Position numbers and translations under genes: made by a program
NCBI GenBank assembly: GCA_030041215.1
Contig: JASHOH010000117.1
Coordinates: 1-64,000 of the forward strand
Length of the DNA stretch: 64,000 nucleotides
Direction of reading: 5' to 3'
From: Candidatus Sulfotelmatobacter sp.
GTDB lineage: Bacteria; Acidobacteriota; Terriglobia; Terriglobales; Acidobacteriaceae
Shown here: positions 1 through 64,000 of the stretch, piece by piece
Layout of the letters: each line of letters opens with the position of its first letter
Numbering within the stretch: the first letter of the stretch is position 1
The notes under the pieces: model-generated
Seen by the model: only the letters and a program-made list of their open reading frames with translations
Told to the model about the DNA's origin: nothing
Databases searched by the model: none

Positions 1-477
1 GTCGGCTATGGCCTGCAGTTGCGTGAGAAGCAGAAAGCCAAGCGCATTTACTTCACGCTGGAAGACCAGTTCCGCAACTATTTTGAGAAGGCCGCCAAGT
101 CGCGCGGGGTCACCGGCGCGAAGCTGCTCGAACAACTCGAGCGGCGTCTGGACAACGTCGTTTACCGTCTTGGCTTCGCGCAGTCACGTCGCCAGGCACG
201 CCAGTTGGTGCGCCACGGGCACGTAGCTGTCAACGGCAAGAAGGTAAATATTCCTTCGTACCAGGTCAACGCGGGCCAGGAAGTTTCAATTCGCGAAAAC
301 AGCAAGAAACTGCCCGTGCTCGAACTGGCGAAAGAATACGCGAGCCATGGCACCACGCCGACCTGGCTGGAAGTGGACCGCGACAATTACAAGGCGAAGG
401 TTCTGTCGTTGCCCAAGCGGGAAGATATTCAACTGCCAGTGAATGAGCAGTTGATTGTTGAGTTGTACAGTAAGTAA
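1..477 (+). CDS. rpsD: 30S ribosomal protein S4 (5' truncated by window edge)
   Basis: Primary 16S rRNA-binding protein of the small ribosomal subunit. The reading frame is open from base 1 to the TAA at 475-477, so the true start lies upstream and about the first quarter of the protein is missing. The visible part carries the S4 RNA-binding fold, recognisable from [27 protein letters not shown] and [12 protein letters not shown], and ends in the usual C-terminal ELYSK-like tail. Position before rpoA and rplQ is the standard order of the alpha operon. In other bacteria S4 autoregulates this operon, but the leader is outside the window. Identification is secure. Confidence 0.97.
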
Positions 478-483
478 CGCTGT

Positions 484-540
484 TTAGCGGGCGCGAGCGA
501 AGCGGGAGCCCGCCGGCGTCATCCCGAGCGAAGCGAAGGA
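484..540. repeat. Hairpin repeat, S-type copy 1 (rpsD-rpoA gap)
   Basis: A GCGGGC...GCCCGC inverted repeat with the internal motif GAGCGAAGCGGGAG, followed by GTCATCCCGAGCGAAGCG at 518-535. The first 27 bases recur almost exactly at 1717-1745 in the next gap of the same operon. The second half belongs to the GTCATCC(T/C)GAGCG family seen at 14.3, 30.8, 46.8 and 54.5 kb. It occupies most of an unusually long gap between two co-transcribed essential genes. Confidence 0.75.
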
Positions 541-665
541 TATTGCTCTTTTTTAGATTTTGGTCCAGTACACATTCGTGCCAGATCAGCCTGTGCAGCG
601 TTGACCTGAATCCGGACCGATTCAGCGAGCCGCACCGAGCCACATGGCCGAAGGAGAAAAACAAA

Positions 666-1703
<1,038 letters not shown>

Positions 1704-1716
1704 GTTGAGGCGGCTA

Positions 1717-1785
1717 GCGGGCGTGAGCGAAGCGGGAGCCCGCTGCCGAAATCCCGAGCGTTTCTTGCGAGGGAACTCAATCGTT
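1717..1785. repeat. Hairpin repeat, S-type copy 2 (rpoA-rplQ gap)
   Basis: Near copy of the 484-540 element: GCGGGC...GCCCGC inverted repeat around GAGCGAAGCGGGAG, followed by a degraded ATCCCGAGCG segment. It lies directly after the rpoA stop and is followed at 1798 by a twin-hairpin element of another family. Confidence 0.7.
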
Positions 1786-1797
1786 TTAGAAACAGCT

Positions 1798-1860
1798 TTG
1801 AAGGGGCGCGGCTTCAGCCGCGCCGCCCAGACTAAGAAATATTCGGGGCTTTAGCCCCGG
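1798..1860. repeat. Twin-hairpin (BIME-like) element, copy 1
   Basis: Two GC-rich hairpins separated by about 20 bases: GGCGCGGC-TTCA-GCCGCGCC at 1805-1824 and CGGGGCTTTAGCCCCGG at 1844-1860. The second hairpin ends ten bases before the rplQ start codon and is followed by a short T-rich stretch, so it could act as a terminator/attenuator or RNA-stability element between rpoA and rplQ. Related copies are at 41561, 45390, 50922, 56669 and 57363. Confidence 0.75.
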
Positions 1861-1870
1861 GGGTTTTTCC

Positions 1871-2374
1871 ATGCGTCACAAAGTAGCAGGCTACAAACTC
1901 GGACGTAACACCGCGCACCGGCGCTCGCTGCTGCGCAACCTGGTCACCTCGGTGATCGTGGAAGAGCGCATCGAAACCACCGTTCCCAAGGCCAAAGCCG
2001 CGCGCCCGCTGGTCGAGAAGATGATCACGCTCGGCAAACGCGGCGATCTCGCCGCCCGCCGTCTCGCTGCCGGTTATCTGATGACTGACGAAGCCGTGGT
2101 GAAACTATTTGACACCATCGGCCCGCGCTTCGGCGACCGCGACGGAGGATACACGCGCGTCATCCGCACTGGATGGAACAAGGGCGATGGCGCCGACCGC
2201 GCCTTTCTCGAACTGCTGGGCAGCGAAAAAGTGCTCGACGAGAAGCGCGAGAAGCGCGCCGAACTCCGCGCCAAGAAGGCTGCCGAAGCTAAGAAGGCGA
2301 TGGAAGAGGCCGAAGCCCAGGCCGCACAAGAGGGCGGAGCGGAACCAGCAAAAGAGGAAGACAAGAAAGAGTAG
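1871..2374 (+). CDS. rplQ: 50S ribosomal protein L17
   Basis: Large-subunit ribosomal protein. The N-terminal ~115 residues match L17 throughout (MRHKVAGYKLGRNTAHRRSL at the start, then the NLVTSVIVEERIETT, KAKAARPLVEKMITLGKRGD and TRVIRTGWNKGDGA stretches). The protein has 167 residues, longer than the common ~120-130, because of a Lys/Glu/Ala-rich tail of about 45 residues likely to be disordered, a common variation in this family. Last gene of the rpsD-rpoA-rplQ operon; a terminator follows at 2451. Confidence 0.97.
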   Translation: MRHKVAGYKLGRNTAHRRSLLRNLVTSVIVEERIETTVPKAKAARPLVEKMITLGKRGDLAARRLAAGYLMTDEAVVKLFDTIGPRFGDRDGGYTRVIRTGWNKGDGADRAFLELLGSEKVLDEKREKRAELRAKKAAEAKKAMEEAEAQAAQEGGAEPAKEEDKKE

Positions 2375-2400
2375 CAGGAGAAGAAGGAGCTTTTGGGTGA

Positions 2401-2420
2401 CGCAGCGCTTGAGCGCTGCG
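2401..2420. repeat. GC palindrome
   Basis: CGCAGCGCTTGAGCGCTGCG is a perfect inverted repeat (nine-base arms, TG loop). The same core with GA in the loop recurs at about 54799-54815 and 54979-54996, so it belongs to the intergenic hairpin families. It lies 27 bases past the rplQ stop. Confidence 0.7.
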
Positions 2421-2450
2421 ATCAAACCTATTTTTATCGACAAACTATCA

Positions 2451-2480
2451 GGCACGGCGCTAGCCGTGCCTTTCTCTTTT
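2451..2480 (+). terminator. Intrinsic terminator of the rpsD-rpoA-rplQ operon
   Basis: Perfect eight-base stem GGCACGGC / GCCGTGCC with a GCTA loop, followed by TTTCTCTTTT. It ends 25 bases before the convergent methyltransferase gene. Confidence 0.8.
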
Positions 2481-2504
2481 CGCCTGTAATCGGCGCAATC
2501 GGCC

Positions 2505-3164
2505 TTACTTAAACGCCTCCACGAACAACGAATGCGGCAGGGCCTTAACATCTCCCGGCTCATACGCAGGCGGCGCTTCGCTATATAGCCGACTCTTTCC
2601 TTCGGCTGACTCCTCGACATGTCCGAAGCCAGCGTTCTGCAGCATTTCATTCAAATAATCAAAGTCGAACGCCGTCCGATGCTGGCCATCGCAGAAAACA
2701 AAATTTGAAAACCGCCCGCCGAGGGAATCGAAATGCCGCGGAAAGGAATCCTCAAACCAATCGCGACGTCCCTGCTGATAAGCCGTGATCGCGTTTTTCA
2801 AACTCGGCACCACCAGCCGCAACCCGCCTTCGTCCTTGAGCACGCGACGACATTCGCGAAGCAGGTGGTTCAACTCATCTGGATAAAAATGCTCGATCAT
2901 GTGCGTCGAATAGATCGAGTCCACGGAATTCGAGGCGTAAGGCAGGCCACAGCGCACGTCGAGCCAGAGGTCGACTTTGTGCTGAGGATTGGCATCAATA
3001 TTCACGAAGCCGTCGATATATTTCGTGCCGCAGCCAAGATGCAGATGCAACCGCCTGCCATTGCGCGGACGCAAGGCATATGCGCACTTTTTCAGCCAGT
3101 AGTTAGGCAGCGTGGCCTTCGAGAGACCGAGAAAATACAGGTCCTTGTAACGCTGATGAAGCAA
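2505..3164 (-). CDS. Class I SAM-dependent methyltransferase
   Basis: Predicted SAM-dependent methyltransferase of 219 residues. Motif I reads LHLGCGTKYIDGFVNIDANP (about residues 41-60), typical of the methyltransferase-11-like subgroup found near polysaccharide or glycan genes. Motif IV/post-I features follow in LPYASNSVDSIYSTHMIEHF and LLRECRRVLKDEGGLRLVVP. The C-terminal part (about 120-219) has a Tyr/Phe-rich region consistent with this subgroup. Substrate cannot be told. It is convergent with rplQ and has no strand-mate upstream, so it is probably monocistronic. Confidence 0.8.
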   Translation of the reverse strand: MLHQRYKDLYFLGLSKATLPNYWLKKCAYALRPRNGRRLHLHLGCGTKYIDGFVNIDANPQHKVDLWLDVRCGLPYASNSVDSIYSTHMIEHFYPDELNHLLRECRRVLKDEGGLRLVVPSLKNAITAYQQGRRDWFEDSFPRHFDSLGGRFSNFVFCDGQHRTAFDFDYLNEMLQNAGFGHVEESAEGKSRLYSEAPPAYEPGDVKALPHSLFVEAFK

Positions 3165-3320
3165 TGGTTGCCCTCGGATTGCGGTGAATTATACGACAGC
3201 AAAGCCTGTGCGCATCTGTGGGCGACTAGGCGGCCACAGCAATCCGCTTGTACATGTCCTGAAGTGTCTCCCAGCGGTAATCTTGTTGCCAGTTGCAGTG
3301 CCTATAAACTTCTTCTCAGG

Positions 3321-3812
3321 ATGGGCTTTACCCGCACACAGATCGCGATTGCCGTCAGCGTTGGCGCGCTCATGGTGTTTGGTTTTCTCGGCTACATCTG
3401 GTGGCTGAGCAACCAGGGGCCGGTGCTGGCGCGCTCGGAAGAGCACGATCCGCTGACTGGGCTGCCGGTCAGCATCAAGATGAATCCCCTGCGCGACCGC
3501 ACCATCGAGCGCAGTGCAAACAAGTTTTTGCGTGAATTGCGTGACGGACATTGCGACCAACTGCTGGCCGAATGGGAGCACGATTACCGCAAGAAATACG
3601 CGCACTTTATCTGCAATTCCGAGGCCCAGCATCCACTCATTTCGTGGGAACTGGCCGAGTGGGAAACCGCACCGCCGCTCACCATCCTTCACTACCGCGG
3701 CATTCGGCTGAATCATCCCGGACAAGCCGCAACGTACCAAGAACAATTCACTGTGACGACGGAAAACAAGAACGGCGAGTGGACGGTGACGAAGTATGAC
3801 GCGATGTACTGA
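3321..3812 (+). CDS. Hypothetical membrane-anchored protein
   Basis: 163-residue protein with one N-terminal transmembrane helix (about residues 8-29, IAIAVSVGALMVFGFLGYIW) and a soluble, probably extracytoplasmic remainder. The remainder resembles no family I can name. The frame is open far upstream, but that part overlaps the opposite-strand methyltransferase and shows no protein-like composition, so ATG at 3321, just ahead of the hydrophobic segment, is preferred. The C-terminal half (TYQEQFTVTTENKNGEWTVT) looks like a beta-rich fold of the NTF2-like or lipoprotein-like sort, which is only an impression. Confidence 0.6.
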   Translation: MGFTRTQIAIAVSVGALMVFGFLGYIWWLSNQGPVLARSEEHDPLTGLPVSIKMNPLRDRTIERSANKFLRELRDGHCDQLLAEWEHDYRKKYAHFICNSEAQHPLISWELAEWETAPPLTILHYRGIRLNHPGQAATYQEQFTVTTENKNGEWTVTKYDAMY

Positions 3813-3857
3813 AACCCAGAGGTCATCGCATCATAGAACCGTCAGTTCAGGTTAAAG

Positions 3858-4148
3858 ATGAAAATGGGAACGTCCTGGAATTGGGCGCACTACATCTGTT
3901 ACGGTCTGTTCTTCGGTCTGTGGATGTCGGTTTGCAACATCGGCCGAATGCCCTCGACCAGCATTCGCAAGATAGTATTCACCACTGTCGCCAGTTCGGT
4001 TTTCTTCTGGTTTGCCGTCGGCCTATTGGAAAGTTTTGGCTGGCGAGCGCTTCGCAGTCCGATCGTTTTTCTGAGTATTCCGTCTGCGCTATCTGCTCTC
4101 CTGGTGCTATGGTGGGCCAGGCGCGGACAATGGAGAAGTAAGACCTGA
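3858..4148 (+). CDS. Small integral membrane protein, unknown function
   Basis: 96 residues, almost entirely hydrophobic, with three probable helices (about 10-30, 38-60, 68-87). Starts with MKMGTSWNWAHYICYGLFFG. An in-frame ATG six bases downstream is an equally possible start. It follows the preceding membrane-anchored protein by 45 bases on the same strand, so the two may be co-transcribed. I do not recognise the family. Confidence 0.55.
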   Translation: MKMGTSWNWAHYICYGLFFGLWMSVCNIGRMPSTSIRKIVFTTVASSVFFWFAVGLLESFGWRALRSPIVFLSIPSALSALLVLWWARRGQWRSKT

Positions 4149-4221
4149 CGCGCGAAAATCGTCGTTCGGCGCCGTGCGCAGGCGCCCTCAGCAACGTCGA
4201 GCCCTAGCGGCTAGAGCTGGC

Positions 4222-4737
4222 CTAAGCTGCCGGTTTTTGCACTACCGAGGTCGTGCCCTTACTGAATGCCTTCCACCAGATCAGAATCAAAATCTGCGCT
4301 GCAATCGCGGCGCACGTATCCAGCACAACATCTCTCCATGTTCCCGTGCGTGTAGGGATAAAACTCTGGTGCCATTCATCCAGGCTGGCGACGATTGCCG
4401 TACCGAGAACCGCCAGGCCGGCCCAGCGTGCCATCCATTTCACACTGGCTTTTGGCCACGTAGCGCGCCAGGCGCGGAAGAGCAGAAAGCACAACATTCC
4501 ATATCCAACAACATGTCCCGTTTTACGGATGTAAAAGTGCCAGTGGTCGAAGCGCTCCCAATCCATGTTGAAGAGATAATGCAGCAAGGGATAGAGAATG
4601 CGGCTCGTGTTCTCCGCCGAGGCCAGAGCTGTGGATTCGATGGCGATCACAATGAGCCAAAGAATGGCAGCGATCCAGGCTTTGAGGAGATCGTGACGTT
4701 TTGAGCTCAAGAGAAAAGGTGGCGACAAAGTACTCAT
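4222..4737 (-). CDS. VanZ-like membrane protein
   Basis: Polytopic protein of the VanZ family, named after the teicoplanin-resistance accessory protein; biochemical role unknown. Family signature: FYIRKTGHVVGYGMLCFLL in the middle and SLDEWHQSFIPTRTGTWRDV before the last helix. The frame is open to 4833, but the first 32 codons there are made of the AT-rich repeat, so ATG at 4737 (MSTLSPPF) is the better start, giving 171 residues with four to five helices. It follows guaB on the same strand across a 133-base gap containing the AT-rich stem-loop. Confidence 0.8.
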   Translation of the reverse strand: MSTLSPPFLLSSKRHDLLKAWIAAILWLIVIAIESTALASAENTSRILYPLLHYLFNMDWERFDHWHFYIRKTGHVVGYGMLCFLLFRAWRATWPKASVKWMARWAGLAVLGTAIVASLDEWHQSFIPTRTGTWRDVVLDTCAAIAAQILILIWWKAFSKGTTSVVQKPAA

Positions 4738-4739
4738 AG

Positions 4740-4868
4740 ACAGTTTAGAAAACAATTTTGTAATTTTTGATCGGATAATTTTGTAATTTGGAAATCCGGA
4801 TTCAAGTCGAATACTCAGATTCTCAGTTACCAAATTTCAAAAATCGCTAAATTACTAAATTACCAAAT
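4740..4868. repeat. AT-rich inverted repeat, copy 1
   Basis: Left arm rich in TTTTGTAATTT, right arm rich in AAATTACTAAATTACC, around a mixed centre near 4795-4825. The arms can pair imperfectly into a long stem. Its composition differs sharply from the GC-rich surroundings. A related element is at 7508-7618 before nusA. Confidence 0.7.
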
Positions 4869-4870
4869 CC

Positions 4871-6400
<1,530 letters not shown>

Positions 6401-6402
6401 TT

Positions 6403-6431
6403 ATTGTAGAGAGGAGCGCGGGTTGGGGCAA
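6403..6431 (-). promoter_or_regulatory. Candidate sigma-70 promoter of guaB
   Basis: On the minus strand TTGCCC (6431-6426) and TACAAT (6408-6403) are separated by exactly 17 bases. The pair fits between the end of the antitoxin gene at 6433 and the guaB start at 6379, giving a leader of roughly 20 bases. Confidence 0.5.
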
Positions 6432-6432
6432 A

Positions 6433-6774
6433 TCATAGGCGTAGATCGGCGATCGGGTCGACCCGCCGAACCTGAATCTCGTTCTCACGTTTGCGCGTCT
6501 GGGCGATGTCGTAGGCCGCTTGCATTCGCATGAGAGTGTCCATCTTCACGCCGAAGGCCTTTTCGATGCGCAGCGCCATCTTGATTGATAGGTCGGCTTT
6601 GCTGTTGAGAAGACTGGAAAGCGCAGGCCTTGAAACCTTGAGCGCTGCTGCGGCAGCCGTTACCGTCAAGCCGGAAGGCTGAATGATTTTGCCCACGATA
6701 GCAATCCGTAGTCGACTCCTCCTGGACGGCGCGCCGCTGCGGGCCTTACGCGAGATACTCCCTTTGCTCGGCAT
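6433..6774 (-). CDS. Orphan HigA-type XRE antitoxin
   Basis: 113-residue helix-turn-helix protein of the HigA addiction-module antitoxin family, which normally binds a HigB toxin and represses its operon. Seen: HTH at about residues 35-75 (TVTAAAAALKVSRPALSSLL), then ADLSIKMALRIEKAFGVKM and the HigA-like end LMRMQAAYDIAQTRKRE. A basic N-terminal extension of about 25 residues is unusual. No HigB-like gene lies upstream: the 187-base gap to 6961 is too short and shows no similar translation. It therefore looks like a solitary antitoxin, domesticated regulator or remnant. Confidence 0.75.
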   Translation of the reverse strand: MPSKGSISRKARSGAPSRRSRLRIAIVGKIIQPSGLTVTAAAAALKVSRPALSSLLNSKADLSIKMALRIEKAFGVKMDTLMRMQAAYDIAQTRKRENEIQVRRVDPIADLRL

Positions 6775-6902
6775 GTCGCTAATCTGTCAGCCGGGATAAT
6801 ATCATCGTCCCCTCCGCAGACCCCGTTTGTCTTTTCCCTCCACCCGGCGTATATTAGAAAACTGAGAACTGTTGTGTAACACGGCATTTGGCGAGGCACA
6901 CC

Positions 6903-6924
6903 AGTGGGCGCAAGCCCACTTTTT
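6903..6924 (+). terminator. Terminator-like leader hairpin upstream of rimP
   Basis: Perfect seven-base stem AGTGGGC / GCCCACT closed by a GCAA (GNRA) tetraloop and followed by five T residues (6920-6924). It lies 50-70 bases before rimP and points into the operon, so it could be an attenuator or a 5' stabilising structure; it could also close a transcript entering from upstream. Confidence 0.6.
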
Positions 6925-6973
6925 CGTTGCGGAGAAATCTGCCTGACATAGCAGCTCGCAAGTGACTGTTAGT

Positions 6974-7504
6974 ATGGCACTTGAGCTGGATCGCATACGC
7001 GAGATCGCGGAGCGGGTGGCGAGCTCCAGCGGCCTCGAAGTGGTCGATGTAGAGTTGCGCGGCAGCGGGCCGGCGCGCATGTTGCGCGTGTTTTTGGACA
7101 AGCCCGGCGCTGCTGCGGGCGATGCGCTCGGCGGCGTGACGCACGGCGATTGCGCTGACTTCAGCCGCGAGTTTGGCACGATTCTCGATGTCGAAGATGT
7201 GGTGCCTGGCGGGTCGTACACGCTGGAGGTTTCGTCTCCGGGGCTCGACCGCAAGCTGACGAAGGCTGCGGATTTCGAGCGCTTTGTCGGTAGCCGCGTG
7301 AAGCTGATGACGCGCCAACCGGTGAATAACAACCGCCATTTTGAAGGACGGCTGGAAAGTTTTCGCGACGGCCGCCTGATTCTGGATACCAGCGTAGCGA
7401 GTAAAAAGTCGCGCAAGAAAATGGGCGCGGCAGCAGGTGAAAGGCAGAAGGTTGAGATTGAGTTCGCCAACGTGGAGAAGGCGAATTTGGTGCCGGAAAT
7501 CTAG
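6974..7504 (+). CDS. rimP: Ribosome maturation factor RimP
   Basis: Assists late assembly of the 30S subunit. RimP signature: GLEVVDVELRGSG, then THGDCADFSREFGTILDVED and YTLEVSSPGLDRKLTKAADF. ATG at 6974 (MALELDRI) gives 176 residues; GTG at 6962 in the same frame is an alternative adding four residues. The C-terminal SH3-like domain contains a short Lys-rich insertion (KKSRKKMG, about residues 141-148). First gene of the rimP-nusA-infB-DUF503-rbfA-nrnA series, in the order usual for bacteria. Confidence 0.93.
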   Translation: MALELDRIREIAERVASSSGLEVVDVELRGSGPARMLRVFLDKPGAAAGDALGGVTHGDCADFSREFGTILDVEDVVPGGSYTLEVSSPGLDRKLTKAADFERFVGSRVKLMTRQPVNNNRHFEGRLESFRDGRLILDTSVASKKSRKKMGAAAGERQKVEIEFANVEKANLVPEI

Positions 7505-7507
7505 GGG

Positions 7508-7618
7508 ATTGAGTAATTGTGTAATTTGGTAATCGGGTAATTTGAAAAAACGCTGCGGCAGTCGTACCGGGGTATTCAAATTACCAAATTACAAAATTTC
7601 CAAATTACCAAATTGTTT
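7508..7618. repeat. AT-rich inverted repeat abutting nusA, copy 2
   Basis: Fills the whole rimP-nusA gap. GGTAATTTGA at 7536-7545 pairs perfectly with TCAAATTACC at 7574-7583, and the flanking TAATTTGGTAAT / ATTACCAAATTAC runs extend the stem imperfectly; a 28-base GC-richer loop lies between. The right arm ends two bases before the nusA ATG, and no Shine-Dalgarno sequence is present. Confidence 0.75.
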
Positions 7619-7620
7619 TT

Positions 7621-9165
7621 ATGGCTAGTGAGCTTTACAACACAATTGACGCGCTGAGCCGAGAAAAGGGGATTGACCCGCAGATCGTAGTGTCGGCGGT
7701 GGAAGACGCCATCGTGATGGCGACCCGCAAATACTACAAGACGCAGGAAAACCTCCGCGCCGAGCTCGACCGCGAAACTGGCAAGATCAATGCTTATGCG
7801 GTGAAGACCGTCGTCGAAACGCCGGAGCAGGTGGAAGATCCTCTGTTGCAGATCACGCTGGAAGATGCGCGCAAGATCGATCCGAACCTGGAAGTTGGCG
7901 GAGAGTTGCGTACTCCAAAAGCTACCGAAGGCATTCTTGGCCGCATTGCCGCCCAACTTGCGAAGCAGGTGATCTTCCAGAAAGTGCGCGAGGCCGAGCG
8001 CGACACGGTTTACAACGAATACATCGGGCGTGTGAACGAAGTCGTAAACGCGACCGTGAAGCGCATCGAAGGCCCGGACATCATCTTCGACATCGGCAAG
8101 GCCGAAGCCCGCATGCCGCGTAAAGAGCAGTCGCGGCTGGAGTCGTTCGCCATTGGCGAGCGCGTGCGCGTGGTGATTGCTCGCGTTGAGAAAGCCTCGA
8201 AAGGTCCGGGCGTGGTGGTTTCGCGGGCCGTACCCGAACTCGTGCAGCATCTGTTCCAAACTGAAGTTCCGGAGATTTACGACGGAACTGTAGTCATCCG
8301 CGCCATTGCCCGTGAAGCCGGCGAGCGCACCAAGATCGCCGTGATGTCGAAAGACAAGGACGTCGACGCTGTCGGTGCGTGCGTGGGCATGAAAGGCATG
8401 CGCGTGCAGTCGATTATCCGTGAGCTCCACGGAGAAAAGATCGACATCATCGAGTTCCACGAAGATCCGGTCACGTTCGCTGAAAAAGCTTTGCAGCCGG
8501 CGAAGGTGAGCAAGGTCACGGTGCTCGATACGACAAACAAGCACCTCGAGGTAGTGGTCGACGACAGCCAGCTCTCGCTTGCCATCGGCAAGAAAGGCCA
8601 GAACGTGCGGCTGGCGGCGAAGCTGCTGGGATGGAAGATCGACATCAAGAGCGAAGAAGAGAAGCGCCAGGAAGTCGAGCAGCAGATGTCGGCGCTGGCT
8701 CCGCAAACCGCGACCCCGCTGGAAAACGTGCCTGGATTGGGCGAAGGCGTGGTTGAAAAACTCACTGCCGCGGGCGTAACCACCGTGGAAGCTTTGGCTG
8801 ACATGACTCCAGAGCAGCTCGAAGCGATTGAAGGCATCGGCCCGAAGACAGTGGAGAAGATCAGCCTTGCCGTGAATAATTATTTTGCTGGATTGGAGCA
8901 GGGCTCTTCTGCGGAAGGTGCTGCGGCAGAAGGTGCGGCCGTGGCGGAAGGTGAGGGTGCTGCCGAGGGCCAGACCTCAGCCACCGAGGCTTCTTCTCTC
9001 GGGGATGAGATTACCGCGGAAATGCCGGCAGTGACTGAAGAAGTCTCAGGCGAAGGCTTGCACGTCGAAGGATCCCCGGCTGGCGGCGCAAATCAGCATC
9101 AACTGGGATCCTCCGAAGAGGAGCCTGTTGAAGAAGCCGAACAGGCCTCTGAGAATAAAGAGTAA
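7621..9165 (+). CDS. nusA: Transcription termination/antitermination protein NusA
   Basis: Binds RNA polymerase and nascent RNA, and modulates pausing, termination and antitermination. The 514 residues comprise the N-terminal polymerase-binding domain (about 1-125), S1 domain (about 130-205), two KH domains (GACVGMKGMRVQSIIRELHG and LAIGKKGQNVRLAAKLLGW) and a C-terminal helix-hairpin-helix region (TPLENVPGLGEGVVEKLTAA; IEGIGPKTVEKISLAV, about 360-420). The last ~90 residues are an Ala/Glu/Gly-rich acidic tail of low complexity. ATG at 7621 follows directly on the AT-rich repeat without a recognisable ribosome-binding site. Confidence 0.96.
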   Translation: MASELYNTIDALSREKGIDPQIVVSAVEDAIVMATRKYYKTQENLRAELDRETGKINAYAVKTVVETPEQVEDPLLQITLEDARKIDPNLEVGGELRTPKATEGILGRIAAQLAKQVIFQKVREAERDTVYNEYIGRVNEVVNATVKRIEGPDIIFDIGKAEARMPRKEQSRLESFAIGERVRVVIARVEKASKGPGVVVSRAVPELVQHLFQTEVPEIYDGTVVIRAIAREAGERTKIAVMSKDKDVDAVGACVGMKGMRVQSIIRELHGEKIDIIEFHEDPVTFAEKALQPAKVSKVTVLDTTNKHLEVVVDDSQLSLAIGKKGQNVRLAAKLLGWKIDIKSEEEKRQEVEQQMSALAPQTATPLENVPGLGEGVVEKLTAAGVTTVEALADMTPEQLEAIEGIGPKTVEKISLAVNNYFAGLEQGSSAEGAAAEGAAVAEGEGAAEGQTSATEASSLGDEITAEMPAVTEEVSGEGLHVEGSPAGGANQHQLGSSEEEPVEEAEQASENKE

Positions 9166-9264
9166 TCATGGCACGCTCGACTAGTTTCGGCGTGGTGCAC
9201 AAGAAAAGGACTCCGTGAGGTCACGATGAAGACCTAAACACAACACGGAGAAACGAAAGGCCGG

Positions 9265-12141
9265 ATGAGTAAGGTTCGCATCAACGATCTTGCCCGAGAG
9301 CTGGAAGTCAAGAGCAAAGCCATTCTTGACGCACTCCCGCACGTGGGGATCACGGAAAAAAAGACCCACTCCAGTTCTCTGGAAGAACACGAAGCGGAGA
9401 AGGTGCGCGCGTATCTTCGCTCCGCAGGCGAGGGTTCGGCTTCGGCTGGTAAGTCCGCTTCGCGCGCCGCTCGCGGCGAAGAGGAAATCAAGACCAAAAT
9501 TGACTTGTCGCACATTACCCGTCCGGGCGATGTGCTGAAGGCGATCACGCAGCGCAAGGAAGCTGTAGCTGCGCCAGCGGCAGCGCCACGCGCGGCAGCC
9601 CCGGCCCACCCGGTCGTGGAAAAACCGGTTGCGCCTCCTCCGGCAGAAAGAGTTACGCCTCCAGCGGTCATGCGTCCGGCGGCAGCGCCACCCGCTCCGA
9701 AGCCGGTTGTGGCGGCATCAGCCGCGCCGCCTGCTCCTGCTCCTGCGCGCCCTGTGGTTGCACCGCCGGCTCCAGTCCCGGTTGCGCCGCCGCCTAGCGC
9801 AGTGCGTTCGGCAACACCTCCGCCGCCCCCAGTACAAGCGCCTTCCGTTGCCGTGCCAGCAGTGTCGGCCAGTTCTGCACAGGCTGCGACCGCCGTGCCA
9901 AAGCCGGCAGCCCCGCCAGCGGCGCCACGCATCATCATTCCGCAAACCGGCCCGCGGCCAGTTTATAAGGCTCCAACGCAGGCTACAGCGAGTGTTCAAC
10001 CTGGGGTTCCAATCGGCGGCGCGCGACCGGCTCCAGGACGCCCGGTACCCGGCCAGCCAATTTTCCAGCGTCGGCCGCCCGCCGCGAGCGGAGCGCCCAC
10101 GGCGCGTCCGCCGTTGCGTCCGGGCGAGCGCCGGCCGATGCATCCTACGCGCCAGGCGCCCGCAGGAGCAAGGCCTTTGGGCGTGGGTCCGGCGCTGCCG
10201 CCGCCTGGAACCACACGGCCCGGAGGACGTCCCGGTGCGCCCGCGCGGAGGCCCGGCCAGCGCTACGTGCCACGCGGCGTAAAAGAAGGCCCGATGAAGG
10301 GCTATACGCCGCCGCCGCGCATGGTGGTGTCCAATGAGCCGCTGCCCATCACGCGCAGCATCACGATCACCGAAGGCATCAGCGTAAAAGATCTCGCAGA
10401 AAAGCTTGCTATCCGCGCGAAAGACTTGATTTCGCGTTTACTGCTGCGCGGTGTTTTCGCAACAATTAACCAGACTTTGGATGCGGACCTCGCCAGCGAA
10501 ATGGCACGGTTCTTCGGGGCTGAGACGAACGTCATAACGTTCGAGGAGCAGACAGCAAAAGAAATCGACGCTGCCGTTGCCGGCGAGGAAGCAGCGCCCG
10601 AAACATCAGTCCGACCGCCTGTGGTCACGATCATGGGTCACGTCGATCATGGCAAGACAACGCTGCTCGATGCGATTCGTTCCACCAATGTGGCCGAGGG
10701 CGAAGCTGGAGGCATCACGCAGCACATCGGCGCGTACAAAGTTCGCATTGCCGACAAAGATTCTCCAGCTTACGGGCGCGAGATCGTGTTTCTCGATACC
10801 CCGGGTCACGAGGCATTCACGCGCATGCGCTCGCGCGGAGCCAAAGCCACCGACATCGTCGTTCTCGTCGTTGCGGCCGACGATGGAGTCATGCCGCAGA
10901 CACTGGAAGCTATCGACCATGCGCACGCCGCCGAAGTTCCGATCATCGTCGCCGTTAACAAGATCGATAAACCGGACGCTATGCCTGATCGCGTAAAGAA
11001 GCAACTCGCCGATCGTGGTCTGGTTCCGGAAGAGTGGGGCGGCAAAACAGTTTTCGTCGACGTTTCGGCCAAGCAGAAGACGAACCTCAACCTCTTACTG
11101 GAAATGATCTGCCTGGTTGCCGATCTCGCCGAACTGAAAGCCACCCCCGAGCGCGCTGCAACCGGGGTCGTACTCGAGGCAAAACTCGATCGCGGCCGAG
11201 GCCCGGTCGCCACGGTACTTGTGCAGAATGGAACGCTCAACGCCGGCGATAACTTTGTGGTCGGCAATGTCTACGGCAAAGTGCGGGCGATGTTCGACGA
11301 TCGCGGAAACCAGTTGCAGACTGCGCCGCCTTCGACTCCGGTCGAAATTCTCGGTATGGAGGCGTTGCCTCAGGCGGGAGATCAGTTTGTGGTGGTCGCC
11401 GACCGCGACAAAGCCCGCGGCATCTCCGAATACCGCGAGCAGAAGGCCCGTGAAGCGGCGCTCGCCAAGAGTTCCCGCGTTTCTTTGGAAGGTTTGGCCG
11501 AGCAGGTCAAATCTGCGGGCACGAAAGAGTTGAACGTCATTCTCAAGGGCGACGTGCAGGGATCAGTCGAAGTGATCACTGATCTGCTCAGCAAGCTTTC
11601 CAATGAGAAAGTGAGACTGAAGCTGCTGCGCTCAGGCGTAGGCGCGATTACCGAAACCGACGTTCTGCTCGCCTCGGCATCGAACGCCATCATCATCGGC
11701 TTCAATGTGCGGCCTGAGCGCAAGGCGCAAGAGCTGGCCGAGCAGGAAAAAGTCGACATCCGACTGCACTCGATCATTTACGAGTTGCAGGACGAGATCA
11801 AGCGCGCCATGAGCGGCCTGCTCGAACCGACGTTCAAAGAACACTATCAGGGCCGCGCCGAGGTGCTGAACACCTTCCGCATTCCGAAGGTTGGAACCGT
11901 CGCCGGCTGCCGTGTGATCGATGGCTTGATCAAGCGCGATTCCGAAGTCCGGCTGCTGCGCGACAACGTGCAGGTTTTCAAGGGCAAAGTGGCTTCGCTG
12001 CGGCGCTTCAAAGAGGACGCCAAAGAAGTCCACAACGGCATGGAGTGCGGCATCGCGATCGCGAATTATGGCGATATCAAAATCGGCGACGTGATCGAAG
12101 CCTTTGTCACAGAGAGAATTGCGGCGGAAGTGATTGCATAA
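9265..12141 (+). CDS. infB: Translation initiation factor IF-2
   Basis: GTPase that brings fMet-tRNA to the 30S subunit and promotes subunit joining. Full length, 958 residues. N-terminal InfB_N motif ([20 protein letters not shown]), then a long Pro/Ala-rich low-complexity linker (about residues 95-355), a second N2-type domain ([20 protein letters not shown]), G domain with [11 protein letters not shown] (from residue 458), DTPGHEAF and NKIDKP, and the C-terminal tRNA-binding domains. A 99-base gap follows nusA; it contains a 17-codon ORF at 9168-9218 of doubtful meaning and no ylxR-type gene, which often sits here. Confidence 0.97.
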
Positions 12142-12149
12142 GAGCTCCC

Positions 12150-12218
12150 AGCCGTCAGCTCTCAGCTTTCAGCAGAGCGCGAACATCTGTCGGCTGATAG
12201 CTGAAAGCTCACAGCTGG
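12150..12218. repeat. CAGCTNTCAGCTTTCAGC inverted repeat
   Basis: Left arm GTCAGCTCTCAGCTTTCAGC and right arm GCTGATAGCTGAAAGCTCAC, about 27 bases apart, form a long imperfect stem-loop between infB and the DUF503 gene; the right arm ends against the next start codon. A fragment of the same motif (GAGAGCTGAAAGCTGC) is at about 17461-17476. Confidence 0.65.
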
Positions 12219-12219
12219 C

Positions 12220-12507
12220 ATGATTGCCTCCCTTACCCTCGAACTCCACATTGAAGCGGCGCAATCGCTCAAAGACAAACGCCAGGTGGTTCGCAGCCTC
12301 AAAGACCGCCTCCGCGCCAGCTTCAACGTTTCGGTCGCTGAAATCGAACCGAGCAACCTGTGGAATCGCGCAACCATTGGCGTGGTTGCCATCTCCGACT
12401 CGCGCGATTATCTCGAGGGATTGATGAAGAATGTTGAACGGCAGGCCACCCGTATCGCAAACAACCACGGTGCGCAAGTTGCCGATTGCTTCGTTGAGTT
12501 CATGTAG
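12220..12507 (+). CDS. DUF503 (YlxP-like) family protein
   Basis: 95-residue protein of the DUF503/YlxP family, a small ferredoxin-like fold of unknown function repeatedly found between infB and rbfA, which is its position here. Seen: N-terminal IASLTLELHI, the basic SLKDKRQVVRSLKDRLRASF and NVSVAEIEPSNLWNRATIGV. The surrounding stem-loop repeat touches its start codon. Confidence 0.88.
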   Translation: MIASLTLELHIEAAQSLKDKRQVVRSLKDRLRASFNVSVAEIEPSNLWNRATIGVVAISDSRDYLEGLMKNVERQATRIANNHGAQVADCFVEFM

Positions 12508-12643
12508 GCGGAATTCTCATCTGCTTGTTACCTCTGTACTTACCTCACTTGCTCACAATTGCGCGACAATGGCACTTCTTGGCTGATCACAACCGGGCCT
12601 TTTTCTGATATTCTCATGCGTTTTTACTTTGGGGGTGCAGAAA

Positions 12644-13036
12644 ATGGAACGGCGCGGGGCCAAACATCATCGCGGTCGCTTGGGTGAGGCCCTGCGCGAG
12701 GAGATCGAAACGCTCGTGGAAGGCGAGCTTGCCGATCCACGCATCGGACTGGTTGGCGTAACCGGCGTGATATTGGCTGAAGATGGCCGTTCGGCACAGG
12801 TGCTGGTCGATGTGGAAGGTGACGACCGCGAGGCCGATCGCAGTCTGGAAGGCCTGGAAGCCGCGCGCGAGTATATACGGCACGAGTTGGCATCGCGTTT
12901 GCGTCTGCGACGAGCGCCGGAGTTGATTTTCAGGCTGGATCGATCGGAACGGGAGAGAGCGCGTGTGGAGGAACTGCTCACCCGGACGAAAAAAAGAAAC
13001 AAAACGCCTGCGAACGCCAGCGAGCGGAAGGCTTAG
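12644..13036 (+). CDS. rbfA: 30S ribosome-binding factor A
   Basis: Cold-shock and 16S-processing factor that binds the 30S subunit during maturation. Seen: REEIETLVEGELADPRIGLV, SAQVLVDVEGDDREADRSLE and LASRLRLRRAPELIFRLD, in order across 130 residues. The frame extends five codons further to a TTG at 12629, but ATG at 12644 has a GGGGGTG ribosome-binding site at 12631-12637. The C-terminal Arg/Lys-rich tail is specific to this homologue. nrnA begins two bases after the stop, so the two are probably translationally coupled. Confidence 0.94.
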   Translation: MERRGAKHHRGRLGEALREEIETLVEGELADPRIGLVGVTGVILAEDGRSAQVLVDVEGDDREADRSLEGLEAAREYIRHELASRLRLRRAPELIFRLDRSERERARVEELLTRTKKRNKTPANASERKA

Positions 13037-13038
13037 CG

Positions 13039-13986
13039 ATGCTGCAAGAAGTTCTCCAGCAAATCGAGCAGCGAAACCGGTTCGTGCTCACCTCGCACGC
13101 CCGGCCCGATGGTGACGCCGTCGGCTCGGCGCTGGCCTGCTGCCAGGTTCTGCGTGCATTAGGCAAGCAGGCCGATGTGGTGCTGCACGATGGCGTGCCA
13201 CGCATATATCGCACATTGCCCTTCGCCGACCAGGTCCTGCAGGCGAATAGCGTGGGGCGGGATTATGAGGCTGCGATCATACTTGAATGTGACAGCATTC
13301 ATCGCACCCGGCTGGAGGGCCTGGAGAACCGCTTCCTGATCAACATTGACCACCACATGAGCGGGCGGCCATTCGCTCATGTCAACTGGATCGATCCCCA
13401 CGCAGTGGCCACGGCGGAAATGGTCTTCCGCCTGGCGCGCGAAGCGGGCGCGAAGTGTTCTCCCGAAATCGCCACCTGTCTTTACACCGCTTTGATGACC
13501 GACACGGGTTCTTTCATGTTTCAGGGAACGAATCAGCATACCTTTGCGCTGGCGCGCGAGTTGGTGCTGGCGGGCGCCGATCCATCGCATTGTGCGCGCA
13601 ATATCTATTTTGCCCATTCAATCGCGAAGATGATGCTTCTCGGTGAAGCTCTCCGCAATCTCCACACCAACAACCACGTCGGATGGACGTGGGTGACACT
13701 GCAACAGATGGAGTGCTGCGGCGCGAAAGAAGAAGACTGCGAAGGGCTGGTCAATTACGTCTTATCGATCGGGGAAGTTGAAGTGGCTGCATTCTTCCGC
13801 GAGCTTTCTGATGGCCGCTACCGCGTCAGCTTGCGGAGTAAGGGCAAACTGGATGTCTCGCGCGTGGCAGAGCGCTTCGGCGGCGGCGGGCACGAATGTG
13901 CCAGCGGTTGCGCACTCGATGGGCCGCTAGCTGTAGCCGTGCAACACGTACTCGATTTGCTACACGGTGGACCTTCCATCCAGTAA
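13039..13986 (+). CDS. nrnA: DHH-family oligoribonuclease / pAp phosphatase (NrnA-like)
   Basis: Degrades short RNAs and dephosphorylates pAp in relatives. The DHH domain shows SHARPDGDAVGS (H20, D24, D26) and the IDHH motif (residues 103-106); the DHHA1 domain ends in VAERFGGGGHECASG, the usual substrate-binding Gly-rich loop. The metal-binding position before IDHH reads LECDS rather than the common LDxxD form. 315 residues, normal length. Its place after rbfA is widely conserved, although truB, which commonly follows, is absent. Confidence 0.9.
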   Translation: MLQEVLQQIEQRNRFVLTSHARPDGDAVGSALACCQVLRALGKQADVVLHDGVPRIYRTLPFADQVLQANSVGRDYEAAIILECDSIHRTRLEGLENRFLINIDHHMSGRPFAHVNWIDPHAVATAEMVFRLAREAGAKCSPEIATCLYTALMTDTGSFMFQGTNQHTFALARELVLAGADPSHCARNIYFAHSIAKMMLLGEALRNLHTNNHVGWTWVTLQQMECCGAKEEDCEGLVNYVLSIGEVEVAAFFRELSDGRYRVSLRSKGKLDVSRVAERFGGGGHECASGCALDGPLAVAVQHVLDLLHGGPSIQ

Positions 13987-14034
13987 CCTGCGCAATCACC
14001 GTACTTGAGCTTAAGCCTGCGTACAATCAATCTC

Positions 14035-14286
14035 ATGGACATGGCAACGATAAGACAGCTAGAGGGCTTTTTGGGAGCACTTCTAATTCTGATCGCATAC
14101 GCCGGCCACCAGATGGGATGGATGAATCCCCGCTCGGCTACTTATAACGTTTTGAATGCGGTGGGATCGGCCATTCTGGGCTATATTGCATTTCATCCCT
14201 TCCAGATTGGCTTCGTAATCCTGGAGAGTGTATGGACGCTCATCAGCATATATGCGCTGTTGCGGCCAAGGAGGATTGCTGATTGA
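14035..14286 (+). CDS. CBU_0592-like small membrane protein
   Basis: About 83 residues with three hydrophobic segments and the pattern of the CBU_0592 family (early LLILIAYAGHQMGW, central YNVLNAVGSAILGYIAF, late VILESVWTLISIYALLRP). Function unknown. ATG at 14035 is taken as the start; a TTG at 14005 and an ATG at 14041 are alternatives. It follows nrnA by 48 bases and may be transcribed from the same operon. Confidence 0.6.
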   Translation: MDMATIRQLEGFLGALLILIAYAGHQMGWMNPRSATYNVLNAVGSAILGYIAFHPFQIGFVILESVWTLISIYALLRPRRIAD

Positions 14287-14327
14287 AGATTGCTGGCTTT
14301 TATCGGGCGCAAATCCTCCTCCATGGC

Positions 14328-14373
14328 GTCATCCTGAGCGGAGCCGTTTTTCAGGCGGAGCGAAGGATCTCGC
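14328..14373. repeat. GTCATCCTGAGCG...GCGAAGGATCTCGC repeat
   Basis: Begins GTCATCCTGAGCGGAGCC and ends GGAGCGAAGGATCTCGC, the two halves related as an interrupted inverted repeat (GGAGCC...GGCGGAGC region). Located between the small membrane protein and the glycosyltransferase; related copies at 518, 30763, 46806, 54520 and 54590. Confidence 0.7.
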
Positions 14374-14418
14374 TGCACACAAGCTCCTCATGACGTTTGT
14401 CGTCACAACTCCGGCTCC

Positions 14419-16035
14419 ATGACCAATCGCGCCAGAACTGATGCGTTGCTTCTCGCAGGCTTCTGCGCCTTTCTTTTTCTATATGGCCTTACGCAATTTG
14501 GACTCATCGGAGCCGACGAACCACGCTACGCGCAAGTGGCGCGGGAAATGCTGGAGCGTCACGAGTGGATCACGCCGATCCTGGGTGGCAAGCCATGGCT
14601 GGAAAAGCCGCCGCTCTATTACTGGCAAGCGATCGTCGCTTATAGGATTTTCGACGTCAGCGATTGGGCAGCGCGTCTGCCTTCAGTGATCGACGCCAGC
14701 TTGATGGTTGTAGCTATCTATTTTTTCCTGCGCCGCTTCCGCCGCGGGTTCGAACTGGATGGTGCGCTCATCACCGCCGCGTGTGCCGGCATCATCGCAT
14801 ATGCCCGTGCCGCTTCCACGGACATGGCCCTTACTGCAGCTTTCGCAATTGGAATGCTGGCCTGGTGGGCTTGGCGGGAAAGTGAAGGACGAATCTACCT
14901 TGCAGTGTTCTACGTCTGCATGGCTCTGGGAATGCTTGCCAAAGGGCCGGTAGCACCATTTCTGGCTGCGCTAATCATCGCTGTTTACGCCGCTGCGGTT
15001 CGCGGGTGGAAAGTTGTTGTACGAACGCTCTGGACACCGGGAATCATCTTGTTCTGCGCTATCGCATTTCCGTGGTACGTCGCGGTGCAGGCGCACAATC
15101 CCGCCTTTTTTCACGAGTTCATCGTTCAGCACAACTTCGAGCGCTACTCGCGGAATCTCTATCACCACCCCGAGCCGTTTTGGTATTACCTGCCAGTCAC
15201 GTTGCTGGCTCTGAGTCCGTGGACGGTTTTTGTAATTGCTGCCTTGGTGGAGAGCTTCCGCGGTTGGAGAACCAAAGTTACCCACGCCGAAATCTCGAAT
15301 GAGTTCAGCATCTTTTGCGCCTGCTGGCTGATCGTGCCGGTCATATTTTTCTCGATCTCACAATCGAAACTGCCCGGCTATATTCTGCCTGCGATTCCCG
15401 CGGGCGCGATGTTGCTGGTCGATTATCTCCACCGTCATTTGAAAGACAGCGCGGCACCCACAGTTCCGAAACTGCTAGCCGTGCTGCACGCACTCGTTGC
15501 TTCGGCACCTATTATTCCCGCGCTGCTGATTGCCTACATTTTCCAGCAACATCATCTGCCGAGAGGGAAGCCGATGTTTGTGGCACTCGCCATCGCGTTT
15601 GTGCTGTGCGCAGGAATTGCGCTCACTCTGGTTAAGGCGGGAATGCGAATGCTGCGTTTCGTTACGCTGATTCCGGTAGTCCTGATTGTGGGAGCAGTTT
15701 TGAAACTGGGTTCGACTGATCTAGATCGCACCCTTTCAGCGCGCCCGCTGGTCCAGGAAATTGCGAGCATGGAAACTCACCAGCTGCCATTGGCTGTTTA
15801 TTACCCTCCACGTGAACTCGAATACGGCCTCACGTTCTATCGGAATCAGCCGCCCGCGCACTACGATTGGGGCAACATTCCGCAGCAGGAGCACATTCTC
15901 ATAATCGCCGAACATTCACAGGCGGTGGTTGCGAAGCTGGTGCCCGGCCGACGAACGTCGCTTCTTGGCCATTTTGCACCGCAGCACGTAGATTACTATT
16001 GGGTTGCCGCCGCAGGCTCCTCATCAATGCATTAG
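14419..16035 (+). CDS. ArnT/PMT-type glycosyltransferase (GT39/GT83-like)
   Basis: Integral membrane glycosyltransferase predicted to move a sugar from a polyprenyl-phosphate donor to a lipid or protein on the outer face of the membrane. 538 residues. The first periplasmic loop has IGADEPRYAQVAREMLERHE with the catalytic DE(P) typical of ArnT-like enzymes, followed by GKPWLEKPPLYYWQ. About ten to twelve hydrophobic helices follow, then a soluble C-terminal domain (about 430-538). The acceptor cannot be inferred; no lipid A modification genes are adjacent. Confidence 0.85.
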   Translation: MTNRARTDALLLAGFCAFLFLYGLTQFGLIGADEPRYAQVAREMLERHEWITPILGGKPWLEKPPLYYWQAIVAYRIFDVSDWAARLPSVIDASLMVVAIYFFLRRFRRGFELDGALITAACAGIIAYARAASTDMALTAAFAIGMLAWWAWRESEGRIYLAVFYVCMALGMLAKGPVAPFLAALIIAVYAAAVRGWKVVVRTLWTPGIILFCAIAFPWYVAVQAHNPAFFHEFIVQHNFERYSRNLYHHPEPFWYYLPVTLLALSPWTVFVIAALVESFRGWRTKVTHAEISNEFSIFCACWLIVPVIFFSISQSKLPGYILPAIPAGAMLLVDYLHRHLKDSAAPTVPKLLAVLHALVASAPIIPALLIAYIFQQHHLPRGKPMFVALAIAFVLCAGIALTLVKAGMRMLRFVTLIPVVLIVGAVLKLGSTDLDRTLSARPLVQEIASMETHQLPLAVYYPPRELEYGLTFYRNQPPAHYDWGNIPQQEHILIIAEHSQAVVAKLVPGRRTSLLGHFAPQHVDYYWVAAAGSSSMH

Positions 16036-16146
16036 CACGGTCATCGACTGCCGTTATCGAAGGATGTTCGCCAGTTTGCCTCGCGGCGCTTGAACCCACT
16101 AAACTCTGAATTCTGCCTCCGCGAACGAGTCCGCCCGCTTGTTCGC

Positions 16147-17109
16147 ATGACATGCAGGAGCTCCGTGGAGATTCTCGACCTCAGACACTTTTCATCCGTT
16201 GATTTGCGTCCCCTGCTCGAAGATGAGACACGTGTGTGGGCAACCATGCTCTCGTGGGACTACACCGGATCAGCCGAGATGATCCTGCGCTACGTCGATG
16301 CCAAAATTCTTCCCGGCTACGCCGCCATCGAGCGCGGCCGTATCTTCGGCTACAGCTTTTTCGTTTATGAAGGCAGCAAGGGAGTGGTCGGTGATCTTTT
16401 TGTTGCTAACGGCGACCGGCTCCCCAATGCGCGCGAAGTCGAAATCAAGCTTCTCACGCATGTGATCGAAACCTTGCAACAATCGCCCGGCATTCACCGC
16501 ATCGAAGCGCAGTTGCTGGCGCATGAGGCGGGAAGCGTCGCCCGCCCATTTCTAGATCAAGGATTCCAGCGCCATCCCCGGCTCTTCATGGTTCTTAATT
16601 TGCGCAGCACTGTCTCGCAGGCGCCGGCCGCGCATCCAGATGTCGAAATCCGCCGCTGGTCCGACGCCGACTACCAGCCTGCCGCCGCTGTAATCACTGC
16701 AGCTTATCGCGGCCACGTGGATGCGCAAATCAACGATCAATATCACACGCTGGCCGGCTCGCTGCGATTTTTGAACAACATCGTACGTTTTCCGGGATGC
16801 GGCGTGTTCGATCCGGAATCGTCATATGCGGCGGTGGATCGCAAGGCAAGAAATTTGATCGGCCTAATTTTGTGCTCGCGCGTGCGCGGTGACGTCGGGC
16901 ACGTGACGCAGATATGCGTGCTCCCCGAATATCGCGGACGCGGAATTGGCGAAGCGCTGATGGCGATGACCTCGCAGAACCTCATCAAACGAGGATTCAC
17001 CATGCTGTCGTTAACTGTGACCGAGGCCAATGCGGGTGCGGTCGCTTTGTACCATCGGCTAGGCTTTGAAACGAAGCGGGTGTTCGATGCGTTTGTGTGG
17101 GCAGGATAG
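16147..17109 (+). CDS. GNAT N-acetyltransferase with two GNAT-like halves
   Basis: About 320 residues. The C-terminal half (about 160-320) is a complete GNAT domain with the acetyl-CoA motif VTQICVLPEYRGRGIGEALM and the late TVTEANAGAVALYHRLGFE; the N-terminal half looks like a degenerate second copy. Substrate unknown. The frame is open back to a TTG at 16090. ATG at 16147 is used here; GTG at 16165, with AGGAG at 16156-16160 only four bases ahead, is the main alternative. Confidence 0.78.
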   Translation: MTCRSSVEILDLRHFSSVDLRPLLEDETRVWATMLSWDYTGSAEMILRYVDAKILPGYAAIERGRIFGYSFFVYEGSKGVVGDLFVANGDRLPNAREVEIKLLTHVIETLQQSPGIHRIEAQLLAHEAGSVARPFLDQGFQRHPRLFMVLNLRSTVSQAPAAHPDVEIRRWSDADYQPAAAVITAAYRGHVDAQINDQYHTLAGSLRFLNNIVRFPGCGVFDPESSYAAVDRKARNLIGLILCSRVRGDVGHVTQICVLPEYRGRGIGEALMAMTSQNLIKRGFTMLSLTVTEANAGAVALYHRLGFETKRVFDAFVWAG

Positions 17110-17233
17110 CTGCGAGCCGCGAGCAGACAAACGGTACTTCTGGCATGCTATTTGGAAATTGATTCTCTGGTGGGATGCAGTCAAGAGGTAAGCAAGACTT
17201 GGTGGCTCGAAGCGCGTAGCTCGGCGCTCACAG

Positions 17234-17416
17234 CTATCGTCGTATCAGCCACATCGCCCAACCAGCAAGCAGCGTGCCACCAAGAAACAAGGCAAAGCAA
17301 TAAAGGCCATAGCGAACCATGTCGCGCACAGTGTCGCGGTGAGTGATGCCGAAGACGATCGACGCAAAAAACGCAAAGACAAACGCTGCGCTGAAGTGAG
17401 TAAGCTGGATGGTCAT
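17234..17416 (-). CDS. Small membrane protein, unknown function
   Basis: 60 residues with two hydrophobic helices (MTIQLTHFSAAFVFAFFASI; GLYCFALFLGGTLLAGWAMW) joined by a charged loop THRDTVRDMVRY. A longer frame reaches 17524 but would overlap the neighbouring gene and lacks protein character, so ATG at 17416 is chosen. It lies 61 bases after the DUF6677-like gene on the same strand, and the three minus-strand genes here are probably one transcript. Confidence 0.55.
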   Translation of the reverse strand: MTIQLTHFSAAFVFAFFASIVFGITHRDTVRDMVRYGLYCFALFLGGTLLAGWAMWLIRR

Positions 17417-17477
17417 TGTTGCGTCCCACTTCCAGAGGGTTTGACTGACAAGTGACGGTCGAGAGCTGAAAGCTGCT

Positions 17478-17897
17478 TCATCGTTTCTTCCCAATCGCGA
17501 TGTGATAGGCATCGGCCACGGCAATAAAATTCAGCAGCCCCGCCACAATCATGAACTTTGTCCCGTAGTCGGCCACAGCGAACGCGATCGCACCCTGCCC
17601 CGCATTCATGGCAAGCGTGGCGATATACATACCGCCGGCGCCGAGATCGCCGATGAATCCCAGAATGTCGAGAATGTCGCCGCCGTTGGCCTTATAAATG
17701 TGCCCCTGCATCATCAGGCCGAGAACGAACAGAGTTGTAATCGATATCAAGAGAAGCACGCCGCGAATCCATCGGCGCTGAATGATGTGGCCAAGGCCGG
17801 GTATCAACCACCCGACCGCGGGCGCAATTACCGACATCGTGCTCACAGTCTGCGCTGGCTCGGCAGCTTTAGTTCTCGCTGTATTGGAATTTGCCAT
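17478..17897 (-). CDS. DUF6677/TM2-like membrane protein
   Basis: 139 residues with four hydrophobic segments. The motif PAVGWLIPGLGHIIQRRWIR (about residues 26-45) resembles the TM2/DUF6677 group of small membrane proteins common in acidobacteria; function unknown. The start codon overlaps the last base of the upstream peptidase stop (shared base 17897), which argues for translational coupling. Confidence 0.65.
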   Translation of the reverse strand: MANSNTARTKAAEPAQTVSTMSVIAPAVGWLIPGLGHIIQRRWIRGVLLLISITTLFVLGLMMQGHIYKANGGDILDILGFIGDLGAGGMYIATLAMNAGQGAIAFAVADYGTKFMIVAGLLNFIAVADAYHIAIGKKR

Positions 17898-19063
17898 CAG
17901 ATAATTACGATCTCGCGTTGGATGTTACCGGTGACTTCCGCCGATTTGGCCCGGACCAGCATGTCGACTTCACTGCGCACCCCAAATTCCGGCAGGTAAA
18001 TTCCCGGCTCAATGGAGAAGCAGGAGTTTGGCAGAATCTGCCGCTCATCATGAATCTCCAGATCGTCCATGTTTGCCCCATTGGAATGGACGTCCGTGCC
18101 AATCGAATGTCCGGTCCGGTGAATGAAATATTCCCCATATCCCTTCTGTTTGATGTAATTGCGCGTGGCACGGTCTACTTCCCATCCGGCGATGCGCCGG
18201 CCGGCGCTGACCGCGTCCTTAACCGTCTTCACACCGGCATCGCGCGCGTCGCGCACAATTTCAAAGACTTCGCGCATGCGATCTGACGGCGACTTGCCGA
18301 CAAAACCCACCCAGGTGATGTCGTAATACACCGCGTTCGGAGTATTTTTCTTCGCCCACACGTCAAGCAGCACGAAGTCCCCCTCGCGAATCGGCACGGG
18401 ATGGCTCGCCTGCGGCTCATAATGCGGATTGCCAGCATTTGCATTGACCGCAACGATCGGAGGGTCATCGGTTACCAGATTCTCGCGGAGAAATGCCTCC
18501 ATAAACCACTGCTGAATTCCATGCTCAGTCGTCCCGCCATTGCGAACTCGACGCCCAATTTCTTTGAAAGCGGCAGCCACAATAGAATCCACGCTGTCGC
18601 GAGCGGCAAAATGAGACTTGATCTGCTCCTCGGTCCATGTAGCTTCAAACTGCGCGACCAGATCGGCGGAACTCACGACATTCTTGCCCAATCCACGCAG
18701 CAACTCGATCGTTCCCCCATCAACGAGAGAGATGGTGAACACGATGTTGTTGGGCGAGTACTGCATCGCGATGTCGCGATAAGGCGCGAGTATCGACTTC
18801 AAACTGTCGAACAGTTCCTGCCATCCGGAGTATTGCCGCTTGCTGCCCGGCAGCGAATCGAGATGGCCAGCTTCGATTTTATGGACGAGCTTCAAAGGTT
18901 CGCCCTGCGCGGGTATCAGATAAAACCACCGGCGCGTCACCATCAAATCAGCCGGCAGCCCGAGCACGCGATAGGCGATAGGGTCGCGATGGTGATGGTC
19001 GTAGAAAAGCCAGGCGTCGATGTTGCGCTCGCGCAGTGCAGATTGTATAGCGGCCAGATCCAT
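17897..19063 (-). CDS. M24-family Xaa-Pro type metallopeptidase
   Basis: Creatinase/aminopeptidase-P family. 388 residues with an N-terminal creatinase-like domain (about 1-150) and a C-terminal pita-bread metalloprotease domain. The five metal ligands are visible in order: D in FVLLDVWAKK, D in YYDITWVG, H in IHRTGHSIGTDVHS, E in FSIEPGIYLP and E in VRSEVDMLV. Frame extends to 19144, but ATG at 19063 (MDLAAIQSALRERNIDAWLF) matches the family start. Likely dipeptide or Xaa-Pro substrate; cytoplasmic, no signal peptide. Confidence 0.87.
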   Translation of the reverse strand: MDLAAIQSALRERNIDAWLFYDHHHRDPIAYRVLGLPADLMVTRRWFYLIPAQGEPLKLVHKIEAGHLDSLPGSKRQYSGWQELFDSLKSILAPYRDIAMQYSPNNIVFTISLVDGGTIELLRGLGKNVVSSADLVAQFEATWTEEQIKSHFAARDSVDSIVAAAFKEIGRRVRNGGTTEHGIQQWFMEAFLRENLVTDDPPIVAVNANAGNPHYEPQASHPVPIREGDFVLLDVWAKKNTPNAVYYDITWVGFVGKSPSDRMREVFEIVRDARDAGVKTVKDAVSAGRRIAGWEVDRATRNYIKQKGYGEYFIHRTGHSIGTDVHSNGANMDDLEIHDERQILPNSCFSIEPGIYLPEFGVRSEVDMLVRAKSAEVTGNIQREIVII

Positions 19064-19168
19064 GGGCAAACATCTATTGTAAACAATGGGAAGAGTTTGA
19101 GCGAATTGCGGGCTTGCTAACACGCTGTCTGCCGCGCCGTCCAATCTCGGGTATATATTTTCAAAGAA

Positions 19169-20377
19169 ATGGCCTCACTGGGCGAAGCCGTCACTGTAGA
19201 GCGCTCTGCCGGTTCAATCAGCATCAGCCGCGTCCGCATCCGGTCCATCGACGTTCTTCGCGGCATGATCATGATCCTGATGGCGCTCGACCACACCCGT
19301 GATTACTTCGGCATACCCGGCGCCAACCCAACCGATCTTTCTACGACGACGGCCCCGTTGTTCTTCACCCGCTGGATCACTCATTTCTGCGCGCCAACAT
19401 TTTTCCTGCTCACTGGCACGGGCGCCTGGCTTGCCCGCCGCCGCATGTCAACGCCTCAGCTTTCGCGTTTTTTGTTCACGCGCGGACTATGGCTGATTTT
19501 TCTGGAACTTGTGGTCACGCGCGATCTGGGGTGGCAGTTTAATTTTGACTATCGCGTTACGCCGTTGATCGTGCTCTGGGCGCTGGGCTGGGCCATGATC
19601 GTGTTGTCAGCTTTGGTGTATCTGCCCGCTTCGGTTGTCACGGCACTTGGTATAGTAATGATCGCAACCCACAACTTGCTCGATGCGGTGGAATTAACCA
19701 ATCCACTCTGGAAGATTCTGCACGCGCCAGGAGTAATCGTGGCGACTCCAAGGTTCACGCTTTTTGTGGGATATGTTTTGATTCCCTGGGTCGGTGTCAC
19801 CGCCGCCGGATATGGTCTCGGTCAGATTTACCAGTGGTCGGCTGAGCGTAGAAGAGCTTTTCTGTTGCGGCTGAGCCTGGCTGCGATTGCGCTATTTATC
19901 GTGCTGAGAGCGATCAATGTTTACGGCGATCCTTCCCCATGGAGTAAGCAGAGTTCGGCGGCATTCACGTTGATTTCGTTCCTGAATACATCGAAATATC
20001 CGCCCTCGTTGTTGTTTCTCCTGATGACATTAGGCCCTGCGCTGCTGCTGTTGTGGGCCATCGACTCCGCCACGCCCGCTGCTCTTCGACCCGCGCTTAT
20101 CTTTGGCAACGTGCCGATGTTCTATTATCTTTTGCACATTCCTCTGATTCATCTGCTGGCGATCGCGGTTTGCCTTGCGCGCAACGGCCACGTCTACTGG
20201 ATGTTCCAATCCCCCGGCCTGCAATTTTTCCCCATCACACCGCCTCCAGGCTGGGGATATTCACTGCCCATCGTGTATTTCGTCTGGGCAGTCGTCGTGA
20301 TCGCGCTTTATCCCTTGTGCCGCTGGTTCGCGGAAGTTCGCCGTCGGCGCAGCGAATGGTGGCTTAGTTATTTCTGA
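19169..20377 (+). CDS. DUF1624 / heparan-alpha-glucosaminide acetyltransferase-like membrane protein
   Basis: 402 residues with about ten hydrophobic helices. The opening RSIDVLRGMIMILMALDHTR followed by THFCAPTFFLLTGTGAWLAR is the signature of the DUF1624/HGSNAT-related membrane acyltransferase group; the conserved Asp and His of LDHTRDYF are present. Probable role is acyl transfer to an extracytoplasmic sugar, inferred from the family only. Divergent from the M24 gene with a 105-base gap. Confidence 0.78.
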   Translation: MASLGEAVTVERSAGSISISRVRIRSIDVLRGMIMILMALDHTRDYFGIPGANPTDLSTTTAPLFFTRWITHFCAPTFFLLTGTGAWLARRRMSTPQLSRFLFTRGLWLIFLELVVTRDLGWQFNFDYRVTPLIVLWALGWAMIVLSALVYLPASVVTALGIVMIATHNLLDAVELTNPLWKILHAPGVIVATPRFTLFVGYVLIPWVGVTAAGYGLGQIYQWSAERRRAFLLRLSLAAIALFIVLRAINVYGDPSPWSKQSSAAFTLISFLNTSKYPPSLLFLLMTLGPALLLLWAIDSATPAALRPALIFGNVPMFYYLLHIPLIHLLAIAVCLARNGHVYWMFQSPGLQFFPITPPPGWGYSLPIVYFVWAVVVIALYPLCRWFAEVRRRRSEWWLSYF

Positions 20378-20484
20378 TCGCTCAAAAATGCCTCCCGCTC
20401 CACTTTTGACGGTGCCATTTTCCCACTGATAAACTAATTGTCTGTGCCACCTCATCGATACTGAATTCATTAGGAAAGGTCATT

Positions 20485-21210
20485 GTGCGCGCAGAAACCC
20501 GCCATCAGCTTAAACAGGACGCTTTCACCCGGGTCACCATCGGAGCAGCCGAGAAGACGGCCCACTGGAGCGTGGAACACAGAAATACTCTCATCATCGC
20601 CGGCCTTGTTGTTGCCATAATCGCCGCCGCAGCGATGGGTAGCTGGTACTACATCAGCACACAGGATGAGAAGGCGAGCTTCGACTTTGCCAAGGCGATA
20701 CGTACTCTGGAACTGCCGTTGCGTCCCGCCGGAACGCCCGAGCAGCCTGGTGTGCCCAGCTTTACTTCGGCGAAGGAACGCTCCGAGGCCGCGCGCAAAG
20801 AATTTCAGGCTATTGTGGACAAGTATCCCCACACCCGCACCGCCGACATGGCGCATTACTTCCTGGGTGTGACGGCCGCCAGCGAAGGCGACAATGCCTC
20901 TGCCGAAAAGAATTTCAAAGAAGTGGCCGCCAAGGCCAATAAGGAACTGGCCTCGGTGGCGAAGCTGGCGTTGGCCGAGCTCGAAGGAAACAGTGGCCGG
21001 GTGCCCGACGCTGGTGCCCTTTATCAGGAGCTGATCAGCAGTCCTACTACTTCCGTCGGAAAGGTCACCGCTCAACTCGAACTGGCCGATCTTTACAAGA
21101 ACAACAATCAGCCACTCGATGCCAAGCGCCTCTACGAACAGATCAAGAAAGAGAACCCCGGCCCCGAAGCCAGCCAGATCGCCACGCAAAAGCTGGCAGA
21201 ACTCAAATAG
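20485..21210 (+). CDS. Membrane-anchored TPR protein (YfgM/TPR_21-like)
   Basis: 241 residues: cytoplasmic N-terminus, one helix (about 35-55, LIIAGLVVAIIAAAAMGSWY), then tetratricopeptide-like repeats (about 95-235). Layout resembles YfgM, the ancillary SecYEG subunit, though similarity seen is of general architecture. Start is GTG at 20485 with GGAAAGG about 8-14 bases upstream. Confidence 0.72.
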   Translation: MRAETRHQLKQDAFTRVTIGAAEKTAHWSVEHRNTLIIAGLVVAIIAAAAMGSWYYISTQDEKASFDFAKAIRTLELPLRPAGTPEQPGVPSFTSAKERSEAARKEFQAIVDKYPHTRTADMAHYFLGVTAASEGDNASAEKNFKEVAAKANKELASVAKLALAELEGNSGRVPDAGALYQELISSPTTSVGKVTAQLELADLYKNNNQPLDAKRLYEQIKKENPGPEASQIATQKLAELK

Positions 21211-21239
21211 GGCAGGAAGTCTTTTAAAACCACTCAGCT

Positions 21240-21605
21240 CTAAAGATGGTAAATGGTCTGCTCGACTGAGAGATGGCGGCAGGTTTGGCGGATAATGTCG
21301 CTCGCTCCCGGCGAATGCACGAACTGAAAGCCGTAGCGGAATGCGTTGCGTTGCCGCACCATCGCGTAGACCGCAACCCGCCCAAAAGGAACGGTAAAAG
21401 TCACTTCCACAAGTTCTCCCAGCGGGACCTCCATCGTAAGCATGGCCGAAATCCCAGATTCACTGATGTCGACCGTGTGTCCTTTTAACAATCCACAAGT
21501 GCGGGACTGGACGCTGATATCAACCTCAAGTCTGAAGCGCGGCTGGGCCCGCCTCTCGATCAGGTCTGCAACTGGTTCCGACGCGGGCCGATCTTGTGGT
21601 TCCAA
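21240..21605 (-). CDS. PilZ-domain protein
   Basis: 121-residue single-domain PilZ protein, a fold that commonly binds cyclic di-GMP. Seen: the basic ERRAQPRFRLEVDISV (family RxxxR region, here RRAQPR), the D/N-x-S-x-x-G motif as VDISESGISAML and RNAFRYGFQFVH. Convergent with the TPR gene, 29 bases apart. Start appears to be TTG at 21605, supported by GGGAG seven bases upstream; no ATG or GTG fits. With the GGDEF protein at 52 kb it points to c-di-GMP signalling. Confidence 0.8.
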   Translation of the reverse strand: MEPQDRPASEPVADLIERRAQPRFRLEVDISVQSRTCGLLKGHTVDISESGISAMLTMEVPLGELVEVTFTVPFGRVAVYAMVRQRNAFRYGFQFVHSPGASDIIRQTCRHLSVEQTIYHL

Positions 21606-21729
21606 GAAAATGCTCCCTAGTATTTCGTAATCGGCAGGTTGAGGGACGGGCTTTAGAGTTTGCTGAAAAACTCGATTTTGTGCGGCGCAGTCTTCCCCCC
21701 CAACCCATGAGAATTAAAACTCCATCTAA

Positions 21730-21837
21730 CTCCCGGCGAGATGTTCTCTGCGTACTTCGCGGCCTTTCGGCGCCTGCCCTGAGAGAGCGAAAGCGACCGA
21801 ACGGGTGAACTCTGCGATTTAAGATTTTCGACCATCC
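21730..21837. repeat. 'Reading-frame-like' repeat ending GAACTCTGCGATTTAAGATTTT
   Basis: Contains TCTGCGTACTTCGCGGCC early and AACTCTGCGATTTAAGATTT late. Versions of the second part recur at about 30868-30893 and 47005-47032, always ending close to a TTTGATTGG or TTTTCCATCC tail. The 368-base gap 21606-21973 otherwise shows no gene; its last part should contain the promoter of the molybdenum hydroxylase genes. Confidence 0.55.
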
Positions 21838-21973
21838 TCTAAGTAATCCGGGATGCTGAGGTGGTTCTCAGACCTTTCGGGAAACATGATTTCAGGTGGC
21901 GGCTTGGCGATTTCCACTTTGCGCTCCGGTTCGCTACGATGATGTTTCATTCCATTCGACCGTCTCGAACTCT

Positions 21974-22441
21974 ATGGCCGATTTCACACTGCGCGTCAAC
22001 GGCAATGAAAGAAGGGTGAGCGTTGCGCCGGAAACTCCGCTGCTGTGGGTTCTGCGCGACACGCTGGAGCTTACCGGAACCAAATTCGGCTGCGGCGCCG
22101 GGCTTTGCGGGGCGTGCACGGTGCACGTCGAGGGCTCCGCGCTAAGGTCGTGTTCCACTCCCGTGTCCCAAGTGGCAGGCAAGAACGTCACCACGATCGA
22201 AGGACTGTCAGCCAACGGCCCGCATCCCCTACAGCAGGCCTGGATCGCCGAAGAAGTCCCGCAATGCGGCTACTGCCAGACCGGACAGATTATGGCCGCT
22301 GCCGCTTTGCTCGCCAAAAATCCCAACCCGAGCGATGAGCAAATCACTCAGGCGATGACCGGCAATCTCTGCCGCTGCGGAACTTATGAACGAATTCGTA
22401 AGGCCATCCATCGCGCCGCGAGCACTGGGGGTGTGCGATGA
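21974..22441 (+). CDS. Mo-hydroxylase small subunit, two [2Fe-2S] clusters (IorA-like)
   Basis: Electron-transfer subunit of the xanthine dehydrogenase/aldehyde oxidase superfamily, 155 residues. The plant-ferredoxin-like cluster ligands are in [15 protein letters not shown] with a later C in LRSCSTPV, and the helical-bundle cluster in [11 protein letters not shown] and [12 protein letters not shown]. The frame extends upstream to 21896, but ATG at 21974 ([10 protein letters not shown]) gives the standard length. The gene overlaps the large subunit by four bases (ATGA). Like isoquinoline 1-oxidoreductase, the pair has no separate FAD subunit gene next to it. Confidence 0.9.
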
Positions 22442-24585
22442 GTCCGCTGAATCGGCGCGAATTTGTGGTGGTTGGAGTTGCAGCTGGAGCGGGACTGGTG
22501 ATTGGCTTTTACCTCCCGCACAAGCGTCAAGCCGCGAAAGAATTCTTTTCTCCCAACGCTTACCTGCGCATCACTCCCGACAACAAAGTCACGATTGTGG
22601 TAGCGCGCTCGGAAATGGGACAGGGCGTGCGCACCGCCTTGCCCATGATTTTGGCCGAGGAACTCGAAGCCGATTGGAAACAAATCGAGATCGAACAGGC
22701 CGGGGCGAGCACACTGTATGGCGACCAGACCACCGGCGGCAGCGCCAGCGTGCGCACCACCTGGGATCCCATGCGCAAGGCGGGCGCAGCCGCGCGCGAA
22801 ATGCTGATTTCAGCGGCAGCCCTGACCTGGGGCGTGCCACGTTCGGGATGCGTGGCGCAATCCGGCTACATCGTTCATGGTGCCTCAAACCGCCGCCTCA
22901 GCTATGGAGAATTGGTTGGGAAGGCCGCTACGCTGCCCATTCCTGCTGATGTGCCTCTGAAGCAGAGCAAAGATTACAAGATTGTCGGCCAGCGCCTTGC
23001 GCGCGTGGATACGCCAGCCAAGGTAAAAGGCGACGCCGTCTTCGGCATCGATTTCCGCCTGCCCGGAGTGAAATATGCCGCTCTGTCACGCTGTCCAACC
23101 ATTGGCGGCAAAGTGGCGAGCTTCGATGATAGGGATTCCCGAAAAGTTCCCCGCGTGAGATACGTTGGCAAAATCGGCGATGCAGCCGTCGCTGTAGTAG
23201 CCGATAGTGTTTGGGGCGCCATGGAAGGTCGCCGAGTATTGAACGTCAACTGGGACGATGGCCCAAACAAAGACCTCAACACGGCGGCAGTGATGGAATC
23301 ACTAAAGCAAGCGGCGACCAAGAAAGGAGCAAGTTTGTATTCGGCAGGCGATGTCTCGAAGGCACAAGGCCGACACGTAAAAGCCGAATATCAGCTTCCC
23401 TTTATGGCCCACGCACCCATGGAACCGGGAAACTGCACGGCAAATTTTCAGGGCACAACCTGCGAGTTGTGGGCGCCCACGCAGGTTCCCCAGGATTGCC
23501 GCGATTCCGTTGCGCAGGCCATCGGCCTCGATCCCGACGGCGTGAAAGTGAATGTCACTTTGATGGGCGGAGGCTTCGGACGCCGTCTCGAACATGATTA
23601 TGCCGTCGAAGCCGCGCTTGTATCAAAGGCACTGCATGATGCAAAGCTCGGCGACGGAAATAATGGCGCTCCCGTGAAAGTAGTCTGGACTCGCGAAGAC
23701 GACATGCGTTTTTCGACGTATCGTCCTGCGAGCCTGCATCAATTGAGCGCCGTGCTCGATGTTGCTGGCTGGCCGGTGGCATTTTCGCATCGCATCATCT
23801 CGCCCTCGATCAGCGCCCAGAAAGGCCAGCCGGGGCCGAACGGCATCGATCCCGATTTACCCGACGAAGCTGCGTTTGTTTACGCGCTGCCAAATGTTTC
23901 GCTCGAGTACGTCCAAGCAGAAACGCCAGTGCCGCTGGGATGGATGCGCTCCGTCTATGCATTGCAGGCTGGATTCGCCGGCGAAAGCTTCATCGATGAA
24001 CTGGCGACAGCCGCGGGAAAAGATCCGCTGGAATATCGGCTCCACATGCTTGCCAAAGATCAGGACATCCAGTACTTCACAACGACCTGGCACACCGGAC
24101 GCATGCGCGGCGTGCTGCAACTCGTGGCCGAAAAGGCCGGTTGGAAAAATCCCTTGCCTGCCGGGCGCTTTCGCGGAGTCGCCTGCTTCGCCTGTTTTTC
24201 CTCCTACGTCGCCGAGGTGGTCGAGATCAGCATGGAAACCAATGCGCCGCGTGTGCATCGTGTGGTGGTCGCCGTGGATTGCGGCCAGGTGGTGAATCCA
24301 AGCATCCTCGAGCAACAGATTCAGGGCGGAATCGTTTTCGCGCTGACGAACGCCCTGCGGGCAAAAATCACCATCGAGAAAGGCCGTGTCGTAGAAGGTA
24401 ATTTTGATGACTATGCGCCCTTGCGCATGGATGAAACGCCCGCCGTAGAGGTCTACGCTGTGACCAGCTTAGAAGCTCCGACCGGCATTGGAGAACCTTC
24501 CGTGCCCCCACTCGCGCCCGCGCTCTGCAGTGCCATCTACGCAGCCACCAAGAAAAGAATCCGCGCCCTGCCGATCCTGAGCTGA
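22438..24585 (+). CDS. Mo-hydroxylase large subunit, TAT-exported (IorB-like)
   Basis: Molybdopterin-binding catalytic subunit, 715 residues, of the isoquinoline oxidoreductase/aldehyde dehydrogenase type. The N-terminus [19 protein letters not shown] is a twin-arginine signal, so the heterodimer is probably exported folded. Molybdopterin motifs: [33 protein letters not shown], and [13 protein letters not shown] near the C-terminus with the catalytic Glu of the GxGE motif. Substrate cannot be deduced. No XdhC-type maturation protein is in the window; the following genes supply molybdenum cofactor. Confidence 0.9.
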
Positions 24586-24647
24586 ATGCGGTTGTTCTTT
24601 GCAAAGGTCGCAAAGAAAAGCGAGCGCAATTTCGCTATCATCTCTGG

Positions 24648-25946
24648 GTGCCAGCCCAACCAACTCCGTCGGTTCTGAGCTTCGAGGAAGCCCGTGCGGT
24701 CGTCGAAAAGCACGCCTCGCAGATAGTGGCAACGCATCACGAATCTTGCTCGCTTCTGGCTGCCTCCGGACGAATTCTCGCCGAACCAATTCTCGCCGAT
24801 CGCGACTTTCCTCCCTTTCCCCGCGCCACCCGCGATGGTTACGCAGTTCGTGCTTCTGACCTGAAAAATCTTCCCGCAAATCTGAGAGTGATCGGCGAAA
24901 TCAAAGCCGGCCCAGTCGAACCGATCCCCTCCCTGAACTCGGGCGAGGCATTTTCCATCATGACCGGCGCCCCCGTGCCCCCTGGTGCCGATGCCGTAGT
25001 GATGGTCGAGTACACGTCTGTGCGTGGCGATTCCGTCGAAATCACAAGAACCGTCTCTGCCAGAGAAAATATCGTGCCCCAGGGAGCCGAAGCGAAACGC
25101 GGCAGTGTGCTGCTAGAGCGCGGCACACGCCTCAACGAAACCGCGATCGCCCTGGCTGGGTCAGTCGGCAAAGCCAAGGTGGAAGTTTTCTCGCGCCCTC
25201 GCGTTGCCGTGCTTACTACGGGTGATGAGATCGTCGAGGTCGATTGTCAGCCCGGTCCGGCGCAAATCCGCAATTCGAACAGGTACTCTCTGGCCGTGCA
25301 GATCGAGCGAGTGGGCGGCATTCCTGAACTGTTGCCCATTGCCCCGGATGAACCAAAGCGACTGCACGAACTAATCGAGCAAGGTCTACACTCCGATCTG
25401 CTCATCATGACCGGCGGCGTCTCGATGGGGCGATATGACTTGGTCGAGCAAGTCCTGACCGATCTTCAAGCAGAGTTTTTCTTCACCGGGGCCAAAATCC
25501 AACCCGGCCGTCCGGTAGTGTTTGGGTGCCTCAGGCCGTGTGGCGCGGAACCATGTGGCGCGGGCACTCCAGCCCGCGAAAAGCCGGCACCCTGCAAATA
25601 TTTCTTCGGCCTTCCCGGCAATCCCATCTCAACCATGGTCACTTTTGAACTGTTTGCCAAGCCGATGGTCGAAGCGCTCTCTGGAATGCGCCCCCAGCCC
25701 CTTGTCTTTTTGCATGCAAAGCTGAAATCCGACATCCGCGTTAAGACCGGACTGAAGCGCTTCTTGCCCGCAATCTTCTCGGGAAAATACGAAGACTCGC
25801 ACGTAGAACTCGTTCCCTGGCAGGGATCGGGCGATCTCGCGGCCCAGGCCGGCGCCAATTGCTACGTCGTCGTTCCACCAGATCGCGAACGAATCTCTGC
25901 CGGCGAGTGGGTCCCGGTGATGCTACGCTGGACAACTCCCATGTAA
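24648..25946 (+). CDS. moeA: Molybdopterin molybdenumtransferase MoeA with an in-frame repeat insertion
   Basis: Inserts molybdenum into adenylylated molybdopterin. 432 residues with the family motifs: FPPFPRATRDGYAVR, FSIMTGAPVPPGADAVVMVE, TGDEIV, TGGVSMGRYDLVEQVL and FFGLPGNPISTMVTFE. Between PGRPVVFG and FFGLPGNP, where homologues usually have only a few residues, lie about 23 extra residues (294-316) rich in Cys, Pro, Gly and Ala, encoded by a sequence resembling the intergenic GC hairpin repeats. Start is GTG at 24648; no ATG fits. TATCAT at 24636-24641 lies six bases before it, so a leaderless transcript is possible. Same strand as moaC, 15 bases on. Confidence 0.92.
   Translation: MPAQPTPSVLSFEEARAVVEKHASQIVATHHESCSLLAASGRILAEPILADRDFPPFPRATRDGYAVRASDLKNLPANLRVIGEIKAGPVEPIPSLNSGEAFSIMTGAPVPPGADAVVMVEYTSVRGDSVEITRTVSARENIVPQGAEAKRGSVLLERGTRLNETAIALAGSVGKAKVEVFSRPRVAVLTTGDEIVEVDCQPGPAQIRNSNRYSLAVQIERVGGIPELLPIAPDEPKRLHELIEQGLHSDLLIMTGGVSMGRYDLVEQVLTDLQAEFFFTGAKIQPGRPVVFGCLRPCGAEPCGAGTPAREKPAPCKYFFGLPGNPISTMVTFELFAKPMVEALSGMRPQPLVFLHAKLKSDIRVKTGLKRFLPAIFSGKYEDSHVELVPWQGSGDLAAQAGANCYVVVPPDRERISAGEWVPVMLRWTTPM
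25527..25595. repeat. GC-hairpin repeat lying in frame within moeA
   Basis: TGTGGCGCGGGCACTCCAGC with CCCGCGAA after it (25554-25580) matches the reverse complement of the intergenic hairpin at 54495-54516 apart from loop changes (GCGGGC ACTC.. GCCCGC). A second partial TGTGGCGCGG precedes it at 25539. The 69 bases are a multiple of three and contain no stop in the moeA frame. Confidence 0.65.
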
Positions 25947-25961
25947 GATAGAAACTTCGGG

Positions 25962-26432
25962 ATGGCGAAAAAGCTCTCTCATTACGACGCGTCGGGCCGC
26001 GCCCGCATGGTTGACGTCTCTAATAAAGCTGCCAGCCGCCGCGAGGCCGAAGCCAGCGCTTTTGTCGAGATGCCTTTTTCTGTTCTCGAAGCCCTGCCGC
26101 GCAATCCCAAGGGCGATCCCCTAGAAGTGGCGCGGGTGGCCGGAATTATGGCCGCCAAACGAACTCAGGAATTGATTCCTATGTGTCATCCCCTGCCGCT
26201 GTCGCACGTTGATGTCGCCATGCGCCTGTGCGAGAATGGCGTCGCCATCACCACAAAAGTGATTACAACGGCGGAAACTGGAGTTGAGATGGAAGCTCTG
26301 GTTGCCGCCGGAATCTCCGCTCTTACGCTTTACGACATGGTGAAAGGCCTCGACAAAGGAATTGTGATCCGCGAAATTGCTCTTGAAAGGAAGACGGGCG
26401 GCAAGAGTGGCGACTACCGGCGCAAAAAATAA
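25962..26432 (+). CDS. moaC: Cyclic pyranopterin monophosphate synthase
   Basis: Converts the cyclised GTP intermediate made by MoaA to cyclic pyranopterin monophosphate. 156 residues, usual length. Seen: MVDVSNKAASRREAEAS, the active-site ELIPMCHPLPLSHVDV and TTAETGVEMEALVAAGISAL then YDMVKGLDKG. Starts 15 bases after moeA and ends two bases before the response regulator, forming one transcriptional unit. moaA, moaE and moaD are not in the window. Confidence 0.95.
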   Translation: MAKKLSHYDASGRARMVDVSNKAASRREAEASAFVEMPFSVLEALPRNPKGDPLEVARVAGIMAAKRTQELIPMCHPLPLSHVDVAMRLCENGVAITTKVITTAETGVEMEALVAAGISALTLYDMVKGLDKGIVIREIALERKTGGKSGDYRRKK

Positions 26433-26434
26433 TC

Positions 26435-27274
26435 ATGGCAAACGACGTTAAGCTGTTGTTGGTTGATGACAATCCGATGGTGCTGGATATGTTGCAGCAC
26501 GCGTTGGCGCCATTTGCTCGCGTGGTCGCAACCGGCGATTCAGCCGACGCGTTGCTGAAGGCAGTTGATGATCCGCCAGATCTGGTAGTTTCCGACTACC
26601 GCATGCCCGGCATGGACGGCCGGCAGTTGGTCGAGAAACTGAAAAGCCGCCCCGCCACTGCGAATTTTTCGGCGATTCTCATGGCGAGCCGCGCGGATAT
26701 TGACGAACGCCTTTCGCCTCAGGATGCCGCCGACGATTACCTCGCAAAACCTTTTTTCCTAAGAGAAGCGACCCGCCGCATCAAGCGCACAGTTGACCGC
26801 ATCGCTCTGGAGAAAATGGCCAAGACCGCGCCTTCCGATGGCGTGGTGCGCGGCAATCTTTCGCAGATGAATGTCATCGACCTGATGCAGTCTCTCGAAA
26901 TGGGCCGCAAGAGTTGCCAGCTCAAGCTCACTAATGAAACCGAAAAATGCGAGGTCTTTTTCGTTGAAGGCCAGGTGAAGCACGCAACCTACGGGTCGTT
27001 GACAGGTGATGAGGCCGTGTTCAAAGTTCTCCGCTGGACCGGCGGCAACTTCGAACTGAATTTCGAAGGCAAGACTGATCAGGAGACTACGAAGCTCAAC
27101 ACGCAAGGATTGCTGATGGAAGGCTTGCGCCTGCTCGACGAAGCGCAGCGCGATGCTGGGGGCGAGGCGACGCAAGAAGCTCCGATCGAAGCTGCGAGTA
27201 CGAGCTCAGGCGGCGCTGCTTCCAAACCTGCGGGGAAATCAGAAGAGGAAGAAGATGTCCTCCTCGATAGCTGA
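26435..27274 (+). CDS. Response regulator with C-terminal DUF4388 domain
   Basis: 279 residues. Receiver domain at about 1-120: KLLLVDDNPMVLDML supplies the acidic pocket, LVVSDYRMPGMDG the phospho-acceptor Asp, and DDYLAKPFF the conserved Lys. A DUF4388 (PatA N-terminal-like) domain follows at about 138-240 (VVRGNLSQMNVIDLMQSLEM; CEVFFVEGQVKHATYG). The last 35 residues are a disordered acidic tail. No DNA-binding domain. Start two bases after the moaC stop; its last 20 bases overlap mogA. No histidine kinase is nearby. Confidence 0.88.
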   Translation: MANDVKLLLVDDNPMVLDMLQHALAPFARVVATGDSADALLKAVDDPPDLVVSDYRMPGMDGRQLVEKLKSRPATANFSAILMASRADIDERLSPQDAADDYLAKPFFLREATRRIKRTVDRIALEKMAKTAPSDGVVRGNLSQMNVIDLMQSLEMGRKSCQLKLTNETEKCEVFFVEGQVKHATYGSLTGDEAVFKVLRWTGGNFELNFEGKTDQETTKLNTQGLLMEGLRLLDEAQRDAGGEATQEAPIEAASTSSGGAASKPAGKSEEEEDVLLDS

Positions 27275-27833
27275 GGACTCATCCCTGAAGCGGCAATCTA
27301 AAACGCGATCCCGCAGCTCGACCAAGAAGTCTCGCGCACCGCTATCTGCACCGCCGGAATTTTCCGCGGCCGTCCTCACGATTAGCGACTCCTGTGCCCG
27401 GGGAAAACGTGACGATCTCTCCGGCCCAGCAGTGGCGAAAAAACTGGCTGGCTCACGTTTTCACCTCGTAGCGACGCAAATCGTTCCCGACGACCGCGAG
27501 CAGATTCAGGACGCCCTCATCCAGCTCGCAGAAAAAGCGCAATTCGTAGTGACCACCGGTGGAACGGGGATCGCCCCGCGCGACGTCACTCCCGAAGCGA
27601 CGAAGGCGGTTTGCGATCGATTATTGGCGGGTGTGGCCGAGCGCATGCGCATCGAAGGCGCGAAGAAAACACCCTTTGCCGCATTGAGCCGCGCAGTATG
27701 CGGCGTGCGAGGAACAAGTCTGATTCTGAATCTGCCCGGCAGTCCCAGAGGCGCGGTGGAATCGCTCAACGCAGTGATCGACTTAATTCCTCACGCGCTA
27801 AACCTGCTGGAAGGAAAAACCGAGCACTCCTAG
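27255..27833 (+). CDS. mogA: Molybdopterin adenylyltransferase (MogA/MoaB)
   Basis: Adenylylates molybdopterin before MoeA-dependent metal insertion. 192 residues including a 35-residue Ser/Lys/Arg-rich N-terminal extension. Core motifs: AAVLTISDSCARGKRDDLSG, VVTTGGTGIAPRDVTPEAT and RGTSLILNLPGSPRGAVESL. ATG at 27255 overlaps the regulator by 20 bases; longer frames upstream are not needed. Whether MogA or MoaB in name is a matter of convention, as no second paralogue is visible. Confidence 0.9.
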   Translation: MSSSIAEDSSLKRQSKTRSRSSTKKSRAPLSAPPEFSAAVLTISDSCARGKRDDLSGPAVAKKLAGSRFHLVATQIVPDDREQIQDALIQLAEKAQFVVTTGGTGIAPRDVTPEATKAVCDRLLAGVAERMRIEGAKKTPFAALSRAVCGVRGTSLILNLPGSPRGAVESLNAVIDLIPHALNLLEGKTEHS

Positions 27834-27847
27834 GCACAGTGCCCGAA

Positions 27848-28120
27848 CTAATGCGTGGGCGGCACGTATTCCTTGGGCGGAGCCGAGCCTTCTCCAAAGA
27901 AATATTGATCCAATTGCCGCACAATCACTTCCTGATCTTCCCGCCGTGCCGGATTCAGCCGGTACTCGTTCAACAGCATCTTGCAGTGCTCGGTCCACAT
28001 TCTCCAGGCTTCCTGCGAAACATTATCGTAGACCTTGCGGCCAAGTTCGTTATCAAAAGGCGGCTCGTCGAGCCCGGGCAACTCTCTTTTCAACTTCACG
28101 CAGAATACGGTGTGCGCCAT
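27848..28120 (-). CDS. yggX: Probable Fe(II)-trafficking protein YggX
   Basis: 90-residue protein of the YggX family, which protects Fe-S clusters from oxidation. Seen: MAHTVFCVKLKRELPGLDEP, ELGRKVYDNVSQEAWRMWTE and MLLNEYRLNPAR, the order of the Gammaproteobacterial protein. AAGGAAAG lies directly before the ATG. Convergent with mogA with a 14-base gap, so both share a compact 3' end. Family assignment strong; in vivo role inferred from relatives. Confidence 0.93.
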   Translation of the reverse strand: MAHTVFCVKLKRELPGLDEPPFDNELGRKVYDNVSQEAWRMWTEHCKMLLNEYRLNPARREDQEVIVRQLDQYFFGEGSAPPKEYVPPTH

Positions 28121-28214
28121 GGCTTTCCTTATCTCGGAGTGATGTCCTCAATTAGATTACTATAGGCATGGGCCTTCGCGTGCTCGCTTACATAGTCAGC
28201 CAAAGGCGCATCGC

Positions 28215-28220
28215 TATAAT
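28215..28220 (+). promoter_or_regulatory. -10 element candidate for the glycosyltransferase at 28256
   Basis: Perfect TATAAT, 35 bases before the ATG, in the only intergenic stretch between divergent yggX and this gene. The -35 region 17 bases upstream is poor (ATAGTC), so confidence is limited. Confidence 0.4.
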
Positions 28221-28255
28221 GAAGCGTTCACAGCGGTATCAACTTCCTACAAAGA

Positions 28256-29239
28256 ATGGCCCGGCCTGCGCGAGTCACGGTAATTACAACAGTTCTCAAC
28301 GAAGCGGAGACCATCAGCGACCTGATCTCCAGTCTTTCGGCGCAAAGTCTTTCTGATATCGAAATGGTTATTGTTGATGGCGGCTCGACCGATGGCACGT
28401 GGGAAACTCTGCAACGGCTGGCGGCGAAAGAGCCCAGGTTGCGCATCATCCGCGATGAGACGTGCAATCTTTCCGCATCGCCCGGGCCTATCGCGCGCGG
28501 AAGAAATCGCGCCATCGAAAACGCCTCTTCGGCTGTAATCGCGTGCGCCGACGCCGGTTGCCAATATGACGCGGAATGGGCCGCCAGGCTCACCGCGCCG
28601 ATTTTGAAAGACGATGCCGAGTACTCGCTTGGCGGCTCGTATATCGATCCTCAGCAAGCGACAGTTTGGGACATCGCTGCCGCTCCATTTCTCGGAGTCA
28701 AATTGAGCCGTGAAGGTCAGCGCAAGAGTTGTACCACGCGCTCCATGGGACTGACAAAGGATCTGTGGCGGCGTGTTGGCGGATTTCCCGAGGTCAATCT
28801 TTTCGGTGAAGATACGTTGTTCGACATACGGGCGCGCCAACTCACCATTCCGGTTTTTCCCCCAGGAGCCATGGCGCGATACGCCCCCCGCTTCACTCTC
28901 TCTGGCGCAGTTGGAAGATTGGGCCTCTACGCCACTTCCGACGGCGTGCTCGGCGTGAGGCGCATGAGGCTGATCCGAAATCTTCTGCGTTGCGTTGCTC
29001 AACTTGCTGCTCTGATTGCCCTGCCCTGGACGTTTATTCCCGCACTGGCGATCCTTGGGCTCGAACTTTTTTTCGCCTTCGAACACGACGTGCGCGGAGC
29101 GATAAACCGCCGTTTCCTCACGCTTGTACCAGCTCGAATTCTTTTCTCCATCATGACTCCGTGGATTGTCACCTATCACCATGTGGTAGGAATCATCACC
29201 AAGAAAAATCGCCCGAATCCCCAGAACGCGCGGACATGA
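28256..29239 (+). CDS. Family 2 glycosyltransferase, membrane-associated
   Basis: 327 residues. GT-A fold: VTVITTVLNEAETISDLISS, DIEMVIVDGGSTDGTWETLQ, the metal-binding loop region ACADAGCQYDAEW, and LFGEDTLFDIRARQ as the acceptor-site acidic motif. Two or three hydrophobic helices near the C-terminus (about 245-310) suggest membrane association. Polysaccharide or glycolipid synthesis is likely; a GT39 protein follows 40 bases later. Confidence 0.85.
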   Translation: MARPARVTVITTVLNEAETISDLISSLSAQSLSDIEMVIVDGGSTDGTWETLQRLAAKEPRLRIIRDETCNLSASPGPIARGRNRAIENASSAVIACADAGCQYDAEWAARLTAPILKDDAEYSLGGSYIDPQQATVWDIAAAPFLGVKLSREGQRKSCTTRSMGLTKDLWRRVGGFPEVNLFGEDTLFDIRARQLTIPVFPPGAMARYAPRFTLSGAVGRLGLYATSDGVLGVRRMRLIRNLLRCVAQLAALIALPWTFIPALAILGLELFFAFEHDVRGAINRRFLTLVPARILFSIMTPWIVTYHHVVGIITKKNRPNPQNART

Positions 29240-29279
29240 GCGCCCCGGTTGGATCAGACGCGTATTATGATCGACTTCG

Positions 29280-30713
29280 ATGTCTTTTGCCTCCACGCCC
29301 GCCCGCCCGCATTTGGAAAACCAGGCCGCACAAAGCTCTGGATCGCGTTTCTCCTGGTTGTGGCTTGCGATTGTGCCCCTCGCCGCTCTGTTTCGATTTC
29401 TGTATCTCTCGCGCAAGAGTATCTATCTCGACGAAGCCTTAAGCGTCGCTTATGCGCACCTGAGCTGGCATGACTTCATTCAGGTGCTTCGTACGGGTGA
29501 GGCCAACATGGCGTTTTACTACCTTCTGCTGCGAGAAATGGTCCTCATCGGCGACAGCGAATTCTGGGTACGCTTGCCTTCAGTCATCGCAGGCGTGGCC
29601 ACGGTGCCAGTCGTGTACGTTCTCGGATCGAAGCTATACGATCGCCGCACCGGATTGCTGTGTTCACTGCTGCTTTCTGTAAACGCCTGCCATGTGGTTT
29701 TTTCGCAGGAGGCCCGCGGATACGCGCTGGCTCTTCTTCTGATCACGCTTTCGTCATGGCTCTTCATTAGTGGGATGGAATCGCCTTCGTGGAAAATCTG
29801 GTCTGCTTACGCAGTCGTTGGCGCCCTCGCCGTGAACAGCCATTTCTACGCGGGGCTAGTCCTCGTAGCACAGTGGCTATCATTGCTCGTGCTGCCTCGC
29901 CGGATGGTCCCGCTGAAACACTTCGTGGGAGCACTACTGATTTTGGCGGTCCTCATTTCCCCCGCCGTGCTGTTCGTGCTCTGGCACAGCCAGGGGCGCA
30001 TCAACTGGGTTCCGCCCATCAGCTGGCTTGAGTTGTATCACACCGCAATTTTTCTGACTTCCGAAGGTGGCAAACTGGCGGGCAATCTCCTGCTCGTATT
30101 GTTTCTGATTGCCCTGGCGGTCGCCGCCAAAGCGTCCTTGCGCGCCCAATCCCCATTGCAGCGATGGAAGGAACTGTTTCCCTGGTTCTGGCTGCTGACC
30201 CCGATGCTAATTACAGCCCTGGGATCCATCTGGGTCCCAATGTTTTTTCATCGCTTTCTAATCGTCTGCCTGCCGGCGTTCGTTTTGCTAGTCGCACGCG
30301 GACTCATAACCTTGCGCCCAGCCACTGCATGGATCGCCGCTTTTATCGCGCTGTCAATCGTGACCGTATTTTCATCCTATTCGCGGACTCGCGAGAATTG
30401 GCGCGATGCCACGCACTTTGTGTTATCGGAAGCACAACCCGGCGACGCGATCTTGTTCTATCGCGGATACTCCGACGCCCCGTTTTACTATTACGAAAGT
30501 CGATCTCCAGCCAAAAATCGCCCTGAACGCGTGCCGAATGACAATGCGATTGCTCTTTCAAGCAAAAAGCGCCTCTGGGCAATCCTTTACCCCGTTGGCC
30601 CTCCCGACGTTGTGGCGAAAGAGTCCGATCTGACGCAGCGCTACCCCGTTCTCGAGCAAACCACATTCCATGGCGTGCGCATCGTGTTATTCAATGTGAA
30701 CAGTAGCTGGTAA
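29280..30713 (+). CDS. GT39/PMT-type membrane glycosyltransferase
   Basis: 477 residues, about ten to eleven transmembrane helices. First extracytoplasmic loop SRKSIYLDEALSVAYAHLSW has the catalytic D-E of the family, followed by LRTGEANMAFYYLLLREMV. The MFFHRFLIVCLPAFVLLVAR stretch resembles the C-terminal helices of PMT-like enzymes. Probably polyprenyl-sugar dependent. Co-directional with the GT2 gene, 40 bases apart, so the two may act on the same glycan. Confidence 0.82.
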   Translation: MSFASTPARPHLENQAAQSSGSRFSWLWLAIVPLAALFRFLYLSRKSIYLDEALSVAYAHLSWHDFIQVLRTGEANMAFYYLLLREMVLIGDSEFWVRLPSVIAGVATVPVVYVLGSKLYDRRTGLLCSLLLSVNACHVVFSQEARGYALALLLITLSSWLFISGMESPSWKIWSAYAVVGALAVNSHFYAGLVLVAQWLSLLVLPRRMVPLKHFVGALLILAVLISPAVLFVLWHSQGRINWVPPISWLELYHTAIFLTSEGGKLAGNLLLVLFLIALAVAAKASLRAQSPLQRWKELFPWFWLLTPMLITALGSIWVPMFFHRFLIVCLPAFVLLVARGLITLRPATAWIAAFIALSIVTVFSSYSRTRENWRDATHFVLSEAQPGDAILFYRGYSDAPFYYYESRSPAKNRPERVPNDNAIALSSKKRLWAILYPVGPPDVVAKESDLTQRYPVLEQTTFHGVRIVLFNVNSSW

Positions 30714-30762
30714 CAATTCCTAGTTTGCCGGGGTAATGGAGCAGTTTGCGGATTGATGACAA

Positions 30763-30893
30763 GCGTCATCCCGAAGCCCCGCGCTTTCACCAGCGGGGCG
30801 AGGGATCTCGCGTGTAGTGAAACTTGTTCTTTGCACACTCTGCGGCAGTTCTCGGCGAACTCTGCGGTCTAAGACTTTGATTGGCTGCTTCGT
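30763..30893. repeat. Two adjacent intergenic repeats
   Basis: 30763-30811: GCGTCATCCCGAAGCCCCGC with an internal GCGCTTTCACCAGCGG hairpin and end GAGGGATCTCGC; near copy at 54520-54569. 30832-30893: TGCACACTCTGCGGCAG and GAACTCTGCGGTCTAAGACT, the second repeat type seen at 21.8 and 47.0 kb. Together they fill the gap between convergent GT39 and ribokinase genes. Confidence 0.65.
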
Positions 30894-30899
30894 TCAATT

Positions 30900-31874
30900 C
30901 TACTGGCGCGCTGCCCACTCCCGATCGAAGCGCCCGCGATCATAAAACGATTTTTGCGTCCCGATGCCCGTGGTGGAAACCGCGGCATAAAGATTGGCCC
31001 GCCGAACGGCCTCGCGCTCCGGCACACCTTCCGCCAGAAAAACAGCAAAGCTGCCGATGAACGCGTCGCCCGCGCCTGTGCTGTCGATCGTGTTTACGGC
31101 AAAGGGGCGCAGATGCTCACATCCAGCATTTGCCGCCAGTAAAGACCCATTGGCACCCAGCGTAATGATGACGCACCGAATGCCGCCTGCAAGTAATTTC
31201 TCAGCACATTTTCTTGCATCATTTGCATCCCGAACCGGTGTGCCAGAAATGGCCTCCGCTTCGCTCTCGTTAGGAATCAGATAATCAAGCCCAGCCAGAG
31301 CATTCATATCCACAGGCTGCCCCGGCGCAGGATTCAGTATGCAGCGAACTCCGTGGTTTCTCGCGAACGCAACCGTGTAGTAAACCGTCTCCAGCGGAAT
31401 CTCAAATTGCAGCACGATGCAATCGACGCCGCGCAACATTTCAGCCGCCTCGTCCACATCGGCAGGCTTGACCGCGTCGTTCGCGCCCTTCACTACCAGA
31501 ATGCGGTTCTGACCATTCGGCTCGACAAAAATAGGAGCAACTCCGCTGGAAAGTCCCTCGACTTGCTTTACGTGCGTCGTATCGACGCCGATCTTCCTGA
31601 AGTTCTCAAGCGTCGCCGGGCCGAACAGGTCCGCGCCCACTCGCGCCAGCATGAACACATCTGCTCCACACAACCGCGCGGCGACGGCCTGGTTCGCTCC
31701 TTTGCCGCCGAAACCCAGATCGAATCGCTGCCCGAAAATGGTTTCACCAGGCCGCGGAAAGCGGTCGGCAAAGGTAGTCAGATCAATGTTGGCGCTTCCA
31801 ACAACCGCGATGCGAGGCCGGGGCATGGAATCTTTCGGTAAGACTGGACGCCCGAGTTTATTTGTCGGACTCAA
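30900..31874 (-). CDS. rbsK: Ribokinase-like PfkB sugar kinase
   Basis: Phosphorylates ribose or a related sugar. 324 residues. Motifs: the N-terminal VVGSANIDLTTFADRFPRPG, FGQRFDLGFGGKGANQAVAA (ribokinase-specific substrate motif) and the C-terminal NTIDSTGAGDAFIGSF with the catalytic Asp. Start is ambiguous: ATG at 31874 (MSPTNKL) or ATG at 31826 (MPRPRIAVVGS); the latter gives the family's usual start. No ribose transporter is adjacent. Confidence 0.85.
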   Translation of the reverse strand: MSPTNKLGRPVLPKDSMPRPRIAVVGSANIDLTTFADRFPRPGETIFGQRFDLGFGGKGANQAVAARLCGADVFMLARVGADLFGPATLENFRKIGVDTTHVKQVEGLSSGVAPIFVEPNGQNRILVVKGANDAVKPADVDEAAEMLRGVDCIVLQFEIPLETVYYTVAFARNHGVRCILNPAPGQPVDMNALAGLDYLIPNESEAEAISGTPVRDANDARKCAEKLLAGGIRCVIITLGANGSLLAANAGCEHLRPFAVNTIDSTGAGDAFIGSFAVFLAEGVPEREAVRRANLYAAVSTTGIGTQKSFYDRGRFDREWAARQ

Positions 31875-32145
31875 ATCATGTCAACGGACCTTTGCCAGCC
31901 GCCGAGATTGATGCCAGGGTATCAACAATCCTGATTTGGCACGTTAATGAGCCTGACAGCGTCAGTTGACTATTGCAACTTGGCGTACTCGGCTTTGGCG
32001 GCACACGTTTCATGACCTCCGTAACCTACCGGGCCGCTAATCGGTAGCGGGAGAATGAGCCAGGGCGCTCACTAATGCGATTAACGAACGCAATTTCGCT
32101 CCCCCGGGATGTCGAAATGGAAACTTGGGCACATTGGGGGCATCG

Positions 32146-32676
32146 ATGTTCTATCCGTCTTTCAAAATGATGGACTACATCGTCGATGCTCACTTCAGGA
32201 AGGATGTGAGCGGACGATTAGTCTTTATTCCATTTACACCCAAGGGGAAGTGTTACTTCGTTGATTCGAAGTCGGATGAGGAAAAAATTAGAGCCTATGT
32301 CAAGATGTTTCGGAGTGCTGTTCAGTTCATTTCTTTCCTGATGTATCCAAGCGTTTTTCTTCCCGGTTTGATTTTGGATGACTACGCTGGTATAGGCCCC
32401 CGGGACCATCGATTGGCGATTGCCCTTGGAATCCCTTTGTTTTTCGCGCTGATCCTTGGCGCCTTGGTATGGATTCTTTGGAATTTATACAAAGGAGGGA
32501 TGCCCGCCTTAACTGCTTCCCTGAGCGAAGTCGCACCTGAGGCTAAGGGTCAACTGCACGAAGTCTCTCAGCCCCAGCGTCGGCGTCTGGCTCTGTTGTT
32601 CGCTGTCGCCGCTGCATTCCTCATGTTGCTTGCTCTTTTTGCTTTCGTGATTTTCTTGGACCGTTTTCGCAGGTGA
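32146..32676 (+). CDS. Membrane protein of unknown function
   Basis: 176 residues with three hydrophobic helices (about 58-78, 90-115, 148-170) and a charged N-terminal part (MMDYIVDAHFRKDVSGRLVF). ATG at 32146 preferred over TTG at 32125; a TTGGGGGC stretch precedes it. Not recognised. The 271-base gap before it (31875-32145) shows no gene or clear element. Confidence 0.55.
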   Translation: MFYPSFKMMDYIVDAHFRKDVSGRLVFIPFTPKGKCYFVDSKSDEEKIRAYVKMFRSAVQFISFLMYPSVFLPGLILDDYAGIGPRDHRLAIALGIPLFFALILGALVWILWNLYKGGMPALTASLSEVAPEAKGQLHEVSQPQRRRLALLFAVAAAFLMLLALFAFVIFLDRFRR

Positions 32677-32927
32677 AGGTTCGATCTGTCTCATCGATCT
32701 GAAGCCGACCACGAGGCAGGACGGGGAGATCAAGGCAATCGCCACCAGTCGGTCAGATCAACATCGCGTTTAGCCTCGTTTTGGCGAATTGTTGCCGGAG
32801 CAGGGATGGTTGGCGAAATATCCCCCATTTCACTCATCTCACCGGAAAACTTCGGTTACGTTACTCGCGTGCCACCACAGTCGAGCCATTATCAAAATCG
32901 CTCTCGTGTTGGAAAATGGAACACACT

Positions 32928-33044
32928 ATGGCATCTAACTCGACCAGGAGCGCGGACACCTTAAGATTCGAGAAGCTGACGCTGCTCATCCTGGCTCTCT
33001 GTCTCCTTGCGGTGGTGGGCCTGCTAGTCTTCCGGGTTTTCTAG
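32928..33044 (+). CDS. Possible small single-helix membrane protein
   Basis: 38-residue frame ending LILALCLLAVVGLLVFRVF, a plain C-terminal transmembrane helix after a charged stretch. An ATG at 32916 in frame is also possible. The hydrophobic C-terminus is the only support; conservation is unknown. Confidence 0.3.
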   Translation: MASNSTRSADTLRFEKLTLLILALCLLAVVGLLVFRVF

Positions 33045-33103
33045 CACGAATCGTGATTATCTTCACTGACCGTTTGACTGGGAAAAAGTGACCGAATCGT
33101 AAC

Positions 33104-33148
33104 TGGCGCAAAATCCTGGTTACACTCATTGACCCTGCGCCAGGATTT
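33104..33148. other. Inverted repeats with alternative pairings
   Basis: AAATCCTGG (33111-33119) can pair with CCAGGATTT (33140-33148), while TGGCGCA (33104-33110) can pair with TGCGCCA (33136-33142); the two helices compete for 33140-33142. Located downstream of the small ORF and before the convergent HAD gene; it may be a terminator or chance. Confidence 0.35.
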
Positions 33149-33231
33149 CTTGGATGCTGCCTACGACTGGGGTTGTGAGGAATTACAAGGTTGATTCTCT
33201 GAAGAGTTCGATGCCACCCAGAAGGAGCCGA

Positions 33232-33927
33232 TTACTTCCGCGCACAGGCGGCGAGCTCTTCCAGACTGGAAACCTGCAAATCCGGGTGACCCTCGGCAGC
33301 TTTCACTGCACCCACTCCCGCTCGTGCTGACGGACGATTCACCCAAACAGTGGAAAGTCCCAGCGACTGCGCCGGGACTACATCATGATAAAGACTTTGG
33401 CCCACATGCAGAATCCGGTGTGCGGGAACCCGGATACGGTTTAAAGCCAGTTCGAAGATCTTGAGCGATGGCTTGTAAGCCCCCGCCTGCTCGGCAGTGA
33501 TTACATGGTCGAATTGCACTCCAAGCTGGGGTCGTGTGCCGGCGAAAAGATCATCATCAACATTCGAAATGATCGCCAGCCGAAAGCGCCTTTGCAGTTC
33601 CTGTAAGGCGCTCAACGTGTCGGGCCACGGCTTCCATTTCGGCAATGACTCCGGCAATGAGCGAACTTCTTCGTCTGACGGAATAAATCCAAGGCGATCT
33701 CCGAACTGCCTCACAACTGACTCCAGAACTTCCCGGTAACGGCGATACTCACCCCGCTCCGCCTTGGATTCAAAATCCCCGTATAACTCCAGGATCGCAG
33801 CGTCGTGAAGCTTCATGTCGTGGGACTTCAGTATGTTGCGCAGGCACCCAAGAATTCCATCTTCCCAGTTGATCAACGTGCCGTAACAGTCGAAGGTCAG
33901 GATTTCGAATCGCGTGAAATCGAGCAT
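33232..33927 (-). CDS. HAD hydrolase, haloacid dehalogenase type II-like
   Basis: 231 residues. Nucleophile motif FDCYGTLINWEDG, motif II in LAIISNVDDDLF, and the later AGAYKPSLKIFELAL and HVGQSLYHDVVPAQSLGLST supply the Lys and acidic residues. The FDCYGTLINWE form is typical of the L-2-haloacid dehalogenase group, but many such proteins are general phosphatases. Last gene of a minus-strand run; 25 bases after the YhaM-like gene. Confidence 0.82.
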   Translation of the reverse strand: MLDFTRFEILTFDCYGTLINWEDGILGCLRNILKSHDMKLHDAAILELYGDFESKAERGEYRRYREVLESVVRQFGDRLGFIPSDEEVRSLPESLPKWKPWPDTLSALQELQRRFRLAIISNVDDDLFAGTRPQLGVQFDHVITAEQAGAYKPSLKIFELALNRIRVPAHRILHVGQSLYHDVVPAQSLGLSTVWVNRPSARAGVGAVKAAEGHPDLQVSSLEELAACARK

Positions 33928-33951
33928 GATCGGAGGAACTTTCTTTTGAAG

Positions 33952-35073
33952 CTAAGACTTCAGTCCCGGGAAAAGCGGCGCTTCTTCCGGCGTTTCTTCC
34001 ACCGATGTAAGCCTGCCGCTAATCTTTGCAGTAGGAGTTGAGGATTCGGCAATAGGAGCTGCTTTCCCATCACTCGGAATAGAAGCTTCCGCAACCGGCG
34101 CAGCTCTTGGCGCAAGAAATTTGGCGCTGTTCAGCAGCGGACGCCCAAGTGAGGCGTTATAGCTCGTCCACGGACCCTCCAGATCAGCCTCGCGCTCGAA
34201 GTGGGCGCGCATCGCCTCCATCTTGGAATCGAGATCGTCGAGATAGTGCAACATCAGCGCTTCAGCAAACATTGGCAGCTTCGGCGATCCGAACTCATAC
34301 TCTCCGTGGTGGCTGATAATCAAATGTTCGATCAATGTCTTAAGCTCCTCAGGAAATCCCGGCACCATTGCGATTTTTCCCTGCAACATTTCCAGCTCGA
34401 TAATCATGTGTCCCAGAAGCTGCCCGCGCGTGGTGTAAGAGAACGAGCGGTTATAAGTGAGCTCGTGAATCTTGCCGATGTCGTGAAGAAACGCCCCGGT
34501 AAGCAGCAGATCGCGATTGACATGGGGATAGTTCTGGCAGACCAGATCGCACGAGCGAAACAACGAAACCACGTGATCCAGCAACCCCCCAATGTACGCA
34601 TGATGCAGGCTCTTGGCCGCAGGCGCGTTGCGGTACGCCGCGGCGATTTGCGGATCACCCATGAACGCCTGCACCAGAGCCTTTAAATACGAGTTTTCGA
34701 ACGAGCTGACAAAATTACTCAGCGTCTGCCACAACTCGTCGATGTCCTTCGTTGTTTTTGGAAGGTAATCCGAAAATTCGATCTCCGACTCGGCCAGCTT
34801 GCGGAGCTTGTGAATGGTGATCTGGAACCGGTTCTTGTACTTGTTCAGCAGCCCTTTGACTTTGAGGAAGTCATCCTGATCGAAGGCGTTAAGCACGTCC
34901 TCGACGTTGTCCCACATCTTCGCCTCAAGTTGGCCGCTGCGGTCGCCCAGAATCAGCGCCAGGTAGGGCTCCCCGGTTTTCTTGGGTTTGATTTGCTTGC
35001 TGACTACCACAAACGTGGAAGTGATGACCTTGTTCTCGTGGCGCGTGCAGTCGCAGATATAGAACTCTTTCAT
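33952..35073 (-). CDS. YhaM-like 3'-5' exoribonuclease (OB fold plus HD domain)
   Basis: 373 residues. N-terminal OB fold (about 1-100; LALILGDRSGQLEAKMWDNV) and an HD domain (about 155-290) with SLHHAYIGGLLDHVVSLF, LLLTGAFLHDIGKIHEL and LIISHHGEYEFGSPKL, all in YhaM order. The C-terminal ~60 residues are a low-complexity Pro/Ala/Ser extension absent from YhaM of Firmicutes. Predicted RNA/ssDNA trimming enzyme in the cytoplasm. Confidence 0.85.
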   Translation of the reverse strand: MKEFYICDCTRHENKVITSTFVVVSKQIKPKKTGEPYLALILGDRSGQLEAKMWDNVEDVLNAFDQDDFLKVKGLLNKYKNRFQITIHKLRKLAESEIEFSDYLPKTTKDIDELWQTLSNFVSSFENSYLKALVQAFMGDPQIAAAYRNAPAAKSLHHAYIGGLLDHVVSLFRSCDLVCQNYPHVNRDLLLTGAFLHDIGKIHELTYNRSFSYTTRGQLLGHMIIELEMLQGKIAMVPGFPEELKTLIEHLIISHHGEYEFGSPKLPMFAEALMLHYLDDLDSKMEAMRAHFEREADLEGPWTSYNASLGRPLLNSAKFLAPRAAPVAEASIPSDGKAAPIAESSTPTAKISGRLTSVEETPEEAPLFPGLKS

Positions 35074-35152
35074 CCTGCGAATCAGTGTAAATCAGAAAGC
35101 CCGGCGTAGAGAAAGGGTGGAAGAAGATAACTCGATTGCCACCACTAGAACC

Positions 35153-36322
35153 CTAGAGAACGCCCATCTTTTTCTTCTTCTTCAGCTTCTTGGCATCGTT
35201 GGCCTTCGGGGTGCTAACCTCGATCGGCCGCGTTTCGTTCGGACTGGATCCCGAATCCACGAAACCTTCTTTGGTATAAATGTATGCCTCTTCCCGCAGC
35301 TTGGTCAGATAAGTACGCAGTGCCGGCTGCAGCTTCTGATAATAGAGCGTGTCCATCACGCGCGGCTCGACATCTTTCAGCGGCGGAATGCCAGCCATCT
35401 GATGGTTCGTGACCTTCAAGATCACGAATCCCTGCTTGGTCCGGATAACATCGGTCACATCGCCAACCTTCATCGCGAAAGTCCGGTCTTCCAGTTCCTT
35501 GGCCAGAGTTCCACGCTTGAAAGCTCCGAGGTCGCCGCCTTGCGCGGCTGAAGGTCCGTCAGAATACTTCTTTGCTATGTCTTCAAAGCTGGCGCCGGCG
35601 CGAATCTGTTTCAGCAAATCGTTTGCCTGCGCTTCCGCCGATGCCAAGGCCGCCTGCTCGGCCTGTTTCGCGGCTTCGGCCTTCGCCTGCTGTTCGGTTG
35701 CACCATCGCTACCGGCAGCGCCGTCGGTCCCGGCTGCATTTTGCGGCTTTTCTGTGACGGCCACCTTCTTCGGGGCGATCAATATCTCGCTCAGTTTGAT
35801 GGATTCGGGCTGCTCCAACTCGTTCTTGTGTTCGTCGTAGAACAGCTGCTCTTCGTCCTTCGTGATGTTCAGGTGAGAACCAACTTCTTCCCCGATCACC
35901 TTTTGCGTGATGATCTGGTTGCGCATGTTCTGCTTAAAATCTTCGTAAGAGATGCCCTGGGCTGTCGCCGCTTTTTCCAGGTCCTCCATCGTGTCCAGCT
36001 TCATGTCTTTGCGCATCTGGTCGAGCCGTTTGATCAAATCGGTATCACCGGTGATCCCCAGGTCTTTACCTTTTTCCAGCAAAAGCTGCTGGTCGATCAG
36101 ATCGCGCAACACATCTTTTTCCCGCTCCGCATAGAGCTTGTCTGCATTCGCGGCGTCCTGCTGTTTTACTTCGTCCCTGAGCTGGTCCTTGCTGCGCTCG
36201 AATTCCGAAAGGGTAATGATCTGATTATTAACGCGTGCGATAATTTCCTCGACCACCGATTGAGCAGCAGCAAATCCCGGCAAGCACGCCACACCCAGGA
36301 GCATCAAAGAGAATTTTTTCAT
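35153..36322 (-). CDS. SurA/PrsA-like periplasmic peptidyl-prolyl isomerase
   Basis: 389 residues. N-terminal signal peptide of about 20 residues ending AAAQ, a SurA N-terminal-like chaperone region (VVEEIIARVNNQIITLSEFE, about 22-160) and a parvulin domain (about 225-330; YSDGPSAAQGGDLGAFKRGT; GFVILKVTNHQMAG). An Ala/Glu-rich linker separates the two. The C-terminus ends in a Lys-rich KKLKKKKKMGVL stretch. Likely outer-membrane protein folding in the periplasm. Confidence 0.87.
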   Translation of the reverse strand: MKKFSLMLLGVACLPGFAAAQSVVEEIIARVNNQIITLSEFERSKDQLRDEVKQQDAANADKLYAEREKDVLRDLIDQQLLLEKGKDLGITGDTDLIKRLDQMRKDMKLDTMEDLEKAATAQGISYEDFKQNMRNQIITQKVIGEEVGSHLNITKDEEQLFYDEHKNELEQPESIKLSEILIAPKKVAVTEKPQNAAGTDGAAGSDGATEQQAKAEAAKQAEQAALASAEAQANDLLKQIRAGASFEDIAKKYSDGPSAAQGGDLGAFKRGTLAKELEDRTFAMKVGDVTDVIRTKQGFVILKVTNHQMAGIPPLKDVEPRVMDTLYYQKLQPALRTYLTKLREEAYIYTKEGFVDSGSSPNETRPIEVSTPKANDAKKLKKKKKMGVL

Positions 36323-36500
36323 AGGGATAATACCGGCCGCTCTCCGCCACCAGCGCCAACCAAGATGGCCTTACATTCGTAGAAATCGCGCCCAGAATCT
36401 GTTCGTATTTTACTACGCGGAGCCGCAGAGTTTCCGTGCGGCATCCACAACGTGAATTCGTTGTGCTGAGCAGCTATTGACAAATGGGCGCGGAATCTCT

Positions 36501-37268
36501 TTATGTAGTTCGCACAAAGCACAGCGCCGTCATATCCTGTGGCACAACCGGCTCGCGACTGAAATCTGTCACGGCCTTCAGAATGTTTTCGGAAACCGCC
36601 TGAGCGCTCAACGAAGTCTCGTTCCACAAGCTCTTTTTTACCCGCTCCAGCCCGAATTGTAGGTCCTCAGTTTTTTCTTCTTTACCTTCGGCCTCAACTA
36701 CTCCTTTCGAAACCAGCAGAAAAACCGCTTCGTTCGGGATGGCGACCGTAGGAGCGTCGGCGGTAGCGTGCGAGAAAAGCCCCAGAGGCAATCCGGTAGA
36801 AACCAGCTCGGAAATATCCGTCTTGTCCCGCAAAAGCCCCGGCGTGTGGCCGGCATTGCAGTAACACAACGTGCCGAACCGCTCGTGATAGCAGCCAACA
36901 AAAGCGGGGCATGGATGAACTCCGCCGGCGGCTTCCATCAGCCCGCGATTCAAGCGCAGGCAGAGCGCGGTCATCGCGTCGGCTTCATTTATATCGGAAG
37001 GAGAAAAAAGCTCGGCTCCGGCACCCCGAAAAATCTTCTGCGCGGCTGAAAGAAGATGTTTATTGTCTTGGCGTCGCCCAGCGACGTCGAGAAAACCCAA
37101 CAAAATGCGTTCCGTCCCAACCCGCACTGAATCATAGAAATCTCCCGCCACGCGTCCCCCATACGTAGCGGCCGCAATCTGCGCCCCGACGATTTTCGGA
37201 AACTCGCTCGCAACCGGCTCGATCGCAGGCAAAGTTTGCCGTTTGCGCGACCAAAAAAGGGGATTCAT
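36501..37268 (-). CDS. SpoIIE/RsbU-type PP2C phosphatase
   Basis: 255 residues from ATG at 37268 (MNPLFWSRKR); the frame continues upstream to 37361 but those residues lack family similarity. Motifs: GGRVAGDFYDSVRVG, RLNRGLMEAAGG, CYCNAGHTPGLLRDK, TGLPLGLF and PQDMTALCFV. The second acidic position usually written D-G-V is here KGVVEAEG. No sensor domain, so it probably acts within a partner-switching or signalling circuit whose partners are not nearby. Confidence 0.8.
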   Translation of the reverse strand: MNPLFWSRKRQTLPAIEPVASEFPKIVGAQIAAATYGGRVAGDFYDSVRVGTERILLGFLDVAGRRQDNKHLLSAAQKIFRGAGAELFSPSDINEADAMTALCLRLNRGLMEAAGGVHPCPAFVGCYHERFGTLCYCNAGHTPGLLRDKTDISELVSTGLPLGLFSHATADAPTVAIPNEAVFLLVSKGVVEAEGKEEKTEDLQFGLERVKKSLWNETSLSAQAVSENILKAVTDFSREPVVPQDMTALCFVRTT

Positions 37269-37341
37269 GAAAGGTCGACAGCCGAAACTAGCACAAGCAT
37301 TCGCAGGGGGCAAATGCATTTGAGCTGACGATCGTAAGGGT

Positions 37342-38760
37342 TCACTCACCGTACTTGTCACTCAAATATTTCGCTAGCTCCGACTGAAGCTGCCCGTAAT
37401 CGGAGTGAATAACGGAACGCAGCGCCGCTTCCGTCGAGCTACCTTCCGAAAGACGTTGCAGGATGCGTTGGACATCGCTCATTCCATACGCATCATTGAT
37501 GTAGGAAACCACGGCCAGCGATTCGGCGTACGCCACATAGGCCTCAACTGATGAGAACCGCATAAAGCTGCCTTCCAAAACATTGAGCGGAATATTTCTC
37601 TCCGACTTGAACAGCTTCGCCAGTTGAGCGCCATCGCTACCTAAAGACTTTGGCTCAAGAAATTGGGCAATTCCCTCATGCAACCAGGTGGGGCAACGCC
37701 CGGCCGAGAGCTGATTGATGAATGAGTGCGCGAGCTCATGCTTCAATATCCGCGCCAGCTCAGGCGTCATAGAACTCAGGCCGCTGATCGGAATGCGGAG
37801 CTTGCCATCGTTCAGTGCCCCGGTCCACGATGGCGCACGGGTAACATCGAAAAATGCCTGCTCCGTGTAGAGGGTGACCTGAATATTGTCGTGGGGCGGC
37901 GAGCCAAGATCACGCGCCAGATCGTCGTAGTCCCCCTCTAGCGCCGCCAGAATCTGTCCCCGAAACGCCTCTGAAGTCTGTTTGCCCTCATAGTGCAGCA
38001 CGAAATGGCTGCTCTCGCGCTGTGCAAATTCGCCCTCTGCGTTCTGCTCGCGCTGTGCTTTATTCAGCAACTGCTGCACAGCAGGATCAGGCCTCAGCTC
38101 GAGCGAACGCTTCCAGGAAACAACCGCATCTTTCGTCTGACCGCATGCCTGCTGCGCATATCCGAGGACCGTGTACGCATCCGCTGACTGCGGCGCCGCG
38201 CTTACTGCCCGCCGGGCATACGTCAGCGCCTGCGCGGCATTTCCCGTGCGCACCAGTAGAGAGGCGTAATAAATAAGGACGGTCGCATTCTCCGGCTGAA
38301 ATCGCAGCGCGCTCTCGAAATACCGCCGCGCCTCATCGATGTTCCCATGCTCAAATTCAAATTTTCCGGCAACAAAATTCGCTGCGGTACTCAATCCAGC
38401 GTTGCCCTTGTCCTCCAGCTTTGCCAGTGCATCGGCGTCAACTTTTCCGTCCCTTACGATGCCTTTGGAAAGATCGCCTTCATTTGCCAGACTGCTGGCT
38501 GGAACGAATTCCGGCAGTTCTGTTTTTCCCGTGCCCGTGGAACCGCCGCGAATGGGTGCGCTGCCAGCTTCAATGCGCTCTACAACATTCTTTGGGATGG
38601 CATAGCTGTCGTCACCAATGTCATATTCGTATCGGTTGCCGTTCTCCCGCACGTGGTCGGCGAGGATGGTACGTCCATTCTTCAGATGAATGGTGTCGGC
38701 TGACGCCCGAATCTGCGCCAGCATCATACAAATTGTCAGGATAGTGACACGTAACCGCAT
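37342..38760 (-). CDS. Secreted MA-type metallopeptidase with TPR repeats
   Basis: About 472 residues. N-terminal signal peptide (MRLRVTILTICMMLAQIRAS, cleavage near residue 21), a short SH3-like segment, TPR repeats (about 115-215; EHGNIDEARRYFESALRFQP) and a C-terminal gluzincin domain with H341-E342-LA-H345 in LKHELAHSFINQLS and E in WLHEGIAQFLEPK. ATG at 38760 (frame extends six codons further). Head-to-head with the M1 peptidase, the start codons 20 bases apart. Confidence 0.8.
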   Translation of the reverse strand: MRLRVTILTICMMLAQIRASADTIHLKNGRTILADHVRENGNRYEYDIGDDSYAIPKNVVERIEAGSAPIRGGSTGTGKTELPEFVPASSLANEGDLSKGIVRDGKVDADALAKLEDKGNAGLSTAANFVAGKFEFEHGNIDEARRYFESALRFQPENATVLIYYASLLVRTGNAAQALTYARRAVSAAPQSADAYTVLGYAQQACGQTKDAVVSWKRSLELRPDPAVQQLLNKAQREQNAEGEFAQRESSHFVLHYEGKQTSEAFRGQILAALEGDYDDLARDLGSPPHDNIQVTLYTEQAFFDVTRAPSWTGALNDGKLRIPISGLSSMTPELARILKHELAHSFINQLSAGRCPTWLHEGIAQFLEPKSLGSDGAQLAKLFKSERNIPLNVLEGSFMRFSSVEAYVAYAESLAVVSYINDAYGMSDVQRILQRLSEGSSTEAALRSVIHSDYGQLQSELAKYLSDKYGE

Positions 38761-38780
38761 TCGAGCGCATTCTAGCAACC

Positions 38781-41369
38781 GTGACGCCCTTCACCCACGT
38801 GACCAAAGTACCGTCAGGCACAGGAAAAGTAGGCATTGCGTCAGTACTTATTCTGGCGTTTTCATTCACAGCAAACGCGCAGAACGCGCCCTCGTCATCC
38901 TCAGCTCCGCACACGCCGGGTCCGGGCGAAGCTGTTTACTTGCAACTCGGCAGTCTTGGCCTCGATCCCAACCGCGTCTTCAAGGTCCGCGATGCAGCCC
39001 TCGATCGCGCTTCTATTCACATCACCCTCGAAGACGGAACCATTGCTTTCACCAAAGATGTGTTGGGCAAAATCACCGGTGCTTTCTTCGAAGGTGACGG
39101 TGAAGTTCTCCTCGCCCCGCCCAACGATGTCGAACGCCGCTCGATGAGCCTTTTCACTGGAATGGCCATTCTGGAAGAGCGTTTTTCCACCGCCTATTTC
39201 CGCTTCAGCGACGACTCCGCCTCGCAGTTGCAATCCGGTTTGAGAGCGCCCGAGCAGCCCGAAGAATTTGTTGCGCGCTGGGACCAAACTGCCCGCAACC
39301 TGGCGCAGATCGATGCCATGCGCTTGCTCGCGAGTTTCACTGCGCTGCTGCCGAACCCCGGCCAAACAGCTGGCAGCGAAGTCATGCCTCAACTGGCCAC
39401 CGAACCCGACGACCACATGCTGCATATTCGTGTTCAGGGGTACAAACTCGGCGTCTTCGACATCTATTACGATGCGACATCGGCAGAAGAAATTGAAGCG
39501 GGTCAGTTCACCACTGCAGAAAACGGCTCACAGTACTTCAACGTCTGGACCTCATTCTCCACTACTTTTCCCGAACGCAATCCCGCTGATCGCAAACAGA
39601 TCGCGCAAGCCCTGCCCGCTGAAACGGAATCCAGGGAAGATCGCTTCCTCGTGCGCAGCTACGTCATCGATGCCCACCTTACTCCGCCCAAAGAACTTCA
39701 AGCCGATGCCACGCTGCAAGTGGAAGTTCTGCGCGGTGGCTCGCGCTTTCTTGCCTTCGATCTTTCGCGCTTCCTCGAAGTCAAAGCTGCCGAAGCCGAC
39801 GGCAACCCCGTGGAATTCATCCACAACCCGGCTGTGGGAGGCACACGCCGCGCACGCAGTGGCAACGATATCGTGGCCCTGATTCTGCCCGAACCCGCCC
39901 GCACAGCACAAGAAATCAGCCTCCATTTCACCTACTCCGGTGAAGTTTTGGCTGAGGCCGGTGCGGGTCTTCTATATGTCGGTGCGCGCGGTACCTGGTA
40001 TCCCAATCGCGGCCTGGCCATGGCAGATTTCGATCTTACTTTCCATTACCCTCAGGATTGGATTCTCGTCGCTACCGGCAAGCCCAGCCAGCCCTCCGCG
40101 CCGCCCCAGAGTGGCAATGAGCAGGTAGCACGCTGGGTTTCCGAGCGGCCCATCCCGGTCGCCGGATTCAATCTCGGCAAATACGTCCGCGCCTCGGCCC
40201 AGGCAGGAAATGTGAAGGTCGAAACCTACGCCACCAAAGGCGTCGAGAAAGAATTCCCCACCCCTTCCTTGCCCACAATGCCTATCGATCCCAAGCCGCC
40301 GCTGCCTGAGCTTCCTCCCACGCTTCTTATCCCCCCAAAACCTTCCCCCGCCCGCAATGCGGCCACAGTCGCCCAAACTGCCGCCGAAGCGATCCACTAC
40401 TTCTCGGAACGATTCGGACCCTTCCCCTACAGTCAACTGGCACTTACTCAACTTCCCGGCGAACTAAGTCAGGGATGGCCCGGTCTTATTTTTCTTTCTT
40501 CCTATGCCTTTCTGAACCGCGAGGAACAGGCCGATCTGCACCTCGACGCCGTCGGCATGATTATCGACCGCTTGATTCCCGTCCACGAAACCGCGCATCA
40601 ATGGTGGGGCGACCTCGTCACCTGGAGCACCTACCGCGATCAGTGGTTTTCCGAAGGTTTGGCAAATTACTGCACGTTGATGATGGAGGAGGAAAAGAAT
40701 CCCGCTGGTTTCCACCTGCTTCTCGAAAATTACCGCAAACAGCTGGCCGAGAAAGATAAGAACGGCAACTTGCTGAAAGATGCCGGCCCGGTGACTTTGG
40801 GAAGTCGTCTGCTTTCCTCTCGTTTCCCGGAGGGCTACGAGGCGATCAGTTACGGTCGCGGCACATGGTTGTTCCACATGTTGCGCTCGATGTTGGAAGA
40901 CGCTCCAGAGAATAGAAAGGCAGCAAGCCGCGAAGAACGGTTCGTGAGATCGTTGCGCAAAGTCCGCGGCCGTTATGCCGGCAAAGCCATCACTACTCGC
41001 GAACTCCTCCAGGTTTTCGCCGAAGACCTGCCGCCCTCATTGCGCTATGAAGGCAAAGCATCGCTCGATTGGTTTTTGAATGGCTGGGTAAACGGGACTT
41101 CGCTGCCTGAATTCGAATTGCAGGGAGTCAAATTCACTGCCAAGGCGAATGCAACCCTCGTGACCGGAGTAATCCGCCAAAAAGACGCGCCAACAACTTT
41201 AGTGACGTCAGTTCCGATCTACGCGGTCGTCTCCAATAAGCCTCCAGCATTCCTGGGCCGCATCTTCGCCGACGGCCCGGAAACTTCTTTCCGTTTAACC
41301 GCCCCCGCAGGCACGCACAAACTGCTCGTGGATCCGAACCAAACTGTTTTGACAGCTCCAAATAAATAA
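38781..41369 (+). CDS. M1-family aminopeptidase, exported
   Basis: 862 residues. Start is GTG at 38781. An N-terminal signal-like hydrophobic segment (about 16-33) suggests export. Zinc site: H602-ET-A-H606 in PVHETAHQWWGDLVTW with third ligand E625 in WFSEGLANYC. Unlike E. coli PepN it has an extra N-terminal domain (about 50-290) of the kind seen in acidobacterial M1 proteins. Likely hydrolyses peptides in the periplasm. The gene is divergent from the MA-type peptidase. Confidence 0.85.
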   Translation: MTPFTHVTKVPSGTGKVGIASVLILAFSFTANAQNAPSSSSAPHTPGPGEAVYLQLGSLGLDPNRVFKVRDAALDRASIHITLEDGTIAFTKDVLGKITGAFFEGDGEVLLAPPNDVERRSMSLFTGMAILEERFSTAYFRFSDDSASQLQSGLRAPEQPEEFVARWDQTARNLAQIDAMRLLASFTALLPNPGQTAGSEVMPQLATEPDDHMLHIRVQGYKLGVFDIYYDATSAEEIEAGQFTTAENGSQYFNVWTSFSTTFPERNPADRKQIAQALPAETESREDRFLVRSYVIDAHLTPPKELQADATLQVEVLRGGSRFLAFDLSRFLEVKAAEADGNPVEFIHNPAVGGTRRARSGNDIVALILPEPARTAQEISLHFTYSGEVLAEAGAGLLYVGARGTWYPNRGLAMADFDLTFHYPQDWILVATGKPSQPSAPPQSGNEQVARWVSERPIPVAGFNLGKYVRASAQAGNVKVETYATKGVEKEFPTPSLPTMPIDPKPPLPELPPTLLIPPKPSPARNAATVAQTAAEAIHYFSERFGPFPYSQLALTQLPGELSQGWPGLIFLSSYAFLNREEQADLHLDAVGMIIDRLIPVHETAHQWWGDLVTWSTYRDQWFSEGLANYCTLMMEEEKNPAGFHLLLENYRKQLAEKDKNGNLLKDAGPVTLGSRLLSSRFPEGYEAISYGRGTWLFHMLRSMLEDAPENRKAASREERFVRSLRKVRGRYAGKAITTRELLQVFAEDLPPSLRYEGKASLDWFLNGWVNGTSLPEFELQGVKFTAKANATLVTGVIRQKDAPTTLVTSVPIYAVVSNKPPAFLGRIFADGPETSFRLTAPAGTHKLLVDPNQTVLTAPNK

Positions 41370-41389
41370 AAGAGTGATGTCATTTCGAA

Positions 41390-41622
41390 CGTGCGCAAGC
41401 GCGGGTGAGAGCCTGCCCTGAGCGAAGCCGAAGGCAACCTGCTTTCCAGCCCGACCTCTCTGTAATCCGCGGAGCGCCGCCAAGCGAGCGAAATGGAGGA
41501 AACCTTGTGTTTTCTCCGCTCCGGTCACCGGAAGCTCTCAAGCTATCTCGTAGCTCAGTTTTGAAGGGGCTCGGCTTTTGCCGAGCCGTTCGGGGTGCGG
41601 TAAAAGCGGGCTTTAGCCCCGA
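41390..41622. repeat. Repeat-filled gap: GAGAGCCTGCCCTGAGCGAA repeat and twin hairpin copy 2
   Basis: 41396-41460 carries the GTGAGAGCCTGCCCTGAGCG type repeat (see 54684). 41561-41622 is a twin-hairpin element: GGCTCGGC-TTTT-GCCGAGCC at 41568-41587, then GGGCTTTAGCCC at 41608-41619, closely matching 1798-1860. The remainder of the 416-base gap 41370-41785 contains no gene that I can support. Confidence 0.65.
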
Positions 41623-41785
41623 AGGAAGCGACTTGCTCACATCGTCCACTATGAGGCAAGGGTCTACGGATCGTTCGCCTCACTTCCCACTTCGGGAATC
41701 GACGCCGGCTTTCCGACCCCAAATTGGTAAGGCCTAAGACGAGGGCTTATAGGGCAGCCAAAACCAATCAAGCTAAGTATTAGAC

Positions 41786-42337
41786 ATGCCTGAGCTTCCT
41801 TCTCTGCAAAGGGAGCTTTCCCACTGGCAATCAACCTGCTCGACTCCGACCAGAGCTAAAGACTTAGAGTCACCCATGGATCTCAACCATGAAAAATCCC
41901 CGGCACCGATTTTTGCAGCGCAATGCGATCTGCTCTCGCAGCCAGGCTCCGGGCGTAGCCTGACCGTCCTTCTTGTCGAAGATGAAGCCTTTGTCCGCAA
42001 AGCGGCTGCCGAGACTCTCGCAGCCGCCGGCTACAACGTGATTGTCGCGACAAATGCCGAAGAGGCTGTCGAAATCTGCCGCCAGCGCTCCCAACCGATC
42101 GATGTTTTGCTGGCCGACCTCATTATGCCCGGAATGAGTGGTCGCGAATTAGCCAGCGAATTCAGGAAACTCTTCCCTGATTCCAGTGCGCTGTTGACGA
42201 CTGGCTACGCCGAAAAAATTCCCGATGAGCATTCTACAAATGGCTACATCTACCTCGCCAAACCGTTCTCTGCCAGCATGTTGCTGCAAAAACTGGGCGA
42301 CCTTGTGCAAACGAAGCAGTTTGATCCCACGCACTAA
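41786..42337 (+). CDS. Single-domain response regulator
   Basis: Receiver protein of 183 residues from ATG 41786, or 153 from ATG 41876 (MDLNHEKSP). Receiver core at about 59-175: [18 protein letters not shown] (acidic pair), [13 protein letters not shown] (phospho-acceptor Asp), [10 protein letters not shown] (Thr) and YLAKPFSAS (Lys). The N-terminal 58 residues show no domain. No output domain; it may be a phospho-relay or CheY-like protein. Precedes acnA by 200 bases. Confidence 0.85.
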
Positions 42338-42537
42338 TCGACTCCTCTGTGTGTCTGCTCTTCTACAAAGCTCGCCCTACGCATTCCCCTCCAAAAGGAC
42401 TAAACTTATGGGTTCTACTTTTTATTTCATCCCAGCCGTGCTGGCGGGTACGGGTCCTCATTTGTGGGGTGCCCAGTTCTCACCTCATTTGCGAGAAGTG
42501 GGACCGTTCTCGAGCGCTGCACATCAGGAAGGCCATC

Positions 42538-45378
42538 ATGTCTTCGAACAGTTTTAATTCCTGCTCTACTCTGAAGGTCGGGAGCCACGAATACGAAATC
42601 TACCGCCTCGACGCCCTCGACAAACAAGGTATCTCAACCAAGCATCTGCCGTATTCTCTTCGCATTCTTCTCGAAAACCTGCTGCGCACCGAAGATGGCC
42701 GCAACGTGAAGAAAGAAGACATCCGCGCCCTCGCTGCGTGGAACCAGAACTCCAAGTCTGACAAAGAAATCGCCTTCACCCCCAGCCGCGTCCTTCTCCA
42801 GGATTTCACCGGCGTGCCCTGCGTCGTCGATCTAGCCGCCATGCGCGACGCCATGAAGCAACTCGGTGGGGACCCTGCCCTGATCAATCCACTGCAACCG
42901 GTAGAGCTCGTCATCGACCACTCCGTGCAGGTCGACGAATTCGGTTCCCCCGACGCCTTCGACATGAACGCCCTGCTGGAATTTCAACGCAACAAAGAGC
43001 GCTACTCATTCCTTCGCTGGGGACAAACGGGCTTCCGCAATCTCGCCATCGTTCCGCCCGACACCGGCATCGTTCACCAAGTCAACCTCGAATATCTCGC
43101 GCGAGTCGTTTTCGTGAACGACGCTAACGGCAAGCGCCAAGCATACCCCGACACGCTTGTCGGCACCGACAGCCACACCACGATGATCAACGGCCTCGGC
43201 GTTCTCGGATGGGGCGTCGGCGGCATCGAAGCCGAAGCCGCCATGCTCGGCCAGCCAGTCTCCATGCTGATTCCGCTGGTCGTCGGTGTAAAGCTCACAG
43301 GCCGCCTGCGCGAAGGCGCTACCGCCACCGATCTTGTTCTCACCATCACCGAGATGCTGCGCAAGCACGGCGTCGTCGGGAAATTTGTCGAGTACTTCGG
43401 CCCCGGACTCCAAGATCTCCCGCTCGCCGACCGCGCCACCATCGCCAACATGTCGCCTGAATACGGCGCTACCTGCGGCATCTTCCCTGTCGACAAAGAA
43501 AGCCTGAAATACCTGAAGCTCAGCTCGCGCAGCGCCGAGCAGATCGCCCTAGTCGAAGCCTATTGCCGCGAGCAGGGCCTCTTCCACGACGAAAAAACTC
43601 CCGAAGCCGAATACTCCGAACTGCTCACGCTCGATCTCGCCACGGTCGAACCCAGCCTCGCTGGCCCAAAGCGTCCCCAGGATCGAGTCGTGCTCTCGCA
43701 AGCCGGAGAGTCGTTCAATAAAGCCCTGCCTTCTTTAATCAAGCCGAAATCCGGAGCGAAAACCTCCACGACCGGGGGTGGCTCAGGTTTTGCTGCTTTT
43801 GCGAAACCTGGGAACGGGAAAGACGCTCCCACCAGCACTCCTAAAACCTGGGAAGCCGAAGGCGGCAACCCTGCAGCAGTTGGCGTCGAAGACCCCAACG
43901 TCGAAGAACATGTACCCGTCAAAGTAAAAGACTGCCTCAAGCATGGCAGCGTCGTAATCGCAGCCATCACGTCCTGCACCAACACCTCGAATCCATCTGT
44001 CATGCTCGGTGCCGGAATTCTCGCCAAAAAAGCGGTAGAAAAAGGTCTGAAAGTTCCTGCTTGGGTGAAAACTTCACTCGCCCCCGGCTCCAAAGTAGTC
44101 CGCGACTACCTCGAGAAAGCCGGCCTCACTCCCTATCTCGAAAAACTGAAATTCCACATCGTCGGCTACGGATGCACCACCTGCATCGGCAACTCCGGCC
44201 CGCTGCCCACCGAAGTCTCGCAGGCCATCGACGAAAAAGATCTCGTGGTCGCCAGCGTTCTCTCTGGCAATCGCAACTTCGAAGGCCGCATCAACTCCGA
44301 AGTCCGCGCTAACTATCTCATGTCGCCGCCTCTCGTCGTCGCTTTCGCGCTCGCCGGACACATCGACACCGACCTCCGCAAAGACGCCATCGGCAAAGGC
44401 AAAGACGGCCAGCCCGTTTACCTCGCCGACATCTGGCCCACGCAGCGCGAAGTTGATGAAGCCATGCAGTCGGTCAGCGCCGACATGTTTGCGAAGAGCT
44501 ATGCCGAAGTTTTCCAGGGAGACGAACGCTGGCGCGGCCTCAGCGTTCCCAAAGGCGAAACCTACGCATGGGACAAAGATTCCACCTATATCCGCCGCGC
44601 ACCCTACTTCGACGACATGAAGATCAAGCCGTCGCCAGTCCAGGAAATCAAACGCGCTCGCGTGCTGGCCGTACTTGGCGACAGCGTTACCACTGACCAC
44701 ATTTCTCCCGCCGGCTCGATCAAGAGAGACAGCCCCGCCGGAAAATATTTACAGGAGCACGGCGTCAAGCCCGCCGACTTCAACTCTTACGGCTCGCGCC
44801 GCGGCAACCACGAAGTCATGGTGCGCGGAACCTTCGCCAACGTCCGCCTGCGCAACAAGCTGGTCTCCACCGAAGGCGGATTCACCCGTCACCTGCCTAC
44901 CAACACCGAGATGTCGATCTTCGATGCCTCGCAGAAATATCAGGCCGAAGGCACGCCGCTCATCATTCTCGCGGGCAAAGAATACGGCTCCGGTTCGTCT
45001 CGCGATTGGGCCGCCAAAGGCCCGCGCCTGCTCGGTGTGAACGCCGTCATCGCCGAAAGTTACGAGCGCATCCACCGCTCGAACCTGGTCGGCATGGGCA
45101 TTCTGCCGCTCCAATTCCCTGCCGGCCAGAACGCCGAATCGCTGAAGCTGACCGGAGAAGAAGTTTTCGAAATTACCGGCATCAGAGATGTGATCGAACA
45201 TTATGCTCCGGGCCGCAATGTGAAGGTTCGCGCGAAAGGGAAGGGAAGCCCGATTGAGTTCGACGCGCTCGTCCGCATCGATACTCCGCAGGAAGCGTTG
45301 TACTACGCCAACGGTGGGATTCTGCAGTATGTGCTACGGCAGTTGCTGGCCAGCAAACCTCAGCCAGTTGGAGCCTGA
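42538..45378 (+). CDS. acnA: Aconitate hydratase
   Basis: Citrate to isocitrate in the TCA cycle. 946 residues. [4Fe-4S] ligands in [10 protein letters not shown] and [15 protein letters not shown]/AcnA-like layout with [20 protein letters not shown] as a linker. A low-complexity Gly/Ser/Lys/Thr insertion (about residues 395-445) makes it longer than the usual ~890-900. ATG at 42538 has AGGAAGG at 42526-42532. A 49-codon ORF starting at 42409 (preceded by AAAAGGA) overlaps this start by 20 bases and may be a leader. Confidence 0.95.
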
Positions 45379-45389
45379 CTGCAGTGACG

Positions 45390-45452
45390 CCGTGGAAGAG
45401 CAGCGCGTTAGCGCCGCGCAAGCGTAGAGATCTGATCCGGGTTCCAGCCCCT
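45390..45452. repeat. Twin-hairpin element, copy 3
   Basis: CCGTGGAAGAGCAGCGCGTT then AGCGCCGCG (45390-45418), about 20 bases, and CCGGGTTCCAGCCCCTGG. Lies between convergent acnA and the ABC permease, where a bidirectional terminator would be expected. Confidence 0.65.
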
Positions 45453-45470
45453 GGTGATCCTCTAGCCTTA

Positions 45471-46709
45471 CTACTCGTACCTCAAGCTCTCTACCGGATC
45501 AAGTTGCGCCGCACGCGCCGCCGGCACTGTCCCAAAAATTATGCCCACCACCGAAGACACAAGAATTGCAATGATCGCCGACAATCCTGAAATTGGAACG
45601 CGGTATTCCGTCAAGAAACGAATTGAGTAGGGAATCGCCAGTCCGATGACGATCCCCGCGAGGCCTCCGATCAGCGAAATCAGAATCGCTTCCGCCATAA
45701 ACTGCATCTTAATTTCGCGCCGAGTCGCGCCGACGGCTTTGCGAATTCCAATTTCGCGGATACGCGACGTGACCGTCGCCAGCATGATGTTCATAATGCC
45801 GATCCCGCTCACCAGCAGCGTCACCAGCGAGATCAGCAGCAACACCCACGTCAAGCCCGTCGCCACGCGATCTGCCGTAGTCAGCAACTCGGTCAGGTTC
45901 TGCACCGAATACACCGACTCCGGCCGGTGCCGCGATTGCAACACGCGTTTAATCTGCGCTGTTGCTGCCGGCACCATCGATGTATCTTCCATCGAAAAAT
46001 AGATCATCTTCACATTCGGAGTCTCTAGAAAATACCGGCTCACCGAGTAAGGAATGACCATCGTGTTCTCGGTAACTTCCGTCTCGCCAAAGGTCTCTGC
46101 CCCCTCTTTGAACGTGCCGATTACGACGAAAGGCAGCCCTGTGAGCTTGACGGTTTTGCCGATCGCGCCCTGTTGCGATCCGTAAACAGTCTTTGCCATT
46201 TTTTCTGTAATAACGCCGACTTTGTTGTGTGCCTGTGAATCTTCGCGATCAAAGAAGCGTCCGGCCAGCACTTTCAAATTTCGCACCCGCTGGTACTCGG
46301 GGTAGGCGCCGAGAATTTGCACGTCCTTTTCATTACCGTTGCCGATGGCGATTCGTTCGCCCAAAGTCACAATAGGCGTAGCTGCAACAACGCCCGGCAC
46401 TTGCTCGCGCACGGCCTGCACGTCGTCGATAGTGAGCGGATCCATAGCCGAGTTGCTGATGTGCTGCGCTCCCTGATATTCCGCCCAGATCTCATTCGTA
46501 CCAATGGCCTGAATCTGAGCGATAACCCACTGCCTGCCAGTCATACCGATCGTGACAACAAGAATGAGGGACGCCGTACCAATCACCATGCCCAACGCCG
46601 TCAGCGCGAACCGCACCTTGTTCGCGCAGAAAGTGTCATAGGCGAAATTGAGCGTCTCCTCCACCGCAAAGCCGGGGCGAAGGCGCTTGGGCACGAGAGC
46701 AGCAGCCAT
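45471..46709 (-). CDS. MacB-like ABC transporter permease
   Basis: 412 residues. FtsX/MacB-type permease: N-terminal helix (about 30-55, RFALTALGMVIGTASLILVV), periplasmic MacB-PCD-like domain (about 60-290) and three C-terminal helices (LVSGIGIMNIMLATVTSRIR, LISLIGGLAGIVIGLAIPYS, ILVSSVVGIIFGTVPAARAA). Predicted mechanotransmission export. No ATPase or periplasmic adaptor gene is adjacent. Confidence 0.85.
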   Translation of the reverse strand: MAAALVPKRLRPGFAVEETLNFAYDTFCANKVRFALTALGMVIGTASLILVVTIGMTGRQWVIAQIQAIGTNEIWAEYQGAQHISNSAMDPLTIDDVQAVREQVPGVVAATPIVTLGERIAIGNGNEKDVQILGAYPEYQRVRNLKVLAGRFFDREDSQAHNKVGVITEKMAKTVYGSQQGAIGKTVKLTGLPFVVIGTFKEGAETFGETEVTENTMVIPYSVSRYFLETPNVKMIYFSMEDTSMVPAATAQIKRVLQSRHRPESVYSVQNLTELLTTADRVATGLTWVLLLISLVTLLVSGIGIMNIMLATVTSRIREIGIRKAVGATRREIKMQFMAEAILISLIGGLAGIVIGLAIPYSIRFLTEYRVPISGLSAIIAILVSSVVGIIFGTVPAARAAQLDPVESLRYE

Positions 46710-46805
46710 ATGTGGTTAGATGCTACGTCCACAGAATGGACGGCGCAAGCTGTTACAACGTCTGGTACGAGTACACTTTGGGGAATTCATAGCATCAGCC
46801 ATAGG

Positions 46806-46901
46806 GCGTCATCCTGAGCGCAGCTTGAGGCGTCTGCGCGGGCGTCCGAGCCGCGCGCCGAGATCCCGAGCATAGCGAGGGACCTCCGGCGGAGCGAAGC
46901 A
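46806..46901. repeat. ~95 bp repeat, inverted-pair member A
   Basis: GTCATCCTGAGCGCAGCTTG, CGCGCGCCGAGATCCCGAGC and GAGGGACC...GGCGGAGCGAAG. A near identical copy in reverse orientation lies at 54590-54688 (few differences by eye). 46966-47032 adds the CTTTGCG...AACTTTGCGATTTG repeat just before the GT39 gene, explaining why the longer frame there from 46939 is not used. Confidence 0.75.
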
Positions 46902-47109
46902 GTTCCTGACAGTAGGCACTCCGGGGCCGAGGAACTCCGTGCACCAAATTGTCTCGCGCGTAGACTTCACCGCTTCTTCTCGACCTTTGCGGAAGCCTTC
47001 GCGAACTTTGCGATTTGAGATTTTCCATCCACTAAGCGCTGCACTTGCAGTCGAAGGCCCAGATTCGCGCAGGAAACGAGCGGCGTCTAAATGCGATAAT
47101 TCACTAAAG

Positions 47110-48435
47110 ATGGTCTCCGCCACTCTTACCGAACCCAAAGCAAACGACACAATCGCCCGCACCAATCGCCGCTCACTTTTCTGGATGGTTCTGACTGCCC
47201 TGATCCTGCGCCTGATGGTGATGTCGTTCTTATACCCTGAGCGCACCGACCCATATCGCGACCATTGGCGCTTCGGAGGCGAAGCCGGCAGAATTGCCCG
47301 CTCCATCACGCAGGGACAAGGTTTCAGCAGCCCGTTGTTCGGCAACACCGGACCAACGGCATGGCTCGGGCCCGTTTATCCCTATCTGCTCGCCGGAATT
47401 TTCAAGCTGCTCGGCATTTACACCAAAGCCTCAGCCATTGCGGCAATCACATTGAATTGCCTGTTCTCCGCTCTGACCTGTGTCCCCATCTACCTCATCG
47501 CGCGCAAAAACTTTGGCGAGCCAACCGCCGCCTGGGCAGGATGGGCCTGGGCTTTTTTCCCTTACAGCATTTTTTTTGCCGCGGACTTCATCTGGGCCAC
47601 TACCCTCACCACGCTGTTGATGACCCTCGTATTTCTTACAGCTCTCTACATGGAGAGTTCGTCTTCCCTTTGGATGTGGGCTAGTTTCGGCGCCCTCAGC
47701 GGACTTGGCGCTCTCAGCGATCCCATCGTCATGTCTGTAGCCCCCTTTCTGGGCGCCTGGGCTTGGCGTCGGCTTTATAAGCGTGGCAAGCGCTGGCTTG
47801 GCTCCGGACTCGCCGCCATCGTCGCCGTGACGCTGGTCGTCTCGCCGTGGTTCATTCGCAACTACGAGACATTTCATAAGCTCATCCCGATCCGCAGTTG
47901 TCTGGGCTTGGAAGTTTATTGCGGCAACAATCAGGATTCCTGGCATTGGGATCCACCCGGCTATCATCCTTCCGACAACGAGAACGAGTGGCACCAGTAT
48001 CAGCAACTCGGCGAAACCGCTTACATCTCCAAAAAGTTGCACGAAGGCATGGCGTTCATCGACTCGCACAAGCTTTTGTATGCGGGGCAGACGTTGCGGC
48101 GTGTGATTTATCTGTGGACCGGTTTTTGGAGCTTCAGCCCTCGATATCTGCGAGAGGAGCCGGCCGACCCATACAATATGATCTTTTGCACCGGATTGAC
48201 AATTCTGACACTCATCGGATTACGCCGGGCTTGGCGACTCGACCGTTCGGTCGCGGTGGCGTATATTATCGTGTTCTTTTTCTTTCCCATGATCTATTAC
48301 TTTACGCATCCGGAGGACTACTACCGCCGACCGATTGATCCTCAGTATCTAGTGCTGGCGGCGTACACCGCCGCGTCATGGGCCAGTAAACGCAAGGGGC
48401 GGTTCATTGCCGGCCCCGCAACTGCTACCGCTTGA
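47110..48435 (+). CDS. GT39-type membrane glycosyltransferase
   Basis: About 441 residues, ten or so helices. First loop YRDHWRFGGEAGRIARSITQ with GFSSPLFGNTGPTAWLGPV resembles GT39/PMT-like enzymes with the acidic catalytic residue replaced or shifted (E in FGGEAGRI). Start ATG at 47110 (MVSATLTEPKAND); upstream frame is repeat. Followed immediately by another polytopic gene. Confidence 0.72.
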   Translation: MVSATLTEPKANDTIARTNRRSLFWMVLTALILRLMVMSFLYPERTDPYRDHWRFGGEAGRIARSITQGQGFSSPLFGNTGPTAWLGPVYPYLLAGIFKLLGIYTKASAIAAITLNCLFSALTCVPIYLIARKNFGEPTAAWAGWAWAFFPYSIFFAADFIWATTLTTLLMTLVFLTALYMESSSSLWMWASFGALSGLGALSDPIVMSVAPFLGAWAWRRLYKRGKRWLGSGLAAIVAVTLVVSPWFIRNYETFHKLIPIRSCLGLEVYCGNNQDSWHWDPPGYHPSDNENEWHQYQQLGETAYISKKLHEGMAFIDSHKLLYAGQTLRRVIYLWTGFWSFSPRYLREEPADPYNMIFCTGLTILTLIGLRRAWRLDRSVAVAYIIVFFFFPMIYYFTHPEDYYRRPIDPQYLVLAAYTAASWASKRKGRFIAGPATATA

Positions 48436-49956
48436 GTGAACGACATTTTTTCAGAAAAAAATAGAACGCCATACATTTTCCTGCTTGTGTTGACGGCCGC
48501 CGCGTTGCTGGTGCACGGCTACCATCCCTGCGCAGAAGATGCAGAAATTTATCTTCCCGGCGTTGAGAAAATTCTGAACCCGCAGTTGTTTCCCGTGGGC
48601 CAGGAATTCTTTGCTTCCCACGCCAGCCTGACAATCTTCCCGCGCCTGATCGCATTTTCGATACGTCCAGGCCATCTGCCTTTTGCGGCGGCAGTTTTTA
48701 TCTGGCATGTTGCCTCAATTTTCCTGCTGCTGCTTGCCTGTTGGGAGTTGGCCAGCCTCTTCTTTACCAGTCGTACTGCGCGATGGGCCGGAGTCTGTCT
48801 GGTCGCTGCGCTGTTGACCATTCCGGTGGCTGGTACCGCGCTCTACATCATGGATCAGTACCTCAACCCGCGGAACCTGGCGGCGTTCTCCGCCATTTTT
48901 GCCGTCGCGCGCACCCTTGAGAAAAAGTATGTGCGGACATTTCTCTGGCTTGCCTTTGCTTTCAGTGTTCACCCTCTGATGGCGGTATTCGCTATTTCAT
49001 TCTGCCTTTTGCTGGTGCTGATGACATGGTTCGAAGGATTCGAAACCAAAACTGAAGGCCGGCGAGAATTCGCCTGTGTGAGCACTATGCTTCTGGTGTT
49101 GCCCTTTGGAATTTCGCCTGACCCTCCCGGCTCTCCCGCCTACCACGCCGCCGCCATGCACAAAGACTTTCACTACATCCAGCTTTGGACTTGGTACGAG
49201 CAACTCGGAGCCATCGCTCCAGCTCTGCTGTTCTGGTGGTTTGCGCGCATTGCCCGCGCTCGGCAGTGGTATCGCCTCGCTCTGGTGTGCCGTGCACTTG
49301 TGATTTACAACCTTCTCTATTTTGTCGCTGCCCTAATCGTCGATTTGCCCGCGAGATTCGAGACTCTCGCCCGCTTGCAGCCTTTACGCAGCCTTCACCT
49401 GCTCTACGTTTTACTGTTCCTGATCATCGGAGGCTTGCTCGGCGAATTTGTCCTGAAAAATCGCGTCTGGCGCTGGCTAATAGTTTTCCTTCCGTTGTCT
49501 GCTGGCATGTTCGTAGCGCAGCGCGCACTTTTTCCCGCCAGCGCACATATCGAGTGGCCCGGCGCCGCTGAAAAAAATCCATGGGCACAAGCGTTCGTCT
49601 GGATTCGCGGCCACACGCCCATAGACGCTCTCTTCGCATTAGACCCCAACTTCATGCAGATCCCCGGTGAAGATACCATTGGCTTTCGCTGCGTTGCTCA
49701 CAGAAGCCGCCTCGCCGATCTTTCCAAAGACGCCGGCGTCGTCAGCATGTTTCCCCCGCTGGCCGGCGAATGGTGGGCCCAGGTAAGCAGTCAAACCCCG
49801 TGGAAGGATTTCGGCATCGAAGATTACAAGCGCCTTAAGAAAACCTATGCGGTGACCTGGGTCGTGCTGCAACAGCCTGGGATTACGGGGCTTACTTGTC
49901 CTTATCAGAACAGCGCAGTTCGAGTGTGCACGATTCCCGAGAACCACTCTCGATAG
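48436..49956 (+). CDS. Polytopic membrane protein, unknown function
   Basis: 506 residues, about ten helices; GTG start immediately after the preceding TGA (48433-48435), so coupled translation is likely. Contains GYHPCAEDAEIYLPGVEKIL early and a large C-terminal soluble domain (about 385-506; ALDPNFMQIPGEDTIGFRCV). Overall layout is GT39-like, but I see no DE catalytic pair to rely on, so I do not assign activity. Confidence 0.6.
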   Translation: MNDIFSEKNRTPYIFLLVLTAAALLVHGYHPCAEDAEIYLPGVEKILNPQLFPVGQEFFASHASLTIFPRLIAFSIRPGHLPFAAAVFIWHVASIFLLLLACWELASLFFTSRTARWAGVCLVAALLTIPVAGTALYIMDQYLNPRNLAAFSAIFAVARTLEKKYVRTFLWLAFAFSVHPLMAVFAISFCLLLVLMTWFEGFETKTEGRREFACVSTMLLVLPFGISPDPPGSPAYHAAAMHKDFHYIQLWTWYEQLGAIAPALLFWWFARIARARQWYRLALVCRALVIYNLLYFVAALIVDLPARFETLARLQPLRSLHLLYVLLFLIIGGLLGEFVLKNRVWRWLIVFLPLSAGMFVAQRALFPASAHIEWPGAAEKNPWAQAFVWIRGHTPIDALFALDPNFMQIPGEDTIGFRCVAHRSRLADLSKDAGVVSMFPPLAGEWWAQVSSQTPWKDFGIEDYKRLKKTYAVTWVVLQQPGITGLTCPYQNSAVRVCTIPENHSR

Positions 49957-50029
49957 AGCGGAAAGGCCGCGAATTCGCTAGCTTTGCGGCACCGATCAGA
50001 TACAATCACTCGCACAGGAGAAATGTGGA

Positions 50030-50905
50030 ATGGCAACTGCCCCTGCCATGCAGGCCGCAAGTCGATTTTTTCCCTACGAACGATGGGAGTCTCTTCTACC
50101 AGACCTGGTACAGCAATACCGCGAAAACAAACCCTGTCCGCATGTTCTGTTAAGCGATTTTCTCGAGCCTGACGTCGCCCTCCAGATGGCCTGCGAGTTT
50201 CCTCGCGCCTCCACTGACCAGTGGACCCAATACAAGCACGCCAACGAAAACAAACTGGGCATGGCCAAACGCCAGCTATTTCCGCCCACTCTGGGCGCGG
50301 TCGCCGATGAGTTGAACTCTCCAGAATTCGTAGCCTGGATTTCGGAATTGACCGGGATTCCTGGCCTCTTGCCCGATCCCATGCTGGAAGGCGGCGGCCT
50401 GCACCAGTCCGGGCGCGGCGGTTACCTCAACGTTCACACCGACTTCTCCATGCACCACTTCCATCGTCACTGGCGCCGCCGCGTCAACCTCATTCTTTAT
50501 CTCAATCCAAATTGGCAGGAAGAATGGGGCGGCTCAATCGAGCTCTGGGAGCGCCGCCAGGGCAAGATGGACCACTGCGCCGCAAAATATCCGCCACTGT
50601 TGAACAACGCTCTTATCTTCACGACGAACTCGCAGTCACTGCACGGCTTTCCCGATCCCCTGACGTGTCCCGAAGGTGAGTCGCGCAAGAGCCTGGCCCT
50701 CTACTACTACACGGTCGAAAAAGATAAGCACGTTACACCGCACTCGACCGATTACTTTGCTCGCCCGCAGGATGGATGGAAAAAAGCCCTGATGATCTGG
50801 CTGGACAAGAAAGCCGTCGACCTCTATTCCCGCGCTAAGGTCCGCTTCGGCTTCTCCGACGAATTCGCCAGCAAAGTTCTGGGCTTCCTGTCAGGAAAGA
50901 AGTAA
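50030..50905 (+). CDS. 2-oxoglutarate/Fe(II) dioxygenase, prolyl-hydroxylase-like
   Basis: 291 residues. Double-stranded beta-helix iron site: H-x-D in VHTDFSMHHFHRHWRRRVNL and distal H in SLHGFPDPL, with R in SRKSLALYYYTVE for 2-oxoglutarate. Likely hydroxylates a protein or small molecule; substrate unknown. Start ATG at 50030 with AGGAG at 50016-50020. Confidence 0.82.
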   Translation: MATAPAMQAASRFFPYERWESLLPDLVQQYRENKPCPHVLLSDFLEPDVALQMACEFPRASTDQWTQYKHANENKLGMAKRQLFPPTLGAVADELNSPEFVAWISELTGIPGLLPDPMLEGGGLHQSGRGGYLNVHTDFSMHHFHRHWRRRVNLILYLNPNWQEEWGGSIELWERRQGKMDHCAAKYPPLLNNALIFTTNSQSLHGFPDPLTCPEGESRKSLALYYYTVEKDKHVTPHSTDYFARPQDGWKKALMIWLDKKAVDLYSRAKVRFGFSDEFASKVLGFLSGKK

Positions 50906-50921
50906 CCTTAATTGAAAACGA

Positions 50922-50987
50922 CCGTGGAAGAGCGGCGCTTCAGCGCCGCGTCAAGCGTTTCTCCCTACGCACGGCTTTAGCCCCCGA
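50922..50987. repeat. Twin-hairpin element, copy 4
   Basis: CCGTGGAAGAGCGGCGCTTC followed by AGCGCCGCG (50922-50950), 20 bases, then CGGCTTTAGCCCCCG. Between convergent 2OG oxygenase and GT2 genes. Confidence 0.75.
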
Positions 50988-50993
50988 AGCCTG

Positions 50994-51794
50994 CTACGTC
51001 GATCTCGCCGTGCTCCGCGCATAATAAGTCGAGAACTGCGTTTCCAGCTTCCTTCCCTTATCGCTAAATCGCCGGAAATGCAGCAATCCCGCTCTCTGCA
51101 ACGCAAACTGCAACGTCGTTCCCAGCACTCCGAACCCATACTTAACGCTGCGCCGGAAATTAATCGTCGACGCTTCCTCAAAATACTTCGTTGGACACGA
51201 CACTTCCCCGATGCGAAACCCAAAATGCACGCACTGCGCGAGGGTCTGATTGTCGAAAACGAAGTCGTCCGAGTTTTCGAGCAGCGGCAGCTCCGTCAGC
51301 ACCTTGCGGCTGAAGGCGCGATATCCCGTGTGATATTCCGACAGCTTCACGCGTAAAAAAAGATTTTCAAACGCCGTGAGCGCGCGGTTCGAAATGTATT
51401 TCCAAATCGGCATGCCGCCGCGTAGCGCGGTGCCTCCGATAATGCGCGACCCCAGCACGACATCGTACACGTCATAAGCCACCATGCTGGCCATGGCGGT
51501 CAGCAGCAGCGGCGTGTACTGATAATCCGGGTGCAGCATGATCACCACGTCCGCCCCGGCCATGAGCGCCTCGCGGTAGCAGGTCTGCTGGTTGCGTCCG
51601 TAGCCGTAGTTGCGGTCGTGCTGAAAGACGTGCAGCCCGAGCTTGTTGGCCACTTCGATGGTGCGGTCGGAGCTGTGGTCATCCACCAGAATGCGGATAT
51701 CGACCAGCTCGGGCAGCTCTGCAACTGTAGCTTCGAGCGTCTTCTCCGCGTTGTAAGCGGGCATGACCACCGCAATGGATTTCCCGTTAATCAT
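50994..51794 (-). CDS. Family 2 glycosyltransferase (dolichol-phosphate-mannose synthase-like)
   Basis: 266 residues. [20 protein letters not shown], the DXD-type [26 protein letters not shown] and [20 protein letters not shown] match DPM-synthase-like enzymes that charge polyprenyl phosphate. That fits the neighbouring GT39-type enzymes, which use such donors. Confidence 0.85.
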
Positions 51795-51830
51795 GTCGGC
51801 AGAATTCCGCGATCAGTTTCTTAACAACTG

Positions 51831-51873
51831 TCATTCCGGACCGGCCCGAAGGGCCGGTGAGGAACCTGCTTTT
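51831..51873. repeat. GTCATTCCGGACCGGCCC..GGGCCGG hairpin repeat
   Basis: GTCATTCC, perfect hairpin ACCGGCCC-GAA-GGGCCGGT, then GAGGAACCTGCTTTT. Reverse orientation of the 54.4-54.9 kb units. Confidence 0.65.
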
Positions 51874-52048
51874 CTCAAGTAAGCGTACATGATACCCGAT
51901 TTGTGGGGACGCGCTGGGCTTTTCGCGCGCCCCAGCGCGGCGTCGCGGTTCGTATCAGGGCAGGTTTGTATCAGGGCACAATTTCCTAACCTGCCCTGCG
52001 CAACTGAGCGCGGCGAGGGTTCCGGCAAGAATCGGCCCGCCCCCTACG

Positions 52049-52075
52049 TCACATTTCTTTGTGATCTGCGTCACA
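52049..52075 (+). promoter_or_regulatory. CRP/FNR-like triple half-site
   Basis: TCACA-N6-TGTGA-N6-TCACA: TGTGATCTGCGTCACA at 52060-52075 is a perfect CRP consensus palindrome and its left half pairs with an upstream TCACA at the same six-base distance. About 93 bases before the GGDEF gene start. Confidence 0.55.
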
Positions 52076-52168
52076 TCCAAGAAATCGGCATTAGCTGACA
52101 CTGCCAGGAAGCGATTCGTGACCTCGGTACTCTTTTCGTCTTCTCGATGTTCACACGAGAATTGGCAG

Positions 52169-53158
52169 ATGACAGTCTTCGATGGTCGCCAGAATTCGCA
52201 TTCGTCAATATTCCACGTCGACACCAAAAAGCCCGTGAACATTCTAGTCGTTGAGGACTCCGCAGTCGACCGACATCAAATCTCGCGCTATCTAGGCGAG
52301 TGGGGCCTGAATTTCCAGTTCGTTGCCGACGGGCGTGAAGCGTGGGAGTTGCTGCAAAAACCTGAGGCGGCGGACTTGGTTTTGCTCGATTGGATGCTTC
52401 CAGGGATCGACGGTATCGAGCTGTGTCAGAAAATCCGTGCACTGGGAACGGACCATAAGTATATCTACACAATTATGTTGACCGCCAAAGACAAAAAGCA
52501 AAATCTGGGGACAGCGATGTCGGCGGGAGCGGATGACTATCTGGCAAAACCAGTTGATCCTCTGGAACTGAGAGCGCGCATTCTAGTTGGAAAGCGAATT
52601 TTGGAACTGCAACAATCTCTCAGATTCGCCGCCAGTCATGATTCCTTGACAAAACTGTTGAGCAGGGCGGAAGTATTGGCGGGACTGGACCGAGAACTCG
52701 CACGAGGCCAACGAACGGAGCAGCCTGTAGCAGTCATTCTTGCCGATATTGACCACTTTAAGGCCATCAATGATTCGCAGGGTCACGCTGCTGGTGACGA
52801 AGCTCTACGGGAAGTAGGAAGGAAGCTGAAGTCCTGCCTGAGGCAGTACGATCTGGCTGGCCGCTATGGTGGTGAAGAATTTCTGCTTGTTCTACCAAAC
52901 TGCGAGCTGACTTCCGCAGCGAAGCGTGCCGAGAAGATTCGCGAAGTAATTTACCACAACCCGATCAAGGCCCATTTGGTGAGCATCTCGATCACTTTAA
53001 GCTTTGGAGTGACCGTTGGCGAAGTGGAGTCAATGCTCACGGGCGAACAACTGCTACAACAGGCAGATCAGGCTCTTTATCGCGCCAAAGAGCTCGGACG
53101 AAACCGCGTTCAGACATTCCCTATTTCGAGAGCCGCGCAATCCTCAGGAGCGCGATGA
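52169..53158 (+). CDS. Receiver-GGDEF diguanylate cyclase (PleD-like)
   Basis: 329 residues. Receiver domain about 22-140 (NILVVEDSAVDRHQISRYLG; LVLLDWMLPGIDG; DDYLAKPVD). GGDEF domain about 165-325: ILADIDHFKAINDSQGHAAG, the active GRYGGEEFLLVLP, and an inhibitory I-site RQYD exactly five residues before GGEEF, so product inhibition by c-di-GMP is expected. The frame extends 36 codons upstream into the CRP-site; ATG at 52169 is chosen. Confidence 0.93.
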   Translation: MTVFDGRQNSHSSIFHVDTKKPVNILVVEDSAVDRHQISRYLGEWGLNFQFVADGREAWELLQKPEAADLVLLDWMLPGIDGIELCQKIRALGTDHKYIYTIMLTAKDKKQNLGTAMSAGADDYLAKPVDPLELRARILVGKRILELQQSLRFAASHDSLTKLLSRAEVLAGLDRELARGQRTEQPVAVILADIDHFKAINDSQGHAAGDEALREVGRKLKSCLRQYDLAGRYGGEEFLLVLPNCELTSAAKRAEKIREVIYHNPIKAHLVSISITLSFGVTVGEVESMLTGEQLLQQADQALYRAKELGRNRVQTFPISRAAQSSGAR

Positions 53159-53296
53159 CTTCAATGGGAATACGCCATTTGGATTCAGGGGCGTAAGCAA
53201 CTGATCCTTCCACTTTTATCGATATCGGTCTAAGGATGTCTTCCGAACACGCGCGAAGCGCGAGTGAGAGCTTGCTTCTCTTTCGCGCCAAGTGTT

Positions 53297-53425
53297 TGTC
53301 ATTCCGACGCGCAACCGAAGTCCCAAACTCTGTCATTCCGACGCGCAACCGAAGTCCCAAAACTTGTCATTCCGACGCGCGAGCGAAGCCTAATAACTCT
53401 GTCATTCCGAAACCACAAAGATCGC
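53297..53425. repeat. 34-bp tandem repeat TGTCATTCCGACGCG...
   Basis: Copies start at 53297, 53331 and 53365 (periods 34 and 34), with a partial one at 53400. Each begins TGTCATTCCGACGCGC and continues (A/G)(A/C)CGAAG. No unique spacers, so not CRISPR. The 570-base gap 53159-53728 is otherwise empty apart from a C-tract at 53550-53572 (two short breaks). Confidence 0.75.
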
Positions 53426-53728
53426 TTTTGGCTGTTTTTGGGGCGAAGAACGTCGATTTCGGCGCGAATTTGGTGTCGAAATATGGATTTGCAGGGTGTG
53501 AAAATCGTGTAAGTGGTTTGTTTTCAGTGCCAAGTTTATTAGTTTGATACCCCCCCCTCCCCCACCCCCCCCTGTCGTTTAGAATCAATGATTATGAGTG
53601 TGTCGTAAGATCGTCATCCTAAAGGAGTTACATACTAAGTTCGGCAAAACAAAGGAGTTAGGTGGGTCATGTTGCAGACTGCCACTCTTGCCGGAAAGAG
53701 CGCGGCAAGGGTGCGGCGCCCGAGTGGA

Positions 53729-54013
53729 CTATTTGGCAGATTCGGCGGCGCGGCGCGAGCGGGCGAGATATTGCTGATCGAGGGCCTGGCGAATCAGGGT
53801 TTTAATCACCGCCTGGCGGCTGATGTTCAACTCTCTGGCGGCGCGGTCAAGTTCTTCCAGCATGCCCAGCCCAAGGTCCACGTTGACTCTTTGGATTGGG
53901 CTCATCATTTTGCCCCGGTTGGTGAAGTAGCGTGAGACATCGCGTCCCTGATCGGCCTGGCGCGCAATGGCTTCGGCCGATACCGCTTTGCGCGGTTTAT
54001 GAGTTCTCTTCAT
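53729..54013 (-). CDS. Ribbon-helix-helix (CopG-type) antitoxin, BrnT partner
   Basis: 94 residues, intact. Positively charged N-terminus, RHH-like core about 42-80: IQRVNVDLGLGMLEELDRAA then RELNISRQAVIKTLIRQALD. Typical partner and repressor for an upstream BrnT toxin. Its start overlaps the end of brnT by 17 bases. Confidence 0.75.
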   Translation of the reverse strand: MKRTHKPRKAVSAEAIARQADQGRDVSRYFTNRGKMMSPIQRVNVDLGLGMLEELDRAARELNISRQAVIKTLIRQALDQQYLARSRRAAESAK

Positions 54014-54273
54014 AAAGTTGACGCTCCTGTTTGGTGGCCCTCCACAGCGTTACCAGATGGTAGTACTCGCCGCCGTCATCCTCGCGCACTTCGAAGATCA
54101 GAGTACAGCCTGTCGCCGGCCCATCCGATGGCGCGGAACTGCTCGGGGTGGTCAGAGCGCTGGTCGAGGTAGTAGGGATGGCTGAAGATCTCCTGAGCTT
54201 CCTCAAACCCGATGCCGCGTTTGGGATTGGATCGTACGCGTTGACTCTTGCGTTCATCGAAATGAAATCGCAT
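53997..54273 (-). pseudogene. brnT: Frameshifted BrnT-type toxin gene
   Basis: Type II ribonuclease toxin family. The first half (ATG at 54273, MRFHFDERKSQRVRSNPKRG... ending AIGWAGDRLYSD) and the second half (TLIFEVREDDGGEYYHLVTL, then WRATKQERQLYEE) are both BrnT-like but in frames differing by one base; removing one base near 54105 would join them as GDRL-TLIFEV. The first frame stops at 54076. This is either mutation or a read error; a programmed shift site is not apparent. Confidence 0.75.
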
Positions 54274-54275
54274 GA

Positions 54276-54290
54276 GTATAACAGTTATAC
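54276..54290. promoter_or_regulatory. Palindromic operator overlapping the brnT promoter
   Basis: GTATAACAGTTATAC, a 15-base inverted repeat (GTATAA/TTATAC) directly before the brnT start. Read on the minus strand it contains TATAAC and TATACT, plausible -10 elements, so RHH binding would block initiation. The distance to the ATG allows only a very short or no leader. Confidence 0.6.
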
Positions 54291-54379
54291 CATATTAGGG
54301 ATGACGGTGCTGCACGCGATTTCCCACTCAAGCCAGGACCGGGCTTGAGTGGGCCGCCCGCCCGTCACGGCCGTGCTAA

Positions 54380-55089
54380 TCGCTGCGGGCGAGAAGGCAG
54401 GTTCCTCACCCGCGCTTCGCGCGTGTTCGGAATGACAATTTGTCAACGAGGGCGCTTGACGCGGCGCTCAAGCGCCGCTCTTCCACGGCAATTCGCGGGC
54501 ATGAGTGCCCGCGCCACACGGCGTCATTCCGAAGGCCCGCGCTTTCACCAGCGGGCCGAGGAATCTCCCGATCGACGGATTAACGGGATGGAGATCCTTC
54601 GCTCCGCCTGGGGTCCCTCGCTATGCTCGGGATTTCGGCGCGCGGCTCAGACGCCGCGCAAACGCCTCAAGCTGCGCTCAGGATGACAGAAAAGCAGGTT
54701 CCCATTCGAGTCCTTCGCTGCGCTTAGTCCCTCAGGGCAGGCTCTCACCGGTCCTTCGGACCGATTCGGAATGACAGTGTTGAGAGAGGGCGTTATCGCA
54801 GCGCTGAAGCGCTGCGCCGCCTAGAGGCTTTACGGCGCCGCTGAGGCGCTTCGCGACCTAGAATGACAGAAAAAGCAGGTTCCCGTTCGACTCCTTCGCT
54901 GCGCTCAGTCCCTCAGGGCAGGCTCTCACCGGCGCTTCGCGGCGGTTCGGAATGACATCGTTAGGAGGGCGCGTTATCGCAGCGCTGAAGCGCTGCTCCA
55001 CCCAAAATCCGCTTCAACGCGGCGCTGAAAGCTTGCCCTGAGCGAAATGAACGAAGCGAATGAGTCGAACGGGCGCCGCTCTTCCACGG
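54380..55089. repeat. Repeat cluster
   Basis: Fills much of the 982-base gap 54274-55255. In order: GGCAGGTTCCTCACCCGCGC at ~54394; hairpins 54461-54488 (GCGGCGCTCAAGCGCCGC then TCTTCCACGG) and 54495-54512; 54520-54569 copy of 30763; 54590-54688 reverse copy of 46806; two ~133-base tandem units at 54683-54815 and 54862-54996, containing CTCAGGGCAGGCTCTCACCG; and an interrupted hairpin 55019-55089. No gene is supported here. Confidence 0.8.
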
Positions 55090-55255
55090 TTGTTCTTGTG
55101 TCCTCGCGCAGTCGGCAGCTTGCTAGCTTCCTCACGCTGTGAAAAACTAGACCTTCAATATCTGCGGCGCGATAAACCTGCGCCGCCGGACCCTGCGGTC
55201 GCTTTGCGCTCTCTCAGGGCAGGCTCTCGAGGGCGGCTGTCCCTACGCAAATCTC

Positions 55256-56656
55256 ATGGCTGCGCGCACACTGTTCGAGAAGATTTGGGATTCGCACCTG
55301 GTTGCGACGCCTGCGGGGCGTTCGCCGATCCTTTATATCGATCTGCATCTGGTGCATGAAGTCACTTCGCCGCAGGCGTTTGATGGCCTGCGCGCTACAG
55401 GAAGACGAGTGCGTCAGACGGCGCGAACCGTTGCGACCGTCGACCACAATGTGCCGACCGAGCCGCGCGGGACTCCCATCACCGACGAAATCGCCGCGCG
55501 GCAGATTGCCGCGTTGCAGGCCAACTGCGAGGAGTTTGGCGTGCGGCTGTTCGATATGGACTCTCCGGAGCAAGGCATTGTGCACGTGATCGGTCCGGAG
55601 CTGGGATTGACGCAGCCGGGAATGACGATTGTATGCGGCGACAGCCACACCTCAACGCACGGGGCGTTCGGTTCATTGGCGTTCGGCATTGGCACGTCCG
55701 AAGTGGAGCACGTGCTGGCGACGCAGTGTTTGGCGCAGCAGAAGCCGAAGACGATGAAGATCGACGTGCGCGGGCGCTTGCCCGAAGGCGTGACGGCGAA
55801 GGATTTGGCGCTGGGAATCATTGGGCAGATCGGCACCGACGGGGCGATGGGACATGTGATCGAGTACGCGGGCGAAGCAGTGCGTGGGCTCTCGATGGAA
55901 GGCCGCATGACGCTGTGCAACATGAGCATTGAGGCAGGAGCGCGCGCAGGTATGGTCGCTCCGGATGAGACGACGTTTGCGTATGTGCGCGGACGGCGGT
56001 TTGCGCCTGCGGAGTGGGAGAAGGCGGTCTCGCAGTGGCGCGACCTGCCTTCGGATTGGGACGCGGCGTTCGATAAGGTGGTGGAGATTGATGCGGCGCA
56101 GTTGTCGCCGTTTGTGACGTGGGGGACGAATCCGGGAATGGTTGCGCCGGTGACGGGACGCGTGCCGGATCTCTCTGCTTTGCGGGAGTCTGAGCGGCGG
56201 GCGGCGGAGTTGGCGTTGCAGTATATGGGATTGGAGCCGGGAAAGCGCATTCAGGAGATTGGGATTGACCGGGTATTTATCGGGTCGTGCACGAACTCGC
56301 GGATCGAGGACTTGCGCGCGGCTGCAAGAGTGGCGCGCGGGCATCGTGTGGCTTCGAAAGTGCGCGCGTTGGTGGTGCCGGGATCGCAGACCGTGAAGCG
56401 TGCGGCTGAAACAGAAGGGTTGCACCAGATCTTCCTGGATGCAGGGTTTGAATGGAGAGAGTCGGGATGCTCGATGTGCCTGGGGATGAATCCAGACATT
56501 TTGCAACCTGGGGAAAGATGCGCTTCCACCAGCAATCGGAATTTCGAGGGAAGGCAAGGGCGCGGTGGGCGGACGCATCTGGTGAGTCCGATGATGGCGG
56601 CCGCGGCGGCGATTGCCGGGCATTTTACGGATGTTAGGGAGTGGAAGTTTCGGTAG
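55256..56656 (+). CDS. leuC: 3-isopropylmalate dehydratase, large subunit
   Basis: Leucine synthesis, isomerises 2- to 3-isopropylmalate with LeuD. 466 residues, E. coli-type length. Cluster cysteines in [14 protein letters not shown] and [10 protein letters not shown]; early [13 protein letters not shown] and [23 protein letters not shown] at 55256 just after a CTCTCAGGGCAGGCTCTCG repeat. leuA/leuB are not visible. Confidence 0.97.
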
Positions 56657-56668
56657 GGGCGTGCGCCT

Positions 56669-56735
56669 CGGGGGCTAAAACCCCTCATATTCTTACGTGC
56701 GTCACGCGGCCCTAAAGGGCCGCTCTTCCACGGCG
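56669..56735. repeat. Twin-hairpin element, copy 5 (leuC-leuD gap)
   Basis: Reverse orientation: CGGGGGCTAAAACCCCTC at 56669-56686 and GCGGCCCTAAAGGGCCGCTC with TTCCACGGCG after (56706-56735). Occupies the gap between two normally adjacent subunit genes. Confidence 0.75.
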
Positions 56736-56761
56736 CTTAGTGATCTCGGAGGAGATATACG

Positions 56762-57370
56762 ATGAAGCCATTTCGAATACATCACGGGCGGGCGGCGCCG
56801 CTGGATCGTGTCAACGTTGATACCGACCAGATTATTCCGAAGCAGTTTTTGAAGCGGATTGAGAAGACTGGGTTCGGGCAGTTTTTATTTTATGACTGGC
56901 GGTTTGGGGCGGATGGGAAGAAGACAGGCCAGTTTGTTCTTGACGATCCGCGATATGCCGGCGCGAGCGTTCTTGTGGCAGGGAAGAATTTTGGGTGCGG
57001 GTCGTCGCGGGAGCATGCCGTTTGGGCGCTGGCCGATTTCGGTTTTCGCGCGGTGATTTCGTCGTCGTTTGCCGACATCTTTGCTAATAACAGCACGAAG
57101 AACGGATTCTTGACCGTGCGTTTGAGTGAAGAGGAAACGGCAGAGTTGATGCGCCGGGCGCGGGAGATCGACGGGCACGAGCTCACGATTGATTTGGAGA
57201 AATGCGAGGTGCGGGACGATCGGGGGTTCCGCGCGAAGTTCACGATCGATGAGTTTGTGCGGCATTGTTTGCTGAATGGGCTGGATGATATCGGGTTGAC
57301 CTTGCAGCACGAGGCGGAGATTGCGGCGTATGAGGCGAAGCATCCGGCGCCGGCGGGCATCAGGGGCTGA
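56762..57370 (+). CDS. leuD: 3-isopropylmalate dehydratase, small subunit
   Basis: 202 residues. RVNVDTDQIIPKQFLKRIEK and GKNFGCGSSREHAVWALADF are the family signatures. Strong ribosome-binding site GGAGGAG a short distance ahead (56748-56754). The stop TGA and last two codons lie inside the next hairpin (GGGGCTGAAGCCC), so the C-terminus may have been set by that element. Confidence 0.97.
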   Translation: MKPFRIHHGRAAPLDRVNVDTDQIIPKQFLKRIEKTGFGQFLFYDWRFGADGKKTGQFVLDDPRYAGASVLVAGKNFGCGSSREHAVWALADFGFRAVISSSFADIFANNSTKNGFLTVRLSEEETAELMRRAREIDGHELTIDLEKCEVRDDRGFRAKFTIDEFVRHCLLNGLDDIGLTLQHEAEIAAYEAKHPAPAGIRG

Positions 57371-57428
57371 AGCCCGGCACAAATTTTGAATTCTTTACGC
57401 GGCGCTGAAAGCGCCGCTCTTTCACGCC
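57363..57428. repeat. Twin-hairpin element, copy 6 overlapping the leuD stop
   Basis: GGGGCTGAAGCCC at 57363-57375 including the leuD stop, then GCGGCGCTGAAAGCGCCGC at 57399-57417 followed by TCTTTCACG. The rest of the 365-base gap 57371-57735 has no gene; a CTCCGGC/GCCGGAG hairpin is at 57697-57716 before the efflux genes and could be an operator. Confidence 0.75.
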
Positions 57429-57735
57429 GGCGCCAACGGCAGAGGTGTCGAAAGCGCGCTGCGGAGCATCGCTCCTCTGGACAGCTCCATTCGACTCCCC
57501 CTCTCTTCGTTCGGTTCGCTCAGGGCAGGCTATGGGCGGCTGCCTACATCAGCACTGAGCGGGTAAAGATTTGTAAAGCCTCACCCCGTCTATTGACCTC
57601 TCAGGACCCCACAGTTGCTGCTGATTTAGAAGGGTTCTACTATTAGTTAGCGTCTTCTTTACCTACCAACCCATGGGCGGAGAATGCGATGAAAATCTCC
57701 GGCCCGGAGGCCGGAGTTGCCGCGACTGAATCGAC

Positions 57736-59061
57736 ATGAAAACGTCTAATCTATGGGTGTGGCATTGCCGAGGTTGTGAAAAGAAGCATCTCGATCCAAC
57801 TGTGAAATTCGCCAAATCCAATACGCAAGGAGCTGCCTGGCCGGTGCTTGCCCTAATACTCCTTTTCGGCATTTGCGCATCACTTGTGGGATGCAGCAGC
57901 TCGGATGCGAAGAAGAATGCCCAGGCGGCCGCGCCGCGACCGGTTTCGGTGGCGATTGCGCCGGTGGTGAAACAGGATGTGCCGGTTTACCTGGTCGGGC
58001 TGGGGTCGGTGACCGCGTTCTACACGGCAAATATAAAGAGCCGCGTGGATGGGCAGATCATGCAGGTCAACTTCAAGGAAGGGCAGGACGTGAAGGAGGG
58101 ACAACTGCTGATCGTGATCGATCCGCGCCCCTACCAGGTGCAACTCGAGCAGATGCAGGCACAGTTGTTCAAGGACCAGGCGTCGCTGCGCGATGCAAAA
58201 CTGAACTATGACCGCTACGTCACGCTGCTTCCCTCCGGCAGCATTTCGCAGCAGCAGGTGGATACGCAGAAGGCCACAGTCGATCAGCTTGATGGGCAGG
58301 TGCGCACCGACCAGGCGCAGATCGACAACGCAAAACTGAACATCGTCTATTGCAACATCACAGCGCCGTTCAGCGGGCGGGTGGGATTGCGGCAAGTGGA
58401 TCCGGGAAACATTATCCATGCCACGGACACCAATCCGATGCTGATCCTGACGCAGTTGCAGCCGATCGCAGTGATTTTCACGCTGCCGGAAGACCAGCTG
58501 CCAACAGTGGCTGATCACATGAAAAAGGCGACGCTCGAAGTGGACGCTTACAGCCGTGACGATCAGACGAAGCTGGCAACAGGAAAACTGCTGACCATCG
58601 ATAACCAGATCGATCAGACCACGGGTACGGCCAAGCTGAAAGCGGTTTTCGACAACAAGGACAACAAGCTATGGCCGAACCAATTCGTCAATGCAAACCT
58701 GCTGCTGGAAACGAGAAAGGACAGCACTGTGGTGCCGACAGCGGCAATCCAGCGCGGCCCGCAGGGAGCATATGTGTATTTGGCGAAGCCCGACAAAACC
58801 GTGACAGCCCAGAATGTGACCGTGTCGCTTTCGCAAGGAAATATATCGATTATTACGGCGGGTTTGAATCCGGGCGATACGGTGGTGACCGACGGGCAAG
58901 ACAAGCTACAAACCGGCAGCAGGATTGAACCGCGCAATAGCAATATTCCTGGGAACAATGCAAGTCCGGCAGGCGGGCGGGCTGGCGCGGGCAATCCCAC
59001 CGGAAATTCGTCCACTGGCAGTCAGAGTTCCGGCTCGTCATCAGGAAATGCAGCACCATGA
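57736..59061 (+). CDS. RND efflux periplasmic adaptor lipoprotein (MdtA-like)
   Basis: Membrane fusion protein linking inner-membrane pump and outer-membrane channel. Residues ~33-53 are a signal peptide with lipobox [11 protein letters not shown] at 57802 would give a more ordinary short signal. Lipoyl/hairpin motifs: [40 protein letters not shown], then helical hairpin (about 125-195) and [16 protein letters not shown]. Tail Gly/Ser/Asn-rich. Overlaps the pump gene by four bases (ATGA). Confidence 0.9.
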
Positions 59062-62000
59062 GTCCGTCACGAATATTTATTCTTCGGCCGGTGGCAACCA
59101 CGCTGTTGATGGTGGGAGTCCTGCTGGTGGGATGGGTAGCGTTTATGCAGTTGCCTGTCTCGGCCCTTCCCGAAGTTGATTACCCGACAATTCAAGTGGT
59201 GACGTTTTATCCCGGGGCTGATCCGGACGTGATGGCGTCGTCTGTAACGTCGCCCCTGGAGCGGCAGTTCGGGCAGGTGCCGGGATTGAGCCAGATGACC
59301 TCGACCAGTTCGTTTGGCAGCTCGGTTATCACCTTGCAGTTTGCGCTCGATCAGAACATCGATGTGGAAGAGCAGCAAGTGCAGGCAGCGGTGAATGCGG
59401 CGCAGACATATTTACCGGCAGACCTGCCGAATCCTCCCATCTATAACAAGGTGAATCCGGCGGACGCGCCGATTCTCACTCTGGCGTTGACTTCGGATTC
59501 GCTGCCTTTGTCGAAAGTTGAAGACCTCGCGGACACGGCGCTGGCGCAGAAGATTTCGCAACTGCCTGGCGTGGGACTGGTTTCGATCAGCGGTGGGCAG
59601 AAACCAGCAGTGCGAGTGCAGGTGAATCCGACGGCGCTGGCAAGTTACGGGTTGGGTCTGGAAGATGTTCGCACTGCGCTGGCAGAGGCAAATGTGGACC
59701 AGGCGAAGGGTGAGATCGACGGGCCCAGGCAGTCATACACGCTGGGAGCGAACGATCAGCTCTTTACGGCCGACCAGTACAAGCCGATCGTGGTCGCCTA
59801 CCGCAATGGGGCGCCGGTAAGGCTCAGCGATATTGCGAACGTGATCGACGGCACCGAGAACACGTTGCTGGCGGCGTGGATGGGGACGAAGGATTATCTT
59901 ACTCCGGCTGTAATCGTGAACATTCAGCGGCAGCCGGGGGCGAACATTATTAGCGTCGTCGACCGCATCAAGAAGTTGCTGCCGCAATTGCAGGCTTCGC
60001 TGCCGACAGCAGTGAAGCTGCAAATACTGACCGACAGGACGACGACGATCCGCGCGTCGGTAAAGGATGTTGAATTCGAACTGGCGCTAACTATTGTGCT
60101 GGTCGTGATTGTTATTTTCTTCTTCCTGCGAAGCCTGCGGGCCACGATGATTCCCAGCGCTGCCGTGCCTCTCTCGATTATCGGCACGTTCGGCGTGATG
60201 TATCTGCTGAGCTACAGCCTGAACAACCTCACTCTGATGGCGCTGACGATATCGACTGGATTTGTAGTCGATGACGCGATCGTGATGATTGAAAACATCG
60301 ACCGGTTCCTCGAGGCAGGGGATTCTCCGCTCGATGCGGCGCTGAAAGGGTCGGGGCAGATTGGGTTCACGATTGTTTCGCTGACGGTTTCGCTGATTGC
60401 GGTGCTGATTCCTCTGCTGTTTATGGGCGATATCGTCGGCAGGCTGTTCCGCGAGTTTGCAGTCACGTTGGCGGTGACGATTCTGGTTTCCGCGGGAGTG
60501 TCGTTGAGCTTGACGCCGATGATGTGCGCCAAGCTGCTCAAGCACAAGGGGGAAGGCGGACAAGGGAAGTTTTACGAAGTCACCGAAAATTATTATAACC
60601 GCGTGATCGCGTTTTATGGGCGCACGGTGAAGTGGGTGCTGAAACACCAGACAGCCACTTTGCTAGTGACGTTCGGAACGCTTGTGCTCACCTTGATCCT
60701 TTATGTCGTGGTACCCAAAGGATTTTTCCCCGTGCAGGATACGGGTGTGATCTTGGGAATCTCGGAAGCTCCCGATGACGTTTCATTCGAGGCGATGTCG
60801 CAGCGGCAGCAGGAGCTGGCGAAGGTCATTCTGCAAGATAAAGATGTCGAGAGTTTGTCTTCGTTCATCGGGGTTGATGGAACGAACACAACCATGAACA
60901 GCGGGCGCATTCAGATTAATCTGAAGTCCCGCGATGAGCGCAGCGATGACGCCTCGGCGATTATTCGCCGGCTGCAACCGCAACTGGAAAAAGTCGAGGG
61001 CATTACACTTTACATGCAGCCGGTGCAGGATTTGACGGTGGAAGACCGCGTCAGCCGCACACAGTTCCAATATTCAATCGAAGATGCGGACGCGAACGAA
61101 CTGGCGCAGTGGACGCCGAAGCTGGTCGACAAGTTGCGGGCTTCGCCCGTGTTGCGCGATGTGGCCACTGATCAGCTCAACGGTGGATTGCGGACCACTC
61201 TCGCGATCGACCGCGATACGGCGTCGCGTTTGGGCATTCTTCCATCGGCCATCGATAACACGCTTTATGACGCATTCGGTCAGCGGCTGGTTTCCATCAT
61301 CTTTACGCAGTTGAATCAGTATCACGTTGTCCTGGAAGTATTGCCGAGCTTCGCCAAGGACCCGAGTCAAATGAATGACGTGTATGTGCGGCCCAGCACG
61401 ATCGCTCCTACAAATGGAGCGCCGACAGCAAACGCGGCGACGGCTACTACGAGCGGGCCGCCGGTGCCGATTACAACATTCACGCACGTGCGGTCGACGC
61501 GCACGCCGCTGGCGGTAAATCATCAGGGGCAGTTCCCAGTCGTCACATTGTCATTCAATTTGGCGCCGGGAGCTTCGCTAGGCGAGGCGACCACGGCAAT
61601 TCAGCAGGCGGAGAAAGAGATTCAACTGCCGCCCAGTATTCACGCGGCGTTTCAAGGAACGGCGGCAGCCTTTCAGAACTCTCTTTCGACCGAGCCGTTC
61701 TTGATTCTGGCTGCAATCGTTACCGTGTATATCGTGCTGGGCGTGTTGTACGAAAGCTACATTCACCCGATTACGATTCTTTCCACGCTGCCATCGGCCG
61801 GCGTTGGCGCAATTCTGGCATTGGAGCTTACGGGCAACGATCTGACCGTGGTCGCGCTAATTGGCATCATTCTACTGATCGGAATTGTGAAGAAGAACGC
61901 CATCATGATGATCGACTTTGCTCTGGAGGCTGAGCGGGTGGAGCACAAGCCTCCGGAGGAAGCCATCTTTCAGGCATGCCTGCTGCGTTTTCGTCCGATC

Positions 62001-62234
62001 ATGATGACGACCATGGCGGCGCTGCTCGCCGGTCTGCCGCTGGCGCTAGGGTCCGGAACGGGAGCGGAATTGCGCAGGCCACTGGGCATCACGATTGTGG
62101 GTGGATTGCTGCTAAGCCAGTTGCTGACGTTGTACACGACGCCTGTGGTTTATTTGTGGTTCGACAGGCTGGCACACAAGTTTGAAAAATACAGGATTGG
62201 AAATCCGATTCCGCAGGAGGAGATGGGGGACTAG
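59058..62234 (+). CDS. RND multidrug efflux permease (MdtB-like)
   Basis: 1058 residues, full AcrB-type architecture: TM1 then periplasmic loop [20 protein letters not shown], proton-relay pair D405-D406 in [14 protein letters not shown], second half with [18 protein letters not shown]. Probably drives export in a heterotrimer with the next gene, as in MdtBC. Residues 780-800 are Thr/Ala-rich linker. No outer-membrane factor in the window. Confidence 0.92.
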
Positions 62235-62258
62235 GTAGCTTTCGACTACAAAGCTGAG

Positions 62259-62330
62259 AAAAGCAGGTTCCCTCTGCCGTGCGGCTCAGGGCAGGCTCTC
62301 ACCCGCGCTTCGCGCGCTTTCGGAATGGAA
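62259..62330. repeat. GGGCAGGCTCTCACCCGCGC repeat within the efflux operon
   Basis: AAAAGCAGGTTCCCTC, GGGCAGGCTCTCACCCGCGC and CGCGCGCTTTCGGAATGG lie between the two pump genes, similar to units at 54.7-54.9 kb. Confidence 0.7.
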
Positions 62331-62385
62331 TCGCGTTGAGTGCGGCTGGGTGGCATGCCTGAAGGCGTGCCCGGAAACGAAGCTC

Positions 62386-64000
62386 ATGAGTATTTCGGCT
62401 CCATTTATACGGCGACCAATTGGAACGTCGTTGCTGGCAGCGGCGCTGCTGCTCTCCGGAATACTTGCGTTTAATCTTTTGCCGGTCGCTTCGTTACCGC
62501 GCGTGGATTTTCCGGTCATTCAAGTCAGCGCCCAGCTTCCGGGGGCTGATCCGCAGACCATGGCTTCGGCAGTGGCAACGCCGCTGGAGCGGCAGTTCGG
62601 GCGCATATCGGCCATCAACCAGATGACTTCGACGAGCCAGTTGGGCTCGACCAGCGTCGTTCTGCAATTTGATTTGAACCGGAACATCGATGCTGCGGCG
62701 CGCGATGTGCAGGCGGCTATCAACGCGGCGCGCAGCCAGCTTCCCGCCAATCTGCCGAGTAATCCTACCTATCGCAAGGCGAATCCCGCGGATGCGCCGA
62801 TTCTGATTCTCGCGCTGACCTCCGACACTCAAACCGTGCCACAGATGTACGACGCGGCCGACTCGATTCTGTCGCAGAAGCTTTCCCAGGTGAGCGGAGT
62901 GGGGCAGGTTTTCGTGGGAGGGGCAGCGCAACCCGCGGTGCGCGCGGAAGTGAACCCCATGCTGCTGAACAAGCTGGGCGTGGGATTGGATACTGTGCGC
63001 AATGCGCTGAATTTGGCCAATTCCAATCAGGCCAAGGGCGAGTTTGCCAACAAGAACCGAGCCTGGTACCTCAACGACACCGATCAATTGTTCACTGCGG
63101 ACCAGTATCGTCCAATGATCGTGGCGTACAGGAATGGCGCGCCGGTGCGGCTGGGCGACGTGGCCGATGTGGAGGATTCGGTTGCCGATGTTCGCAATAT
63201 TGGGCTGGCGAGTGGTAAACCGAGCGTCCTCATTATTGTGTTCCGGCAGCCAGGGGCGAACATCATCGATACAGTTGACCGGGTCATTGCGCTGATGCCG
63301 TATCTGCAATCTTCGATTTCCCCGGCGATTCATCTCTCGATTGCGATGGACCGAACGGTGACGGTGCGGGCTTCGGTCAAAGACATCGAAACCACGCTGA
63401 TGCTTTCCATCATCCTTGTCATTCTCGTTGTCTTCGCATTTTTGCGGACGGTGCGGGCGACGATTATTCCCAGCATCGCGGTGCCACTTTCGCTAGTGGG
63501 CACGTTTGGAGTGATGTACCTGCTGGGCTACAGCCTGGACAATCTGTCGCTGATGGCGCTGGCGATCTCCACCGGGTTCGTGGTGGACGATGCGATTGTG
63601 GTGCTGGAAAATATCATGCGCTATGTCGAGCACGGCATGGGCGCGGTGCAGGCGGCGTTCAAGGGTGCGGCGGAAATTGGATTTACGGTGCTCTCGATGA
63701 GCACGTCGCTAGTAGCAGTATTTATCCCGCTGCTGCTGATGGGCGGCATTGTCGGCCGGTTGTTTCGCGAGTTTGCGGTTACGCTGAGCGTAGCGATCGG
63801 AGTGTCACTACTGGTTTCGCTGACAACTACCCCGACCATGTGCGCGAAGTTTCTGCGGCCTGCCAAGGATGAGAAAAAAAATCGCTTCTACCGTGCCAGC
63901 GAATGGGCATTCAACAAGGGGCTTTCGACATACGACCATCGCCTGAAGTGGGTCCTGAGGCACCAGTTCCCGACGCTGGTGGTAACGATTCTGGTGGCGT
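62386..64000 (+). CDS. Second RND efflux permease (MdtC-like), truncated at window end
   Basis: Open from ATG 62386 to the window end, 538 codons shown; runs off the edge. MSISAPFIRRPIGTSLLAAA start, LPRVDFPVIQVSAQLPGADP, NQMTSTSQLGSTSVVLQFDL, and proton-relay pair D401-D402 in [14 protein letters not shown]. It parallels the previous gene, as expected for MdtB/MdtC paralogues. A 151-base repeat-containing gap separates them. Confidence 0.93.
   Translation, partial: MSISAPFIRRPIGTSLLAAALLLSGILAFNLLPVASLPRVDFPVIQVSAQLPGADPQTMASAVATPLERQFGRISAINQMTSTSQLGSTSVVLQFDLNRNIDAAARDVQAAINAARSQLPANLPSNPTYRKANPADAPILILALTSDTQTVPQMYDAADSILSQKLSQVSGVGQVFVGGAAQPAVRAEVNPMLLNKLGVGLDTVRNALNLANSNQAKGEFANKNRAWYLNDTDQLFTADQYRPMIVAYRNGAPVRLGDVADVEDSVADVRNIGLASGKPSVLIIVFRQPGANIIDTVDRVIALMPYLQSSISPAIHLSIAMDRTVTVRASVKDIETTLMLSIILVILVVFAFLRTVRATIIPSIAVPLSLVGTFGVMYLLGYSLDNLSLMALAISTGFVVDDAIVVLENIMRYVEHGMGAVQAAFKGAAEIGFTVLSMSTSLVAVFIPLLLMGGIVGRLFREFAVTLSVAIGVSLLVSLTTTPTMCAKFLRPAKDEKKNRFYRASEWAFNKGLSTYDHRLKWVLRHQFPTLVVTILVA

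Follow-up and report, generated by a model that had tools for sequence, protein, structure and literature searches.

The moeA gene in a 64,000-nucleotide stretch of Candidatus Sulfotelmatobacter DNA (the window) carries a copy of an interspersed REP within its coding sequence. The repeat belongs to a family found throughout the host genome and associated with a RAYT transposase. It lies in the reading frame of moeA at a place predicted to be coil, and the elements at this place differ in type and orientation between species. We consider it probable that the insert is a RAYT-associated REP in a MoeA loop where elements are repeatedly inserted or retained and undergo turnover. Because the same MoeA loop holds different repeats in relatives, in either orientation, the loops of ordinary enzymes can harbour mobile DNA.

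A REP copy inside moeA

The window moeA (molybdopterin molybdotransferase, 24648..25946, + strand) encodes 432 aa. Its frame runs from a GTG start at 24648 to the stop at 25944-25946 and is open throughout, so that the insert lies in frame without a stop, as had been predicted. The product matches the Pfam families MoeA_N, MoCF_biosynth and MoeA_C, and its model matches the folds of Cnx1E, gephyrin E and E. coli MoeA (Z 33-37). The next gene, moaC (25962..26432, +), is given for context only. The expanded MoeA loop spans 25527..25598 (+) and comprises 24 codons, CLRPCGAEPCGAGTPAREKPAPCK. The original prediction correctly placed an insertion between PGRPVVFG and FFGLPGNP, but gave its end as 25595, where we measured 25598 and 24 residues between PGRPVVFG and YFFGLPGNP; its estimate of about 23 added residues becomes about 19 when set against the 5-residue loop of 26 of the 37 more distant loci.

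The REP copy within this loop lies at 25554..25580 (+), with a GTGG foot at 25555-25558 directly at the base of a hairpin at 25559-25578. The predicted match to the reverse complement of an intergenic hairpin held, with 2 mismatches in 27 positions against the copy at 54492..54518 (-), whose neighbours are a GGDEF/response-regulator-like gene on one side and a leuC-like gene on the other (names assigned by reading the translations only). A 24-base core, GTGGCGCGGGCACTNNNGCCCGCG, is the same letter for letter in both copies, and no match for this pairing was seen in 100 dinucleotide shuffles of the window. A second, partial copy, the truncated REP head CCGTGTGGCGCGG, is found upstream of the full copy at 25536..25548 (+). 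Six of the 30 host loci read (moeA and five elsewhere) have such a head 16-21 nt upstream of the full copy, and a seventh has one at -39. The window copy is not a REPIN, in which two inverted REPs form one unit; it consists of a full copy and a truncated head in the same orientation, with no inverted pair.

The host genome (5.03 Mb, 251 contigs) contains 44 matches at ≤2 mismatches to a pattern slightly looser than the moeA copy, compared to two for the same pattern read backwards. The moeA insert is thus a copy of an interspersed REP, and the copies exceed chance GC similarity, one of the points on which the prediction had turned. In its consensus form the repeat has a GTGG foot and then a hairpin. 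REPs carry a GTAG or GTGG tetranucleotide 0-2 nt 5' of the hairpin, and in the short type 7-20 nt are fully paired in the basal stem and the loop has 2-5 nt (PMC6006769; this and the other PMC articles are cited for parts of their text). The stem measures 8 bp in the intergenic copy and 7 bp in the moeA copy, with loops of 4 and 6 nt, respectively. More than 100 copies are called usual for REPs (PMC2817692), and the 44 host matches are fewer. Across the genus, a survey pattern that gives 25 sites in the host was present in 43 of the 44 other genomes, at 1 to 93 sites each, and its reversed control matched three times over the 45 genus genomes. Outside the genus, the repeat pattern occurs in part of the family; beyond the family there are 0 to 4 sites, except in genomes G141 (15) and G147 (27).

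The host has six Y1 transposase loci. One of these, C185:11244-11990, is situated among three repeat copies, at 10784 (-), 11371 (+) and 12017 (-). The copies at 11371 and 12017 are inverted around the transposase domain, which is the flanking arrangement described for RAYTs (PMC2817692); the copy at 11371 is inside the stop-to-stop frame and precedes the Y1 match at 11673. The locus passes the NCBIfam model NF047646 REP_Tyr_transpos with 86.7 bits against a cut-off of 80. The other five host Y1 loci showed no REP at ≤3 mismatches in the stretches read. Relatives of the C185 RAYT at E ≤1e-20 were found in 20 of the 61 genomes searched, host included, and not in the other 41, G013 among them. 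The 94.5 kb surrounding the 30 RAYT loci kept contain 52 REP-like sites, compared to none for the reversed pattern; at least one site accompanies 17 of the loci, and 13 have no REP by the pattern used. Judged on sequence, the repeat fits published REP descriptions in its GT(A/G)G foot, its hairpin and a transposase with inverted flanking copies, and the association leads us to infer that a RAYT is the agent which mobilises the moeA repeat. Three RAYT relatives (L239, L240, L241) are flanked by another REP type, GTGGG[TA]CGGACACT..., which suggests that REP types are transposase-specific.

Chance similarity of GC-rich sequence might be suspected, since GC content is high here and the MoeA frames outside the loop also contain many short hairpins (0.54 per kb at ≥7 bp). 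The reversed-pattern and shuffle controls rule this out, with 0 matches expected in the window, 44 against 2 genome-wide and 52 against 0 around the RAYTs, and we assign it a negligible probability.

The AlphaFold model of the window MoeA has a mean pLDDT of 93 overall and of 65 for residues 301-310. The insert forms coil between the strands at 291-295 and 317-322. We tested four REP types and found all six frames of each to be free of stop codons. Since the loop tolerates additional residues and the REP is free of stops in six frames, an insert of a multiple of three nucleotides survives, leaving a slightly longer protein. The prediction of an interspersed hairpin tolerated in frame within a loop is upheld by the host copy counts, by the loops of relatives and by the predicted coil. 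The insert probably brings no benefit to MoeA.

The MoeA loop across relatives

We found MoeA in 139 of the 150 genomes searched, host included. Among 190 MoeA loci, the loop was parsed in 172 and the motif failed in 18; removal of 25 duplicates left 147 distinct loci. Six of the 18 unparsed loci were re-read and kept outside all counts: REP-like loop peptides are seen in L100 and L187, the loop of L113 is short, and no usable reading came from L098 or L134. The sixth, L192, is cut off by the end of its moeA contig within the REP-encoded peptide, which means that copies of this kind may be under-counted in assemblies.

At ≤2 mismatches, 32 REP elements with 22 different sequences occur in 29 of the 147 distinct MoeA loops. 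At ≤3 mismatches there are 38 sites, some palindromic double counts included, in 7,257 nt of loop, compared to five in 182,055 nt of the remaining frames and none for the reversed pattern in the loops. Among 68 family rows, hairpins of ≥7 bp reach 6.52 per kb in the loop against 0.54 per kb in the rest of the MoeA frames, and the 21 loop hairpins observed compare with a codon-shuffled mean of 1.65 and a maximum of 5. The full alignment of these rows has inserts of ≥4 residues after residue 306 in 30 rows and after residue 293 in three, while inserts elsewhere in MoeA are ≤8 residues.

We tallied the 41 rows, from 40 genomes, that are marked as belonging to the genus of the host. A forward REP is present in 16, an inverted REP in two, both in one, and another perfect hairpin of ≥8 bp in three, of which L036 and L038 are REP-like with a GTGG foot (V type). 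The remaining 19 rows have neither a REP nor a perfect hairpin, with longer loops in 11, loops of 6-12 residues in six, and of ≤5 residues in two. None of the 37 loci parsed from L101-L140 (class and distant family members) has a REP; in this group the 5-residue loop predominates. Loops range from 4 to 53 residues, and the peptide varies in sequence and orientation. These comparisons speak against a single, lineage-specific insertion, since 22 of the 41 genus rows have a REP or perfect hairpin of differing sequence type and orientation, in addition to the 11 longer loops. The outcome that would have told against the prediction, namely close relatives with the same residues at this position, did not appear in the alignment of relatives' MoeA. 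An insert unique to the host strain is refuted by the REPs that relatives carry at the same loop. A further assembly, G001, has two moeA genes (L050 and L090) with different loop elements; these may stem from two organisms, as this assembly has 9% contamination.

The named relatives are almost all MAGs and the L192 contig ends within its element, so it could be asked whether repeats were misjoined into moeA during assembly. This is highly improbable, given elements that are in frame, free of stops and located at the same codons of moeA in many assemblies, some of them on contigs of 619 kb (L038), 408 kb (L054) and 268 kb (L035).

A useful hairpin or peptide, which would tune the moeA-moaC mRNA or add surface to MoeA and be kept by selection, also appears unlikely. 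Stem pairing persists in many copies where both sides have changed, and the DNA of 25552-25582 (31 nt) folds at -10 kcal/mol with a z of -3.45 against its shuffles, which would favour such a role. However, peptide sequence, length and orientation are not conserved, eight of the 41 genus rows have loops of ≤12 residues and no REP, and the loop is predicted at low confidence. A stable RNA structure across the whole insert was not supported: for the 75-nt RNA region, stability does not exceed that of its shuffles (z -0.36), which also weighs against selection on the mRNA.

Orientation and probable turnover of the loop elements

The closest relative of the window gene is L032, from genome G013 of the same genus, which has 82% identity and an inverted REP. 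The two are sisters with an SH-aLRT of 100 in a quick MoeA tree calculated with the loop left out, in which 28 of the 84 inner branches are open. Parsimony over 87 rows and seven loop states gave 42 changes, five of which are between forward and inverted. Presence of the REP changed nine times, with longer and other-hairpin loops left out. Loops L090, L162 and L170 each hold one forward and one inverted copy, and L054 and L163 apparently have other sequence inside the element. Other hairpins occupy the loop in L097, L160, L173 and L175. The L160 hairpin, GGCACGGCTTCAGCCGTGCC, is interspersed in all seven genomes tested, with 16 matches at 15 places in the host and none for the control. No insertion event with its junctions was seen among the MoeA loops compared.

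Comparison of the 22 distinct loop copies reveals that stem pairs 6 and 8 occur as G-C or A-T and pair 1 as C-G or G-C, and that some copies have broken pairs. Two-sided changes of this kind are expected if copies are drawn from or exchanged with a genomic pool, or if pairing is kept. We compared the loop elements with the REP classes of their own genomes. The comparison started from 42 loci, of which 22 were classable; L062 (tied) and L046 (fewer than five other copies) were dropped, leaving 20 loci from 19 genomes. The loop element belongs to the commonest of three REP classes in its own genome in 13 of these 20, two of them via ties (L058, L061). The mean share of the own class is 0.587 compared to 0.388 by permutation (p 0.00055, uncorrected for phylogeny). 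The stricter notion that every moeA element matches the REP class of its own genome fails, as seven of the 20 differ. The V-type loops of G035 and G040 have no further copy in their own genomes at ≤1 mismatch.

A single insertion at the base of the genus could also have been inherited vertically and then altered by mutation, deletion, inversion in place and gene conversion with intergenic REPs, with no new insertions. This history is possible, although we regard it as doubtful. It would explain why the forward copies agree in frame (CGAG..AR-like peptides) and position, and why the window gene has the right flank CCGGCACC in common with L033 and with its sister L032, whose REP is inverted; the reduced loops of L034, L040 and L068 could be losses. 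It accounts poorly for the other hairpins in four of the loops, that of L160 being interspersed in every genome tested, for the three forward-inverted pairs, and for the nine presence and five orientation changes under parsimony. Forward copies that have one frame and nearly one position do count against turnover, in that they also fit a single old insertion followed by decay and sequence exchange. The 41 genomes that lack a relative of the C185 RAYT, the 13 RAYT loci with no REP by the pattern used, the loop copies with broken stem pairs and the elements outside the commonest class of their genome likewise weigh against the reading proposed below.

Overall, recurrent occupation of the loop with turnover is likely. 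We propose that the REP sits in the tip loop of a predicted MoeA β-hairpin and that, in Candidatus Sulfotelmatobacter and its near relatives, this loop would repeatedly receive or retain insertions. The elements that may arrive there, decay, be replaced or turned round, and be lost include REPs and one or more other interspersed families, while the rest of MoeA would stay nearly free of large inserts. Turnover would be driven by RAYT (TnpA-REP) chemistry on single-stranded DNA, or by exchange with other REP copies.

Known repeat systems and other enzyme loops

The window repeat resembles the REP/RAYT systems (PMC2817692, PMC6006769) in its GT(A/G)G foot, short palindrome, interspersed copies and tyrosine transposase flanked by inverted copies, and the P. 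putida REP TGTGGGAGCGGGCgTGCCCGCGAA (PMC2817692) looks much like it. It differs in its Acidobacteriota host and modest copy number (25 sites by the survey pattern). For Acidobacteria, PMC3733652 names TIR-flanked transposases, and PMC6006769 describes class 3 proteins with a CnGA foot, with about 600 copies in Solibacter usitatus. The loops with two inverted REPs (L090, L162, L170) are similar to REPINs/BIMEs, but these pairs lie inside coding sequence, and in the window copy the truncated head has the same orientation as the full REP.

PMC3733652 reports in-frame REPs within genes of several species, truB being one of those named, so the kind of insert is already known. In that work, recB of two Xanthomonas species has different REPs at about the same site; moeA is not named among the genes with intragenic REPs in the relevant section of its main text. 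The present case differs in that one loop is followed across 40 genus genomes, with both orientations, forward-inverted pairs and other families. The original prediction likened the insert to the Rickettsia palindromic elements, which are palindromic repeats in frame in likely functional genes (cited in PMC3733652). The likeness stands, by description only, for an in-frame interspersed hairpin; the kind is different, as the repeat fits a REP with an associated RAYT. In the open-licence literature we found no description of one loop occupied by several repeat families across a genus, and PMC3733652 comes nearest.

Repeats in genes have usually been reported singly, whereas the present data follow a single orthologous loop through 40 genus genomes. 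The MoeA loop would thus be a natural record of REP entry, turning, replacement and exit. The spread of REPs is poorly understood (PMC8266576), and the loop allows tests of this spread and of the frequency with which mobile DNA contributes new protein sequence. A further caution is that peptides encoded by repeats may be present in alignments of conserved enzymes.

Finally, we considered other host genes. We read 30 of the 44 host matches, of which 18 lie in 21 mechanical frames (≥60 residues before the copy and ≥40 after). Ten frames, picked by reading, were scanned and nine match Pfam families. The families besides MoeA are S1, ThiE, DsbH-like, RNase R, TldD, TruB, uracil-DNA glycosylase, Thy1 and a solute-binding protein. 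The copies in the uracil-DNA glycosylase, Thy1 and solute-binding frames precede the matched domain and may therefore fall within a leader or ahead of the true start, and those in the DsbH-like and RNase R frames are less typical of the repeat family. Host copies L006, L015, L023, L024 and L025 are placed in frame in S1, ThiE, TldD and TruB and before a uracil-DNA glycosylase-like domain.

The TruB loop has 24-97 residues at loci L263-L292, where a first motif caught five of the 30 loci and a wider one all 30. Its hairpin density is 3.49 per kb compared to 0.40 elsewhere in the frames. In RNase R, the loop that separates the RNB and S1 domains has 62-100 residues in 20 of the 30 loci L293-L322, the motif having left the other ten uncounted, with 2.56 hairpins per kb against 0.44 in the rest of the frames. 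A REP at ≤3 mismatches is present in four of the 30 TruB loops and four of the 20 RNase R loops, and several TruB loops contain other hairpin repeats in frame. We tentatively suggest that the loops of MoeA, TruB, RNase R and perhaps other enzymes are standing harbours of several mobile families throughout the genus, in which resident REPs are repeatedly inserted or exchanged. If true, a population of transposase-linked repeats would keep rewriting parts of essential proteins with its own hairpin kept intact. The window also has an intergenic repeat cluster around 54300-54700, and its hairpin at 54325-54351 recurs in the RNase R loop of L308, from another genome.
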